A DNA stretch of 42,954 nt from Spirosoma fluviale. Its GTDB lineage: Bacteria > Bacteroidota > Bacteroidia > Cytophagales > Spirosomataceae. A model generated the notes under the pieces. It did no database searches, was not told the DNA's origin, and was given only the letters and a program-made list of their open reading frames with translations. How positions within the stretch are numbered: the stretch's first letter is position 1; each line of letters starts with the position of its first letter. Below, one piece after another: positions 1-42,954 of this stretch. Both the position numbers and the translations under genes were made by a program. Where the stretch lies: assembly GCA_945906915.1 (NCBI GenBank), contig CAMDSI010000002.1, forward strand, positions 1-42,954, in the 5' to 3' direction.

Positions 1-171
1 GTACTTTCCTGGGGACCTATTCTAATTGATCACGAAATTGCTACCGCTTGGGTTCCCTACGAATTTTATCTCAATGGAAAATTCTCACACAAAGGGGTGG
101 ATGTTTTTTTATTCGTGAAAACGGGGAATGAATTTAAAATTCAAACGCTATTATACAATATGCAGAAGTAG
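1..171 (+). CDS. C-terminal fragment of an NTF2-like / DUF4440-type protein (5' end outside window)
   Basis: Frame 1 is open from base 1 to TAG at 169-171: VLSWGPILIDHEIATAWVPYEFYLNGKFSHKGVDVFLFVKTGNEFKIQTLLYNMQK*. The 'W.PYEFY.NGKFSH.GVDVF...KT' pattern is typical of NTF2-like proteins. Confidence 0.7.
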   Translation, partial: VLSWGPILIDHEIATAWVPYEFYLNGKFSHKGVDVFLFVKTGNEFKIQTLLYNMQK

Positions 172-284
172 TTCCCACAAATGAAAATTGAATGATTATT
201 TTAATCCACAATTTTTTAATTGTCAAAAATTATTTAGTATTATTGGTATATAAAAGATACCATAACATCTATTAACCTTAAATT

Positions 285-2378
285 ATGAAAAAACTTGTTC
301 TATTTTTTGCTGCAGCTGTCCTTGTTATAGGAAGCATCGCCTTTATCACAAAATCTATTCCAGGATCTTCATTGCACATCGCGAAAGTGGTGGGTGCAGT
401 TCAGGATCAACAAATTGCAAGTGTTGATGACAATACGGGCGATTGGTTAACCTATGGTCGCAATTATGGCGAGGAACGTTTTAGTCCTTTGGGTCAAATC
501 ACGAAAGAGAATGTAGGGCAATTAGGCTTAGCTTGGAGCTTAAATTTAGGAACTAAACGTGGTATTGAGGGCACGCCTTTAGTGGTGGACGGTATTATGT
601 TTCTAAGCGGACCTTGGAGTGTTGTTTATGCGATTGATACGCGTAAGGGTAAGATATTATGGACCTATGACCCACAGGTGCCGAAAGGCTTTGGTGAGAA
701 GGCGTGTTGTGACGTGGTAAATCGCGGTCTAGCGATGTATAAAGGAAATATATTTGTAGGCACATTAGATGGACGTTTGGTGTCCATCAATGCGGCTACA
801 GGAAAGAAGAAATGGGAAGTATTATCTGTTTCACATGATCGCTCGTATACGATTACTGGAGCACCACGCGTCATGGACGGAAAGGTGATTATTGGGAATA
901 GTGGGGCTGAATATGGTGTGAGAGGTTATGTGACGGCTTATGATGCAATGACCGGGAAGAAAATTTGGCGATTCTTCACCGTTCCGGGAAATCCAGCGAA
1001 TGGATTTGAACACCCGGAGATGAAAGAGGCAGCTAAGACTTGGAATGGTGAGTGGTGGAAATACGGAGGAGGCGGAACGGCTTGGGATGCCTTTGCCTAT
1101 GACCCTAAACTAAAACTAATCTATGTGGGTACTGGAAATGGATCTCCTTGGAATAGAGAAATCAGAAGCCCAGGTGGGGGAGATAACTTATACCTTTCTT
1201 CTATTTTAGCCATTCACGCGGAGACAGGAAAATTGAAATGGCATTATCAAACCACTCCGGGTGATTCATGGGATTTTACAGCGGTTCAACAAATCATTTT
1301 GACCCAATTAGAAATCAAAGGCAAAAAGCGTGAAGTACTTATGCAGGCGCCTAAAAATGGATTCTTCTATGTCTTAGATCGCAATACAGGCGAACTGTTA
1401 TCCGCTGAACCCTATGTCTATGTGAACTGGGCTTCTAAAGTGGATATGAAAACGGGCCGTCCGGTAGAGAATCCAAATGCACGCTATATTAATAGTAATG
1501 AGCAAATTTATCCAAGTGTTATAGGTGGTCACAATTGGCAGGCAATGGCCTTTAATCCTAAAACTAGATTAGTTTACATTCCCGCTAGAGAACAATCATG
1601 GAATTTTGGTAACCAAAAAGATTTTGTGTACGATAAAGATTATTGGAGTGTAGGAACAAAAAGTAATCCGGCGAACCCTACTAACAAGGATTCTTTCGCG
1701 GCTAAGTCTCTTGGTAAATTAATTGCTTGGGATCCAGTTCTGAACAAAGAGGTATGGCATAAAGCGGAGAAAACGGGTTGGAATTCTGGCGTACTTACTA
1801 CCTCTGATTTAGTTTTCCAAGGTACCGCAGAGGGTGATTTTAACGCATTAGATGCACGAACAGGTCAAGTACTTTGGACCAAAAACTTAGGTACAGGTAT
1901 CGTGGCGCCTCCTATTACGTATTTAGTGGATGGAGTGCAATATGTCACCATCGCTGTAGGTTGGGGAGGAGTAATGGGATTATCTAGTAGAAGTACGGAA
2001 CAGATCAATCCAGGGACGGTATATACGTTCGCAATAGGCAAAAATGTAGCTATGCCAGTGTATGAAAAGGAGCCAAAGAAGGAATATTTAACCTTACCTG
2101 TCGAAATTTCAGACGAGCAGGTCGCGAAAGGTGCAGGTTTATTCGGGAAATATTGTGGGCCATGCCATAACTTAAATGCAGGTAATCCTGGAGGAACCAT
2201 CCCTAATTTAACCTATTCACACCCGGATATCATGGGGGCTTTCCATCAAATAGTGGGAGATGGTATTTTCTTACCAAAGGGTATGCCAAAGTTCGGAGGA
2301 CGATTAAGTAATCAAGATATTTCAAACATTAAGGGCTATATCCTGGCGACCGCGAAGAAAAATAGAGAGAATAAATAA
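285..2378 (+). CDS. PQQ-dependent dehydrogenase (quinoprotein) with C-terminal cytochrome c domain
   Basis: 697 aa; N-terminal signal/anchor, repeated beta-propeller GxxxW blades (AxxAxTGKxxW), vicinal Cys-Cys 'EKACCDVVNRG', C-terminal heme motif 'CGPCH' with later Met. Confidence 0.93.
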   Translation: MKKLVLFFAAAVLVIGSIAFITKSIPGSSLHIAKVVGAVQDQQIASVDDNTGDWLTYGRNYGEERFSPLGQITKENVGQLGLAWSLNLGTKRGIEGTPLVVDGIMFLSGPWSVVYAIDTRKGKILWTYDPQVPKGFGEKACCDVVNRGLAMYKGNIFVGTLDGRLVSINAATGKKKWEVLSVSHDRSYTITGAPRVMDGKVIIGNSGAEYGVRGYVTAYDAMTGKKIWRFFTVPGNPANGFEHPEMKEAAKTWNGEWWKYGGGGTAWDAFAYDPKLKLIYVGTGNGSPWNREIRSPGGGDNLYLSSILAIHAETGKLKWHYQTTPGDSWDFTAVQQIILTQLEIKGKKREVLMQAPKNGFFYVLDRNTGELLSAEPYVYVNWASKVDMKTGRPVENPNARYINSNEQIYPSVIGGHNWQAMAFNPKTRLVYIPAREQSWNFGNQKDFVYDKDYWSVGTKSNPANPTNKDSFAAKSLGKLIAWDPVLNKEVWHKAEKTGWNSGVLTTSDLVFQGTAEGDFNALDARTGQVLWTKNLGTGIVAPPITYLVDGVQYVTIAVGWGGVMGLSSRSTEQINPGTVYTFAIGKNVAMPVYEKEPKKEYLTLPVEISDEQVAKGAGLFGKYCGPCHNLNAGNPGGTIPNLTYSHPDIMGAFHQIVGDGIFLPKGMPKFGGRLSNQDISNIKGYILATAKKNRENK

Positions 2379-2385
2379 AACAACA

Positions 2386-3396
2386 ATGAAAGCTTTATCA
2401 TCCATTATCCTTTTACTCTTCGTTTCAGCAGGCTCTTTCGCCCAATCCATCAATGATAGAATCGATCCCGAATCAAAACTTGGTTTAGATGCTTTATTGA
2501 AAGCAATACCTGGAGGCTTTAAAAGTATCCCTGATATTGTTAAGCGTCGCGCAGTGACAAATCAATTGTTTACTGGACCGACTCAGGTTAATAATGAGGT
2601 GAACATTGCGGAATATAAAATTCCTGGTTTAAACAAGGCTCCAGCTATTTTACTTCGAGTTGTAACACCTAAGAATGGGAAGGATTTGAATCCCGCGATT
2701 TATGATATTCATGGGGGTGGAATGATTATGGGCGATATCAAATCCGGTGAAACAAGTGCCGTATCATTTGCCCTTAAATTCAATGCAGTAGTTGTATCGG
2801 TGGAATATCGATTAGCACCAGAAAATCCTTATCCAGCGGCGGTGGAAGATTGTTATGCTGGATTAGTTTGGATGGCAAATAATGCCAAAATGCTTAAAAT
2901 TGATCCAGAACATATTGCCGTCTTTGGAGGTAGTGCTGGAGGTGGATTAACCTTGGCTACCAGTTTGATGGCGAGGGATAAGAATTTCCCTAAAATTTGT
3001 TTCCAAATGGCGATGTATCCCATGATTGATGATCGCAATGTCACTGTCTCTAGCCAAGAGGTTACTAACGTAGGTGTTTGGGATCGTTCGAGTAACCTAG
3101 AAGCTTGGAATTGGTATTTAGGCGGTAAGCCAGCGGATGGCTATGCGGCACCTGCTAGAGCCATGGACTTAAAAGGTCTTCCTCCTACCTTTATGGATGT
3201 GGGTGAGGCAGATTTATTTAGAGATGAGGATATTGAATTTGCCCAAAGACTCATCAAAGCAGGCGTAACCACCGAGTTTCATCTGTATCCAGGAGCTTTT
3301 CACGCGTCTGAAATGTTTTCCCCTAATGCTAAGCTAAGCAAGCGAATTTGGGAGGCGAGATATAGCGCTTTGGGTAGAGCACTAACTAAAAATTAA
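2386..3396 (+). CDS. alpha/beta hydrolase, HSL-type esterase/lipase, secreted
   Basis: Signal peptide; 'HGGGMIMGD' oxyanion motif; 'GGSAGGGL' nucleophile elbow; C-terminal Asp/His region 'DLFRDED...YPGAFH'. Starts 7 nt after the PQQ dehydrogenase stop. Confidence 0.93.
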   Translation: MKALSSIILLLFVSAGSFAQSINDRIDPESKLGLDALLKAIPGGFKSIPDIVKRRAVTNQLFTGPTQVNNEVNIAEYKIPGLNKAPAILLRVVTPKNGKDLNPAIYDIHGGGMIMGDIKSGETSAVSFALKFNAVVVSVEYRLAPENPYPAAVEDCYAGLVWMANNAKMLKIDPEHIAVFGGSAGGGLTLATSLMARDKNFPKICFQMAMYPMIDDRNVTVSSQEVTNVGVWDRSSNLEAWNWYLGGKPADGYAAPARAMDLKGLPPTFMDVGEADLFRDEDIEFAQRLIKAGVTTEFHLYPGAFHASEMFSPNAKLSKRIWEARYSALGRALTKN

Positions 3397-3421
3397 ATTA
3401 TAACACTAAACCCACCTAATT

Positions 3422-4624
3422 ATGAAATTTTTATCCACCGCATTGGCCCTAGTTCTTTTGGTCAGTTCATCGATTAATGCCCAGTTTAAAAGGAAGAATG
3501 AGATTGATAATTTGTTAAATAGTATCTCTAAAAATAATCCCTTGCCCACTTTTGTTGCGGGTGGCGTTAATAAATCGGGGGTATTTTATCAATATAATCA
3601 CGGTAATAAAATTTGGTCAGGAAAAACTCCTATTAACGAAAACCACATCTTCCGGATATATTCCATGACGAAGGCCATTACGTCGGTTGCTGCTTTACAA
3701 TTAGTGGAACAAGGCAAATTACAGTTGGATGAACCTTTGGACAAATTAATGCCAGAAATGGCTTCGATTCCTATTCTAACAAAAGATGGAAAATTAGCTA
3801 AGGCAACAAAATCAATCACCTTAAGGCATTTATTATCACATACGTCTGGTTTTGGTTATCCATTCTTTAGCGATGGATTAGATAAATTCACTAAGAATAT
3901 GCCTGCAAACTATGCCTACTCGGATTTACCAAGACTCTTTGAATCGGGATCAAGTTGGCAATATGGAACAAGTACGGATTGGGTAGGGAAGATTGTGGAA
4001 AAAGTATCCGGCAAGGATCTGGAAACGTATTTCCGGGATAATATCTTACAGCCGCTTGGGATGACTAGAACGTTCTTTAATGTGCCTACTGATTTAGTTG
4101 GTGAGATTTCCACCTTTGGTCAATTAACGGGAGATCACTTTGTAGCAGACACCGTTTCCCAGTATAAGGATTTACATCTTACCACTTTTAGTGGTGGCGG
4201 AGGTCTATTTAGCACCTTTAAAGATTACGCTCAATTTATCCGATGTATTCTTAATGATGGAACGTTAAATAACCGCCAGATCATTAAAAAATCAACGGTT
4301 GATTTAATGTTTACAAATAACATAGGAGATTTATTTACCACCGTAAATGATCCTTCTCCTAATTATTCCTTTTTAATAAATCCTAAGACTACCTTTTTAG
4401 GGGCAAATAAATATAGTGTTGCTTGGGCGATCGACCAAACAGGACGAAAGAATATACAAAATGCAGGAACAGCCTATTGGTGCGGTGTTGGAAATACTTT
4501 TTATAGTATAGATCGTAAAAAAGGAGAGGCTGTTCTGTTTTTTAGTAATTCGTTCCCACTTGGAAATTCCTTTACCGAAGAGCTCTATTTTAATACTGAA
4601 GGAGTTATTTATAATTTAAAATAG
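3422..4624 (+). CDS. serine hydrolase, class C beta-lactamase / esterase family
   Basis: Signal peptide; SxxK motif 'YSMTKAI'; 'LLSHTSGFGYPF'; 'Y-x-N-like' and GG-rich C-terminal motifs. Confidence 0.92.
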   Translation: MKFLSTALALVLLVSSSINAQFKRKNEIDNLLNSISKNNPLPTFVAGGVNKSGVFYQYNHGNKIWSGKTPINENHIFRIYSMTKAITSVAALQLVEQGKLQLDEPLDKLMPEMASIPILTKDGKLAKATKSITLRHLLSHTSGFGYPFFSDGLDKFTKNMPANYAYSDLPRLFESGSSWQYGTSTDWVGKIVEKVSGKDLETYFRDNILQPLGMTRTFFNVPTDLVGEISTFGQLTGDHFVADTVSQYKDLHLTTFSGGGGLFSTFKDYAQFIRCILNDGTLNNRQIIKKSTVDLMFTNNIGDLFTTVNDPSPNYSFLINPKTTFLGANKYSVAWAIDQTGRKNIQNAGTAYWCGVGNTFYSIDRKKGEAVLFFSNSFPLGNSFTEELYFNTEGVIYNLK

Positions 4625-4651
4625 GCTGAACACATTCCCTTTAATTTTACT

Positions 4652-4687
4652 AAAAAGCCACTTCGTTTTCGAGGTGGCTTTTTTTTA
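4652..4687. terminator. Bidirectional rho-independent terminator between convergent genes
   Basis: aaaaa GCCACttcgttttcgaGGTGGC tttttttt hairpin flanked by A and T tracts between the 3' ends of 3422-4624(+) and 4685-5464(-). Confidence 0.85.
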
Positions 4688-5464
4688 TTCTTTCGATAAA
4701 TCCAGCAGCTCAATATTCCTAAAATCGATTTCTTGACCTTCGCTTTGAAGCGCAATGAATCCACTTTTTAATAATTTGCCATCGATTTTCAGGGAGGGGT
4801 TATAGCGATTGGCTACGCCACCTCCTATTTGGGGTTGGGTATATTCCAAAACCGTTTCTCCATTGATTTTATGCGTTACTACGGAATCCCCACGAACGAT
4901 TAATTCGACTGTAATCCATTGTTCATTTTCATACGTTTTCGAGCTTGAATTGATGCAATGGCGGGGGTCGATTCTGCCTTGATAAACGACGTCTGTTCCC
5001 GGTGAGCACATGTTTCCGGTGGGTCTTGGTTTACCATCGGCTAAAACACCTAAGAATTGCATTTCAACTGAGATGGGCCAATCTTGTTCTTTAAGTAGGG
5101 TGTGCGGGTCTTGAGAATGAAACATCACACCGGAGTTTCTCTCTGTATAAATGGGCGCATCATTTCGCCAAAGTCCCGTAAAGCGATATTGCAATCGAAG
5201 GATGTAATTAGAAAAAGGTTTGTCGAAATACAAATGTCCGTAGCGCTCATTGAAATGATCATATTGGTCATAGCGCACTTTAATCATCCCGTCTTCGGCT
5301 CGAAAAGTATTTCCAAAATTATCGCCCACTTCATGGTGGTGGATTTTGACTGTCCAGTTTTTCAGATTTTTGCCATTAAATAATGGAATCCATTTTTCTT
5401 TTTTTGGCTTTGCATCTGATAGGAATGCTAAACCACAAAGCGCGGCAATAAATAGAGTTTTCAT
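4685..5464 (-). CDS. DUF1080 (3-keto-disaccharide hydrolase-like) secreted protein
   Basis: 'WIPLFNGKNLKNWTVKI', 'NSGVMFHSQ', 'DIEVQFL'-like and C-terminal 'SGFIALQSEGQEIDFRNIEL' are DUF1080 signatures. Start moved to the internal Met (MKTLFIAALCG) because of the signal peptide. Confidence 0.93.
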   Translation of the reverse strand: MKTLFIAALCGLAFLSDAKPKKEKWIPLFNGKNLKNWTVKIHHHEVGDNFGNTFRAEDGMIKVRYDQYDHFNERYGHLYFDKPFSNYILRLQYRFTGLWRNDAPIYTERNSGVMFHSQDPHTLLKEQDWPISVEMQFLGVLADGKPRPTGNMCSPGTDVVYQGRIDPRHCINSSSKTYENEQWITVELIVRGDSVVTHKINGETVLEYTQPQIGGGVANRYNPSLKIDGKLLKSGFIALQSEGQEIDFRNIELLDLSKE

Positions 5465-5596
5465 AGGTGAGGTATAGCTTATTATTAACAATTAAAGTAA
5501 GCGAAATAAGGGTAAAAATGAAATTATTTGCTGATTTTCCGAACTTTTTCAAAGTTTCACTAGTTTAGATTTTATGTATGCTAAACTTATATTTTC

Positions 5597-6193
5597 ATGA
5601 AATCATTTTACATCGTTGCGGGCATTGGCTTTATATTTCTACTGATACTTTCCTATAAAGTGGTGAGTAGTAGTCTCGAAACGGAAAACCAAAAATACAG
5701 GCTAGTTCTCTCAGAATCTCAATTTGAAATTCGTTTTTATCCGTCTGCGACATTTGCCAAAATTTATAGTCAAGGAACAGATTATAAGTCAGTGGCCAAT
5801 AGCGGGTTCAGGAAATTAGCCGGCTATATTTTTGGAGGTAATGAACAGAAACAGAGCATTGCCATGACGGCACCCGTTCGAATGGAAATGACTGATAAAG
5901 GATCTACCATGAGTTTTGTGATGCCTGAAAAATACCAAGAATCTGATTTGCCCAAGCCCAATGATTCGGGTGTACATATTGTGAAATCTAGCCCACAATA
6001 TGTGGCTGCTATTAGCTTTGGAGGTTATGCAGATGATGAAAAAATTAAGGAAAAGCGCGATCAATTACTGCAGCTACTTCAAGAAAAAGGAATAAAAGTG
6101 GCTGGAGAATACACCTTTTTAGGCTATAATGCTCCCTATCAATTTTGGAGCAGAAAAAACGAAGTAGTCATTCCGATTGAATGGAAGGAGTAA
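5597..6193 (+). CDS. SOUL family heme-binding protein
   Basis: 'QKYRLVLSESQFEIRFYPSATFAKI', 'GNEQKQSIAMTAPVRMEM', C-terminal 'GYNAPYQFWSRKNEVVIPIEW'. Confidence 0.92.
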   Translation: MKSFYIVAGIGFIFLLILSYKVVSSSLETENQKYRLVLSESQFEIRFYPSATFAKIYSQGTDYKSVANSGFRKLAGYIFGGNEQKQSIAMTAPVRMEMTDKGSTMSFVMPEKYQESDLPKPNDSGVHIVKSSPQYVAAISFGGYADDEKIKEKRDQLLQLLQEKGIKVAGEYTFLGYNAPYQFWSRKNEVVIPIEWKE

Positions 6194-6214
6194 AGTAAAT
6201 TACTATTGATATTT

Positions 6215-6236
6215 ATTTTTAGTTTCAAAAAGATAT
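6215..6236 (+). promoter_or_regulatory. 22-bp upstream element (copy 1) shared with 8812-8833
   Basis: atttttagtttcaaaaagatat, ending 42 nt before the ATG of 6279-6821; identical string at the same distance upstream of another gene. Confidence 0.5.
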
Positions 6237-6278
6237 TTATAATTGTTATAAATATATTCTAAACTCAATTATACTATC

Positions 6279-6821
6279 ATGAAAAAAATTCTGTTAACCA
6301 TCCTTGTTTCAGCCACTCTACTTTCATGTAAAGAAGCTGCAGATTCTAGTAAATCAGCCGATCAAAATCCCTTAAGTGGAACTTTCACCGAGAGAGATGA
6401 TAAGGCTAAAACAATGTATAATAATTTGACTCTGTTTGCTAAAGCAGATTTTTCTTACGTTAAAGAAACCCTTTCCGCAGACTTTAAGCTTAAAAATGCA
6501 GGTGATACAGCCGTTGCCGCTAGTGGTCATGAAGGAGTAATAGCCTATTGGCAACAATTGCACACGTTATTTAAAGATATGTCATTTTCAGAGGGTCGTG
6601 TACACACTTTTTACCTAAATAATGGAGAGGTTTATACAGCGTACTTTGGTGAATTAACGGCTACTGGAAAACATACAAATAAGACCTTTATTTCACCTGT
6701 TCAAATCTGGGACAAATGGGAAGGAGATAAAATGATTTCGCAAATGGATATGGTGGATACCAAAAAGATTTTTGACGAAGTAGCGGCAGCACCTGCTCCT
6801 CCAGCTCCAGCAACTAAATAA
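6279..6821 (+). CDS. NTF2-like / SnoaL-like lipoprotein
   Basis: Lipobox 'ATLLSCKEA'; alpha+beta-barrel-like 'AVAASGHEGVIAYWQQLHTLFKDMSFSEGRVHTFYLNNGEVYTAYFGELTATGKHTNKTF...VQIWDKWEGDKM'. Confidence 0.8.
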   Translation: MKKILLTILVSATLLSCKEAADSSKSADQNPLSGTFTERDDKAKTMYNNLTLFAKADFSYVKETLSADFKLKNAGDTAVAASGHEGVIAYWQQLHTLFKDMSFSEGRVHTFYLNNGEVYTAYFGELTATGKHTNKTFISPVQIWDKWEGDKMISQMDMVDTKKIFDEVAAAPAPPAPATK

Positions 6822-6848
6822 TTATTTATACATCTAAAATTCAGAAAC

Positions 6849-7352
6849 ATGAAAAAGTTATTATTATCAATTCTAGCTTCAGCGGCGTTATTCGCTTGCT
6901 CAGAAGCAAAAAAGGAAGAAATAGCCACTGCTGTTGAACACATTTACAAACCCACTTATACGGATAACTTTAAGATAGGGGATCAAAAAAATGTATTACT
7001 AGCGGAACAAATCCACAAGGACTTATTTGCAAAAGACTTTGCTAAGGTGGAAGCCGTATTGTCTGATACAGCCGTATTTAATAATGAAGACGGATCGGTA
7101 TTAAAAGGGAAAGTAGCCGTGATTGATTTTATGAAAAAGAATTTTTCAGCAATTAAAATCAATAACTATAAAATCATAGCGATTTTCCCAACAGTAGGAG
7201 AAAACGGTCACCAGTGGGTAGATATTTGGGACCAAGCAGATGTAGAATTGCCAGATGGCACAATACAAAAATTGGTTTGGATGGATGCCTTTAGATTTGA
7301 AAATGGCAAAGTTGTTTATTTCGATGGGTTTGTTAAACCGCGTAAAGAATAA
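6849..7352 (+). CDS. NTF2-like lipoprotein, paralog of upstream gene
   Basis: Lipobox 'SAALFACSEA'; 'LKGKVAVIDFMKKNFSAIKINNYKIIAIFPTVGENGHQWVDIWDQADVELPDGTIQKLVWMDAFRFENGKVVYF'. Confidence 0.78.
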   Translation: MKKLLLSILASAALFACSEAKKEEIATAVEHIYKPTYTDNFKIGDQKNVLLAEQIHKDLFAKDFAKVEAVLSDTAVFNNEDGSVLKGKVAVIDFMKKNFSAIKINNYKIIAIFPTVGENGHQWVDIWDQADVELPDGTIQKLVWMDAFRFENGKVVYFDGFVKPRKE

Positions 7353-7368
7353 ATTAGTCATTCAGTAT

Positions 7369-7401
7369 AAAAAAGGCCCCTAGAAATAGGGGCCTTTTTT
7401 T
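7369..7401. terminator. Bidirectional rho-independent terminator
   Basis: aaaaaGGCCCCTAgaaaTAGGGGCCttttttt between convergent genes. Confidence 0.92.
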
Positions 7402-7403
7402 AT

Positions 7404-8750
7404 TTACAATTTAGGCTCCCAGCCTTTTTCGTATTCTCTACCCCAAAGCTTCATGCCATCCTTATCCAAAATATGGCCGTCGGTCGGGTTCACTTGGAAT
7501 GATTTCCCGATGCGGTACGAAATATTGGCATAGTGGCACATCATTTGGCTGATGGCGCCTTCTTCGATGGGCGAATTTAATTTTGCTTCTTTGCCTCGAA
7601 TGACGTTGAAGAAATTAGCCACGTGCGTGTCCGTCATATCTCCACCGCCCCCTAGGGTATTTCCTGCTTCTGAACCAGAGGATTTGCTATCTTTTATTTT
7701 CTTTCCTTTGCGGTCAAAAAGCGTGTATCCTTCTCTATTTACAAAAACGGTACCTTCGCTACCATAAATAATGGTTCCGCGATCGCTTCCGTAGGTTTTG
7801 TAACCGGTACGGCTTTTACCATCCCATTGGATAATTTTATTGTCAGGGAAACGGAAAGTTGCGTCCATGGTGTCGTACATGGTCCAGCCATCGTTTTTGA
7901 AATGACGTTTCGCTGCTTCTACTTCTACCTTTTCTGGGTATTTTACTTGTAATGCCCAACGAGCTACGTCTAATTCATGCGTTGCATTATTACCCGTTTC
8001 AGCCGTTCCCCAATGCCAACCATACCAGTGCCAATTATAATCCCATGTTTCTGAGGTGTATTCGCGGTGTGGTGCAGGTCCTTGCCATAAGTTCCAATCT
8101 AATCCCTCTGGGATAGGCGCCTTTTTTTCGATGGGCACCTCGCCACGTTCATTCGAATAGAAAGCGAGTGCTTTATACACTTCGCCGATGGCTCCATTAT
8201 GAATTTCAGCGATGATTTCTTGGGATTCTTTGGCAGAGCGTTGTTGGTTACCCATTTGTACTACTTTGCCGTATTTTTTCTGGAATGCGACGAGTAATTC
8301 CCCTTCGCGTGGATTTTGGCTACATGGTTTTTCGATATATACGTGCTTGCCTGCTTGCATCGCCATCCAAGTACCTGGCGCATGCCAATGATCCGGAGTT
8401 GCATTGAAGATGGCATCGACACTTTGGTCATTCCAAACATCATGTATATCATTTACCAAAGTAGCCTTTCCAGTCACCTTCCCTTGCAAATCACGGCCCA
8501 CTTTTTCGCGTTGCTTTTTCATGACATCGCAGATATAAGCGACATCTACATTATTATTTTTATCCTTTAATGCGGCATAATAGGCGCTTACCCGACGGCC
8601 ACAGCCCATTAAAGCAATATTCAAGCGGTCATTTGCCCCCACAATTCGGGAATAACTTTTCGCACTAAAAGCGTTGTGGATATTTCCTAAGCTGATTCCC
8701 GCGGCACCTAGGGCAACTTGCTGGATGAATTTTCTACGATTATTTCGCAT
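7404..8750 (-). CDS. Gfo/Idh/MocA family oxidoreductase, Tat-type signal
   Basis: N-term 'NNRRKFIQQVALGAAGISLG'; 'LNIALMGCGRR' Rossmann motif; 'EKPCSQNPREGELL' (EKP motif); 'NWHWYGWHWGTAETGNNATHELDVARWAL'. Confidence 0.95.
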   Translation of the reverse strand: MRNNRRKFIQQVALGAAGISLGNIHNAFSAKSYSRIVGANDRLNIALMGCGRRVSAYYAALKDKNNNVDVAYICDVMKKQREKVGRDLQGKVTGKATLVNDIHDVWNDQSVDAIFNATPDHWHAPGTWMAMQAGKHVYIEKPCSQNPREGELLVAFQKKYGKVVQMGNQQRSAKESQEIIAEIHNGAIGEVYKALAFYSNERGEVPIEKKAPIPEGLDWNLWQGPAPHREYTSETWDYNWHWYGWHWGTAETGNNATHELDVARWALQVKYPEKVEVEAAKRHFKNDGWTMYDTMDATFRFPDNKIIQWDGKSRTGYKTYGSDRGTIIYGSEGTVFVNREGYTLFDRKGKKIKDSKSSGSEAGNTLGGGGDMTDTHVANFFNVIRGKEAKLNSPIEEGAISQMMCHYANISYRIGKSFQVNPTDGHILDKDGMKLWGREYEKGWEPKL

Positions 8751-8811
8751 GGTATGATGTTTAATAGGTTTATAGTGTCAATAATCGATAAAAATACATA
8801 TAAAAAATTTA

Positions 8812-8833
8812 ATTTTTAGTTTCAAAAAGATAT
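8812..8833 (+). promoter_or_regulatory. 22-bp upstream element (copy 2), followed by a -7-like box TATTTTTG (8837-8844)
   Basis: atttttagtttcaaaaagatat identical to 6215-6236; ends 43 nt before the ATG at 8877; TAnnTTTG Bacteroidota-type -7 match directly downstream. Confidence 0.5.
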
Positions 8834-8876
8834 CTATATTTTTGAATAAATATATATCAACTAGACTCCTATAACT

Positions 8877-9770
8877 ATGAAAAAATTATTGCTCCTTTCC
8901 GTACTATTTTCAAGCTTTTGCCTACAGGCTCAAATGATAAACGATCCATCGTTTGATTCGAAAGTCTCACAACCATTCTACAAAAACAATAGTGGCCCTA
9001 AAGTATTAATTGAAGGTGGGCATCATAATTTTTTAATTCAAAGAACTTTATTGAATCCTTTTATTGACTTAGTTAAGTCAGATGGATATAATCCAGAAAT
9101 TGATTCGTTGCCCATTACTAAAAAATACCTTTCTAACTATAACGTAGTGGTACTTAATCCAGCTTTGCCGTTTGATTATGGTACAAAAAAAGAGGTGGGT
9201 GATTTGATTACTTTTTCAAAGGAAGAACTAGATCATATATACAATTATGTATACAAAGGCGGCTCGCTTTTGATTTTAATAGATCGTACTCCTTTTGACG
9301 TGGCTATGTCTCCACTATTAGATAAGTTTGGTATCAAATCAGCATACGGAAATGTGGCGGATTCCCTTCATATGGTCAAAGAATTTGGCAAAAATGTTAT
9401 CCAATATTCTAAGGAAAATGGATTGCTTACTGATAATCATCCTATCTTAAAGGGGCGCAATGCTAGTGAGGCAATTAATAATGTTGTCATTATTACGGGA
9501 AGTGCCTTTAAGGGAAATGCCTTTACTAATATTTTACCTACCTCTACTAATGCATTTATTGGAAATGCCGGAGTTAATACTTCTTTAGAACAGGGTTCTT
9601 CGCAAGGTTTGGCAGGGAAGGTAGGCAAAGGTAAGCTGGTTGTTCTTTCAGATTCCGAGATATTTATAGCCATGCTTTTCGGAAAGAATAAGGTAAAGGT
9701 GGGGATGCAAATGCCCAATTATGATTTGAAACAATTTGCCCTTAATATCATGCACTGGCTTTCCAAGTAA
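8877..9770 (+). CDS. Secreted DUF4350-like protein (glutamine-amidotransferase-like fold)
   Basis: Signal peptide; 'GPKVLIEGGHHNFLIQRTLLNPFIDLVKSDGY', 'LDHIYNYVYKGGSLLILIDRTPF', 'GKGKLVVLSDSEIF' resemble DUF4350/ThuA-like families. Confidence 0.6.
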   Translation: MKKLLLLSVLFSSFCLQAQMINDPSFDSKVSQPFYKNNSGPKVLIEGGHHNFLIQRTLLNPFIDLVKSDGYNPEIDSLPITKKYLSNYNVVVLNPALPFDYGTKKEVGDLITFSKEELDHIYNYVYKGGSLLILIDRTPFDVAMSPLLDKFGIKSAYGNVADSLHMVKEFGKNVIQYSKENGLLTDNHPILKGRNASEAINNVVIITGSAFKGNAFTNILPTSTNAFIGNAGVNTSLEQGSSQGLAGKVGKGKLVVLSDSEIFIAMLFGKNKVKVGMQMPNYDLKQFALNIMHWLSK

Positions 9771-9863
9771 ATCTCTTCTTGTTGAAGAGTTGTTTTTTTA
9801 CGATTTAATGGCATTTTTCAAACAAATTTTCATTCGTTTTGTTTAATTAAAAAAACAGATGAA

Positions 9864-10304
9864 ATGAAAAGAAAGCAATTTTTAAATACCGTCTCGGGTG
9901 GTTTAGCCGCTGTATGTGTTTCGTGTTTAGCCGCAGCTTGTTCGAGTAACGAGGCACCTACACCTAATACGCCATCAGGAGGAAATAATTCAAATCCTGT
10001 GAGTAATGCGTTTAAGGTTAATTTAGACTCGGAGTTGCGAGGTGTTAATGAGTTTATTGCTAAAAATGGGGTCATTTTGATTCGAACAGCTACAGGAAAT
10101 ACGGCCTTAAGCTTTTTAGCAGTTTCCTCCGTTTGTCCTCATGCTGGTGCGACGGTAGAGTACCTTAGTACTAATTTATCATTCTTATGTATAGCACACG
10201 GGTCTACCTTCAGCTCTGATGGTGCTTTGATTTCTGGTCCAGCCACTAGGGGCCTTACTAAATTAGTCGTTGAAATTGTCGGAACGACGCTGACTGTTAA
10301 GTAG
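9864..10304 (+). CDS. Rieske [2Fe-2S] domain protein, exported
   Basis: 'SSVCPHAGATVEY' (CxH) and 'FLCIAHGSTFSSDGALISGPATRGL' (CxxH) Rieske cluster ligands; N-terminal export signal with possible lipobox 'LAAAC'. Confidence 0.93.
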   Translation: MKRKQFLNTVSGGLAAVCVSCLAAACSSNEAPTPNTPSGGNNSNPVSNAFKVNLDSELRGVNEFIAKNGVILIRTATGNTALSFLAVSSVCPHAGATVEYLSTNLSFLCIAHGSTFSSDGALISGPATRGLTKLVVEIVGTTLTVK

Positions 10305-10327
10305 CATTTTCGTCCGAATTCAGAAAT

Positions 10328-11200
10328 CTAAGTCGGCGAATTTTTTCGATTACTTATTAAGTAGTAGGCCAAAATAGAGAAGGCAAAACCAACAAAAATC
10401 AAAAAATAATTTACCGGTTTTTCGGCTGTTAGTGACATCCGAAGCAAGATGGTCGTGATGATAAAACTTGCATTTCTGAATATCAAATTAAATGAAAAAT
10501 GATACATGAAGGAAACGATAAGTAAAAACACATCAATGAAAATCATGACGGTGAAAAACTCACTGTAGAAGATGGTATTGGGATTAGGGTATTTGTGATT
10601 TGATTGCATGGCTGCAAATACATCCTGAATCCAAATGGATAAACTTGAAAAGCTTAAGACAAACAAAATGATCATCATCAAAAAGGACATAATTTTTTTG
10701 ATGGCCACAAATTGTTGAATGTCATTAATCGCATCAGAGCGTTGCGAATTTTTGTAGAGTTTATAGTATAACATCGTAGCCGCCAGCATCAATAAGGAGG
10801 CAATTAAATCATATACGAGACTTAGCAAATGCACATCTTGGATGGATAGCGCTTTGCCAAAATCTAAATCTGCAATGTCATGAAAAAAGCTTCGCAAGGT
10901 AATTAGCGTGATTACCTCGAATTGCTTGCCAATAAATTCTGAAATAGATTTTGGAATGATGATGACTAATAACAAAACCTCATAAAAAAGTATAAAACTG
11001 AAAGGCGTGTAGATTGCCTTCAGGTAACTATGCTGGAAGTCCTTGAAATAGTGGAAGTTGTTTGCTAAAAATATGATACCTAAATGGAGAACAAACGCCA
11101 GTAGTGCGAGCCTTAAGATAACAAGCTCCACGATTCGAATTCGCTTAGGGCTTACTAGGCGATCGAATAGTTGGTCATATGTAGCTAAAAATGATAACAT
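10328..11200 (-). CDS. Hypothetical multi-pass membrane protein
   Basis: 290 aa with about 6-7 hydrophobic segments; continuous ORF with Bacteroidota-like codon usage. Confidence 0.65.
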   Translation of the reverse strand: MLSFLATYDQLFDRLVSPKRIRIVELVILRLALLAFVLHLGIIFLANNFHYFKDFQHSYLKAIYTPFSFILFYEVLLLVIIIPKSISEFIGKQFEVITLITLRSFFHDIADLDFGKALSIQDVHLLSLVYDLIASLLMLAATMLYYKLYKNSQRSDAINDIQQFVAIKKIMSFLMMIILFVLSFSSLSIWIQDVFAAMQSNHKYPNPNTIFYSEFFTVMIFIDVFLLIVSFMYHFSFNLIFRNASFIITTILLRMSLTAEKPVNYFLIFVGFAFSILAYYLISNRKNSPT

Positions 11201-11248
11201 AAAATCGTAGTTTTTTGAAATCTAGTATGTTATAAACGGTCTTATATT

Positions 11249-11605
11249 TTAATTTGAGGCTGTTTTCTTGGCTTTTGCCACAGGTTTTTCCTCCTCTTTC
11301 CCTAAAACTTCCATTTGATCTTGTACAATTTCCTTCAGCGAATTATCAAAATAAACGCCATCAGATTCCATGTCTGCGATGTTGCGGTGCATGGCTTTAT
11401 AGATAACTTTTTTCTCATCCTTAGTCAGGGATTTGTTTGCTGCAAGATTTCCTACGAAATTGACTAGACCGGCTCTAGGGCCCGATTCTTTTTGGAAAAC
11501 ATAGGTCTCGCTCTCCATGACAGAGAATTCTCTGTACACCGCTATGATAAATACGATAAAAAGAGTCGATATAACTGCGGTAAGTAAAATAATATCCATA
11601 TCCAT
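11249..11605 (-). CDS. Hypothetical protein with N-terminal TM helix
   Basis: 118 aa; start overlaps the stop of the upstream small ORF (TAATG). Confidence 0.65.
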   Translation of the reverse strand: MDMDIILLTAVISTLFIVFIIAVYREFSVMESETYVFQKESGPRAGLVNFVGNLAANKSLTKDEKKVIYKAMHRNIADMESDGVYFDNSLKEIVQDQMEVLGKEEEKPVAKAKKTASN

Positions 11606-11784
11606 TATTTCTTCAATTTAGAGTTGATAAAATTTAATAAACCGAGAATTGTGGGCGGCCATAAACCAATAAAAATGGCTTTGTCTTTGTCTCCGACTAC
11701 CAAGAAAAGGTATTCACTAACAAAAATGACAATTATGACTAATACGATGATAAGAATTTCTGAGGCTTTAAAGTTTTTAAACAT
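11605..11784 (-). CDS. Small 59-aa two-TM membrane protein (not in supplied ORF track)
   Basis: Reverse-strand translation MFKNFKASEILIIVLVIIVIFVSEYLFLVVGDKDKAIFIGLWPPTILGLLNFINSKLKK*; 1-nt TAATG overlap with 11249-11605. Confidence 0.7.
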   Translation of the reverse strand: MFKNFKASEILIIVLVIIVIFVSEYLFLVVGDKDKAIFIGLWPPTILGLLNFINSKLKK

Positions 11785-11821
11785 GACGAGTTTTTAAGTT
11801 GTAGACTAATATACAAAAATT

Positions 11822-11846
11822 AAAGCCACAGAAAATCTGTGGCTTT
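11822..11846 (-). terminator. Hairpin downstream of FAS1 gene
   Basis: AAAGCCACAGaaaaTCTGTGGCTTT perfect inverted repeat just 3' of 11868-12380(-). Confidence 0.8.
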
Positions 11847-11867
11847 AATAATAAATTAACTTTAACC

Positions 11868-12380
11868 TTATTTAGGAAGCACAACTGTATCAATCACGTG
11901 AATGATTCCGTTACCTGCCTTTAAATCAGTAGCAACCACCGTAGCTGTACCACCTTTTTCGTCAGTTAATATAACTTTTCCGTTTTTTAACGAAGCTGTT
12001 ATTGAACCTCCACTAACTGTTTTCAATGATAATGAACCGTTTGCAGCAGTGATAGCTTTCACTACCGTTGCAGCATCGAATGTACCAGCAATGACGTGGT
12101 AAGTAAGAACTTTAGCTAATGTCGCCTTGTTCTCTGGCTTTAATAAATAATCAACAGTACCTGCTGGTAATTTAGCAAATGCTGCATTCACAGGAGCAAA
12201 AACCGTAAATGGACCTGCACTCTGTAATGTCTCTACTAATCCTGCTGCCTTTACAGCTGCAACTAACGTAGTGTGATCTGCTGATCCTACAGCAATATCT
12301 ACAATTGTTTTTTGAGCGTTTGATGCAAAGCTCAAGCCGACTAAAGCGACTAATGTTAATGCGATTGATTTTAATTTCAT
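11868..12380 (-). CDS. Fasciclin (FAS1) domain protein, secreted
   Basis: 'TLVAAVKAAGLVETLQSAGPFTVFAPVNAAFAKLPAGTVDYLLKPENKATLAKVLTYHVIAG...NGIIHVIDTVVLP'. Confidence 0.97.
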   Translation of the reverse strand: MKLKSIALTLVALVGLSFASNAQKTIVDIAVGSADHTTLVAAVKAAGLVETLQSAGPFTVFAPVNAAFAKLPAGTVDYLLKPENKATLAKVLTYHVIAGTFDAATVVKAITAANGSLSLKTVSGGSITASLKNGKVILTDEKGGTATVVATDLKAGNGIIHVIDTVVLPK

Positions 12381-12534
12381 TTCTTTTTTGTTTTAGTACA
12401 ATCACATAACTATTTAATTATGAATTAGTTTTGAAATAAATTAGATTTAACATATGATTCGTTTTCTCCTTTTAATCTGCACGTTAGAAATCCTATTATC
12501 AAAAAATTGATACGCCTGTAAGCGGAAGGACCGA

Positions 12535-13203
12535 TTAATTTTTTATACACCGCACCGCAACCCCTACTCCTCGTCCACCTGCATCAGTGGCCGCACTGTT
12601 CTCATCAAAATAGAGGCCATTTGAATAGGAATTAGTAGTTGTGCTCGTCCAGTAATCACCATTATAGCCACTATCCGTTACTTTTCCATCACTATTCGAT
12701 CGGTAACCTGTTAAAGGTAATTTAAGTGGTGATAAAAAAGCGCCGCTGGCATTTTTGGTTTTCCAAGTAGCAATTTCCTCCTCAAATTCTGAAGCCGTGG
12801 GTAATCTAAAGCCAGTCGGACATGGATTGCTGATTCCTGTCGCTCCCTGCCAAAGATCAGCATTTTGGCTTTTCAACCAGTCGGTGGGGAATTTAGTTGA
12901 TTCAATAAACTTATCGTTTTCTGCAACAGCCGATTTAGCGAGTTTTTTGGTAGTAAAGGATGACCTTTTCTGATGGCCGTCTGATGATCGTCCCCATTGG
13001 AATAAATAACCATAGGAAGCCTTATCACTACTTGATTGGGCTACTTGAGTTGCGCCTAAATTACGATCCATCCAAATTTTTCCTGTTAGGGATTTCACCT
13101 CTATGGGAGAGGAAGGATTAGTCACCTTGTCCTGAGCCTTCAGGTTAAGAGACCCTGACATAAGTATAATGCAGCATAGGAAGCCAGGATTGCATTTATT
13201 CAT
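12535..13203 (-). CDS. FISUMP (Fibrobacter succinogenes major paralogous) domain protein
   Basis: 'GKIWMDRNLGATQVA', 'YGYLFQWGR', 'NPCPTGFRLPTASEFEEE', 'GDYWTSTTTNSYSNGLYF...VRCIKN'. Confidence 0.9.
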   Translation of the reverse strand: MNKCNPGFLCCIILMSGSLNLKAQDKVTNPSSPIEVKSLTGKIWMDRNLGATQVAQSSSDKASYGYLFQWGRSSDGHQKRSSFTTKKLAKSAVAENDKFIESTKFPTDWLKSQNADLWQGATGISNPCPTGFRLPTASEFEEEIATWKTKNASGAFLSPLKLPLTGYRSNSDGKVTDSGYNGDYWTSTTTNSYSNGLYFDENSAATDAGGRGVGVAVRCIKN

Positions 13204-14503
13204 TTACAGCTTTTCTTTGAATTTTTCGGATAGCAGCCTCTATGGATTTCTCCGGTTCTATGATATTGTATTTTCCCCAAAAATCCGGGTCAGCTAAACT
13301 AGCCACTTTATCTGACATGATTACATTGGAGGTCAATTTCTGCGTATTTTGAACCTCTGGGATGTCCTGTGTTTTCCAATCGGTGACCGCTAGTTCAATC
13401 GAGGTGGTGTAGCTGGTGTTGAATATTTTTTTGGCCCAATTTAATTTAAATGTCAAATCCGCACGAGAATAGGCATATATCCATTTACCATTCTGTTGTC
13501 GGTAGTTGATTTGATAGCGGACTTCTGTAGGATATACATCAAGTCCAAAAGGTTTTTTCCGCGTAAATTTAAGTCCTGCCTTGACTTTATCTTCTACATT
13601 TAGGGAGAAAGTAGCGCTGATGACAGCAAGACTTTTCGCATCGATATACAGTTTCCCGTAGTAAAGAGGGCTGTCTATTGTGGGTTTTTGTTTGAAAGCT
13701 AGAACTAAAACTTGGTTATCATTTATTTGGGTATTATCCTCTAAACTAAAATCATATAATTCGGATGCATCATCTGAAAATATATAACTGGGATATTTAA
13801 CTAAATCAATGAATAAGGCGGAAAAAGGACCTCCTTGTAGTTTGAAATTTACGGTGTCTAATTTCGTGTAATCCGTATTTTTTCGGCCTTTAAAAAGACT
13901 GATTTGGTCTGGCGAACCTCCTATAAAAGGCTGCTTTTGAATACTAAGGATGGATTCAGAAAGGGAGACGTAGGTACGCCGTTTTCGAATGGTTTCACGA
14001 TAAAAACCAGTCATTTGAATGGGGTCATCTCCGTAATTTTCTAATCGATTAGCCAGTACCCCGGAAAAGATATTTTTTGCATCTGTCTCATTGACCACTA
14101 CTTCTTTTAGTATCGTATTGCTGGGTTCTAAATACAACACATTTTTTTCTGGCTTTAATTCGCTGATGGAAACAACTTTATTAGTATATCCCAAAAATGA
14201 AATAATTAGGCTTGAATTCTCCTTTTCGTTTGGGATTTTAATGGAGAATTTCCCCTCGCTATTGCTAATGGTGGAGATGGTGGTTCCGGAAACGGTGATA
14301 CTCGCATAGACTAGTTCATTCCTTGTTTTACTGTCCAAAACCGATCCTTTGAATTGCTTGAACGAACTCGAATCTGTCGTCTGATAGACGGAGAAACGGG
14401 CTTCTGATTGCAACTGAGCAAGCAGGAGGAGGAATAATCCTATCAGTCCTCGAAAATACAAGTGCAGGTTAGTTTTCATATGTATTTTCAAATATAGTTT
14501 CAA
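13196..14503 (-). CDS. Carboxypeptidase-regulatory-like domain protein (DUF5686-like)
   Basis: 'FKGSVLDSKTRNELVYASITVSGTTISTISNSEGKFSIKIP' CarboxypepD_reg-like; followed by a DUF5686-like long domain; 8-nt overlap with the downstream gene. Confidence 0.8.
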   Translation of the reverse strand: MKLYLKIHMKTNLHLYFRGLIGLFLLLLAQLQSEARFSVYQTTDSSSFKQFKGSVLDSKTRNELVYASITVSGTTISTISNSEGKFSIKIPNEKENSSLIISFLGYTNKVVSISELKPEKNVLYLEPSNTILKEVVVNETDAKNIFSGVLANRLENYGDDPIQMTGFYRETIRKRRTYVSLSESILSIQKQPFIGGSPDQISLFKGRKNTDYTKLDTVNFKLQGGPFSALFIDLVKYPSYIFSDDASELYDFSLEDNTQINDNQVLVLAFKQKPTIDSPLYYGKLYIDAKSLAVISATFSLNVEDKVKAGLKFTRKKPFGLDVYPTEVRYQINYRQQNGKWIYAYSRADLTFKLNWAKKIFNTSYTTSIELAVTDWKTQDIPEVQNTQKLTSNVIMSDKVASLADPDFWGKYNIIEPEKSIEAAIRKIQRKAVNE

Positions 14504-14535
14504 AATGATTAAATTGAAAGATTAAACTTAATAGT

Positions 14536-15972
14536 ATGAAATTTTCTTTAAATAGATTTAAAAGTCGGTATGCCGCTATGGTATATATATTTTTATTTCC
14601 TGTTTTGCTATTTGGCCAAAACAAAAAGCCCAATATTATTTTCATACTAACTGATGATCAGCGTTGGGATGCGCTTGGCGTTGCTGGTAATGCTATTATT
14701 CAAACGCCTCAGATGAATGCATTAGCTAATTCAGGTAGTTATTTTAAAAATGCATTCTCAACAACACCTATTTGTGCGGCAAGTCGTGCTTCCATATTAA
14801 CAGGTTTATATGAACGCACTCATGGGTACACTTTTCAAAAACCTAAATTAAAACAACCCTATGCAGAAATCATGTATCCTAAACTATTAAAGGATAATGG
14901 CTATCATGTGGGTTTTTATGGAAAGTTGGGAGTGATTCTAGATAATCCCAATCAGTATTTTGATCAAAGTGATTTTTATGATCGTGGCGCAAGTGCAGAT
15001 AGGCGGGGATATTTTTACAAGAAGCTGGGAGATGATACCGTTCATTTAACTCGTTTTTCTGGCCAACAGGCACAAGAATTTATAAAGAATGCTCCATCAA
15101 ATAAGCCTTTCTGTCTTTCGATTTATTTTAGCGCTCCACATGGTCATGACCCATCTAAGGAACAATATTATTGGCAAGAAAAATCTGATTCTCTATACAA
15201 AAATAGTACGATTCCGACTCCTGTTTTAGGGGATAAAAAATATTTTAACAACTTACCATCAGAGGTACAAAATGGCTTTAATAGGGTAAGGTGGAAATGG
15301 AGATTTGACACACCAGAAAAATACCAAGAGATGGTTAAGGGATACTATCGCATGATTACTGAAATTGATGATGAAATCGGGTTTATCCGTAAACAATTGA
15401 AGGAAAAAGGGGTAGAGGACAACACAATAATAATTGTGATGGGCGATAATGGCTATTTTTTAGGTGATAGGCAATTAGCCGATAAATGGCTGATGTATGA
15501 TATGTCAATTCGAATTCCATTAATCATTTACGACCCAAGATTAACCAAACATGCAGCAATTGATAAGATGGTTTTAAATATTGATATCACTAAAACAATA
15601 GTTGATTTAGCAGGTGTAGAAGTCCCTAAAAATTATCAAGGAATGAGTTTAGTGCCATTTCTAAAAAAGGGAAACATACAATCAGATAGGACGGCTATTT
15701 TAGTGGAACATCTTTGGAAAATTCCAGATATTCCTTCTAGTGAAGGGATTAGAACGGAACGCTGGAAATACTTTCGTTACAGACTGATTAAAGCGCCTGA
15801 AGAATTATATGATTTAAAGAAAGATCCACTCGAGAAATATAATCTTGCAGCCGTGCCTAAGTATGCAAAAATACTTGCACAATTGAGAAAGCAATGCGAA
15901 GAAACTGCATTGAAATACCAATCCGAAAAACTTTGTCCGGACGACCCTTTTATAGAGGATAAAAAATTCTAA
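14536..15972 (+). CDS. Type I sulfatase (formylglycine-dependent)
   Basis: 'NIIFILTDDQRWDALG', active-site 'PICAASRASILTGLYERTHG' (C-x-A-x-R), 'TIIIVMGDNGYFLGDRQLADKWLMYDMSIRIPLIIYDP'. Confidence 0.95.
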   Translation: MKFSLNRFKSRYAAMVYIFLFPVLLFGQNKKPNIIFILTDDQRWDALGVAGNAIIQTPQMNALANSGSYFKNAFSTTPICAASRASILTGLYERTHGYTFQKPKLKQPYAEIMYPKLLKDNGYHVGFYGKLGVILDNPNQYFDQSDFYDRGASADRRGYFYKKLGDDTVHLTRFSGQQAQEFIKNAPSNKPFCLSIYFSAPHGHDPSKEQYYWQEKSDSLYKNSTIPTPVLGDKKYFNNLPSEVQNGFNRVRWKWRFDTPEKYQEMVKGYYRMITEIDDEIGFIRKQLKEKGVEDNTIIIVMGDNGYFLGDRQLADKWLMYDMSIRIPLIIYDPRLTKHAAIDKMVLNIDITKTIVDLAGVEVPKNYQGMSLVPFLKKGNIQSDRTAILVEHLWKIPDIPSSEGIRTERWKYFRYRLIKAPEELYDLKKDPLEKYNLAAVPKYAKILAQLRKQCEETALKYQSEKLCPDDPFIEDKKF

Positions 15973-16040
15973 TTATGACGGATTAGTGTGTCATATAAGG
16001 TCGGGGGATTGTTTCCCAATAAGCAATCAAATAAGTTTAT

Positions 16041-17786
16041 TTATTGCACATCAAGGTTGGTGTATTTTCCGGCAATTATAAGTTTTGTAAAGACCGCTTT
16101 TTCACTGCATTTTCCCGTTTTCTTCTTTTTTATATCAAAAGCATTTTGGCCATCAATACAGAATTTTTTATCTTTTCCAGACCATTTGACGCCTTTTTCT
16201 GATTCAGCATACCAATAAAAAGAATCACCTACCATATCTACTGGAATTTCAATTTGATACGTACTATCTGATTTAATTGGATACCATCCAATTGATCTCC
16301 AACCTTTTTTAAATTTATAACCATAGGCGATTGAGATTGCCTCTTTTGATTTATTAGTTATAAATACACTAGGTGCTAATGTGGAATCTATGGTAAATTC
16401 TTTCTTAGTCTCAACAGCATTATTAAGGGAGTTCGATGATCCACCTTTGTAGGCAGCGTAAAATAAAAATCCGAATACTCCAAAAATCAATAATTTAGTA
16501 AATACTGACATTGATTTGTTCTTCGCAACACCAATAAGTCCAACAGGGAAGAATAAGATGAGCAATAAATAAACTAACCATTTCTTATCATACCAGGCTT
16601 TTGAAGTGGAGTTGTAATTTGTGTCTGAATAATCTGAATAAGTAGATGATGAAGATCCTATTTCAATTGCTCTTGCTTCGTTTAGTCTTTTTAGGTCTTC
16701 AATTTTATTAGAAATCAGCGTTTGCTCATTAAGATACTTTGAAATCTCCTCAGTACTAACTTGGAGTTCTGATAAACCCTGTTGTGTGAATTTAGATTTA
16801 GAATAAAAACCTTCAAATGACATTAAGTATTCATCAATTGCATAATAAACGCTAGCGTATTCACCAGGAATACTGAATTTCTGCATACTAGCTTTTGACA
16901 CATCCTTCGTAAATTCAAGTTGATTCTCTTTGAACAAAAGAGTTGCTCTATCCGTGGCATGGTATTTAGTAGTATTAATTATCTTTTTCACATCAGCTAA
17001 TACTCCATTAATTTCTGTATGAAAGTCTTCAATAGCAAGCTTATTAATGGTTACGGTGCAGTTAGTTTCTAATTTATTGTCTTTGACGAACTTGATAAAA
17101 CTCAAGCCTTTTTTATCCTTTCTGATGGTATAATATAAATCATCCCCTGGAACTAGGTTGAGTAATTCGTTTTGCATTAAATAGAGTATTAACCCAGAGC
17201 CGGAATAGGATTTTTTTAATTCATTTAACAATCTAGTCTCGCTCAAAATTTGGACTAATTTATTCGTTTTTAGGTACTCAAATAATGCTTTTCCCTCTAA
17301 AGCAATTTCGATAGGGCTATTAGTGCTTTTAAAGTAGTTAGAGGCCTTGTCTGTATTGTCCTCATAGGATGTTAATAGATTATCTGTGAATTTAAAGGTA
17401 AATGCAACCACCTCTCTATTTTGTAATTTACTATCGCCATAAGCTGTTAATTCAATTCTTTCTCCTGACTTTAATACAGATTTAGTTTCTTTCGTTTTAA
17501 TTAAAACAGCTTTTATATAATTGATATCTTGTCCAAGCTCAAATTTTTTATTTAATACCTTCAAATTTAATTCATCAATTTCCCCCTTTAACCAGCTATT
17601 GAAAAATGAGCGGTAATTGACAATTTTGGGAGTGGTATTTAATAAATGGTCAAAATCTTGAATCGATTTGTTATTTTTCACTAAACCATCTACTACATCA
17701 GGATGATAGAAAGTGTTATTTTCATTTAATTTAAGCCATATTTGATAGGCTTTTATAATTTTAGGAAGGGATGTGTTAGTTATCAT
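16041..17786 (-). CDS. Large hypothetical protein with central TM pair and C-terminal DUF1036-like domain
   Basis: C-term 'VFITNKSKEAISIAYGYKFKKGWRSIGWYPIKSDSTYQIEIP...FYWYAESEKGVKWSGKDKKFCIDGQNAFDI' resembles DUF1036; TMs 'WLVYLLLILFFPVGLIG', 'LLIFGVFGFLFYAAY'. Confidence 0.7.
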   Translation of the reverse strand: MITNTSLPKIIKAYQIWLKLNENNTFYHPDVVDGLVKNNKSIQDFDHLLNTTPKIVNYRSFFNSWLKGEIDELNLKVLNKKFELGQDINYIKAVLIKTKETKSVLKSGERIELTAYGDSKLQNREVVAFTFKFTDNLLTSYEDNTDKASNYFKSTNSPIEIALEGKALFEYLKTNKLVQILSETRLLNELKKSYSGSGLILYLMQNELLNLVPGDDLYYTIRKDKKGLSFIKFVKDNKLETNCTVTINKLAIEDFHTEINGVLADVKKIINTTKYHATDRATLLFKENQLEFTKDVSKASMQKFSIPGEYASVYYAIDEYLMSFEGFYSKSKFTQQGLSELQVSTEEISKYLNEQTLISNKIEDLKRLNEARAIEIGSSSSTYSDYSDTNYNSTSKAWYDKKWLVYLLLILFFPVGLIGVAKNKSMSVFTKLLIFGVFGFLFYAAYKGGSSNSLNNAVETKKEFTIDSTLAPSVFITNKSKEAISIAYGYKFKKGWRSIGWYPIKSDSTYQIEIPVDMVGDSFYWYAESEKGVKWSGKDKKFCIDGQNAFDIKKKKTGKCSEKAVFTKLIIAGKYTNLDVQ

Positions 17787-17890
17787 GTTTTTTAGAATTT
17801 GAGCGCTAAAGAATGTTTTCTTTGGAATAAATATTTATCCTATCTTACGTTGAGATTTTATTATAATTGTTACCTAAACATTTTTCAAAA

Positions 17891-19450
17891 CTATTTAATT
17901 TTCTCGGGTCCCCCTAAATGGCTGCAACTATTTAAGTCTTTCATGGAAGTAAATGGCACCTCATTTTTTTCATATTTGAATGCCTGTTCCAAAGTTATCG
18001 TTCTGTTATTATCCCCGCAACTGATATCGATATCCTTCATTTTAATTTGGCAAGGATGCTCATAGCCGCAAGCATGAGCCATTTCCAATGTTTCTTTTCG
18101 TAGGGTCTTGATATATTTAGAGAATCGAACTGATTTTAATGCCGGATCAATTCCACCACTCAGCCACTTGTTTTGTGTTGCAATACCCGTAGGGCACTTA
18201 TCCGTATGACATTCTTGTGCTTGAATACATCCAATTGAAAGCATTGCTTCTCTAGCCACATTTATTAAGTCTGCTCCTAATGCCATAGCTTTCATAATTT
18301 CACTTGGAAAACCAAGTTTGCCAGATCCAATAAAAACGATATCATTAGTTATACCTTTTTCTTTAAATACTTGATAAACTTCGCTGAATCCGTAGATCCA
18401 TGGAAGGGCAACATGGTCAGCGAAAGATGGAGGAGCAGCACCTGTACCGCCCTCGCCACCATCAATGGTGATGAAGTCTGGCCCCTTATTCTCTTTTTTC
18501 ATAATTTCTGCCAATTCTTTCCATTGCTCTAAATCACCTACAGCAGATTTTATTCCAACAGGTAATCCAGTTTTTGTGGCAATTTCCTCTATGAAATCAA
18601 CCAATTCTCGAATATTACCAAATGCTGTGTGATATGATGGGGAAAGTACGTCAGTATAAGGCTCCACACCTCTAATAGCTGCAATTTCTGGCGTATTCTT
18701 TTTTGCAGGCAAAACGCCCCCTTTTCCAGGTTTCGCACCTTGTGAAAGCTTAACTTCAATGGCCTTAACTTTCGAGTATTTGTTTAAAACTAATTCTTCT
18801 AATTTTTCATAACTAAAGTACCTTAATCCATCTTCACCTGTTATTCCACAGCCAAAATACCCAGTGCCTATGTGAAATATAACGTCTGCGCCTTGTTGGT
18901 GATAAGGAGATAATCCACCTTCACCTGTGTTATGGTAGGCTCCTACCATGGCAGCACCTTGATTTAGTGACATTTGTGCTTGTGCAGATAAAGAACCATA
19001 ACTCATTGCCGAAATGTTCACAATTGAATAGGGCCTGTATGGCTTCTTTCTATTATGTGATATCCCCATAACCTTCGCGCAGGGGATAAAATAAGGGTCT
19101 TTTGAACTATGATTTATATGTTCTTTTTCTACTTTATAAGGGAACATTTTTGGATTAATGAAGATGTAGTTAGCTGCATAGATATCTTTATCTGTGCCAA
19201 AACCTTCATAATTATTTTCACCCTTTGATGAGGAATAAATCCAAGATCGTTGAGATCTATTAAAAGGAAGTTCCTCTCGATTATTAGCGACAAAATATTG
19301 TCTTATGGGAGGTCCGAATGCCTCGGCAATATATCTCAATCGACCTAGTACGGGGAAATTCCTTTTTAGGGTATGTTTTTTTTGAGACAAGTCCATTATG
19401 GCAATTACAAGGACTATGGCAACTATGACTGCTAGGATAATGTAAATCAT
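17891..19450 (-). CDS. FMN-binding glutamate synthase family protein (membrane-anchored GltB-like)
   Basis: N-term TM; 'NISAMSYGSLSAQAQMSLNQGAAMVGAYHNTGEGGLSPYH', 'EVKLSQGAKPGKGGVLPAKK', 'DFITIDGGEGGTGAAPPSFADHVALPW', 'CHTDKCPTGIATQ'. Confidence 0.96.
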   Translation of the reverse strand: MIYIILAVIVAIVLVIAIMDLSQKKHTLKRNFPVLGRLRYIAEAFGPPIRQYFVANNREELPFNRSQRSWIYSSSKGENNYEGFGTDKDIYAANYIFINPKMFPYKVEKEHINHSSKDPYFIPCAKVMGISHNRKKPYRPYSIVNISAMSYGSLSAQAQMSLNQGAAMVGAYHNTGEGGLSPYHQQGADVIFHIGTGYFGCGITGEDGLRYFSYEKLEELVLNKYSKVKAIEVKLSQGAKPGKGGVLPAKKNTPEIAAIRGVEPYTDVLSPSYHTAFGNIRELVDFIEEIATKTGLPVGIKSAVGDLEQWKELAEIMKKENKGPDFITIDGGEGGTGAAPPSFADHVALPWIYGFSEVYQVFKEKGITNDIVFIGSGKLGFPSEIMKAMALGADLINVAREAMLSIGCIQAQECHTDKCPTGIATQNKWLSGGIDPALKSVRFSKYIKTLRKETLEMAHACGYEHPCQIKMKDIDISCGDNNRTITLEQAFKYEKNEVPFTSMKDLNSCSHLGGPEKIK

Positions 19451-19531
19451 ATAAATTAAAGGTTTTTGACGATATTGATTTAAAGATAGTTTTTGTCTGA
19501 AGGAAAAGCAGCTATTAAATAAAGTATTTAT

Positions 19532-20080
19532 TTAACGGTATAATTCGCATTTTTCACCACCGCAAAGTTCTCTTACTTCTTGTTGAGTCAAATTATTAAG
19601 GTCAGATTTAAGCATATTTCTCTTTTCAGATGAAAAACGTCTCAAGAGTTTTCCTTCACAAAAACGACGCATTTGGGTTTCATTTTCAATAATAAGGCCA
19701 GGAACTTGAGTTAATTCACCAGTTTCATTCTTGGCAGCCATTGTAAAATAACAGGAATTAGTATGAGTGACGATTCCAGATTTAGGTTTTAGAGTTTCTA
19801 CTCGCATACCTATTATCATTGTAGTATTCCCTACATAATTTACGGAGGATTTAATAGAAACTAAATCTCCCACTTCTACTGGATTATGAAATTCAACCCC
19901 CTCTACCGCGACTGTCACACAATATTCACCACTGTGTTTTGCTGCGCAGACATATGCAACTTTGTCCATAAGAGAAAGTAAAATTCCTCCGTGGATTTTA
20001 CCGCTGAAATTAGAGTACGATGGAATCATTAATTCAGTAATGGTAGTCTCTGAATCGCTAATTTTTTTGAATTGAGTCAT
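19532..20080 (-). CDS. Acyl-CoA thioesterase (hotdog fold)
   Basis: 'NFSGKIHGGILLSLMDKVAYVCAAKHSGEYCVTVAVEGVEFHNPVEVGDLVSIKSSVNYVGNTTMIIGMRV'. Confidence 0.95.
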   Translation of the reverse strand: MTQFKKISDSETTITELMIPSYSNFSGKIHGGILLSLMDKVAYVCAAKHSGEYCVTVAVEGVEFHNPVEVGDLVSIKSSVNYVGNTTMIIGMRVETLKPKSGIVTHTNSCYFTMAAKNETGELTQVPGLIIENETQMRRFCEGKLLRRFSSEKRNMLKSDLNNLTQQEVRELCGGEKCELYR

Positions 20081-20247
20081 GTGCAGTTGGTCTTATGTTT
20101 TTCGAAATTAGTAAAATCAATATAATTCCATTTAAAAAATAGTATTTTGCCTTTAGTTAATTGTCTGATTGCCGTTTAATAAGTTTTCTCTCTTGTTTTT
20201 GATGAATATAAATATTGTCACTATTTTTAGCAAATACCTTTTATACT

Positions 20248-20643
20248 ATGAAAGTAGTTTTTGTTGCGCAAAAGCATAAATTCATTCTTTTTGCTTTTCC
20301 ATTTATTTCCTTTCGATTTTCGGTTTTTAATACTGAATCCTCTCATTATGAGTTAATGATACCGCAGGAAAAATTAATGGAAAATTGGATCTGGAATATT
20401 CAATGGTCTCCTTTTCGCATAAAGCAAGTTAGGTTAATAGAAAATGTAGTTCCTAGACCTGAATTTGTCATTCAATTTCAACAAAAATTGCCATTAAAGC
20501 CTACAGGTTTAGTTAATTTAGCCTTAAACAATCTAGCCGTTAAAGGTATTGATATTAATAAACGACCTAAAAAGTTAACTGTTAATAGCTGTGAACTTAA
20601 AAACACAAACCCTTTTGATTTATCACAACTTAATCCCCAATAA
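20248..20643 (+). CDS. Hypothetical protein
   Basis: ORF reaches an ATG at 20248 preceding the DUF4407 operon by 11 nt; no recognised domain. Confidence 0.45.
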   Translation: MKVVFVAQKHKFILFAFPFISFRFSVFNTESSHYELMIPQEKLMENWIWNIQWSPFRIKQVRLIENVVPRPEFVIQFQQKLPLKPTGLVNLALNNLAVKGIDINKRPKKLTVNSCELKNTNPFDLSQLNPQ

Positions 20644-20654
20644 TTTCATTAGAT

Positions 20655-21893
20655 ATGGTAACTGAACAAAAAACCGATTCAAGTACAATTCAAGAAACTT
20701 CAGGAAGTCGTCGATTTCTAAGATTCATGTGGAATTGCGCAGGTGCAGATGTTGAATTATTAGATAAACACTGCCCCCCCTCTGATCACTCAAAGTATGC
20801 GGGTCTAGGAGGAATAGTATTAGCTACTGGTATTTTAGCTGCGTTTTCTGCGGGATATGCCTTTTATACTATCTTCTCGCCTAAAGGTGACGCAATTGAT
20901 GGTACTTTATTTATTGGAACCATAATTGGATCCATTGTTGGGGGTATTGTTTGGGGACTAATGATTTTTAATTTGGACCGTTTTATAATCTCATCTACAG
21001 GAAAAGGGGATGGTAAAGATAGTATTTCATTAAAGGAATTAGTTAATGCAATTCCTCGAATTATTATGGCTGTAATAATTGGTGTTACAATGTCTGCTCC
21101 TTTAGAAATTCGTATTATGCAATCAGAGATTGACGCCGAATTACAAAGTAAACAGAATGCTTATTTAGAAAAGTTAAATGCTGAATCTGATACCATAATT
21201 AATAAGAAAGCAACCTCTTGGAAGGTTCAACTTGATAAGGTAGAGAGAGAGATTAAAACAAAGCAAGATTATTTTGAGCTTCGTCGACTTGAGTTAAAAG
21301 ATCAAATGAAAGCTTTAGATGATGAGGCTGCAGGTAAGACTGCGAATGGTTCTGTAGGTATGGGGCCGGCCTATAGAAGTAAAAAAGGGAATTTGGATAA
21401 ATTAGAATCGGAACGAATTAAGGCGGAGGAAGCTGCTGCACCTGAAATTAAGCGTCTGCAAAAAAATGCCGACACCTACCGTGAAAAAGTTCAAAACATT
21501 GAATCGGAAAGAGAGGAATTGAAGAAGGATAATGTAAAGCGGAAAAATCAATTAGATGGTTTATTGGAGCGCATTCATATCTCACACGAGATTGGAGGTT
21601 TAGTTCCTTGGGTTATTATGGCACTTCTATTGATGATTGAAACAGGGCCTATCTTCTTCAAATTAATGATGATAAAAGGACCATATGATTATTTAGAGGA
21701 GAACAAGAAGAAGTTGATTTTGGCCAAATCGGGGATCATCGAATTGCCTCCACATGTGGAAGGGGATAAGGCAGTAGTTGAATATAAGTACTTGCAGGTA
21801 GATGCGATGTCAGATGTGGCAAAAGGAGCAAATGAAAGCTGGACAAATCAAGTTAATTCGGAGATTAAGGATAATCCTGCGAAATTTTTATAA
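20655..21893 (+). CDS. DUF4407 domain membrane protein with coiled coil
   Basis: 'RRFLRFMWNCAGADVELLDKHCPPSDHSKYAGLGGIVLATGILAAFSAGYAFYTIF' plus long coiled coil between TM pairs matches DUF4407 architecture. Confidence 0.9.
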   Translation: MVTEQKTDSSTIQETSGSRRFLRFMWNCAGADVELLDKHCPPSDHSKYAGLGGIVLATGILAAFSAGYAFYTIFSPKGDAIDGTLFIGTIIGSIVGGIVWGLMIFNLDRFIISSTGKGDGKDSISLKELVNAIPRIIMAVIIGVTMSAPLEIRIMQSEIDAELQSKQNAYLEKLNAESDTIINKKATSWKVQLDKVEREIKTKQDYFELRRLELKDQMKALDDEAAGKTANGSVGMGPAYRSKKGNLDKLESERIKAEEAAAPEIKRLQKNADTYREKVQNIESEREELKKDNVKRKNQLDGLLERIHISHEIGGLVPWVIMALLLMIETGPIFFKLMMIKGPYDYLEENKKKLILAKSGIIELPPHVEGDKAVVEYKYLQVDAMSDVAKGANESWTNQVNSEIKDNPAKFL

Positions 21894-21898
21894 TCAAA

Positions 21899-23059
21899 TT
21901 GAAACTACTTAGGTATTTAGTGATTGATTCATTGACATTTGGCGGAAAAATTCTGCCAAGTGTCAATGATTTATCCATTGTGGAGAAAATCTTGCTTTGG
22001 TTGAAAATTCAGTTTGCAGTCTTTGCATTGGGGGCTGTAATTTTGTTTTATTTTATTTCTTTTAGTTGGATTGCAGGCATCATTACTGGGGCCCTATTTA
22101 CATTTGTTTATATTTCTATTACGCTCATATTACTTTCTGGATTTAGAAAATCAAGTTATTTAAAGAAAGATAAAAAGGTGCTCGCTAATACTCAGATAGT
22201 TATTGGAAAAACCAAATTAGAGGTAGAAGATGTGAGTTATGAATCTGTTCCCGAGAATTCGAACTTGATTCCAAGTATTATTCTTCGTGTAATTTATATT
22301 GTTGTATTTGCTTTTACAATTTTTTGTGGATTGACCTTAGGGCTAAGCATGTTATTCTATCCTGACCTAGAAGAAACACATGGAAAAGAAATTGTACAAC
22401 ATTATGAGAAGTCATACCCAGCCTTATATGGTAATCAAATTAATTCGCTGAGAAATAAACTAACTAAACTAGAATCAGAGCGTCAAGCTATAGTTCAAAA
22501 ACAGCTTGACGTTACAACCGAAATTCAGCAAGCCCAAGATGAATTCCACAAGAGTTTTTTACAGGTGGACTTGACTATTTTAGATAAACAGTTATTGGAT
22601 TGGGATTTATTGCATCATCAAGAACAACTTAACTTGCCCGTTAAAATAAAATCGCTAGATGATGAGTACAATGATGGGTTAGAAAAACTTCAACTGTCCA
22701 TCCAATTTAGCAAATACGGAATTTACCGTATTCAACATTTCTTAAAAAAATTGCTTTTCTTGGCCATATTTTTAGTTGGAGGCCTCATATTTTTGTTTAT
22801 TTACCCCTTCTACATTCGTTATAAAATGGTATTAGCTGAATCAGATTTGGATATTAAATTGGAGAATAGAACAATTGATTTAATTAAACAAGAATATGTT
22901 AATTCTAATAAAGAAATCAAGAGGTTGATGGATGAATATGGTTATCAGGATTACCCAGGAGATAGTACAGATCCATTTATGCCTTCCTCCATTTTGAAAT
23001 CGGAAAAAATTGCATTGAAAAATCAGTTGGATACCTTTTTAAAAAATGAATTAGCATGA
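21899..23059 (+). CDS. TM/coiled-coil protein with DUF4407-like topology (TTG start)
   Basis: Two N-terminal TMs, a third TM 'IILRVIYIVVFAFTIFCGLTLGLSMLF', coiled coil 'INSLRNKLTKLESERQAIVQKQLDVTTEIQQAQ', then TM 'LLFLAIFLVGGLIFLFIYPF'. Starts 5 nt after the DUF4407 stop. Confidence 0.7.
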   Translation: MKLLRYLVIDSLTFGGKILPSVNDLSIVEKILLWLKIQFAVFALGAVILFYFISFSWIAGIITGALFTFVYISITLILLSGFRKSSYLKKDKKVLANTQIVIGKTKLEVEDVSYESVPENSNLIPSIILRVIYIVVFAFTIFCGLTLGLSMLFYPDLEETHGKEIVQHYEKSYPALYGNQINSLRNKLTKLESERQAIVQKQLDVTTEIQQAQDEFHKSFLQVDLTILDKQLLDWDLLHHQEQLNLPVKIKSLDDEYNDGLEKLQLSIQFSKYGIYRIQHFLKKLLFLAIFLVGGLIFLFIYPFYIRYKMVLAESDLDIKLENRTIDLIKQEYVNSNKEIKRLMDEYGYQDYPGDSTDPFMPSSILKSEKIALKNQLDTFLKNELA

Positions 23060-24270
23060 GTATACATTTAACTCCTGAAAATTACGACAAAAAGGTAGAT
23101 GATTCATTTTTTGCCTATGGCAATGTCAAAGCTCTTTTTAGAGGGCCTGAACATCTAGAAAATGAAGTAGTTACTACGATTTCAAATAGGACTAACTCAA
23201 AATCTATTAGGGTATTTGATATAATTTTATACAAAGACATTAACATATCAGAGGCTAATGTTATACCTAATGATCAATGGGAGTCTACAATTGCGGAAGT
23301 AAAAAAAGGAAGTTTCTTTCATTCTACTTTGGAAGATAAACTAGCGGTAAATTTTAGCAAGCCTTATTTTTCTAATGTTGATTTTCTCAGAACTACTGTT
23401 TACAGACCTGAGTGTTTTATAAAAAATCCAAAGATCAATTATTCTCTACAGAAAGAAGGATTTACGTTTGGGGAGATTGAAGGGGAGTTGTATTTTAAAG
23501 TAGGAGATCCTAAGCCTGTGGCTCCAATTAAAAAAGCCGCTCCTATACAACCTGTTGAAGTAACAAAGACGGAAACAATTCCTGTTCCTACAGCGCCCAT
23601 ACAGCCTGGTATTGGATGTTGGGGTTTAATCATGAGTTTATTTGGTTTTTCTTGGGCCTTACCATTATTACCAGGTAAATACTCTAAGAATGACATACCC
23701 GCCCTTCAAAAAGCTGGTTGTTTATGGCCGATTCTGCGAATTTTAGGATTATTGTTTTTACTGATGTTTTTGCTGAAAGGGTGTATGAATTATTCTTCAA
23801 CTGTTTGGAAAAATTCAAATAAAGATGCAATTAAAAATGATGTCAAACTTGATATACCCACAGGACAAGAAAAATTAGACCAAAGTAGTCAATTAGCTAA
23901 ACTACTCCCATCTGAAGCGGCTAAAATGAAGAAAAATAAATTGTCAGATACCACTTTTGTGGTACCTCCTGGCAATTATAAATTAGTTTTTTTTGATTCC
24001 AATAGACAGGATAGCGATAAAATACGTCTAAGTTTAAATGGACGGGAGTTAGCCCATTCTTTAGAGATATTTAACGAGAAGCAAGAAGTAGTTTTAAAAA
24101 ATATGCGATTTGGAAAAAACATTATTGATTTTGAGGCTTTAAGTAATGGTAAATATGGTATTTGTACGGCTGAGGTTTACCTAGTCAATATGGATGATGG
24201 AGCGACTCAAATGTATAAGTTTTATAATATAGAGGGGTTTAAGAAACGTATTTTCATTGAGCAACATTAA
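23056..24270 (+). CDS. Hypothetical membrane protein: soluble N-terminal domain, two TMs, beta-rich extracytoplasmic C-terminal domain
   Basis: ATGA overlap with the upstream gene; hydrophobic segments 'CWGLIMSLFGFSWALPLLPG' and 'LWPILRILGLLFLLMFLL'; C-term 'TTFVVPPGNYKLVFFDSN...'. Confidence 0.7.
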   Translation: MSIHLTPENYDKKVDDSFFAYGNVKALFRGPEHLENEVVTTISNRTNSKSIRVFDIILYKDINISEANVIPNDQWESTIAEVKKGSFFHSTLEDKLAVNFSKPYFSNVDFLRTTVYRPECFIKNPKINYSLQKEGFTFGEIEGELYFKVGDPKPVAPIKKAAPIQPVEVTKTETIPVPTAPIQPGIGCWGLIMSLFGFSWALPLLPGKYSKNDIPALQKAGCLWPILRILGLLFLLMFLLKGCMNYSSTVWKNSNKDAIKNDVKLDIPTGQEKLDQSSQLAKLLPSEAAKMKKNKLSDTTFVVPPGNYKLVFFDSNRQDSDKIRLSLNGRELAHSLEIFNEKQEVVLKNMRFGKNIIDFEALSNGKYGICTAEVYLVNMDDGATQMYKFYNIEGFKKRIFIEQH

Positions 24271-26009
24271 TGGCTATTAAAACTAAAGATGTTTGGATTA
24301 AAGGGGATTTAAAGGCGCTTTCGACCTTTGATGAAACTTTTTTATCCACTGGCTCAAGGCAAGTGAATGACGTATCATTAACTAATATCGAGATTACCAA
24401 TGCGGTAATTTTAGACGATTTTGATGCTAAGTTAGAACGGAAGGATCCTTTCATTGAATACAATACGAGTATATCTGATGTAAAAATTCGCTTTAAAGGG
24501 GCTAGTCATGATGAAGTTGCATTCTCAGAAGATTTGGATGGAATGTTATTGAATGACGTGAAATTTTTTCAAAAAATTCATTTAAATGACGTAGATAATC
24601 ACCTTATAAAAAGTACTGTATTTTTTCATCGTCGGATACAATTTACAGTGCCTGATCCTCCCAATTTGAAAATAGCTACGACAAGGGTAGTTTTAAATAA
24701 TCAATTTGGAGGAACTCCTATTATTAGGGAGGAGGTAATCACTCCCATTATTAAGGAGGTGACTATGAAGCCAGTAAATTCGAGGCTAAAATCGTTCTTT
24801 GCTGCTGAGAAAAAGAATTTTCTTTCCTCTATTTTAATCATAGCTCTTCTGCTTTTTTTGTTTTACAATACAGCTTTATTCCCTTTGGTTTTTATTGCTG
24901 GCATTGCCTATCTAGTCTGGTCTTTTAAAAAGTTATCCGTTGGCTATTCTAATCTGACTCCTAATCATGCGGATGATTCAGTTTCCTCTGTGGATATATA
25001 TAAAGCTCGCAGTTCAGTAAAAGATCGATCTTGGAGCCCATTTAGTAAGTTCATTCTTGTTATTTTAGTTCTTCTAATTCTATATGCATTAGGGGCTAAA
25101 AATTACGGTTTACTTAAGTTCCTAGGAATTGTCGCCTTTATCTGGATCCTGCTTAATTATTTCACCTCCGGTTTTGGCTTATTAAAAAAGGTGTTCAGTT
25201 TAATTGGTGGGCTAATTTTAGGTCTTCTAGGTATTATGGCTTTGTGGTTTTTATTAGGGGGAAATAATTCTTCCGTTGTTGACGATAGCCAAAAAGAGGA
25301 TTTTATTAAAAATAATAAGATTCTAAAAACAGGGGATTCTCTTTTACACTTTAGGAATTGGAAAGATTATAATGTAAATCAACTTGCTGGTAATTACTTT
25401 ACGTATTATCCTGAATTTGATAAATCTGTCAAGTTTAGAAATGACTACGATTCCGATGATTTTTCAGCGGTTTATCAAAGTTTAGTTGAAAAGGATTTAA
25501 AAACAGTGGAGGTTTATTCTAAACTTTTTGATAGTTTAAATACAGCAAATAAATGGAATAGACAGCAATTAGCAGAGGCTATCGTTACCTCTATACAAAC
25601 AATTCCTTATGTATTAGTACATGATCAATCTTGTCAGCAAGCTATTCAAGAAAGTGGAAGTTCATTCTTAATTCAATACCATAAGGACGGTAAAGAATGC
25701 TTACCTAATATTAAATATGGTGTACAAGGAGGTTATGAATTTATTCATAATCTGAAAGGGGATTGCGACACTAGGTCACTTCTTTGCTTTGAATTATTAA
25801 ACAGGTTTAAATTTCCTGTTGCGATGCTAATAAGTGAGGAATATGGGCATTGCATCCTAGGAATTGACCTACCGTTAAAAGGAAAATCAGTAGGGAATTA
25901 TCAACATAATTATTTAGTTTGGGAGACTACTGCTCCTGGCTTTAAACCGGGGGAATTGTCCCCTGAAATTTCAGATATGGATAAGTGGCATATTGCCATC
26001 ACAAATTAA
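24270..26009 (+). CDS. Multi-TM protein with C-terminal transglutaminase-like cysteine protease domain
   Basis: TAATG overlap; about 6 TM segments; C-term 'LKGDCDTRSLLCFELLNRFKFPVAMLISEEYGHCILGIDLP...NYLVWETTAPGFKPG' with Cys/His of the transglutaminase-like fold. Confidence 0.72.
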   Translation: MAIKTKDVWIKGDLKALSTFDETFLSTGSRQVNDVSLTNIEITNAVILDDFDAKLERKDPFIEYNTSISDVKIRFKGASHDEVAFSEDLDGMLLNDVKFFQKIHLNDVDNHLIKSTVFFHRRIQFTVPDPPNLKIATTRVVLNNQFGGTPIIREEVITPIIKEVTMKPVNSRLKSFFAAEKKNFLSSILIIALLLFLFYNTALFPLVFIAGIAYLVWSFKKLSVGYSNLTPNHADDSVSSVDIYKARSSVKDRSWSPFSKFILVILVLLILYALGAKNYGLLKFLGIVAFIWILLNYFTSGFGLLKKVFSLIGGLILGLLGIMALWFLLGGNNSSVVDDSQKEDFIKNNKILKTGDSLLHFRNWKDYNVNQLAGNYFTYYPEFDKSVKFRNDYDSDDFSAVYQSLVEKDLKTVEVYSKLFDSLNTANKWNRQQLAEAIVTSIQTIPYVLVHDQSCQQAIQESGSSFLIQYHKDGKECLPNIKYGVQGGYEFIHNLKGDCDTRSLLCFELLNRFKFPVAMLISEEYGHCILGIDLPLKGKSVGNYQHNYLVWETTAPGFKPGELSPEISDMDKWHIAITN

Positions 26010-26019
26010 ATATATAACT

Positions 26020-26541
26020 ATGAACAGCATCGCACTTTATTTAGGAGTATTAGAAGTAGTTTTAGGCTTAGTCTATGGAATTTTACTTAGCTTCTTCGTC
26101 TTTTGGCTAATGAAGAAACTCTTTTTAGACAAAATGGAGATACGGTATGATAATTTGGCCTTTGGTGTATTGATGGCTTTTGTGCTATTTTCTGTAGGTA
26201 AAATGGTCAGCTCAGCTCTGCAACCTGCTGTTGATTTCACGAATCGTTTGATGAATATGGGTCTTCAAATCGAAGAAGTATTAGGTCGTGCAAGTTATAC
26301 TATTACTGGATTTTTTGTTGTAAGCACTCTGGTGGCGGGAATTATCGTAGCCATCTCATTTGTCTTATTTAACTGGTTAACTCAAGGTCTTAATGAGTTT
26401 GAAGAGATCAAAAATAAGAATGTAGCAGTAGCCTTAATTTCAGGTACGATCATTCTAGTCATTACACAGTTTGTAGCTGGAGGAATGGAAATGATTTTTG
26501 AGGCTTTTATCCCTTATCCACAAACGCCTAGATTATTCTAG
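26020..26541 (+). CDS. DUF350-like (YjfL-type) membrane protein
   Basis: Four TMs in two similar halves: 'LVYGILLSFFVFWLMKKLF...NLAFGVLMAFVLFSVGKMV' and 'ITGFFVVSTLVAGIIVAISFVLFNWL...NVAVALISGTIILVITQFVAGGM'. Confidence 0.65.
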   Translation: MNSIALYLGVLEVVLGLVYGILLSFFVFWLMKKLFLDKMEIRYDNLAFGVLMAFVLFSVGKMVSSALQPAVDFTNRLMNMGLQIEEVLGRASYTITGFFVVSTLVAGIIVAISFVLFNWLTQGLNEFEEIKNKNVAVALISGTIILVITQFVAGGMEMIFEAFIPYPQTPRLF

Positions 26542-26548
26542 TTTTTTT

Positions 26549-28447
26549 ATGTTACAGAAATTTAAATATCGATTTGATTTATTGATAAGCCAAAATCCAA
26601 AGGGACTATTGGTGTTATTAACAATTGGTGCATTATCCTTACTGGCCATAGTATCTGGTTTGATAACTTTTTTTGATTCTAGCTCCACGAGTTTTTGGAC
26701 TAATTATGAAGATGTAATTAATATTACCTTATCGCCGTCTATTAAAGTAAATTCTAGTATTTTACTAACCTTTCTTTATGTTTTCGTAGCTGCTTTAGGT
26801 CTATTATTTATTAGTGTTTTAATCGGTATTCTAACTAGTATCATTGAATCAAGAATTATTGAATTAAGGCGAGGGCGGTCTCAGGTTTTAGAGTCAAATC
26901 ATTCGGTTTTTTTAGGGTGGTCTAATAAATTATTCACTGCCATCAAGGAGCTTTCGGAAGCGAATAAGAGTCTTAAAAAGGCAAGCATTGTGGTGCTTAC
27001 AATTCGTGATAAGGTTTTTATGGAGGAATATTTACTTCGTGAAATTCCGGCAAATTCCACTACTAAAGTGATTTGTAGAACGGGTGATCCAAGTGATTCT
27101 AAAGACCTCGAAATAATAAGTCCTAATTCTGCAAGATCTATTGTGCTTTTAGCAACGGACGACGAATTCAGTGATTCGATGGTACTAAAACGCGCTCTAG
27201 CCTTACAAAAAAATGATTTAGTGACATGCCCAGTCATAGCAGAAGTAAACTCTGCAGAAAATGCTGAAGCATTAAAATTATTGCCAAAATTAACAGTTAT
27301 TCAACCTCGTAATTTTATTATGCGACTTTTAGCACAGTCTCTGAAAGAGCCTGGACTTAGTAAAGTTTATTCAGAGTTGCTAACTTTTGAAGGAAAGGAA
27401 ATTTATTTTTGGCCGCAGATTAAACAGCTAAATTTGTTTGAAGATCATATTGTAGGGCGAACTTTTAAAGAGGTTGTTTATGAGTTTGAGAATTCGAGTT
27501 TGATCGGAATCGTGCATGATTATCAATCCTTAGGAGGAAATGCACAAACGAATGCAGTTAAGATATTACCTAATCTAGATTATGTCATTCAATCAAGTGA
27601 TCGATTGATTTTGATCTCTGAGGATGATTCAACCATAGGAGGATCAGTGGGTAAGTCGGTGTTTAAAAATTTAGCATTTAACAATTTAGCTAATCAAGCC
27701 TACACTTATAAACCTAAACACATTACTATTGTAGGATGGCATAATTGGGGTGATATATTATTGTCAGAATTACAGATGCAATTACCCGGTGGAAGTCATA
27801 TTGATTTATATTACAATTCAGAATTATCAGATGGCCCTGATTTATCTTTAATTGAAGTTTTAACTAATTTGAAGGTTTCTATTCAAGTTCAAAATAGTTT
27901 AAAGAAAGAAACATTTGAAGCTATTCAGTGGGAAAAGACGGATAGTGTTTTGTTATTAGGCTATCGTGATAAATTGAATTTGCAACAAGCGGATTCGTAT
28001 ACTTTATTAACTTTTACGCACATTAAGTTTATACGTGATTCTCAAAAACGGGATATTAATATCTGCTGTGAGATATTAGATCCTAAAAATGGGGAGCTTA
28101 TTGAAGGAACACGCGATGATGAGTTTGTAGCTAGTGATGAATTAGTTGCAAAATATTTGATCCAATTATCTGAAAATAAGTATTTGAAATCCGTTTATAC
28201 AGATCTGCTTGACGAGTCTGGTTCCGAATTATTTCTGAGACCGGCATTTACTTATGTTTCAAATCACGATAAGGTTTCATTCGCGGATTTAGTTAATACT
28301 GGATTAGAACGCAATGAAATTGTGATAGGAATACAATTAAAAACGGCAGCCAATAATCACAAGATTAATTCAATTCTATCACCTGCTAAAATGTCTAGCT
28401 ACCAGTTAAATGAACAAGATAGAATTATCGTGATAGCTAATAGTTAG
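26549..28447 (+). CDS. CASTOR/POLLUX-like ion channel with TrkA-N-like regulatory domains
   Basis: TM, pore-like region, second TM 'ALGLLFISVLIGILTSIIESRIIELRRGRSQVLESNHSVFLGWSNKLFTAIKELSEANKS' (CASTOR/POLLUX signature) followed by two Rossmann-like RCK units ('HITIVGWHNWGDILLSELQ'). Confidence 0.82.
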   Translation: MLQKFKYRFDLLISQNPKGLLVLLTIGALSLLAIVSGLITFFDSSSTSFWTNYEDVINITLSPSIKVNSSILLTFLYVFVAALGLLFISVLIGILTSIIESRIIELRRGRSQVLESNHSVFLGWSNKLFTAIKELSEANKSLKKASIVVLTIRDKVFMEEYLLREIPANSTTKVICRTGDPSDSKDLEIISPNSARSIVLLATDDEFSDSMVLKRALALQKNDLVTCPVIAEVNSAENAEALKLLPKLTVIQPRNFIMRLLAQSLKEPGLSKVYSELLTFEGKEIYFWPQIKQLNLFEDHIVGRTFKEVVYEFENSSLIGIVHDYQSLGGNAQTNAVKILPNLDYVIQSSDRLILISEDDSTIGGSVGKSVFKNLAFNNLANQAYTYKPKHITIVGWHNWGDILLSELQMQLPGGSHIDLYYNSELSDGPDLSLIEVLTNLKVSIQVQNSLKKETFEAIQWEKTDSVLLLGYRDKLNLQQADSYTLLTFTHIKFIRDSQKRDINICCEILDPKNGELIEGTRDDEFVASDELVAKYLIQLSENKYLKSVYTDLLDESGSELFLRPAFTYVSNHDKVSFADLVNTGLERNEIVIGIQLKTAANNHKINSILSPAKMSSYQLNEQDRIIVIANS

Positions 28448-29210
28448 TATTCATAAAATCCACATGATTATTGAATATAGCCAATGAGATTTCTGTTCCA
28501 CTCTCTCCATTTGCTTTATAATCAAATGGGTCATCTAGATCTTTAATTAATATGATCATGTAGATGATTAAAAAGGTGACTAGAACGGTAAAGAATAAGG
28601 CAGCAAAAAAAGGTTCTATTTTTATAAAAATTAGACCCGCTGAAATTACAAAGGCCATTGACTCAACAATTGCATACGCAGAACTAATAAAATTGGTATC
28701 TCTGATTGCCTCAATACGCAATAAGTTCTTTCTGATTGTACTCATTTCATTTTTAATTCTAATTAGAAAGTTAGCTTGTACTTTTTCTTTGTCTAGTTGA
28801 ATGATGATGGAGTTTAGTTCGTTAATTTGATATAACAAATCAGATGTTGTGATATCTTTATAAAGCCAAGATTTGATATTATTGACAAGGTTTTTTTGAA
28901 ATGAAATAAATTGCTGATAAGTAGCATCAGAATATTGATGCTTTAATGTTAAGCTATCGTCCAAAATATTTTTTAAGGAGGAGGTAATTTCCCCAGGGAT
29001 TTTTTCACTCTCTTTATAATCAGATAATACACCTGAAATTAAAAATCCAATGAGGAAAATAGTGGCACCCACTAAACTTGTAAATAGGGCATTTAATTCC
29101 ATCATTTCTAGATCATAATGATGAAATAAAGCTTTAATGAGTAAGATGCTTGCTATTATTGGAAGTACTTGTAGAAGGATCTTCCATTTGATGTAAAGTT
29201 GTTTTTTCAT
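28437..29210 (-). CDS. Bestrophin/DUF4239-like four-TM membrane protein
   Basis: Two N-terminal TMs, long helical middle, two C-terminal TMs followed by 'LIKDLDDPFDY' similar to the DUF4239/bestrophin-like 'DLDxPF' motif. Confidence 0.55.
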   Translation of the reverse strand: MKKQLYIKWKILLQVLPIIASILLIKALFHHYDLEMMELNALFTSLVGATIFLIGFLISGVLSDYKESEKIPGEITSSLKNILDDSLTLKHQYSDATYQQFISFQKNLVNNIKSWLYKDITTSDLLYQINELNSIIIQLDKEKVQANFLIRIKNEMSTIRKNLLRIEAIRDTNFISSAYAIVESMAFVISAGLIFIKIEPFFAALFFTVLVTFLIIYMIILIKDLDDPFDYKANGESGTEISLAIFNNHVDFMNTNY

Positions 29211-29318
29211 ATTACAAGTTGTGTAATATAAATTTAATGCTTCTTTTTCTTTATTAATAATATGGTAACATTAATTTAATAGACGGTCTTTTTGATTTGT
29301 TTTTAATCTAGCTTAACT

Positions 29319-30107
29319 ATGAAATTTTTTTTGTTTTTCTTACTCTTTTTTCCCTTTTGTTTGTTCTCGCAGGTCTTGGTCATTGATAGAGAATTATCAA
29401 CTGATTCATTGAAAAAGAATTACATTCTTTCTGGTACTTTTAGTTATAATTCTGATAAACAAAAAAACAATGTAACAGAGTTTAATTCGAATTTTGAATA
29501 TGACCGCATTTTTTCTAATAATTATGCCTTTATCAGTTCTTTTAGAAATGATTTAACTAGTAATGGGGGAAATTTAATTCAAAATGAGGGAGTTATTCAA
29601 TTGAGATATCGGGATAACGATACCCGAAAATTTAGCCCTGAATTATTTTTGCAATACCAATGGAACGGAGCCTGGGGGATGGAAAATCGTTTTTTACAAG
29701 GGGTTAATTTACGAGAGCGTTGGGTAGAGAAAAATGGATTTGACTTTATAACTGCAACGGGAATTTTTAGGGAGGTAGAAATTTGGAATTGGAATGGAGT
29801 GAATGAAAATTTAATTCCTGCTGATGCGGGAGTAATTGAAAAGGACCTTCTTCGGTTTAATACATATATTAAATCAGGTTTTCAAATCGCAAAGAATGTA
29901 GATTTTTCGGCCATTACATTCTTGCAATTCCCTTTAAATGAAGATTTCATGAAACCTAGGTGGTTTTGGGACTGCAATTTGAATTTTAATATGTCTAAAT
30001 ATGTCAATTTTCAAATTCATTACGATCATATGTATGATTCTAATAGGGTTGTACCTATTTCAAATTATTATTATAGCATTTCGACGGGAATACAGATTGT
30101 GTTGTAG
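29319..30107 (+). CDS. DUF481-like outer-membrane beta-barrel protein
   Basis: Signal peptide; repeated amphipathic strands 'YILSGTFSYNSDKQKNNVTEFNSNFEYDRIFSNNYAFISSFRNDLTSNGG...FLQYQWNGAWGMENRFLQGVNLRERWV'. Confidence 0.65.
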   Translation: MKFFLFFLLFFPFCLFSQVLVIDRELSTDSLKKNYILSGTFSYNSDKQKNNVTEFNSNFEYDRIFSNNYAFISSFRNDLTSNGGNLIQNEGVIQLRYRDNDTRKFSPELFLQYQWNGAWGMENRFLQGVNLRERWVEKNGFDFITATGIFREVEIWNWNGVNENLIPADAGVIEKDLLRFNTYIKSGFQIAKNVDFSAITFLQFPLNEDFMKPRWFWDCNLNFNMSKYVNFQIHYDHMYDSNRVVPISNYYYSISTGIQIVL

Positions 30108-30145
30108 GGGTATTGGGATTTTAAAATAAAAATTAAGTTTTAGAT

Positions 30146-30235
30146 ATGAATATAGAAACAGTATTATCGATGGCGTCTATTGTAGTTAATATAATAGGTT
30201 TTTATTTCGTTATTCACCAAATAACGCAACTGTAA
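30146..30235 (+). CDS. Possible 29-aa hydrophobic micro-protein
   Basis: ATG ORF: MNIETVLSMASIVVNIIGFYFVIHQITQL*; single hydrophobic helix; no RBS evidence. Confidence 0.3.
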   Translation: MNIETVLSMASIVVNIIGFYFVIHQITQL

Positions 30236-30254
30236 ATAACTGGTCACAATATGC

Positions 30255-31277
30255 TTACTTAAGACCAAGTATTTGTCTAATTGGATTAGGTATAAACTCG
30301 AGGTAATTCTTTTTTAATACGAACTGCAATCCCTTGACTAATACATAAATTACTAGGATGAAAATGAAATAGGAGTAAATGGGATTAACGCTAATGTCTG
30401 CTTTAGCTAACGGTTGTAAGACAAATGATATAATTACAGTGTGAATGACGTATACGAAGAGGCTGTGCTCCCCTAATTTAGCAATGTGTGAAAAGAAGCT
30501 AGGAAGGTGTAGTATTTGAATTGCTGCCATACTGGCGGCTAAAGTGAGTGTGGTAGTAAATAGTAAATAGGGGAGTTCGACCGGATAAAATAATTCGACA
30601 TATCCATTTCTGATGCCTTGCGTGATTGGGATATAAACTAGGTAAATGGCACTTAACGCACACGCTAAAATACTTAAAGAAATGATATAGTTGTTTAGCC
30701 ATTTCTTTTTATAAACGTCCCCTATTATACTACCTAATACACTGAAGGAGAGCCAAGGAAAAAGGGGGAACCAACCGTCTAAGAATAATCGTTTGAACTC
30801 AAATAGATGCTCTGCTTGAAGAGAGTTAACCACCAAAATGTCGTTGTTTGCAAAACGGTAATTAATGTCGGTATTTAGGCCAAAGTGAATGAATATAATT
30901 GCAAGCCAGATTATTCCTTTCAAGGCTAGAGAGCTATTTCTAATCGCCAAATTGATTAACAAAGAAAATCCGATTAGGTACAGTATGTCAAAAGTATTAA
31001 AGGGTTTAATTCCCCAAATGACTGAGTCAATAAATGTTCCTGTCGCGATTAAATAGCCGGAATTTTGCCATTTGGCCCAATTCTTCTCCCCTGGTTTTAT
31101 GGTTACACTTAAAACAAATCCTGATAAGAAGATGAAAACAGGTGCAGCTAAGGAACAAAATAGACGAAATTCATAGGATATAGACTCTTTAATTAAATAG
31201 GGGCTCGCATTAGCAATGATCATTATGAAAATGGCAGCTGTCCTAAGTAAGTCTATTCCAGGCAATCTTGTTTTCAT
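30255..31277 (-). CDS. DUF1624 / acyltransferase-type multi-pass membrane protein
   Basis: 'RLPGIDLLRTAAIFIMIIANASPYL', about 9-10 TMs, C-term 'LGEHSLFVYVIHTVIISFVLQPL' as in HGSNAT/acyltransferase-3-like proteins. Confidence 0.75.
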   Translation of the reverse strand: MKTRLPGIDLLRTAAIFIMIIANASPYLIKESISYEFRLFCSLAAPVFIFLSGFVLSVTIKPGEKNWAKWQNSGYLIATGTFIDSVIWGIKPFNTFDILYLIGFSLLINLAIRNSSLALKGIIWLAIIFIHFGLNTDINYRFANNDILVVNSLQAEHLFEFKRLFLDGWFPLFPWLSFSVLGSIIGDVYKKKWLNNYIISLSILACALSAIYLVYIPITQGIRNGYVELFYPVELPYLLFTTTLTLAASMAAIQILHLPSFFSHIAKLGEHSLFVYVIHTVIISFVLQPLAKADISVNPIYSYFIFILVIYVLVKGLQFVLKKNYLEFIPNPIRQILGLK

Positions 31278-32332
31278 TAGATTGCGAATATTATAGTAGC
31301 TGCAAAGAATAAAAATGGGAATAAAAATCTGAACGCTAAATCGATCTTTTTTGCTTTGAGTTTTTGACTTTCAACGCCGGAATCATCTAAATAGAACGTG
31401 ACTAAGGCCTGTGCCATTGTTATAGCAATCAAAAAATAACAAGTATAAAAGATTTTGTCGATGTAGATGATATACCCAATATCTGGAAGTTCGCCAGATA
31501 CAGCCAATTGAAAGGCAATGGCACTCAGTAAAGATGTTACAGTTAAGCCAGCTGCGATATCAATTTTTTCAGCAGGCAAGTAAAATACAAAATAAACTAG
31601 CAAAAGAATGATCATCAAGGGGATCAGTAATTTGCTAATGTAGGGTACAAAAGATCGGTTCAATTTGATTGTTGTATCGATTCTACTGTAAACTGAAATC
31701 GGGTCAAATTCAGGGTCACCAAAATTCGAATTATAAACACCTTTCCCTATTTCAATGTCAGATTTAGAGAAGAAGTAACTTTCATTTTTGTTCGTAATTA
31801 AATCATTCGAAAATCCCCACAGATGCCTGCTTTGTTTTGAGTTAATGTAAGAGGAAGTGTCTGCCGATATTTCAAATTGATTGCCTGGTAAAAGAGAATT
31901 TTCGATGCTGATTTTTAAGGTTTGAATATCAAGTGGATACATTCTGAAATCGGGATTAAAATAGAAAGCTCCTTGGTGAAAACCGGTATAATAGAATTTA
32001 TTCTTTTCGATTTCACGCGTCTCTTGAATTTCTTCTTTAAATCCTTCAATGGGAAATTCGACAGCATTTACATATTCCATATTGGTAATCACGTCATTAG
32101 AAATTCCCGTTTTAGTGGAATCGTTATCGAATATCATCCACCAATAAAATTCCGTATTGAATTTACCCTCCTTATAATCTGGGACAAGCTTTTTAATGTA
32201 GATACCAAAGCGAACTTTTACTTTCTCTTCTTTCGCAAAAAGGAGTTGAGCAAAAAATGGTAACAATAAAAGACAACTCAGAGTTAAGGCAAATTTTTTC
32301 AGCATTTCATCTGGAATTAAGATTAACTGCAA
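31277..32332 (-). CDS. Prokaryotic pentameric ligand-gated ion channel (Cys-loop/Pro-loop receptor) homolog
   Basis: Signal peptide; Pro-loop motif 'FRMYPLDIQTLKISIEN'; M1-M3 'ISKLLIPLMIILLLVYFVFYLPAEKIDIAAGLTVTSLLSAIAFQLAVSGELPDIGYIIYIDKIFYTCYFLIAITMAQALVTFYL'; C-terminal M4 'FRFLFPFLFFAATIIFAI'. Confidence 0.87.
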   Translation of the reverse strand: MQLILIPDEMLKKFALTLSCLLLLPFFAQLLFAKEEKVKVRFGIYIKKLVPDYKEGKFNTEFYWWMIFDNDSTKTGISNDVITNMEYVNAVEFPIEGFKEEIQETREIEKNKFYYTGFHQGAFYFNPDFRMYPLDIQTLKISIENSLLPGNQFEISADTSSYINSKQSRHLWGFSNDLITNKNESYFFSKSDIEIGKGVYNSNFGDPEFDPISVYSRIDTTIKLNRSFVPYISKLLIPLMIILLLVYFVFYLPAEKIDIAAGLTVTSLLSAIAFQLAVSGELPDIGYIIYIDKIFYTCYFLIAITMAQALVTFYLDDSGVESQKLKAKKIDLAFRFLFPFLFFAATIIFAI

Positions 32333-32343
32333 TGTACTTACTT

Positions 32344-32381
32344 AATTAAAAAAGACTCAATTTGTTGAGCCTTTTTTAATT
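32344..32381. terminator. Rho-independent terminator downstream of ankyrin gene
   Basis: AATTAAAAAAGaCTCAAtttgTTGAGcCTTTTTTAATT extended inverted repeat. Confidence 0.8.
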
Positions 32382-34170
32382 AAAATAGGGATGGATCAGG
32401 TCTATTTACATCGATGGACCAATTAGATTCATCCAATAGTTGATTCGCATTTTCAAAGGATTTAAAACCTTCGCCTCCTGTTCCCTCTTTCCAAACAGAT
32501 TCACCTTTACTAGCATCAATGGTGTCTTTTCTGACCTCATAAATGGACTCAACAATCGATAAGTAAGATCCATTACCTTTTGAAACAAATTCATCAAAAC
32601 TTAAAAATCCACCATTATCTATGTGCAAATTCATTCTTTCAACAATTACTGCACCGTCTTCTATTGTTTCAAATGAAATTTCAGAAAGACTATCCCACGA
32701 GAACAACATACTCACATTATCGTCTCCTTCATGTGCTCCATAAAAACCATTTTTATTTATAGCTATCCATGAGACAACGTCTTCTTTCCAAATTACAAAA
32801 GGAATTACCCACCAGGCATGCTTTAGTTCTTCTTGAAGTTCTAAGGGCGCATAGGAAAGGATCGGAATTACTTTCTCTGAAACAATTGATTTTTTTATAT
32901 TTGAGATTTCTTTTTCTTTGAATTTAGGGAAATTAGTCTCGTCATTGAGATAAATCACCCAAGAGGGTATATTAGCAGTTATACCTAAAGCAAAAGCATA
33001 CTGGATTGATTTTTCTTGCCATTTTCTTAAGTATTCTTTAGCCTCTGTACTACTATTTGTATGATTGATTACTGGAAAATCTGCTTCATCATCTTCAGTT
33101 GTTATTTCGACTTCTTGATTCTCAACCTCCTCTTCAACCAGTTGTTCTTCTGTTTCCTCATTCGAAGAATCTCCATATAAAGCATTTTCAATAACGTTTA
33201 GTTTATTTTCATCATAACCACTCAGTTTGCCCTCTTCAGCTAAAGTTCTTATCGCATCAAAGAAATAGTTTCCATTTGCACACGGTTCCATCAAACAAGC
33301 TAAATCAGCATTATTTTCAATTAGTAATTCGACGACCGGCCAAACTTGATTTAATATAGCTTCTCTTAAAGGAGTACCGCCTGCTTCTGAGTGGTATTCG
33401 TTATATTGAAGTACGCGTCTATTGATATCAACACCAGCATCAATTAAAATTTTAACAGCCTCTATTCTTCCATTTGCAGCTGCTAAATGGATAGGAGTTC
33501 TGGAATCGGCACCCAATATGTCTGGATTTGCACCTGCTTTAATTAAGACTTTCAAAACTTCATTTTGTGCATCCCATGCGGCAAAGTGCACTGCAGTATA
33601 CTTATCTTGTCCGGTATCTAATATATCTAGATCTCCTCCTTCTTGAATGATTCGATTTATGGTATCGATGTCTCCTTGTTCAGTAGCAGAAATGAGTTCT
33701 GGGCGATCAAAAATCATTTCAACGTTTTCTGTATTACCTTCTTCTAACGCTGCTAATAAACTCTCAAGTAAGGCATCATCGATTGGTTCATTTTCATCTG
33801 TTGCGCTTTCATCCTGAATTGGGCTAGATTGTACTGTTTCAGTTGAGAATGCATTAATCAAAATGGTAGCACCAGCCAAAGCATCCTCTACCGTTTCGAA
33901 TGAAGTGTTTCCTGCTAAACGAATACCTTGGGAGTATGCCTCTAAAGCAGAATTGGAAGCTAAGATAGGGGCCAAAAACTCTTCATCTCTACAGTAAAAC
34001 CCTACTTTGATCGTATTTTTTGACGTATTAAAAAACACATGCGTTCCTTTAGCCGGATTTAATGCGGGTATATGTATATCCAGGTAATTATCTTTGTTTA
34101 CCTTCTTTACGACAGCATCAGGATGCATAGACCCGATACCATTTGCTAATTGATCTTGAATAGTACTCAT
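32380..34170 (-). CDS. Ankyrin-repeat protein with distinct N- and C-terminal domains
   Basis: 'TAVHFAAWDAQNEVLKVLIKAGANPDILGADSRTPIHLAAANGRIEAVKILIDAGVDINRR...GGTPLREAILNQVWPVVELLIENNADL' ankyrin repeats; C-terminal 300 aa not ankyrin. Confidence 0.92.
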   Translation of the reverse strand: MSTIQDQLANGIGSMHPDAVVKKVNKDNYLDIHIPALNPAKGTHVFFNTSKNTIKVGFYCRDEEFLAPILASNSALEAYSQGIRLAGNTSFETVEDALAGATILINAFSTETVQSSPIQDESATDENEPIDDALLESLLAALEEGNTENVEMIFDRPELISATEQGDIDTINRIIQEGGDLDILDTGQDKYTAVHFAAWDAQNEVLKVLIKAGANPDILGADSRTPIHLAAANGRIEAVKILIDAGVDINRRVLQYNEYHSEAGGTPLREAILNQVWPVVELLIENNADLACLMEPCANGNYFFDAIRTLAEEGKLSGYDENKLNVIENALYGDSSNEETEEQLVEEEVENQEVEITTEDDEADFPVINHTNSSTEAKEYLRKWQEKSIQYAFALGITANIPSWVIYLNDETNFPKFKEKEISNIKKSIVSEKVIPILSYAPLELQEELKHAWWVIPFVIWKEDVVSWIAINKNGFYGAHEGDDNVSMLFSWDSLSEISFETIEDGAVIVERMNLHIDNGGFLSFDEFVSKGNGSYLSIVESIYEVRKDTIDASKGESVWKEGTGGEGFKSFENANQLLDESNWSIDVNRPDPSLF

Positions 34171-34174
34171 TAAA

Positions 34175-35026
34175 TTATTTTTTTATAACTCTTAAATAAT
34201 AGCCATTTTCGAGGTTTGATTTTGTTAATAAGGCTCCATCGTGTGTTCTAAAAACTGGAATATCATCACCTAACCATAAAGCAGTTTGATTTTTGCCCCA
34301 AAAACCCGTTACAAAATTTTTATATTGAGATTTTACACTTTTAGTTAAGATTTTATATTCTAAAATCCCTCCTGGAATCACATTTAGTCCGCTTTCATTA
34401 CTTCCTTTATCTGTGCCAAATTGTCCATCAATAAAACCATATAAATGATAGTCGCCCCAGCCATAATCTCTACTTTGCAAAGCTTCTGCATTATATTCAC
34501 CATTAATATCTGATAAATCCGCGAAACCAGTATGATCAATTTCTAAGGTTATATTCAAACTTTTAAATAAATTATACCAATCATTTCTAGATGGAATTTC
34601 AAATCCCGCAGGCGCTATATTTTTAGAATTGTTTACTGCGTAGTAGTTGTAGATTTTCCCATACTCTTTCCCCAACTCATTATCATAATTATAGTTTGCC
34701 CAAGCAGGTGTTTTATCTTTAATAAATTTCATCCATTCTTCATTAGTATTAGCTTGAAGAATAGGAGTTCCATCCTGAAATTTAGAGACAGTAAGATTTG
34801 AGGTTGTCCATTCTCTTGATCCGACTCTGACAACTTTATAATAATTTTTTTCTGCATCAAAAATTTCAGGATTTTTAGTATAAAGTTCGCTGTAGCTAGA
34901 AGCATTACTTACAAGATTAAAAGGGATTCCTATTAAACCTAGGCATATATCTACTATAAGTCCTATGATTAAAAAGGCTAAGGTTTTTAAAATAAAACCT
35001 GTAATATATTCTGCAATTGTTTTCAT
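34175..35026 (-). CDS. FISUMP-like protein with N-terminal TM
   Basis: 'REWTTSNLTVSKFQDGTPI', 'GKIYNYYAVNNSKNIAPAGFEIPSRNDWYNLFKSL', 'GGILEYK...' resemble FISUMP domain; hydrophobic N-terminus. Confidence 0.75.
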   Translation of the reverse strand: MKTIAEYITGFILKTLAFLIIGLIVDICLGLIGIPFNLVSNASSYSELYTKNPEIFDAEKNYYKVVRVGSREWTTSNLTVSKFQDGTPILQANTNEEWMKFIKDKTPAWANYNYDNELGKEYGKIYNYYAVNNSKNIAPAGFEIPSRNDWYNLFKSLNITLEIDHTGFADLSDINGEYNAEALQSRDYGWGDYHLYGFIDGQFGTDKGSNESGLNVIPGGILEYKILTKSVKSQYKNFVTGFWGKNQTALWLGDDIPVFRTHDGALLTKSNLENGYYLRVIKK

Positions 35027-35649
35027 TTTAGATTATTAGATTCTTTGATTTTTTGTATGACTAATAAAATATCCTGTTTTGTGAAATTCATTCGATAGGT
35101 AGGAATTTCAACTTTAGAATGGTCCCTCATAAGAAGTTCTATGGAATATAATTGGAATATATAGATAAAGCTGTCACGGACGAGAGTCGCATCCACTAAA
35201 TCCTCAAGCTTTCTACTATTAACCTCCTTGTTGTCTTTCCAACTTATTTCGGTCTTATTAATAGAAATTGAATCATTTTTATTGATTACTAATGAAATAA
35301 ATAGAATGATGCCTGGAATTCCAGAAATTAACCCTATAAATATAAAAGGCCACAGGTGGGATTCTGCGTGATTTGTATTTTGATAAACAGAATGAAAAAG
35401 TAAAAATCCTACTAATTGAATAATAAAAACGGCGACATATTTTGGAAACTCTGATGGATTGAACTCGATGATATCGAGTTTTACAGAAGGTTTTGATTTT
35501 AGGTTTTCAATAAACTGAATGGCTCCTAAACACATTAGAATACCAACCAGTGGTTTCATCAAACCTAGTTCAGCGAATGAAAAGTAGACACTCATAAAAA
35601 TACTTAGGCTATAAATAACCAGAAAAATTAAAGGGAATGTTTTTTTCAT
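35023..35649 (-). CDS. Hypothetical membrane protein (4 TM)
   Basis: 4-nt ATGA overlap with 34175-35026; hydrophobic N-terminal half and soluble PH-like C-terminus. Confidence 0.65.
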   Translation of the reverse strand: MKKTFPLIFLVIYSLSIFMSVYFSFAELGLMKPLVGILMCLGAIQFIENLKSKPSVKLDIIEFNPSEFPKYVAVFIIQLVGFLLFHSVYQNTNHAESHLWPFIFIGLISGIPGIILFISLVINKNDSISINKTEISWKDNKEVNSRKLEDLVDATLVRDSFIYIFQLYSIELLMRDHSKVEIPTYRMNFTKQDILLVIQKIKESNNLK

Positions 35650-35827
35650 ATTTTTTCATTTGAAAACTAAATTATAAAAAAACACAAATACATATTTAAT
35701 TATTTATTTAACGGTATGCTGAGAGACCAAACTATACTTTTCGATTAAATTGCCTTTTTTATGGATATCATGTTATGATTGTGGCTGCTTTAGGGAAGAG
35801 TAGAATAGGAAAGAATTGTTTCACAGT

Positions 35828-36334
35828 TTATTCCTGGATTTTTTTGTGTTTTACAACAATAGAAAAGGAGGAGTTATTCTTGTAATAACTCATTTTGATA
35901 ACTTTTTCTCCAATAATTATTTCTTCAAATTTACTTTCTTCTGAGATTAGCGTATTTAAACTTTCGTTCGCCCAGTTAAAACTTTCATCCCATTCTGGAG
36001 CTGCATTTTTTAAAAATCGAATTAATAGTGCTGAGTTTTGTAGGGTTGACTTTTGATCTTTCGGATTAATGAAAATTATTAAAGTCGTTGAAGTTAGATT
36101 GTTTTTATTTCCAATCATTTCAAAAAGAGAATATTTAGTGGTTCCCATATATCTATTTACGTTATCAATTTTCGACAACTTCATTACGTAAAAATTCTTT
36201 AAATATTTCATCATATCATTATATGAAACATTTATAGGCAGGTCAATTTTATTTTTATGTGGGAAAGTAGCTCCTATGATGGATTGGCAGAAAAGTGATA
36301 AACAAATCAGAATACTACAAATGAGTTTTTTCAT
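35828..36334 (-). CDS. Hypothetical secreted protein
   Basis: Signal peptide 'MKKLICSILICLSLFCQSIIG'; no recognised domain. Confidence 0.6.
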   Translation of the reverse strand: MKKLICSILICLSLFCQSIIGATFPHKNKIDLPINVSYNDMMKYLKNFYVMKLSKIDNVNRYMGTTKYSLFEMIGNKNNLTSTTLIIFINPKDQKSTLQNSALLIRFLKNAAPEWDESFNWANESLNTLISEESKFEEIIIGEKVIKMSYYKNNSSFSIVVKHKKIQE

Positions 36335-36403
36335 GAGATTGATTGACTTTAAATTTTTAAAAGTTAAATATCTTAGATAGATAATTTCATTTTTATTAAA
36401 GTT

Positions 36404-36437
36404 AAAAGGTATACCCCCAAATGAGAATATACCTTTT
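36404..36437 (-). terminator. Hairpin downstream of 36487-36807(-)
   Basis: AAAAGGTATAcccccaaatgagaaTATACCTTTT. Confidence 0.6.
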
Positions 36438-36486
36438 AGTAAGTATTAGGTCATAAAAATAAATTTTTTTTGGTCAAATTCTAATT

Positions 36487-36807
36487 CTAATCTACACTTA
36501 TTTGGTTGTCACAATTTGATTTAATTGTTAGAATTCTAGTTCTTCCAATCCAGGGTTGATAGTATTTTATTTTTCTCCCACTAATATATGACCAATTTCC
36601 TGTTCTGGAAACTTGAGAATCATAGAAAGTGCCATCTTTATAAAATGTAGGTGATTCGACCAATAAGCCAGAATAATAAAGGTAAAACTCTCGATTAATG
36701 ATACATCTAATAACAGATTGCTTTTGACTTTTTTGTGAATACAAATTTGTGCTAACTGCAAGAAGAGCAAAAATAGTTAAAAGATTAATTGTTGATTTCA
36801 TTTTCAT
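36487..36807 (-). CDS. Small secreted protein, tandem paralog A
   Basis: 'MKMKSTINLLTIFALLAVSTNLYSQKSQKQSVIRC...' clearly similar to the next ORF. Confidence 0.65.
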   Translation of the reverse strand: MKMKSTINLLTIFALLAVSTNLYSQKSQKQSVIRCIINREFYLYYSGLLVESPTFYKDGTFYDSQVSRTGNWSYISGRKIKYYQPWIGRTRILTIKSNCDNQISVD

Positions 36808-36884
36808 AATATATTGATTTAAGTTATTAATAATCAAATTGTACAAATATTCTACTAATTTTTACAAACTAGGTCGGCGGGTAT

Positions 36885-37226
36885 TTAATAAGGAAAATAG
36901 ACCTTACAACCACCATTTGTTTTAACAGTAACATTCATGCCATTTTCTGCTATGTAAGGGATATAAACCTTTACGCTGTTACCTCCAATATATTTCCAAG
37001 TTACTCCGTTATCTGGCTCCAATACACCTACTTTGTAATACCCGCTACCATCTGTATTAAATCCAAATGTAGCTTCGCTGTAATTCCAATCTCTACTTGT
37101 TAAGCACTTGGTTACTTTTTGTTTTTGACTAGAGCCTTTTTTTTGATTTTTTTGCGAATATAAATTTGTACTAATGACAAGTAAAGTGAAAATTGCCGCA
37201 AGGTTAATTATGGTCTTAAATTGCAT
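36885..37226 (-). CDS. Small secreted protein, tandem paralog B
   Basis: 'MQFKTIINLAAIFTLLVISTNLYSQKNQKKGSSQKQKVTKC...GGCKVYFPY'; same signal peptide and Cys pattern as paralog A. Confidence 0.65.
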   Translation of the reverse strand: MQFKTIINLAAIFTLLVISTNLYSQKNQKKGSSQKQKVTKCLTSRDWNYSEATFGFNTDGSGYYKVGVLEPDNGVTWKYIGGNSVKVYIPYIAENGMNVTVKTNGGCKVYFPY

Positions 37227-37495
37227 AATAATAGTTGTTTAAGTTAAGAACTCTCAATACTATTATTATTTAAAGATATTTTAAAATTATATTTATTTAA
37301 CGGTTATATAAATTGAAAATACGTAACTATATAACCAGGGCTAATCTATAAATTTTATTTTTTCTGGGCTAAATAGAAGTAGGTAATTACTGATTCATCT
37401 TCTCAAGAGAACAAATGTATTTTTAAAGTGTCTATGGTAGTCAAATCTAAATCTAAATTCCCCTCCGTGTTATCAAGATTGGAACCCACTAAAGT

Positions 37496-37535
37496 AAAAA
37501 AAACCACCTCGTTTGAGGTGGTTTCTGTAGTTCCA
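37496..37535 (-). repeat. Imperfect direct repeat of tRNA-Val 3' end plus terminator (copy 1)
   Basis: aaaaaaaaccacctcgtttgaggtggtttctgtagttcca; 37/40 identical to 39364-39403, first 29 nt identical. Confidence 0.8.
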
Positions 37536-37766
37536 AATGCCGACTCTTTCAATTCACTATTGAATCTGAATGAGATAAGGACGAATCCATTTAAAATACG
37601 GAGAATAGAAAAGTTTAATTAGTTTGACGATTTGCAAAAATTAGTGAACTTTTTGAGCTTGTTCCTTTTTTGATAAAAGGAACAAACTTTTATTTTGTGT
37701 TAATAAAACAATTTCGAAATAAATCTTTCTTTGGTTTAACATTCTAATCCTAAACCAAAAAGGCAC

Positions 37767-38642
37767 TTGAAAAAATTAATCTTAGTCAGTCTATTATTGT
37801 TTTCTACAAGCATTCAGCTCAATGCACAGGATACAAAACCTTATTCTATTCCAGGTTCAGAAACCTATGTAATTCATTCGAAAATTAACCAACGGGAGTA
37901 TAATCTCGCTGTATCTGTTCCGAACAATTACGATAAGTCGAAGAAATATCCGGTCTACTATCTCTTAGATGGATATTATGCATTCCCACTTATTGCTTTG
38001 TCAAATAAGTTATTAGGTCCCTGGAGAGTCGGGAACAAAATTGAAGAGGTGATAGTCGTGTCTATTACAGGAAAAGAAAAATCATTTAATGAATGGTTGT
38101 GGGAGCGGTGGCCTGATTATACATTTAATCCATCTATTAAATTTGACACTACATTTGCTAAATCCTGGGAATCTCCAGAACCCTTAGTTTCGGGGAAAGG
38201 CGATGCTTTTCTACAAGTCATTCGGAAAGAAATCATTCCTTTGGTAGAAAAAAAATACAGTACTAATCAAGAAAGAGGAATTTCGGGTCATTCGTTAAGT
38301 GGTCAATTTGTGGCTAATTTATTATTTAAGGCGAATGATATTTTTTCAAAGTTTGGTATAAATAGTCCCTTTCTGCTCCTATATAATGACAATGAAATTA
38401 GGAAAACGGAACTCGCTTATTCAAACACACATGCTTCTCTAAAGGCTAAGATATTTTTATCCTATGGAGGGCTGGAAAAGCCTGAAGAAATAAAAGATCT
38501 ATATGAATTTGAGGCTCTTTTGAAAAAGTACCAAGGTGTAGAAACGAAATTGGTCATCTTTGAAGATGAAACACATACCTCAGTTATCCCATCTATGATT
38601 ATGAGAAGTTTAAATTATTTATACAAACGCGAAAAGAACTAA
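37767..38642 (+). CDS. Secreted alpha/beta hydrolase, IroE/Fes-type esterase family (TTG start)
   Basis: 'YNLAVSVPNNYDKSKKYPVYYLLDGYYAF', 'RGISGHSLSGQFVANLLF' nucleophile elbow, C-terminal 'DETHTSVIPSMIMRSLNYL'. Confidence 0.9.
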   Translation: MKKLILVSLLLFSTSIQLNAQDTKPYSIPGSETYVIHSKINQREYNLAVSVPNNYDKSKKYPVYYLLDGYYAFPLIALSNKLLGPWRVGNKIEEVIVVSITGKEKSFNEWLWERWPDYTFNPSIKFDTTFAKSWESPEPLVSGKGDAFLQVIRKEIIPLVEKKYSTNQERGISGHSLSGQFVANLLFKANDIFSKFGINSPFLLLYNDNEIRKTELAYSNTHASLKAKIFLSYGGLEKPEEIKDLYEFEALLKKYQGVETKLVIFEDETHTSVIPSMIMRSLNYLYKREKN

Positions 38643-38755
38643 TTCTAAAAATCGTTTACTCCCACTTTGGGAATTAAACGTCTTCAAAATTTTACCAAAA
38701 TAAATTGTACCATTCACCGAAATAGACTTTGTTCTATTTCTTAACCAAAAAAATT

Positions 38756-39271
38756 ATGAAAAAATTACTGTTAAGTATTCTTGTATTAGCAACAATGATT
38801 GCCTGTACATCTAAAGAAACAACAACTGAAGGAGAAGATCCTAATATGGTTTTGTTTAGAGAAAATGCGAAGGTTGTAGATGCTACCTTTAAAGCATACT
38901 GTAAGAAAGACATAAATGCATTTGCGTCTGCTTACTCTGATACAGTAAAATGCCATTCTGCGGTGTATGGTGAAAGCGATATTTCCAAAGCAGAAATCAT
39001 AAAAAGATCATTAGGCTTCTTCAAATTAGTCAATAATCTAACAGCAAAAGTCATTCTTTTACCTGGAGTAGATGAAACTACTTTAAAGCCAGATGGCTCC
39101 GTGAGAGCCTATATACTTTGGTCTGGAGATGCTGTAAACAAAGCTCCTAAAAGAGATTTGAAAGTCTATGCTAGTTACAAACTAGATAAAGATCACAAAA
39201 TCTATGACGCGGATGAATATTTTGACGTAACCGGCTTCGTTAATTACGCAACAGCAGCACCTGCTAAATAA
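38756..39271 (+). CDS. NTF2-like lipoprotein
   Basis: 'MKKLLLSILVLATMIACTSKE' lipobox; C-terminal 'YKLDKDHKIYDADEYFDVTGFVNYA'. Start moved to the ATG at 38756. Confidence 0.75.
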   Translation: MKKLLLSILVLATMIACTSKETTTEGEDPNMVLFRENAKVVDATFKAYCKKDINAFASAYSDTVKCHSAVYGESDISKAEIIKRSLGFFKLVNNLTAKVILLPGVDETTLKPDGSVRAYILWSGDAVNKAPKRDLKVYASYKLDKDHKIYDADEYFDVTGFVNYATAAPAK

Positions 39272-39296
39272 GTTTAAAGTTTTAAAAATTTGTGAA

Positions 39297-39321
39297 GAGA
39301 CCTCTGGAAATGGGGTCTCTT
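39297..39321 (+). terminator. Rho-independent terminator of lipoprotein gene
   Basis: AGAGACCtctggaaatggGGTCTCT followed by T7. Confidence 0.85.
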
Positions 39322-39363
39322 TTTTTGTTATGATGTTTAGATTTTTAGGACTTTGTTTAAAAC

Positions 39364-39392
39364 AAAAAAAACCACCTCGTTTGAGGTGGTTT
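39364..39392 (-). terminator. Rho-independent terminator of tRNA-Val
   Basis: On minus strand: AACCACCTCaaacGAGGTGGTT followed by T run, immediately 3' of the tRNA. Confidence 0.85.
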
Positions 39393-39395
39393 TTG

Positions 39396-39470
39396 TGGTC
39401 CCACAAGGATTCGAACCTTGGACCCCCTGCTTGTAAGGCAGGTGCTCTGAACCAGCTGAGCTATAGGACC
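39396..39470 (-). tRNA. tRNA-Val (anticodon UAC), CCA not encoded
   Basis: Minus strand GGTCCTATAGCTCAGCTGGTTCAGAGCACCTGCCTTACAAGCAGGGGGTCCAAGGTTCGAATCCTTGTGGGACCA; cloverleaf pairs, anticodon loop CTTACAA, T-loop TTCGAAT. Confidence 0.95.
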
Positions 39471-39618
39471 ATTTTCTTGAATTGGTTTGCAAATATCTTA
39501 TTTTAATTTAAAATATGCAAATCGGTCTTTGAAAAAAGGTGATTTTTTTTGATTCAGAGGCCTTTTTCGTTGATTATCTGCTTGAAACACACCATCTTTG
39601 CAGTGGAAAAATAATTTT

Positions 39619-40431
39619 ATGGAAACATTACTTTCAGTAGATGGAGTTGTCAGTTTATTGACATTAACCTTTTTGGAAATCGTTTTAGGAATTGATAATA
39701 TCATTTTCATTTCTATAGTGGCGTCAAGATTACCTAAAGAGGAGCAAAGTAAGGCACGAAATATTGGATTATTTTTAGCGATGGTGTTTCGAGTGGTTCT
39801 TTTGTTTGGAATTTCGATATTGATTTCCCTGCAGCAGCCTTTTTTTCATTTTGATACCTTTTTGCTTAAAGTCTCACCATCTGGTCAGGCGATCATTCTA
39901 TTTGTGGGTGGTTTGTTTTTAATTTATAAAGCGACGAATGAAATCTTCCAAAAATTAGAAGGGGAGGAGCAGGAAATTTCTAAAAGGGGTAAGGCCGTAA
40001 GTTCGGTTGCTCAAGTAGTAACTCAGATTGCCCTCATTAACTTAGTATTCTCAGTAGACTCTATTTTGACGGCTATTGGATTAAGTAACGATATGGGAGT
40101 GATGGTTATCGCGGTAGTTGTATCTGCGCTTATCATGATGGGTTTCTCTGGGCCTGTTGGTCGTTTTATTAACAATCACCCTTCATTACAGGTTTTAGGA
40201 TTATCCTTCTTAATCATGATCGGTTTCATGCTCATCGCAGAAGCGAGCCACGACTCCGAACTAACCATACTAGGCAATTCCATAGGTACAATCCCAAAAG
40301 GCTATTTATACTCTTCCATTGTTTTCTCTCTATTCGTGGAATTTGTGAATATTAAGATGCGCAAAAAATCAACGGATAAAGTAGAAATCCGAGATCTAAA
40401 GAACCAGGCGGAGCGCGAGGGTATCATATAA
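39619..40431 (+). CDS. TerC family integral membrane protein
   Basis: 'LTLTFLEIVLGIDNIIFISIVASRLPKEEQSKARNIGL', 'INLVFSVDSILTAIGLSND' TerC motifs. Confidence 0.95.
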   Translation: METLLSVDGVVSLLTLTFLEIVLGIDNIIFISIVASRLPKEEQSKARNIGLFLAMVFRVVLLFGISILISLQQPFFHFDTFLLKVSPSGQAIILFVGGLFLIYKATNEIFQKLEGEEQEISKRGKAVSSVAQVVTQIALINLVFSVDSILTAIGLSNDMGVMVIAVVVSALIMMGFSGPVGRFINNHPSLQVLGLSFLIMIGFMLIAEASHDSELTILGNSIGTIPKGYLYSSIVFSLFVEFVNIKMRKKSTDKVEIRDLKNQAEREGII

Positions 40432-40432
40432 C

Positions 40433-40458
40433 AAAAAAGCCCCTAATCGGGGCTTTTT
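40433..40458. terminator. Bidirectional rho-independent terminator
   Basis: aaaaaAGCCCCtaatcGGGGCTttttt between convergent genes. Confidence 0.88.
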
Positions 40459-40872
40459 CTATTTAATACTTTTCGCAATCGCCAGCAGCTCTTTAGCGCC
40501 ACCCTGCGGCAGGCCTAAGACCTTCTTCTTCACTTTGCCTGAGGCATCTAAAAAGAAGACGGTAGGATAACCTTCTAATGGATACATATTCGCTAAGGCT
40601 GGGCCTTCTCCCGCTTCCATGTCCACACCGATAGAAACGAAGTGTTCGTTAATGTAAGCGCCTAATTCTTTATTAGGGAATACATTCGTCTTTAATACCT
40701 TACAAGGTCCACACCAAGTTGTATATGCGTCGAACATAATGCCTTTGTTCTCTTTCTTGGCTTTGGCCATCGCTTGTCTGAAGCTTCCTTCGAAGAAACG
40801 TACACCAGCGGGCTCGTCTTGAGCGATGCTAGCAAATGAAACGAACAATAGGGCAAAAACGAATGATTTCAT
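40459..40872 (-). CDS. Thioredoxin-family protein, secreted
   Basis: Signal peptide; 'MFDAYTTWCGPCKVLKTNVFPNKELGAYINEHFVSIGVDME', 'YPTVFFLDASGKV'. Confidence 0.95.
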   Translation of the reverse strand: MKSFVFALLFVSFASIAQDEPAGVRFFEGSFRQAMAKAKKENKGIMFDAYTTWCGPCKVLKTNVFPNKELGAYINEHFVSIGVDMEAGEGPALANMYPLEGYPTVFFLDASGKVKKKVLGLPQGGAKELLAIAKSIK

Positions 40873-40957
40873 ATTTCAAAATTTAGTCCGAAGGAAATGA
40901 GTCCGAAGGATATTTATCTACACTCTATTATCTCTACTCTCTACTCTATAATCTCTC

Positions 40958-42082
40958 CTAGTTATAAGAGTTCAACATCACCGGCATCACCAGCAACAAC
41001 ACATCCTCATTCTCATCTTGATCCGAAGGAATAATCAAACCAGCCTTATTCGGCTCGCTTAATTTAATGTCTACGAATTTCGCGCCTAGGTTGCTTAACA
41101 GTTCAGAAACTAATTTCGCGTTAAAACCGATCTCCATCTCTTTTCCTGCATAGTCGCAAGCTAAGACTTCATTCGCCTCGTTCGAGTAATCTAAATCCTC
41201 TGCTGATAGCGTCAGCTTGTTAGCTGATAGCTTCAAGCGGATTTGGTGAGTAGTTTTATTCGAGTAGATCGAGATACGTTTTACGGAACTCAAGAACTCT
41301 AAACGGTTGATCGTTAAGATCTCGTTGTTTTCTTTCGGGATGGCGTTCTCGTATTCTGGGAAGCGCTCGTCGATGATGCGGCAGATAAGCGAGAAGCTTT
41401 GGAAGCTGAAGAAAGCGTTAGAAGCGCTGAATTCAACAGTTACGTTCGTGTCATCTGCAGGTAGCGTAGATTTTAATAGGGCCAAAGCCTTCTTCGGTAA
41501 TATCAAACTACTCTGTGCCTCTGGACGGATGTCATTACGACGGTAACGCACTAAACGGTGACCGTCAGTAGCTACGAAGTTCGTGTGATCGCCCATCATT
41601 TGGATTAAAACACCGGTCATCGCTGGACGCATATCGTCGTTTGAAACCGCTAATAAAGTATTTGCGATCGCTTCTCCTAAAACCATAGATGTCAAAGAAA
41701 TCGTTTGATTCTTCGCTACTTCTGGGATACGTGGGAAGTCGATAGGGTTTTCGCCGGATAATTTGAAACGACCGTTTTGAGTGGAGATCTCAGCGCCAAA
41801 AGTCGCTTGATCCGCCGAAATCGTCACCGGTTGTTCTGGTAAGCTACGTAAAGTCTCTAACAATAAACGCGCCGGTAAAGCGATCGATCCGTTTTCGAAT
41901 CCTTCCACTTCTAAACGCGTCGTCATCACCGTTTGTAAGTCTGATGCCGTTAAGATCAAGGTATTGCCCTCTAACTCCACTAAGATATTCTCTAAGATAG
42001 GAATGATAGGATTGCTAGCAACCACACCATTGATGGCTGATAATTGCTTTAATAAGACATTAGAGGCGACTAGAAACTTCAT
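40958..42082 (-). CDS. dnaN: DNA polymerase III subunit beta (sliding clamp)
   Basis: 'MKFLVASNVLLKQLSAINGVVASNPIIPILENILVELEGNTLILTASDLQ', 'FVATDGHRLVRY', C-terminal 'LLLVMPVML'. Confidence 0.98.
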   Translation of the reverse strand: MKFLVASNVLLKQLSAINGVVASNPIIPILENILVELEGNTLILTASDLQTVMTTRLEVEGFENGSIALPARLLLETLRSLPEQPVTISADQATFGAEISTQNGRFKLSGENPIDFPRIPEVAKNQTISLTSMVLGEAIANTLLAVSNDDMRPAMTGVLIQMMGDHTNFVATDGHRLVRYRRNDIRPEAQSSLILPKKALALLKSTLPADDTNVTVEFSASNAFFSFQSFSLICRIIDERFPEYENAIPKENNEILTINRLEFLSSVKRISIYSNKTTHQIRLKLSANKLTLSAEDLDYSNEANEVLACDYAGKEMEIGFNAKLVSELLSNLGAKFVDIKLSEPNKAGLIIPSDQDENEDVLLLVMPVMLNSYN

Positions 42083-42189
42083 TATATATTAGCTTTATGA
42101 TACGTGTAAAAGGGTTTTCGACAGGATGCCGTTCAAACCTTGAAGTTAAAATAATTTAGGCTTTCTACCAAAGCTTTTGGCATATGTAT

Positions 42190-42954
42190 TTACCGATTGT
42201 ATTTCCGCTTTCGGTAAAACACAACTCCTAAACTTAACAGCGTCGCAAAAAGTAGCGGCATCGCGATGTTAATCACTTGGTAGAAGGTGCCGTCTGCTTG
42301 GATTTTGGCCTTATCTAAAGGACGTAAGGTGATCGACTTAGATCGAGCCAATAAAGGCGAATTGTCATCGATTAAATACGCGAAGGCATTCAGTAGAAAG
42401 TCTTTATTCGCGAAGGTATTCTTCATAAACGGGTCAAAACCTAAAGGTAGCGACTGTTGCGATGGATAATCCACGCCATTCAAGGCGATATCTCCGTCAC
42501 CCACAACGATAATCGCGGATTCGGTGCTGCCGGAAGCCACAAAACTTGTGTCCTGTGTCAAATGCTGAAAAGCCGATTCGAATTTCCCTTCCACTAGATA
42601 AGCAGCCGTTTGAACGCCGGCATTGTAAGCAGCTGGGTCAAAATCCTTGCCGGCAGAACTGAAGGACAGTAAAGACGGGGCTTTGGCCACCTGCGTATAT
42701 TGACTGGTGCGTAATAAAGGCGTCTTACGTGTCGCGGCCCCAGAAATGGTATCGATGCTCGAAACGAAACGACCATAAATGGCATCTAAGTTTTTCGTGA
42801 TCAAAAAAGTAGGATTCCCATTTAATAGCGGGAAAGCTGGCCAAGGCATCAATTGAATATTCGACTTATTGCCCATATTGCCCACCTTGAGCGGAATCAT
42901 GCCAGAATTCTGCGCATCCTTCACCAGGTTCGCGTTTAAACGCAGACCATAATG
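42190..42954 (-). CDS. gldG: Gliding-motility ABC transporter component GldG, truncated at window edge
   Basis: Frame stays open to base 42954 (HYGLRLNANLVKDAQNSGMIPLKVGNMGNKSNIQLMPWPAFPLL...); C-terminal TM 'IAMPLLFATLLSLGVVFYRKRKYNR'. Confidence 0.9.
   Translation of the reverse strand, partial: HYGLRLNANLVKDAQNSGMIPLKVGNMGNKSNIQLMPWPAFPLLNGNPTFLITKNLDAIYGRFVSSIDTISGAATRKTPLLRTSQYTQVAKAPSLLSFSSAGKDFDPAAYNAGVQTAAYLVEGKFESAFQHLTQDTSFVASGSTESAIIVVGDGDIALNGVDYPSQQSLPLGFDPFMKNTFANKDFLLNAFAYLIDDNSPLLARSKSITLRPLDKAKIQADGTFYQVINIAMPLLFATLLSLGVVFYRKRKYNR

Follow-up and report, generated by a model that had tools for sequence, protein, structure and literature searches.

A putative trans-envelope gene system of Bacteroidota combining DUF4407-family proteins, a transglutaminase-fold protein and a DUF350 protein

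We analyzed a run of membrane-protein genes in a 42,954-nucleotide stretch of DNA from Spirosoma fluviale (contig CAMDSI010000002.1; hereafter the window) and found that its core, in the order g0, DUF4407, DUF4407-like, (g3), transglutaminase (TG) and DUF350, is a real and apparently undescribed Bacteroidota gene system, since the TG-DUF350 adjacency and the upstream DUF4407 pair recur across loci. The original prediction had proposed one unit of six consecutive genes on the + strand. These six ORFs (g1 to g6; Table 1) were intact and collinear, and all five tight junctions were found again as claimed (in order from g1 to g6: 5-nt gap, ATGA overlap, TAATG overlap, 10-nt gap, 7-nt gap). The extent of the operon, on the other hand, required revision at both ends: g0 lies 11 nt upstream of the g1 start, and the unit thus begins at 20248, one gene earlier than proposed, while g6 is no conserved member. 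Among the proposed family assignments, DUF4407 for g1, DUF350 for g5 and CASTOR/POLLUX for g6 were borne out by Pfam, and g2 is DUF4407-like as suggested, but g3 is more than the "TM protein" it had been called.

Table 1. The operon and adjoining genes, in window positions
Gene	Positions	Strand	Features
Thioesterase	19532..20080	-	4HBT acyl-CoA thioesterase (PF03061 3.6e-16); divergent from g0
g0	20248..20643	+	131-aa beta-rich small protein; opens the unit
g1	20655..21893	+	DUF4407 membrane protein, 4 TM (PF14362 1.6e-60)
g2	21899..23059	+	TTG start; remote DUF4407 paralogue, 4-TM and coiled-coil plan like g1
g3	23056..24270	+	N-terminal soluble domain, Gly-Cys motif, 1-2 hydrophobic segments, C-terminal domain
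g4	24270..26009	+	N-terminal beta domain, 5 predicted membrane-region helices, C-terminal TG-fold domain
g5	26020..26541	+	DUF350 (YjfL-type), 4 TM (PF03994 5.8e-13)
g6	26549..28447	+	POLLUX/CASTOR-like, 2-TM + RCK (Castor_Poll_mid PF06241 9.3e-21)
Acyltransferase	30255..31277	-	HGSNAT-like membrane acyltransferase (PF07786 9e-17)
Pentameric channel	31277..32332	-	pentameric ligand-gated channel-like (Neur_chan_memb 9e-5, under cut-off)

Conservation and distribution of the operon

A single-sequence search with g4 in 59 close relatives gave no match. Widening the search to the whole class was therefore necessary, and approximately 120 relatives of the TG gene emerged when 85,462 species were scanned. 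We retrieved 80 of these loci, all from Bacteroidota except one MAG. DUF350 directly followed the TG gene in 76/80 (three of the exceptions stop at a contig edge), and two DUF4407-family genes were located upstream of TG in 46 of the 55 loci with sufficient flank, a gene order kept across dozens of species, far beyond chance. The core genes therefore co-occur in other genomes, the point on which the original prediction had staked the operon. Its authoring model had not recognized the gene set, and we likewise found no matching described system; the papers on DUF4407 that we consulted describe no operon, and none that we found connects the family with DUF350.

The spread of the operon is patchy and accessory (15/392 other Bacteroidia genomes at E<1e-8; 0/36 same-genus genomes), and families and orders intermingle in the TG tree. 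In genomes of the same genus we looked for a locus from which the operon is missing; homologues of the thioesterase and of a barrel-like protein are present elsewhere, and no site was definable because synteny around them is not kept. The patchy distribution and the mixed tree would suit an anti-phage or abortive-infection system, in which an envelope complex would detect an attaching phage or incoming DNA and respond by cutting or depolarizing. PADLOC also reported Drt reverse transcriptase, CD-NTase, AbiEii, RtcR and PDC-S01 among 131 neighbor genes (the matches in a control set were of a more generic kind), and STAND-like proteins adjoin the operon in L020, L025 and L048. Against such a role, PADLOC on the operon components returned only a weak coiled-coil match, a conserved nuclease or toxin effector is absent, and tblastn against 72,556 plasmids and 50,697 phages gave no match. 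With few known defense genes nearby, the earlier proposal of an abortive defense device is weak; we regard a defense role as quite unlikely, and control of envelope stress or surface remodeling is the likelier of the two.

The subunits and the transglutaminase-fold domain

Of the 46 loci whose context is complete, 44 have a small + strand ORF in the g0 slot, immediately upstream of DUF4407. Because its identity to g0 is 56% in L037 and 7-22% in the other relatives, g0 is, as judged by sequence comparison, a fast-evolving occupant of a conserved slot, kept by position more than by sequence. The g1 product scores 205 bits against PF14362 (cut-off 31.3), is 35-47% identical to most relatives (83% in L037), carries a conserved cytosolic loop (NLDRFI..STGKGDG) and contains a long coiled coil (residues ~156-298) that is predicted to be periplasmic (hydropathy; AF2 model pLDDT 77). 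Although g2 alone has no Pfam match, we call it DUF4407-like because profile comparison relates its family to that of g1 (hhalign 97.7%, E 2e-12) and its homologue in L024 matches PF14362 (2.5e-20). Kinship of DUF4407 with Wzz/FepE was considered and rejected, FepE being matched by coiled coil only (0.015). The long coiled coil of g1 recalls Zorya ZorAB, but unlike in Zorya it is predicted to be periplasmic, and the ZorA match is again coiled coil only (0.04); no MotA/ExbB fold was present among the structure matches listed for g1.

As for g3, hydrophobic segments are present, but the C-terminal part of most relatives is an OmpA peptidoglycan-binding domain (PF00691 at 1.5e-21 in L020, with PDB profile matches in support), replaced in the window and L037 by a different beta-rich segment. 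The relatives thereby resemble MotB/TolR-type subunits, having a short membrane segment followed by OmpA, whereas the membrane Asp motif or acidic residue of MotB/TolR was not seen in the aligned g3 membrane segment. The N-terminal start of g3 resembles that of g4 (hhalign 94%, E 1e-7, ~50 residues).

The transglutaminase-like Cys/His domain predicted in g4 was upheld. It contains a catalytic-type triad (Cys499-His527-Glu552) whose C/H/E residues are invariant in 42 relatives, with constant motif spacing in 76/81 sequences, and the AF2 model has pLDDT >90 over most of residues 350-579. The TG family profile matches the LapG structure 4fgo, a match that is weak alone (E 0.38) and includes the common motif SPxEFI...GDC. 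Foldseek matched g4 to PNGases (prob 0.89-0.96), while whole-protein models gave no match at E<0.001. In Pfam scans, g4 itself gave no Transglut_core (PF01841) hit and the best relative (E 0.004) stayed under the curated cut-off, and neither g4 nor its TG relatives matched PF06035 (Peptidase_C93, the LapG family), a family found in 0/61 Bacteroidota genomes sampled. The domain is probably a hydrolase, with a peptidase or amidase more likely than a cross-linker. The TG fold, the Cys-His pair and a partner subunit with OmpA-type anchoring would also suit a genuine transglutaminase or transpeptidase with envelope proteins or peptidoglycan as the material to be cross-linked, but the sub-threshold Transglut_core match, the LapG protease as closest PDB profile match and Glu as third residue make this improbable. 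No substrate candidate is conserved within the operon.

In the g4 model, the number of TM helices is odd and the positively charged loops are predicted inside, while the number of TM segments obtained by simply counting hydropathy peaks differs between relatives. The TG relative in L034 has a lipobox-like start; in L031 a J-domain is fused to the N-terminus of the TG protein, and in L029 a DnaJ gene adjoins the operon. Together with OmpA on the neighboring subunit, the odd helix count and these features are the topology clues cited for a TG domain that is very probably periplasmic.

Channel genes beside the operon

The g6 product matched CASTOR and DMI1 in the PDB (~1e-46), has Castor_Poll_mid and RCK domains, with TrkA_N just under the Pfam cut-off, and shares the pore-TM and RCK layout of CASTOR/POLLUX/DMI1 (PMC6697748). 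Unlike them, it is without the filter Asp/Gly of the D-x-G motif (AD-S/A-G), which about 41/44 bacterial homologues retain; in CASTOR, D265N at the filter site abolishes current (PMC6697748). As read from this motif, the ion pore of g6 looks broken. A POLLUX homologue was found in 0/80 TG-operon relatives, and POLLUX homologues in other genomes are usually solitary, so we rejected g6 as a core member: by this comparison it is a lineage-specific addition to the operon. The claim that the complex opens a channel through g6 is thus not supported, by conservation or by the filter. Ion-channel genes nevertheless recur beside the operon in other loci. It is conceivable, at somewhat under even chances, that g6 senses a ligand through its RCK part and is not a conducting CASTOR-type channel.

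The placement of g6 next to the operon is not random, because genes of the pentameric-channel family, rare elsewhere (3/292 other Bacteroidia genomes), lie beside the operon in L049, L058, L064, L098 and L101, and in L250 POLLUX, pentameric channel and acyltransferase are contiguous. An acyltransferase/pentameric-channel pair also adjoins the operon in L049, L058 and L098, and on this genomic context the two genes are probable functional neighbors of it. The thioesterase is a recurrent neighbor too: in 9 relatives a homologue follows DUF350, in many cases at a distance of 4-5 nt.

With the window excluded, ion-channel genes of unrelated families occupied 5/64 positions 1-2 genes past DUF350, compared to 2/698 among the remaining flank positions (post hoc Fisher test, p=7e-5). 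This enrichment, the co-occurrence of the rare pentameric-channel family and published operons that pair DUF350 with a ligand-sensing potassium channel (PMC11237479) would fit an ion-homeostasis or envelope-tension device, with DUF350 and the attached channel (POLLUX, pentameric or Kv-like) as output and the TG domain as a regulator that trims or activates the channel or coiled-coil partners. Since a channel gene is missing at most loci, POLLUX homologues are usually solitary and g6 lacks the filter, we consider this device, TG regulator included, unlikely.

A proposed model: regulated surface proteolysis

In LapD-LapG and the related BTLCP proteins (Peptidase_C93, including HvyA), inner-membrane signaling reaches a periplasmic TG-fold cysteine protease with catalytic Cys-His (PMC3032545, PMC4241560). 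The operon shares with LapG the SPxEFI...GDC motif; its C499/H527 are invariant, the profile and Foldseek matches support the fold, and the periplasmic site is a topology prediction. It differs in that the TG domain is covalently within a multi-TM protein, with Glu as third residue and other spacing, and in having DUF4407 and DUF350 partners in place of a GGDEF/EAL LapD. By analogy, then, the operon would work like LapD-LapG but does not belong to that system. It also resembles the DUF350/YjfL operons of the PSP network, envelope-stress operons in which DUF350 adjoins RCK-type channels (PMC11237479), being a DUF350-centered membrane operon with periplasmic partners and sometimes an intracellular-ligand-sensing channel; unlike those, it has TG and two DUF4407 proteins, and PspA, CesT/Tir, ATP-grasp, spermidine synthase, DUF1190 and DUF2491 were not found among the operon genes or the displayed downstream-neighbor Pfam families.

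The multi-component membrane complex of the original prediction stands as a co-conserved membrane operon with a TG-like domain, though without the g6 channel in its core; we think it fairly likely that the g0-g5 products form one physical complex. Our working model, which we hold tentatively at a little below even odds, is a trans-envelope complex that gates a periplasmic TG-fold hydrolase and so regulates surface proteolysis in the manner of LapD-LapG. The cytosolic beta-domains, g0 and the N-termini of g3 and g4, would receive an internal signal, which the two DUF4407 proteins would relay across the inner membrane via their long periplasmic coiled coils. In most relatives g3 would anchor the complex to peptidoglycan, with a different periplasmic domain in the window, and g4, with DUF350 (g5) as its obligate membrane partner, would display the Cys-His-Glu hydrolase, the complex gating its access to an envelope substrate. 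Ion-channel proteins would attach in some lineages, here the POLLUX homologue as RCK ligand sensor. Under stress, the complex may well govern the integrity of the envelope or the proteins at the surface, a suggestion about as tentative as the model itself.

A bolder and rather doubtful reading is that this is a new class of trans-envelope signaling complex in Bacteroidota. Cytosolic sensors made of beta-domains, together with the paired coiled-coil proteins of the DUF4407 family, would gate a periplasmic TG-fold protease that is an integral part of the complex. A plug-in module, consisting of the pentameric channel, the HGSNAT-like acyltransferase and a POLLUX homologue turned from channel into RCK sensor, would let the sensing of a ligand or ion control proteolysis at the surface. 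If true, Bacteroidota would gain a counterpart of LapD-LapG for inside-out protease signaling, a system apparently missing from them (LapG Pfam family in 0/61 sampled genomes); the widespread families DUF4407 and DUF350 would gain a concrete, testable partner enzyme; and the filter-less POLLUX in the operon would offer a natural example of a channel put to new use as a sensor.

Gene content and conserved order of the operon

The six open reading frames of the original prediction, and all five junctions between them, were borne out on the sequence, and the unit was found to begin upstream of g1, with a 131-aa frame (g0) whose stop lies 11 nt before g1. The stretch before g0 contains TTTG...TATTTTTA with ~20 nt spacing, which by eye resembles the Bacteroidota promoter consensus. 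Pfam assigned g1 to DUF4407, g5 to DUF350 and g6 to Castor_Poll_mid; g2, g3 and g4, taken singly, gave no significant Pfam match.

A search of close relatives with g4, the transglutaminase-fold (TG) gene, matched only the window itself (same-genus genomes: 0/36), and the class-wide search yielded 18 further genomes (15 with E <1e-8), most with the same gene order. Using the TG-domain alignment as query against 85,462 species, we obtained 121 relatives and retained 80, all titled Bacteroidota except L105 ('uncultured bacterium'; L numbers denote loci, G numbers genomes); many are MAGs whose names are unreliable, and the window's own genome is a MAG (85% complete, 219 contigs). DUF350 directly follows TG in 76 of the 80 loci; L043, L096 and L105 stop at a contig edge, and L039 is a true exception. 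In the 55 loci with >5 kb upstream, two DUF4407-family genes immediately precede TG in 46, and a small g0-like ORF precedes this pair in 44 of those; among the other nine, some have split DUF4407 genes or extra genes and a few have TG-DUF350 only. DUF4407 by itself is not diagnostic, being present elsewhere in many genomes. Operons are of two types, with g3 (mostly OmpA-bearing) or without it (33/80). The window and L037 share 70-74% DNA identity across g0-g5 and form a separate branch of the TG tree (support 100/100), where the g3 C-terminus is not OmpA by alignment. We found no description of the operon in the open-access literature searched, and call it undescribed within that literature.

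Features in the window around and within the operon
Feature	Position	Strand	Remark
4HBT thioesterase adjoining glutamate-synthase-like FMN protein	17891-20080	-	
Promoter-like stretch	20190-20230		before g0
g0 start codon (ATG)	20248	+	
Bestrophin-like gene	28437-29210	-	convergent 11-nt overlap with g6 3' end; 31.9 against a Pfam cut-off of 32 bits
Pentameric channel + HGSNAT-like pair	30255-32332	-	opposite to operon
Ankyrin-repeat protein	32380-34170	-	
Gene with Fib_succ_major domain	34175-35026		beside ankyrin-repeat protein

The g1-g4 proteins and the TG domain

The g2 product is a remote paralogue of DUF4407, and the N-terminal domains of g3 and g4 begin alike (hhalign 94%, ~50 residues). 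In the model of g1, four helices lie in the membrane and two long paired helices separate TM3 from TM4; the charge distribution would place this helical pair outside. The g4 AF2 model (pLDDT 80) comprises an N-terminal beta domain, helices in the membrane region and a TG-like domain, the last modelled confidently. C499, H527 and E552 are invariant in the g4 family, Foldseek returned PNGase structures (probability 0.89-0.96, poor E-values), and the TG family aligned by profile to structure 4fgo (Legionella LapG, listed as 'Periplasmic protein'), the two having the SPxEFI...GDC motif in common. Each strand is weak; jointly they make a convincing case for the fold, though not for the reaction. 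The TG domain is predicted to lie in the periplasm, given the odd helix number and charged loops of the window's g4 model, a lipobox-like start in L034, a J-domain fused to the g4 N-terminus in L031, and the OmpA carried by the partner subunit.

Known systems and recurrent neighbours

No match to the C93 (LapG) family was found in the operon's TG proteins or in the 61 Bacteroidota genomes sampled; we therefore reject membership of LapD-LapG, to which the proposed likeness is one of functional analogy. The PSP-network DUF350 operons have DUF350 and sometimes a channel in common with the operon, but not their remaining components (PMC11237479). It is possible that the operon is a defence system: its distribution is patchy, the TG tree mixes taxa, and some defence genes occur among its neighbours when set against a small, imperfect control set, although searches gave no plasmid or phage match.

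Other genes were also seen beside the operon. In L062 the thioesterase and FMN protein genes lie together after the TG operon; in eight further loci only the thioesterase comes after it. Near the DUF350 end, L020, L025 and L048 encode recurring large proteins starting LEPTYLRYIYDGL (LEPSYLRYIYDGL in L048), which resemble STAND NTPase winged-helix/repeat regions without the NTPase. Upstream of g3-less operons (L056, L065, L069, L075, L101, L108, L114) lies a pair of genes that probably encode a sensor kinase (~554 aa) and a response regulator (~222 aa), and a solitary HSDR_N-type restriction-like protein (~354 aa) adjoins the operon in 11 loci (including L065, L069, L075 and L103). Genes for a small DUF6804 membrane protein and for secreted nuclease-like proteins recur there as well.

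The POLLUX-like gene and adjoining channel genes

The g6 product matches CASTOR and DMI1 (~1e-46), and g6 is found in none of the 80 TG loci. Among 393 Bacteroidia genomes, 23 others carry homologues, of which only G093 also has a TG gene, on a different contig, and no core gene (g0-g5) was found in 20 g6-homologue neighbourhoods. The motif W..SLM...D-x-G between the two TM segments, which includes the D-x-G filter, is kept in ~41/44 comparable homologues (counted by hand, DQG form included; the L240 sequence was mis-extracted) and is missing from L139 and L236. The window's g6 has NITLSPSIKV at this position. Since CASTOR current requires the filter Asp (PMC6697748), the proposal that the complex opens a channel through g6 is unsupported; g6 may instead have been reused as a sensor.

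Of the 64 genes one or two places after DUF350, five are channel genes (pentameric, Kv-like), compared with 2/698 elsewhere in the flanks, the window being excluded and the categories picked after inspection. In a sample of 292 other genomes only three have the pentameric-channel family, and two of these three (G093, G098) also contain the TG gene. Together with an HGSNAT-like gene the channel adjoins the operon in L049, L058 and L098; in G093 (L256) the pair is not linked to it. In G401 (L250, 970-4966), POLLUX, pentameric channel and HGSNAT are contiguous, the pair directly following a filter-less POLLUX with Gly in place of Asp. This association offers the strongest evidence for a functional tie of g6 to the operon.
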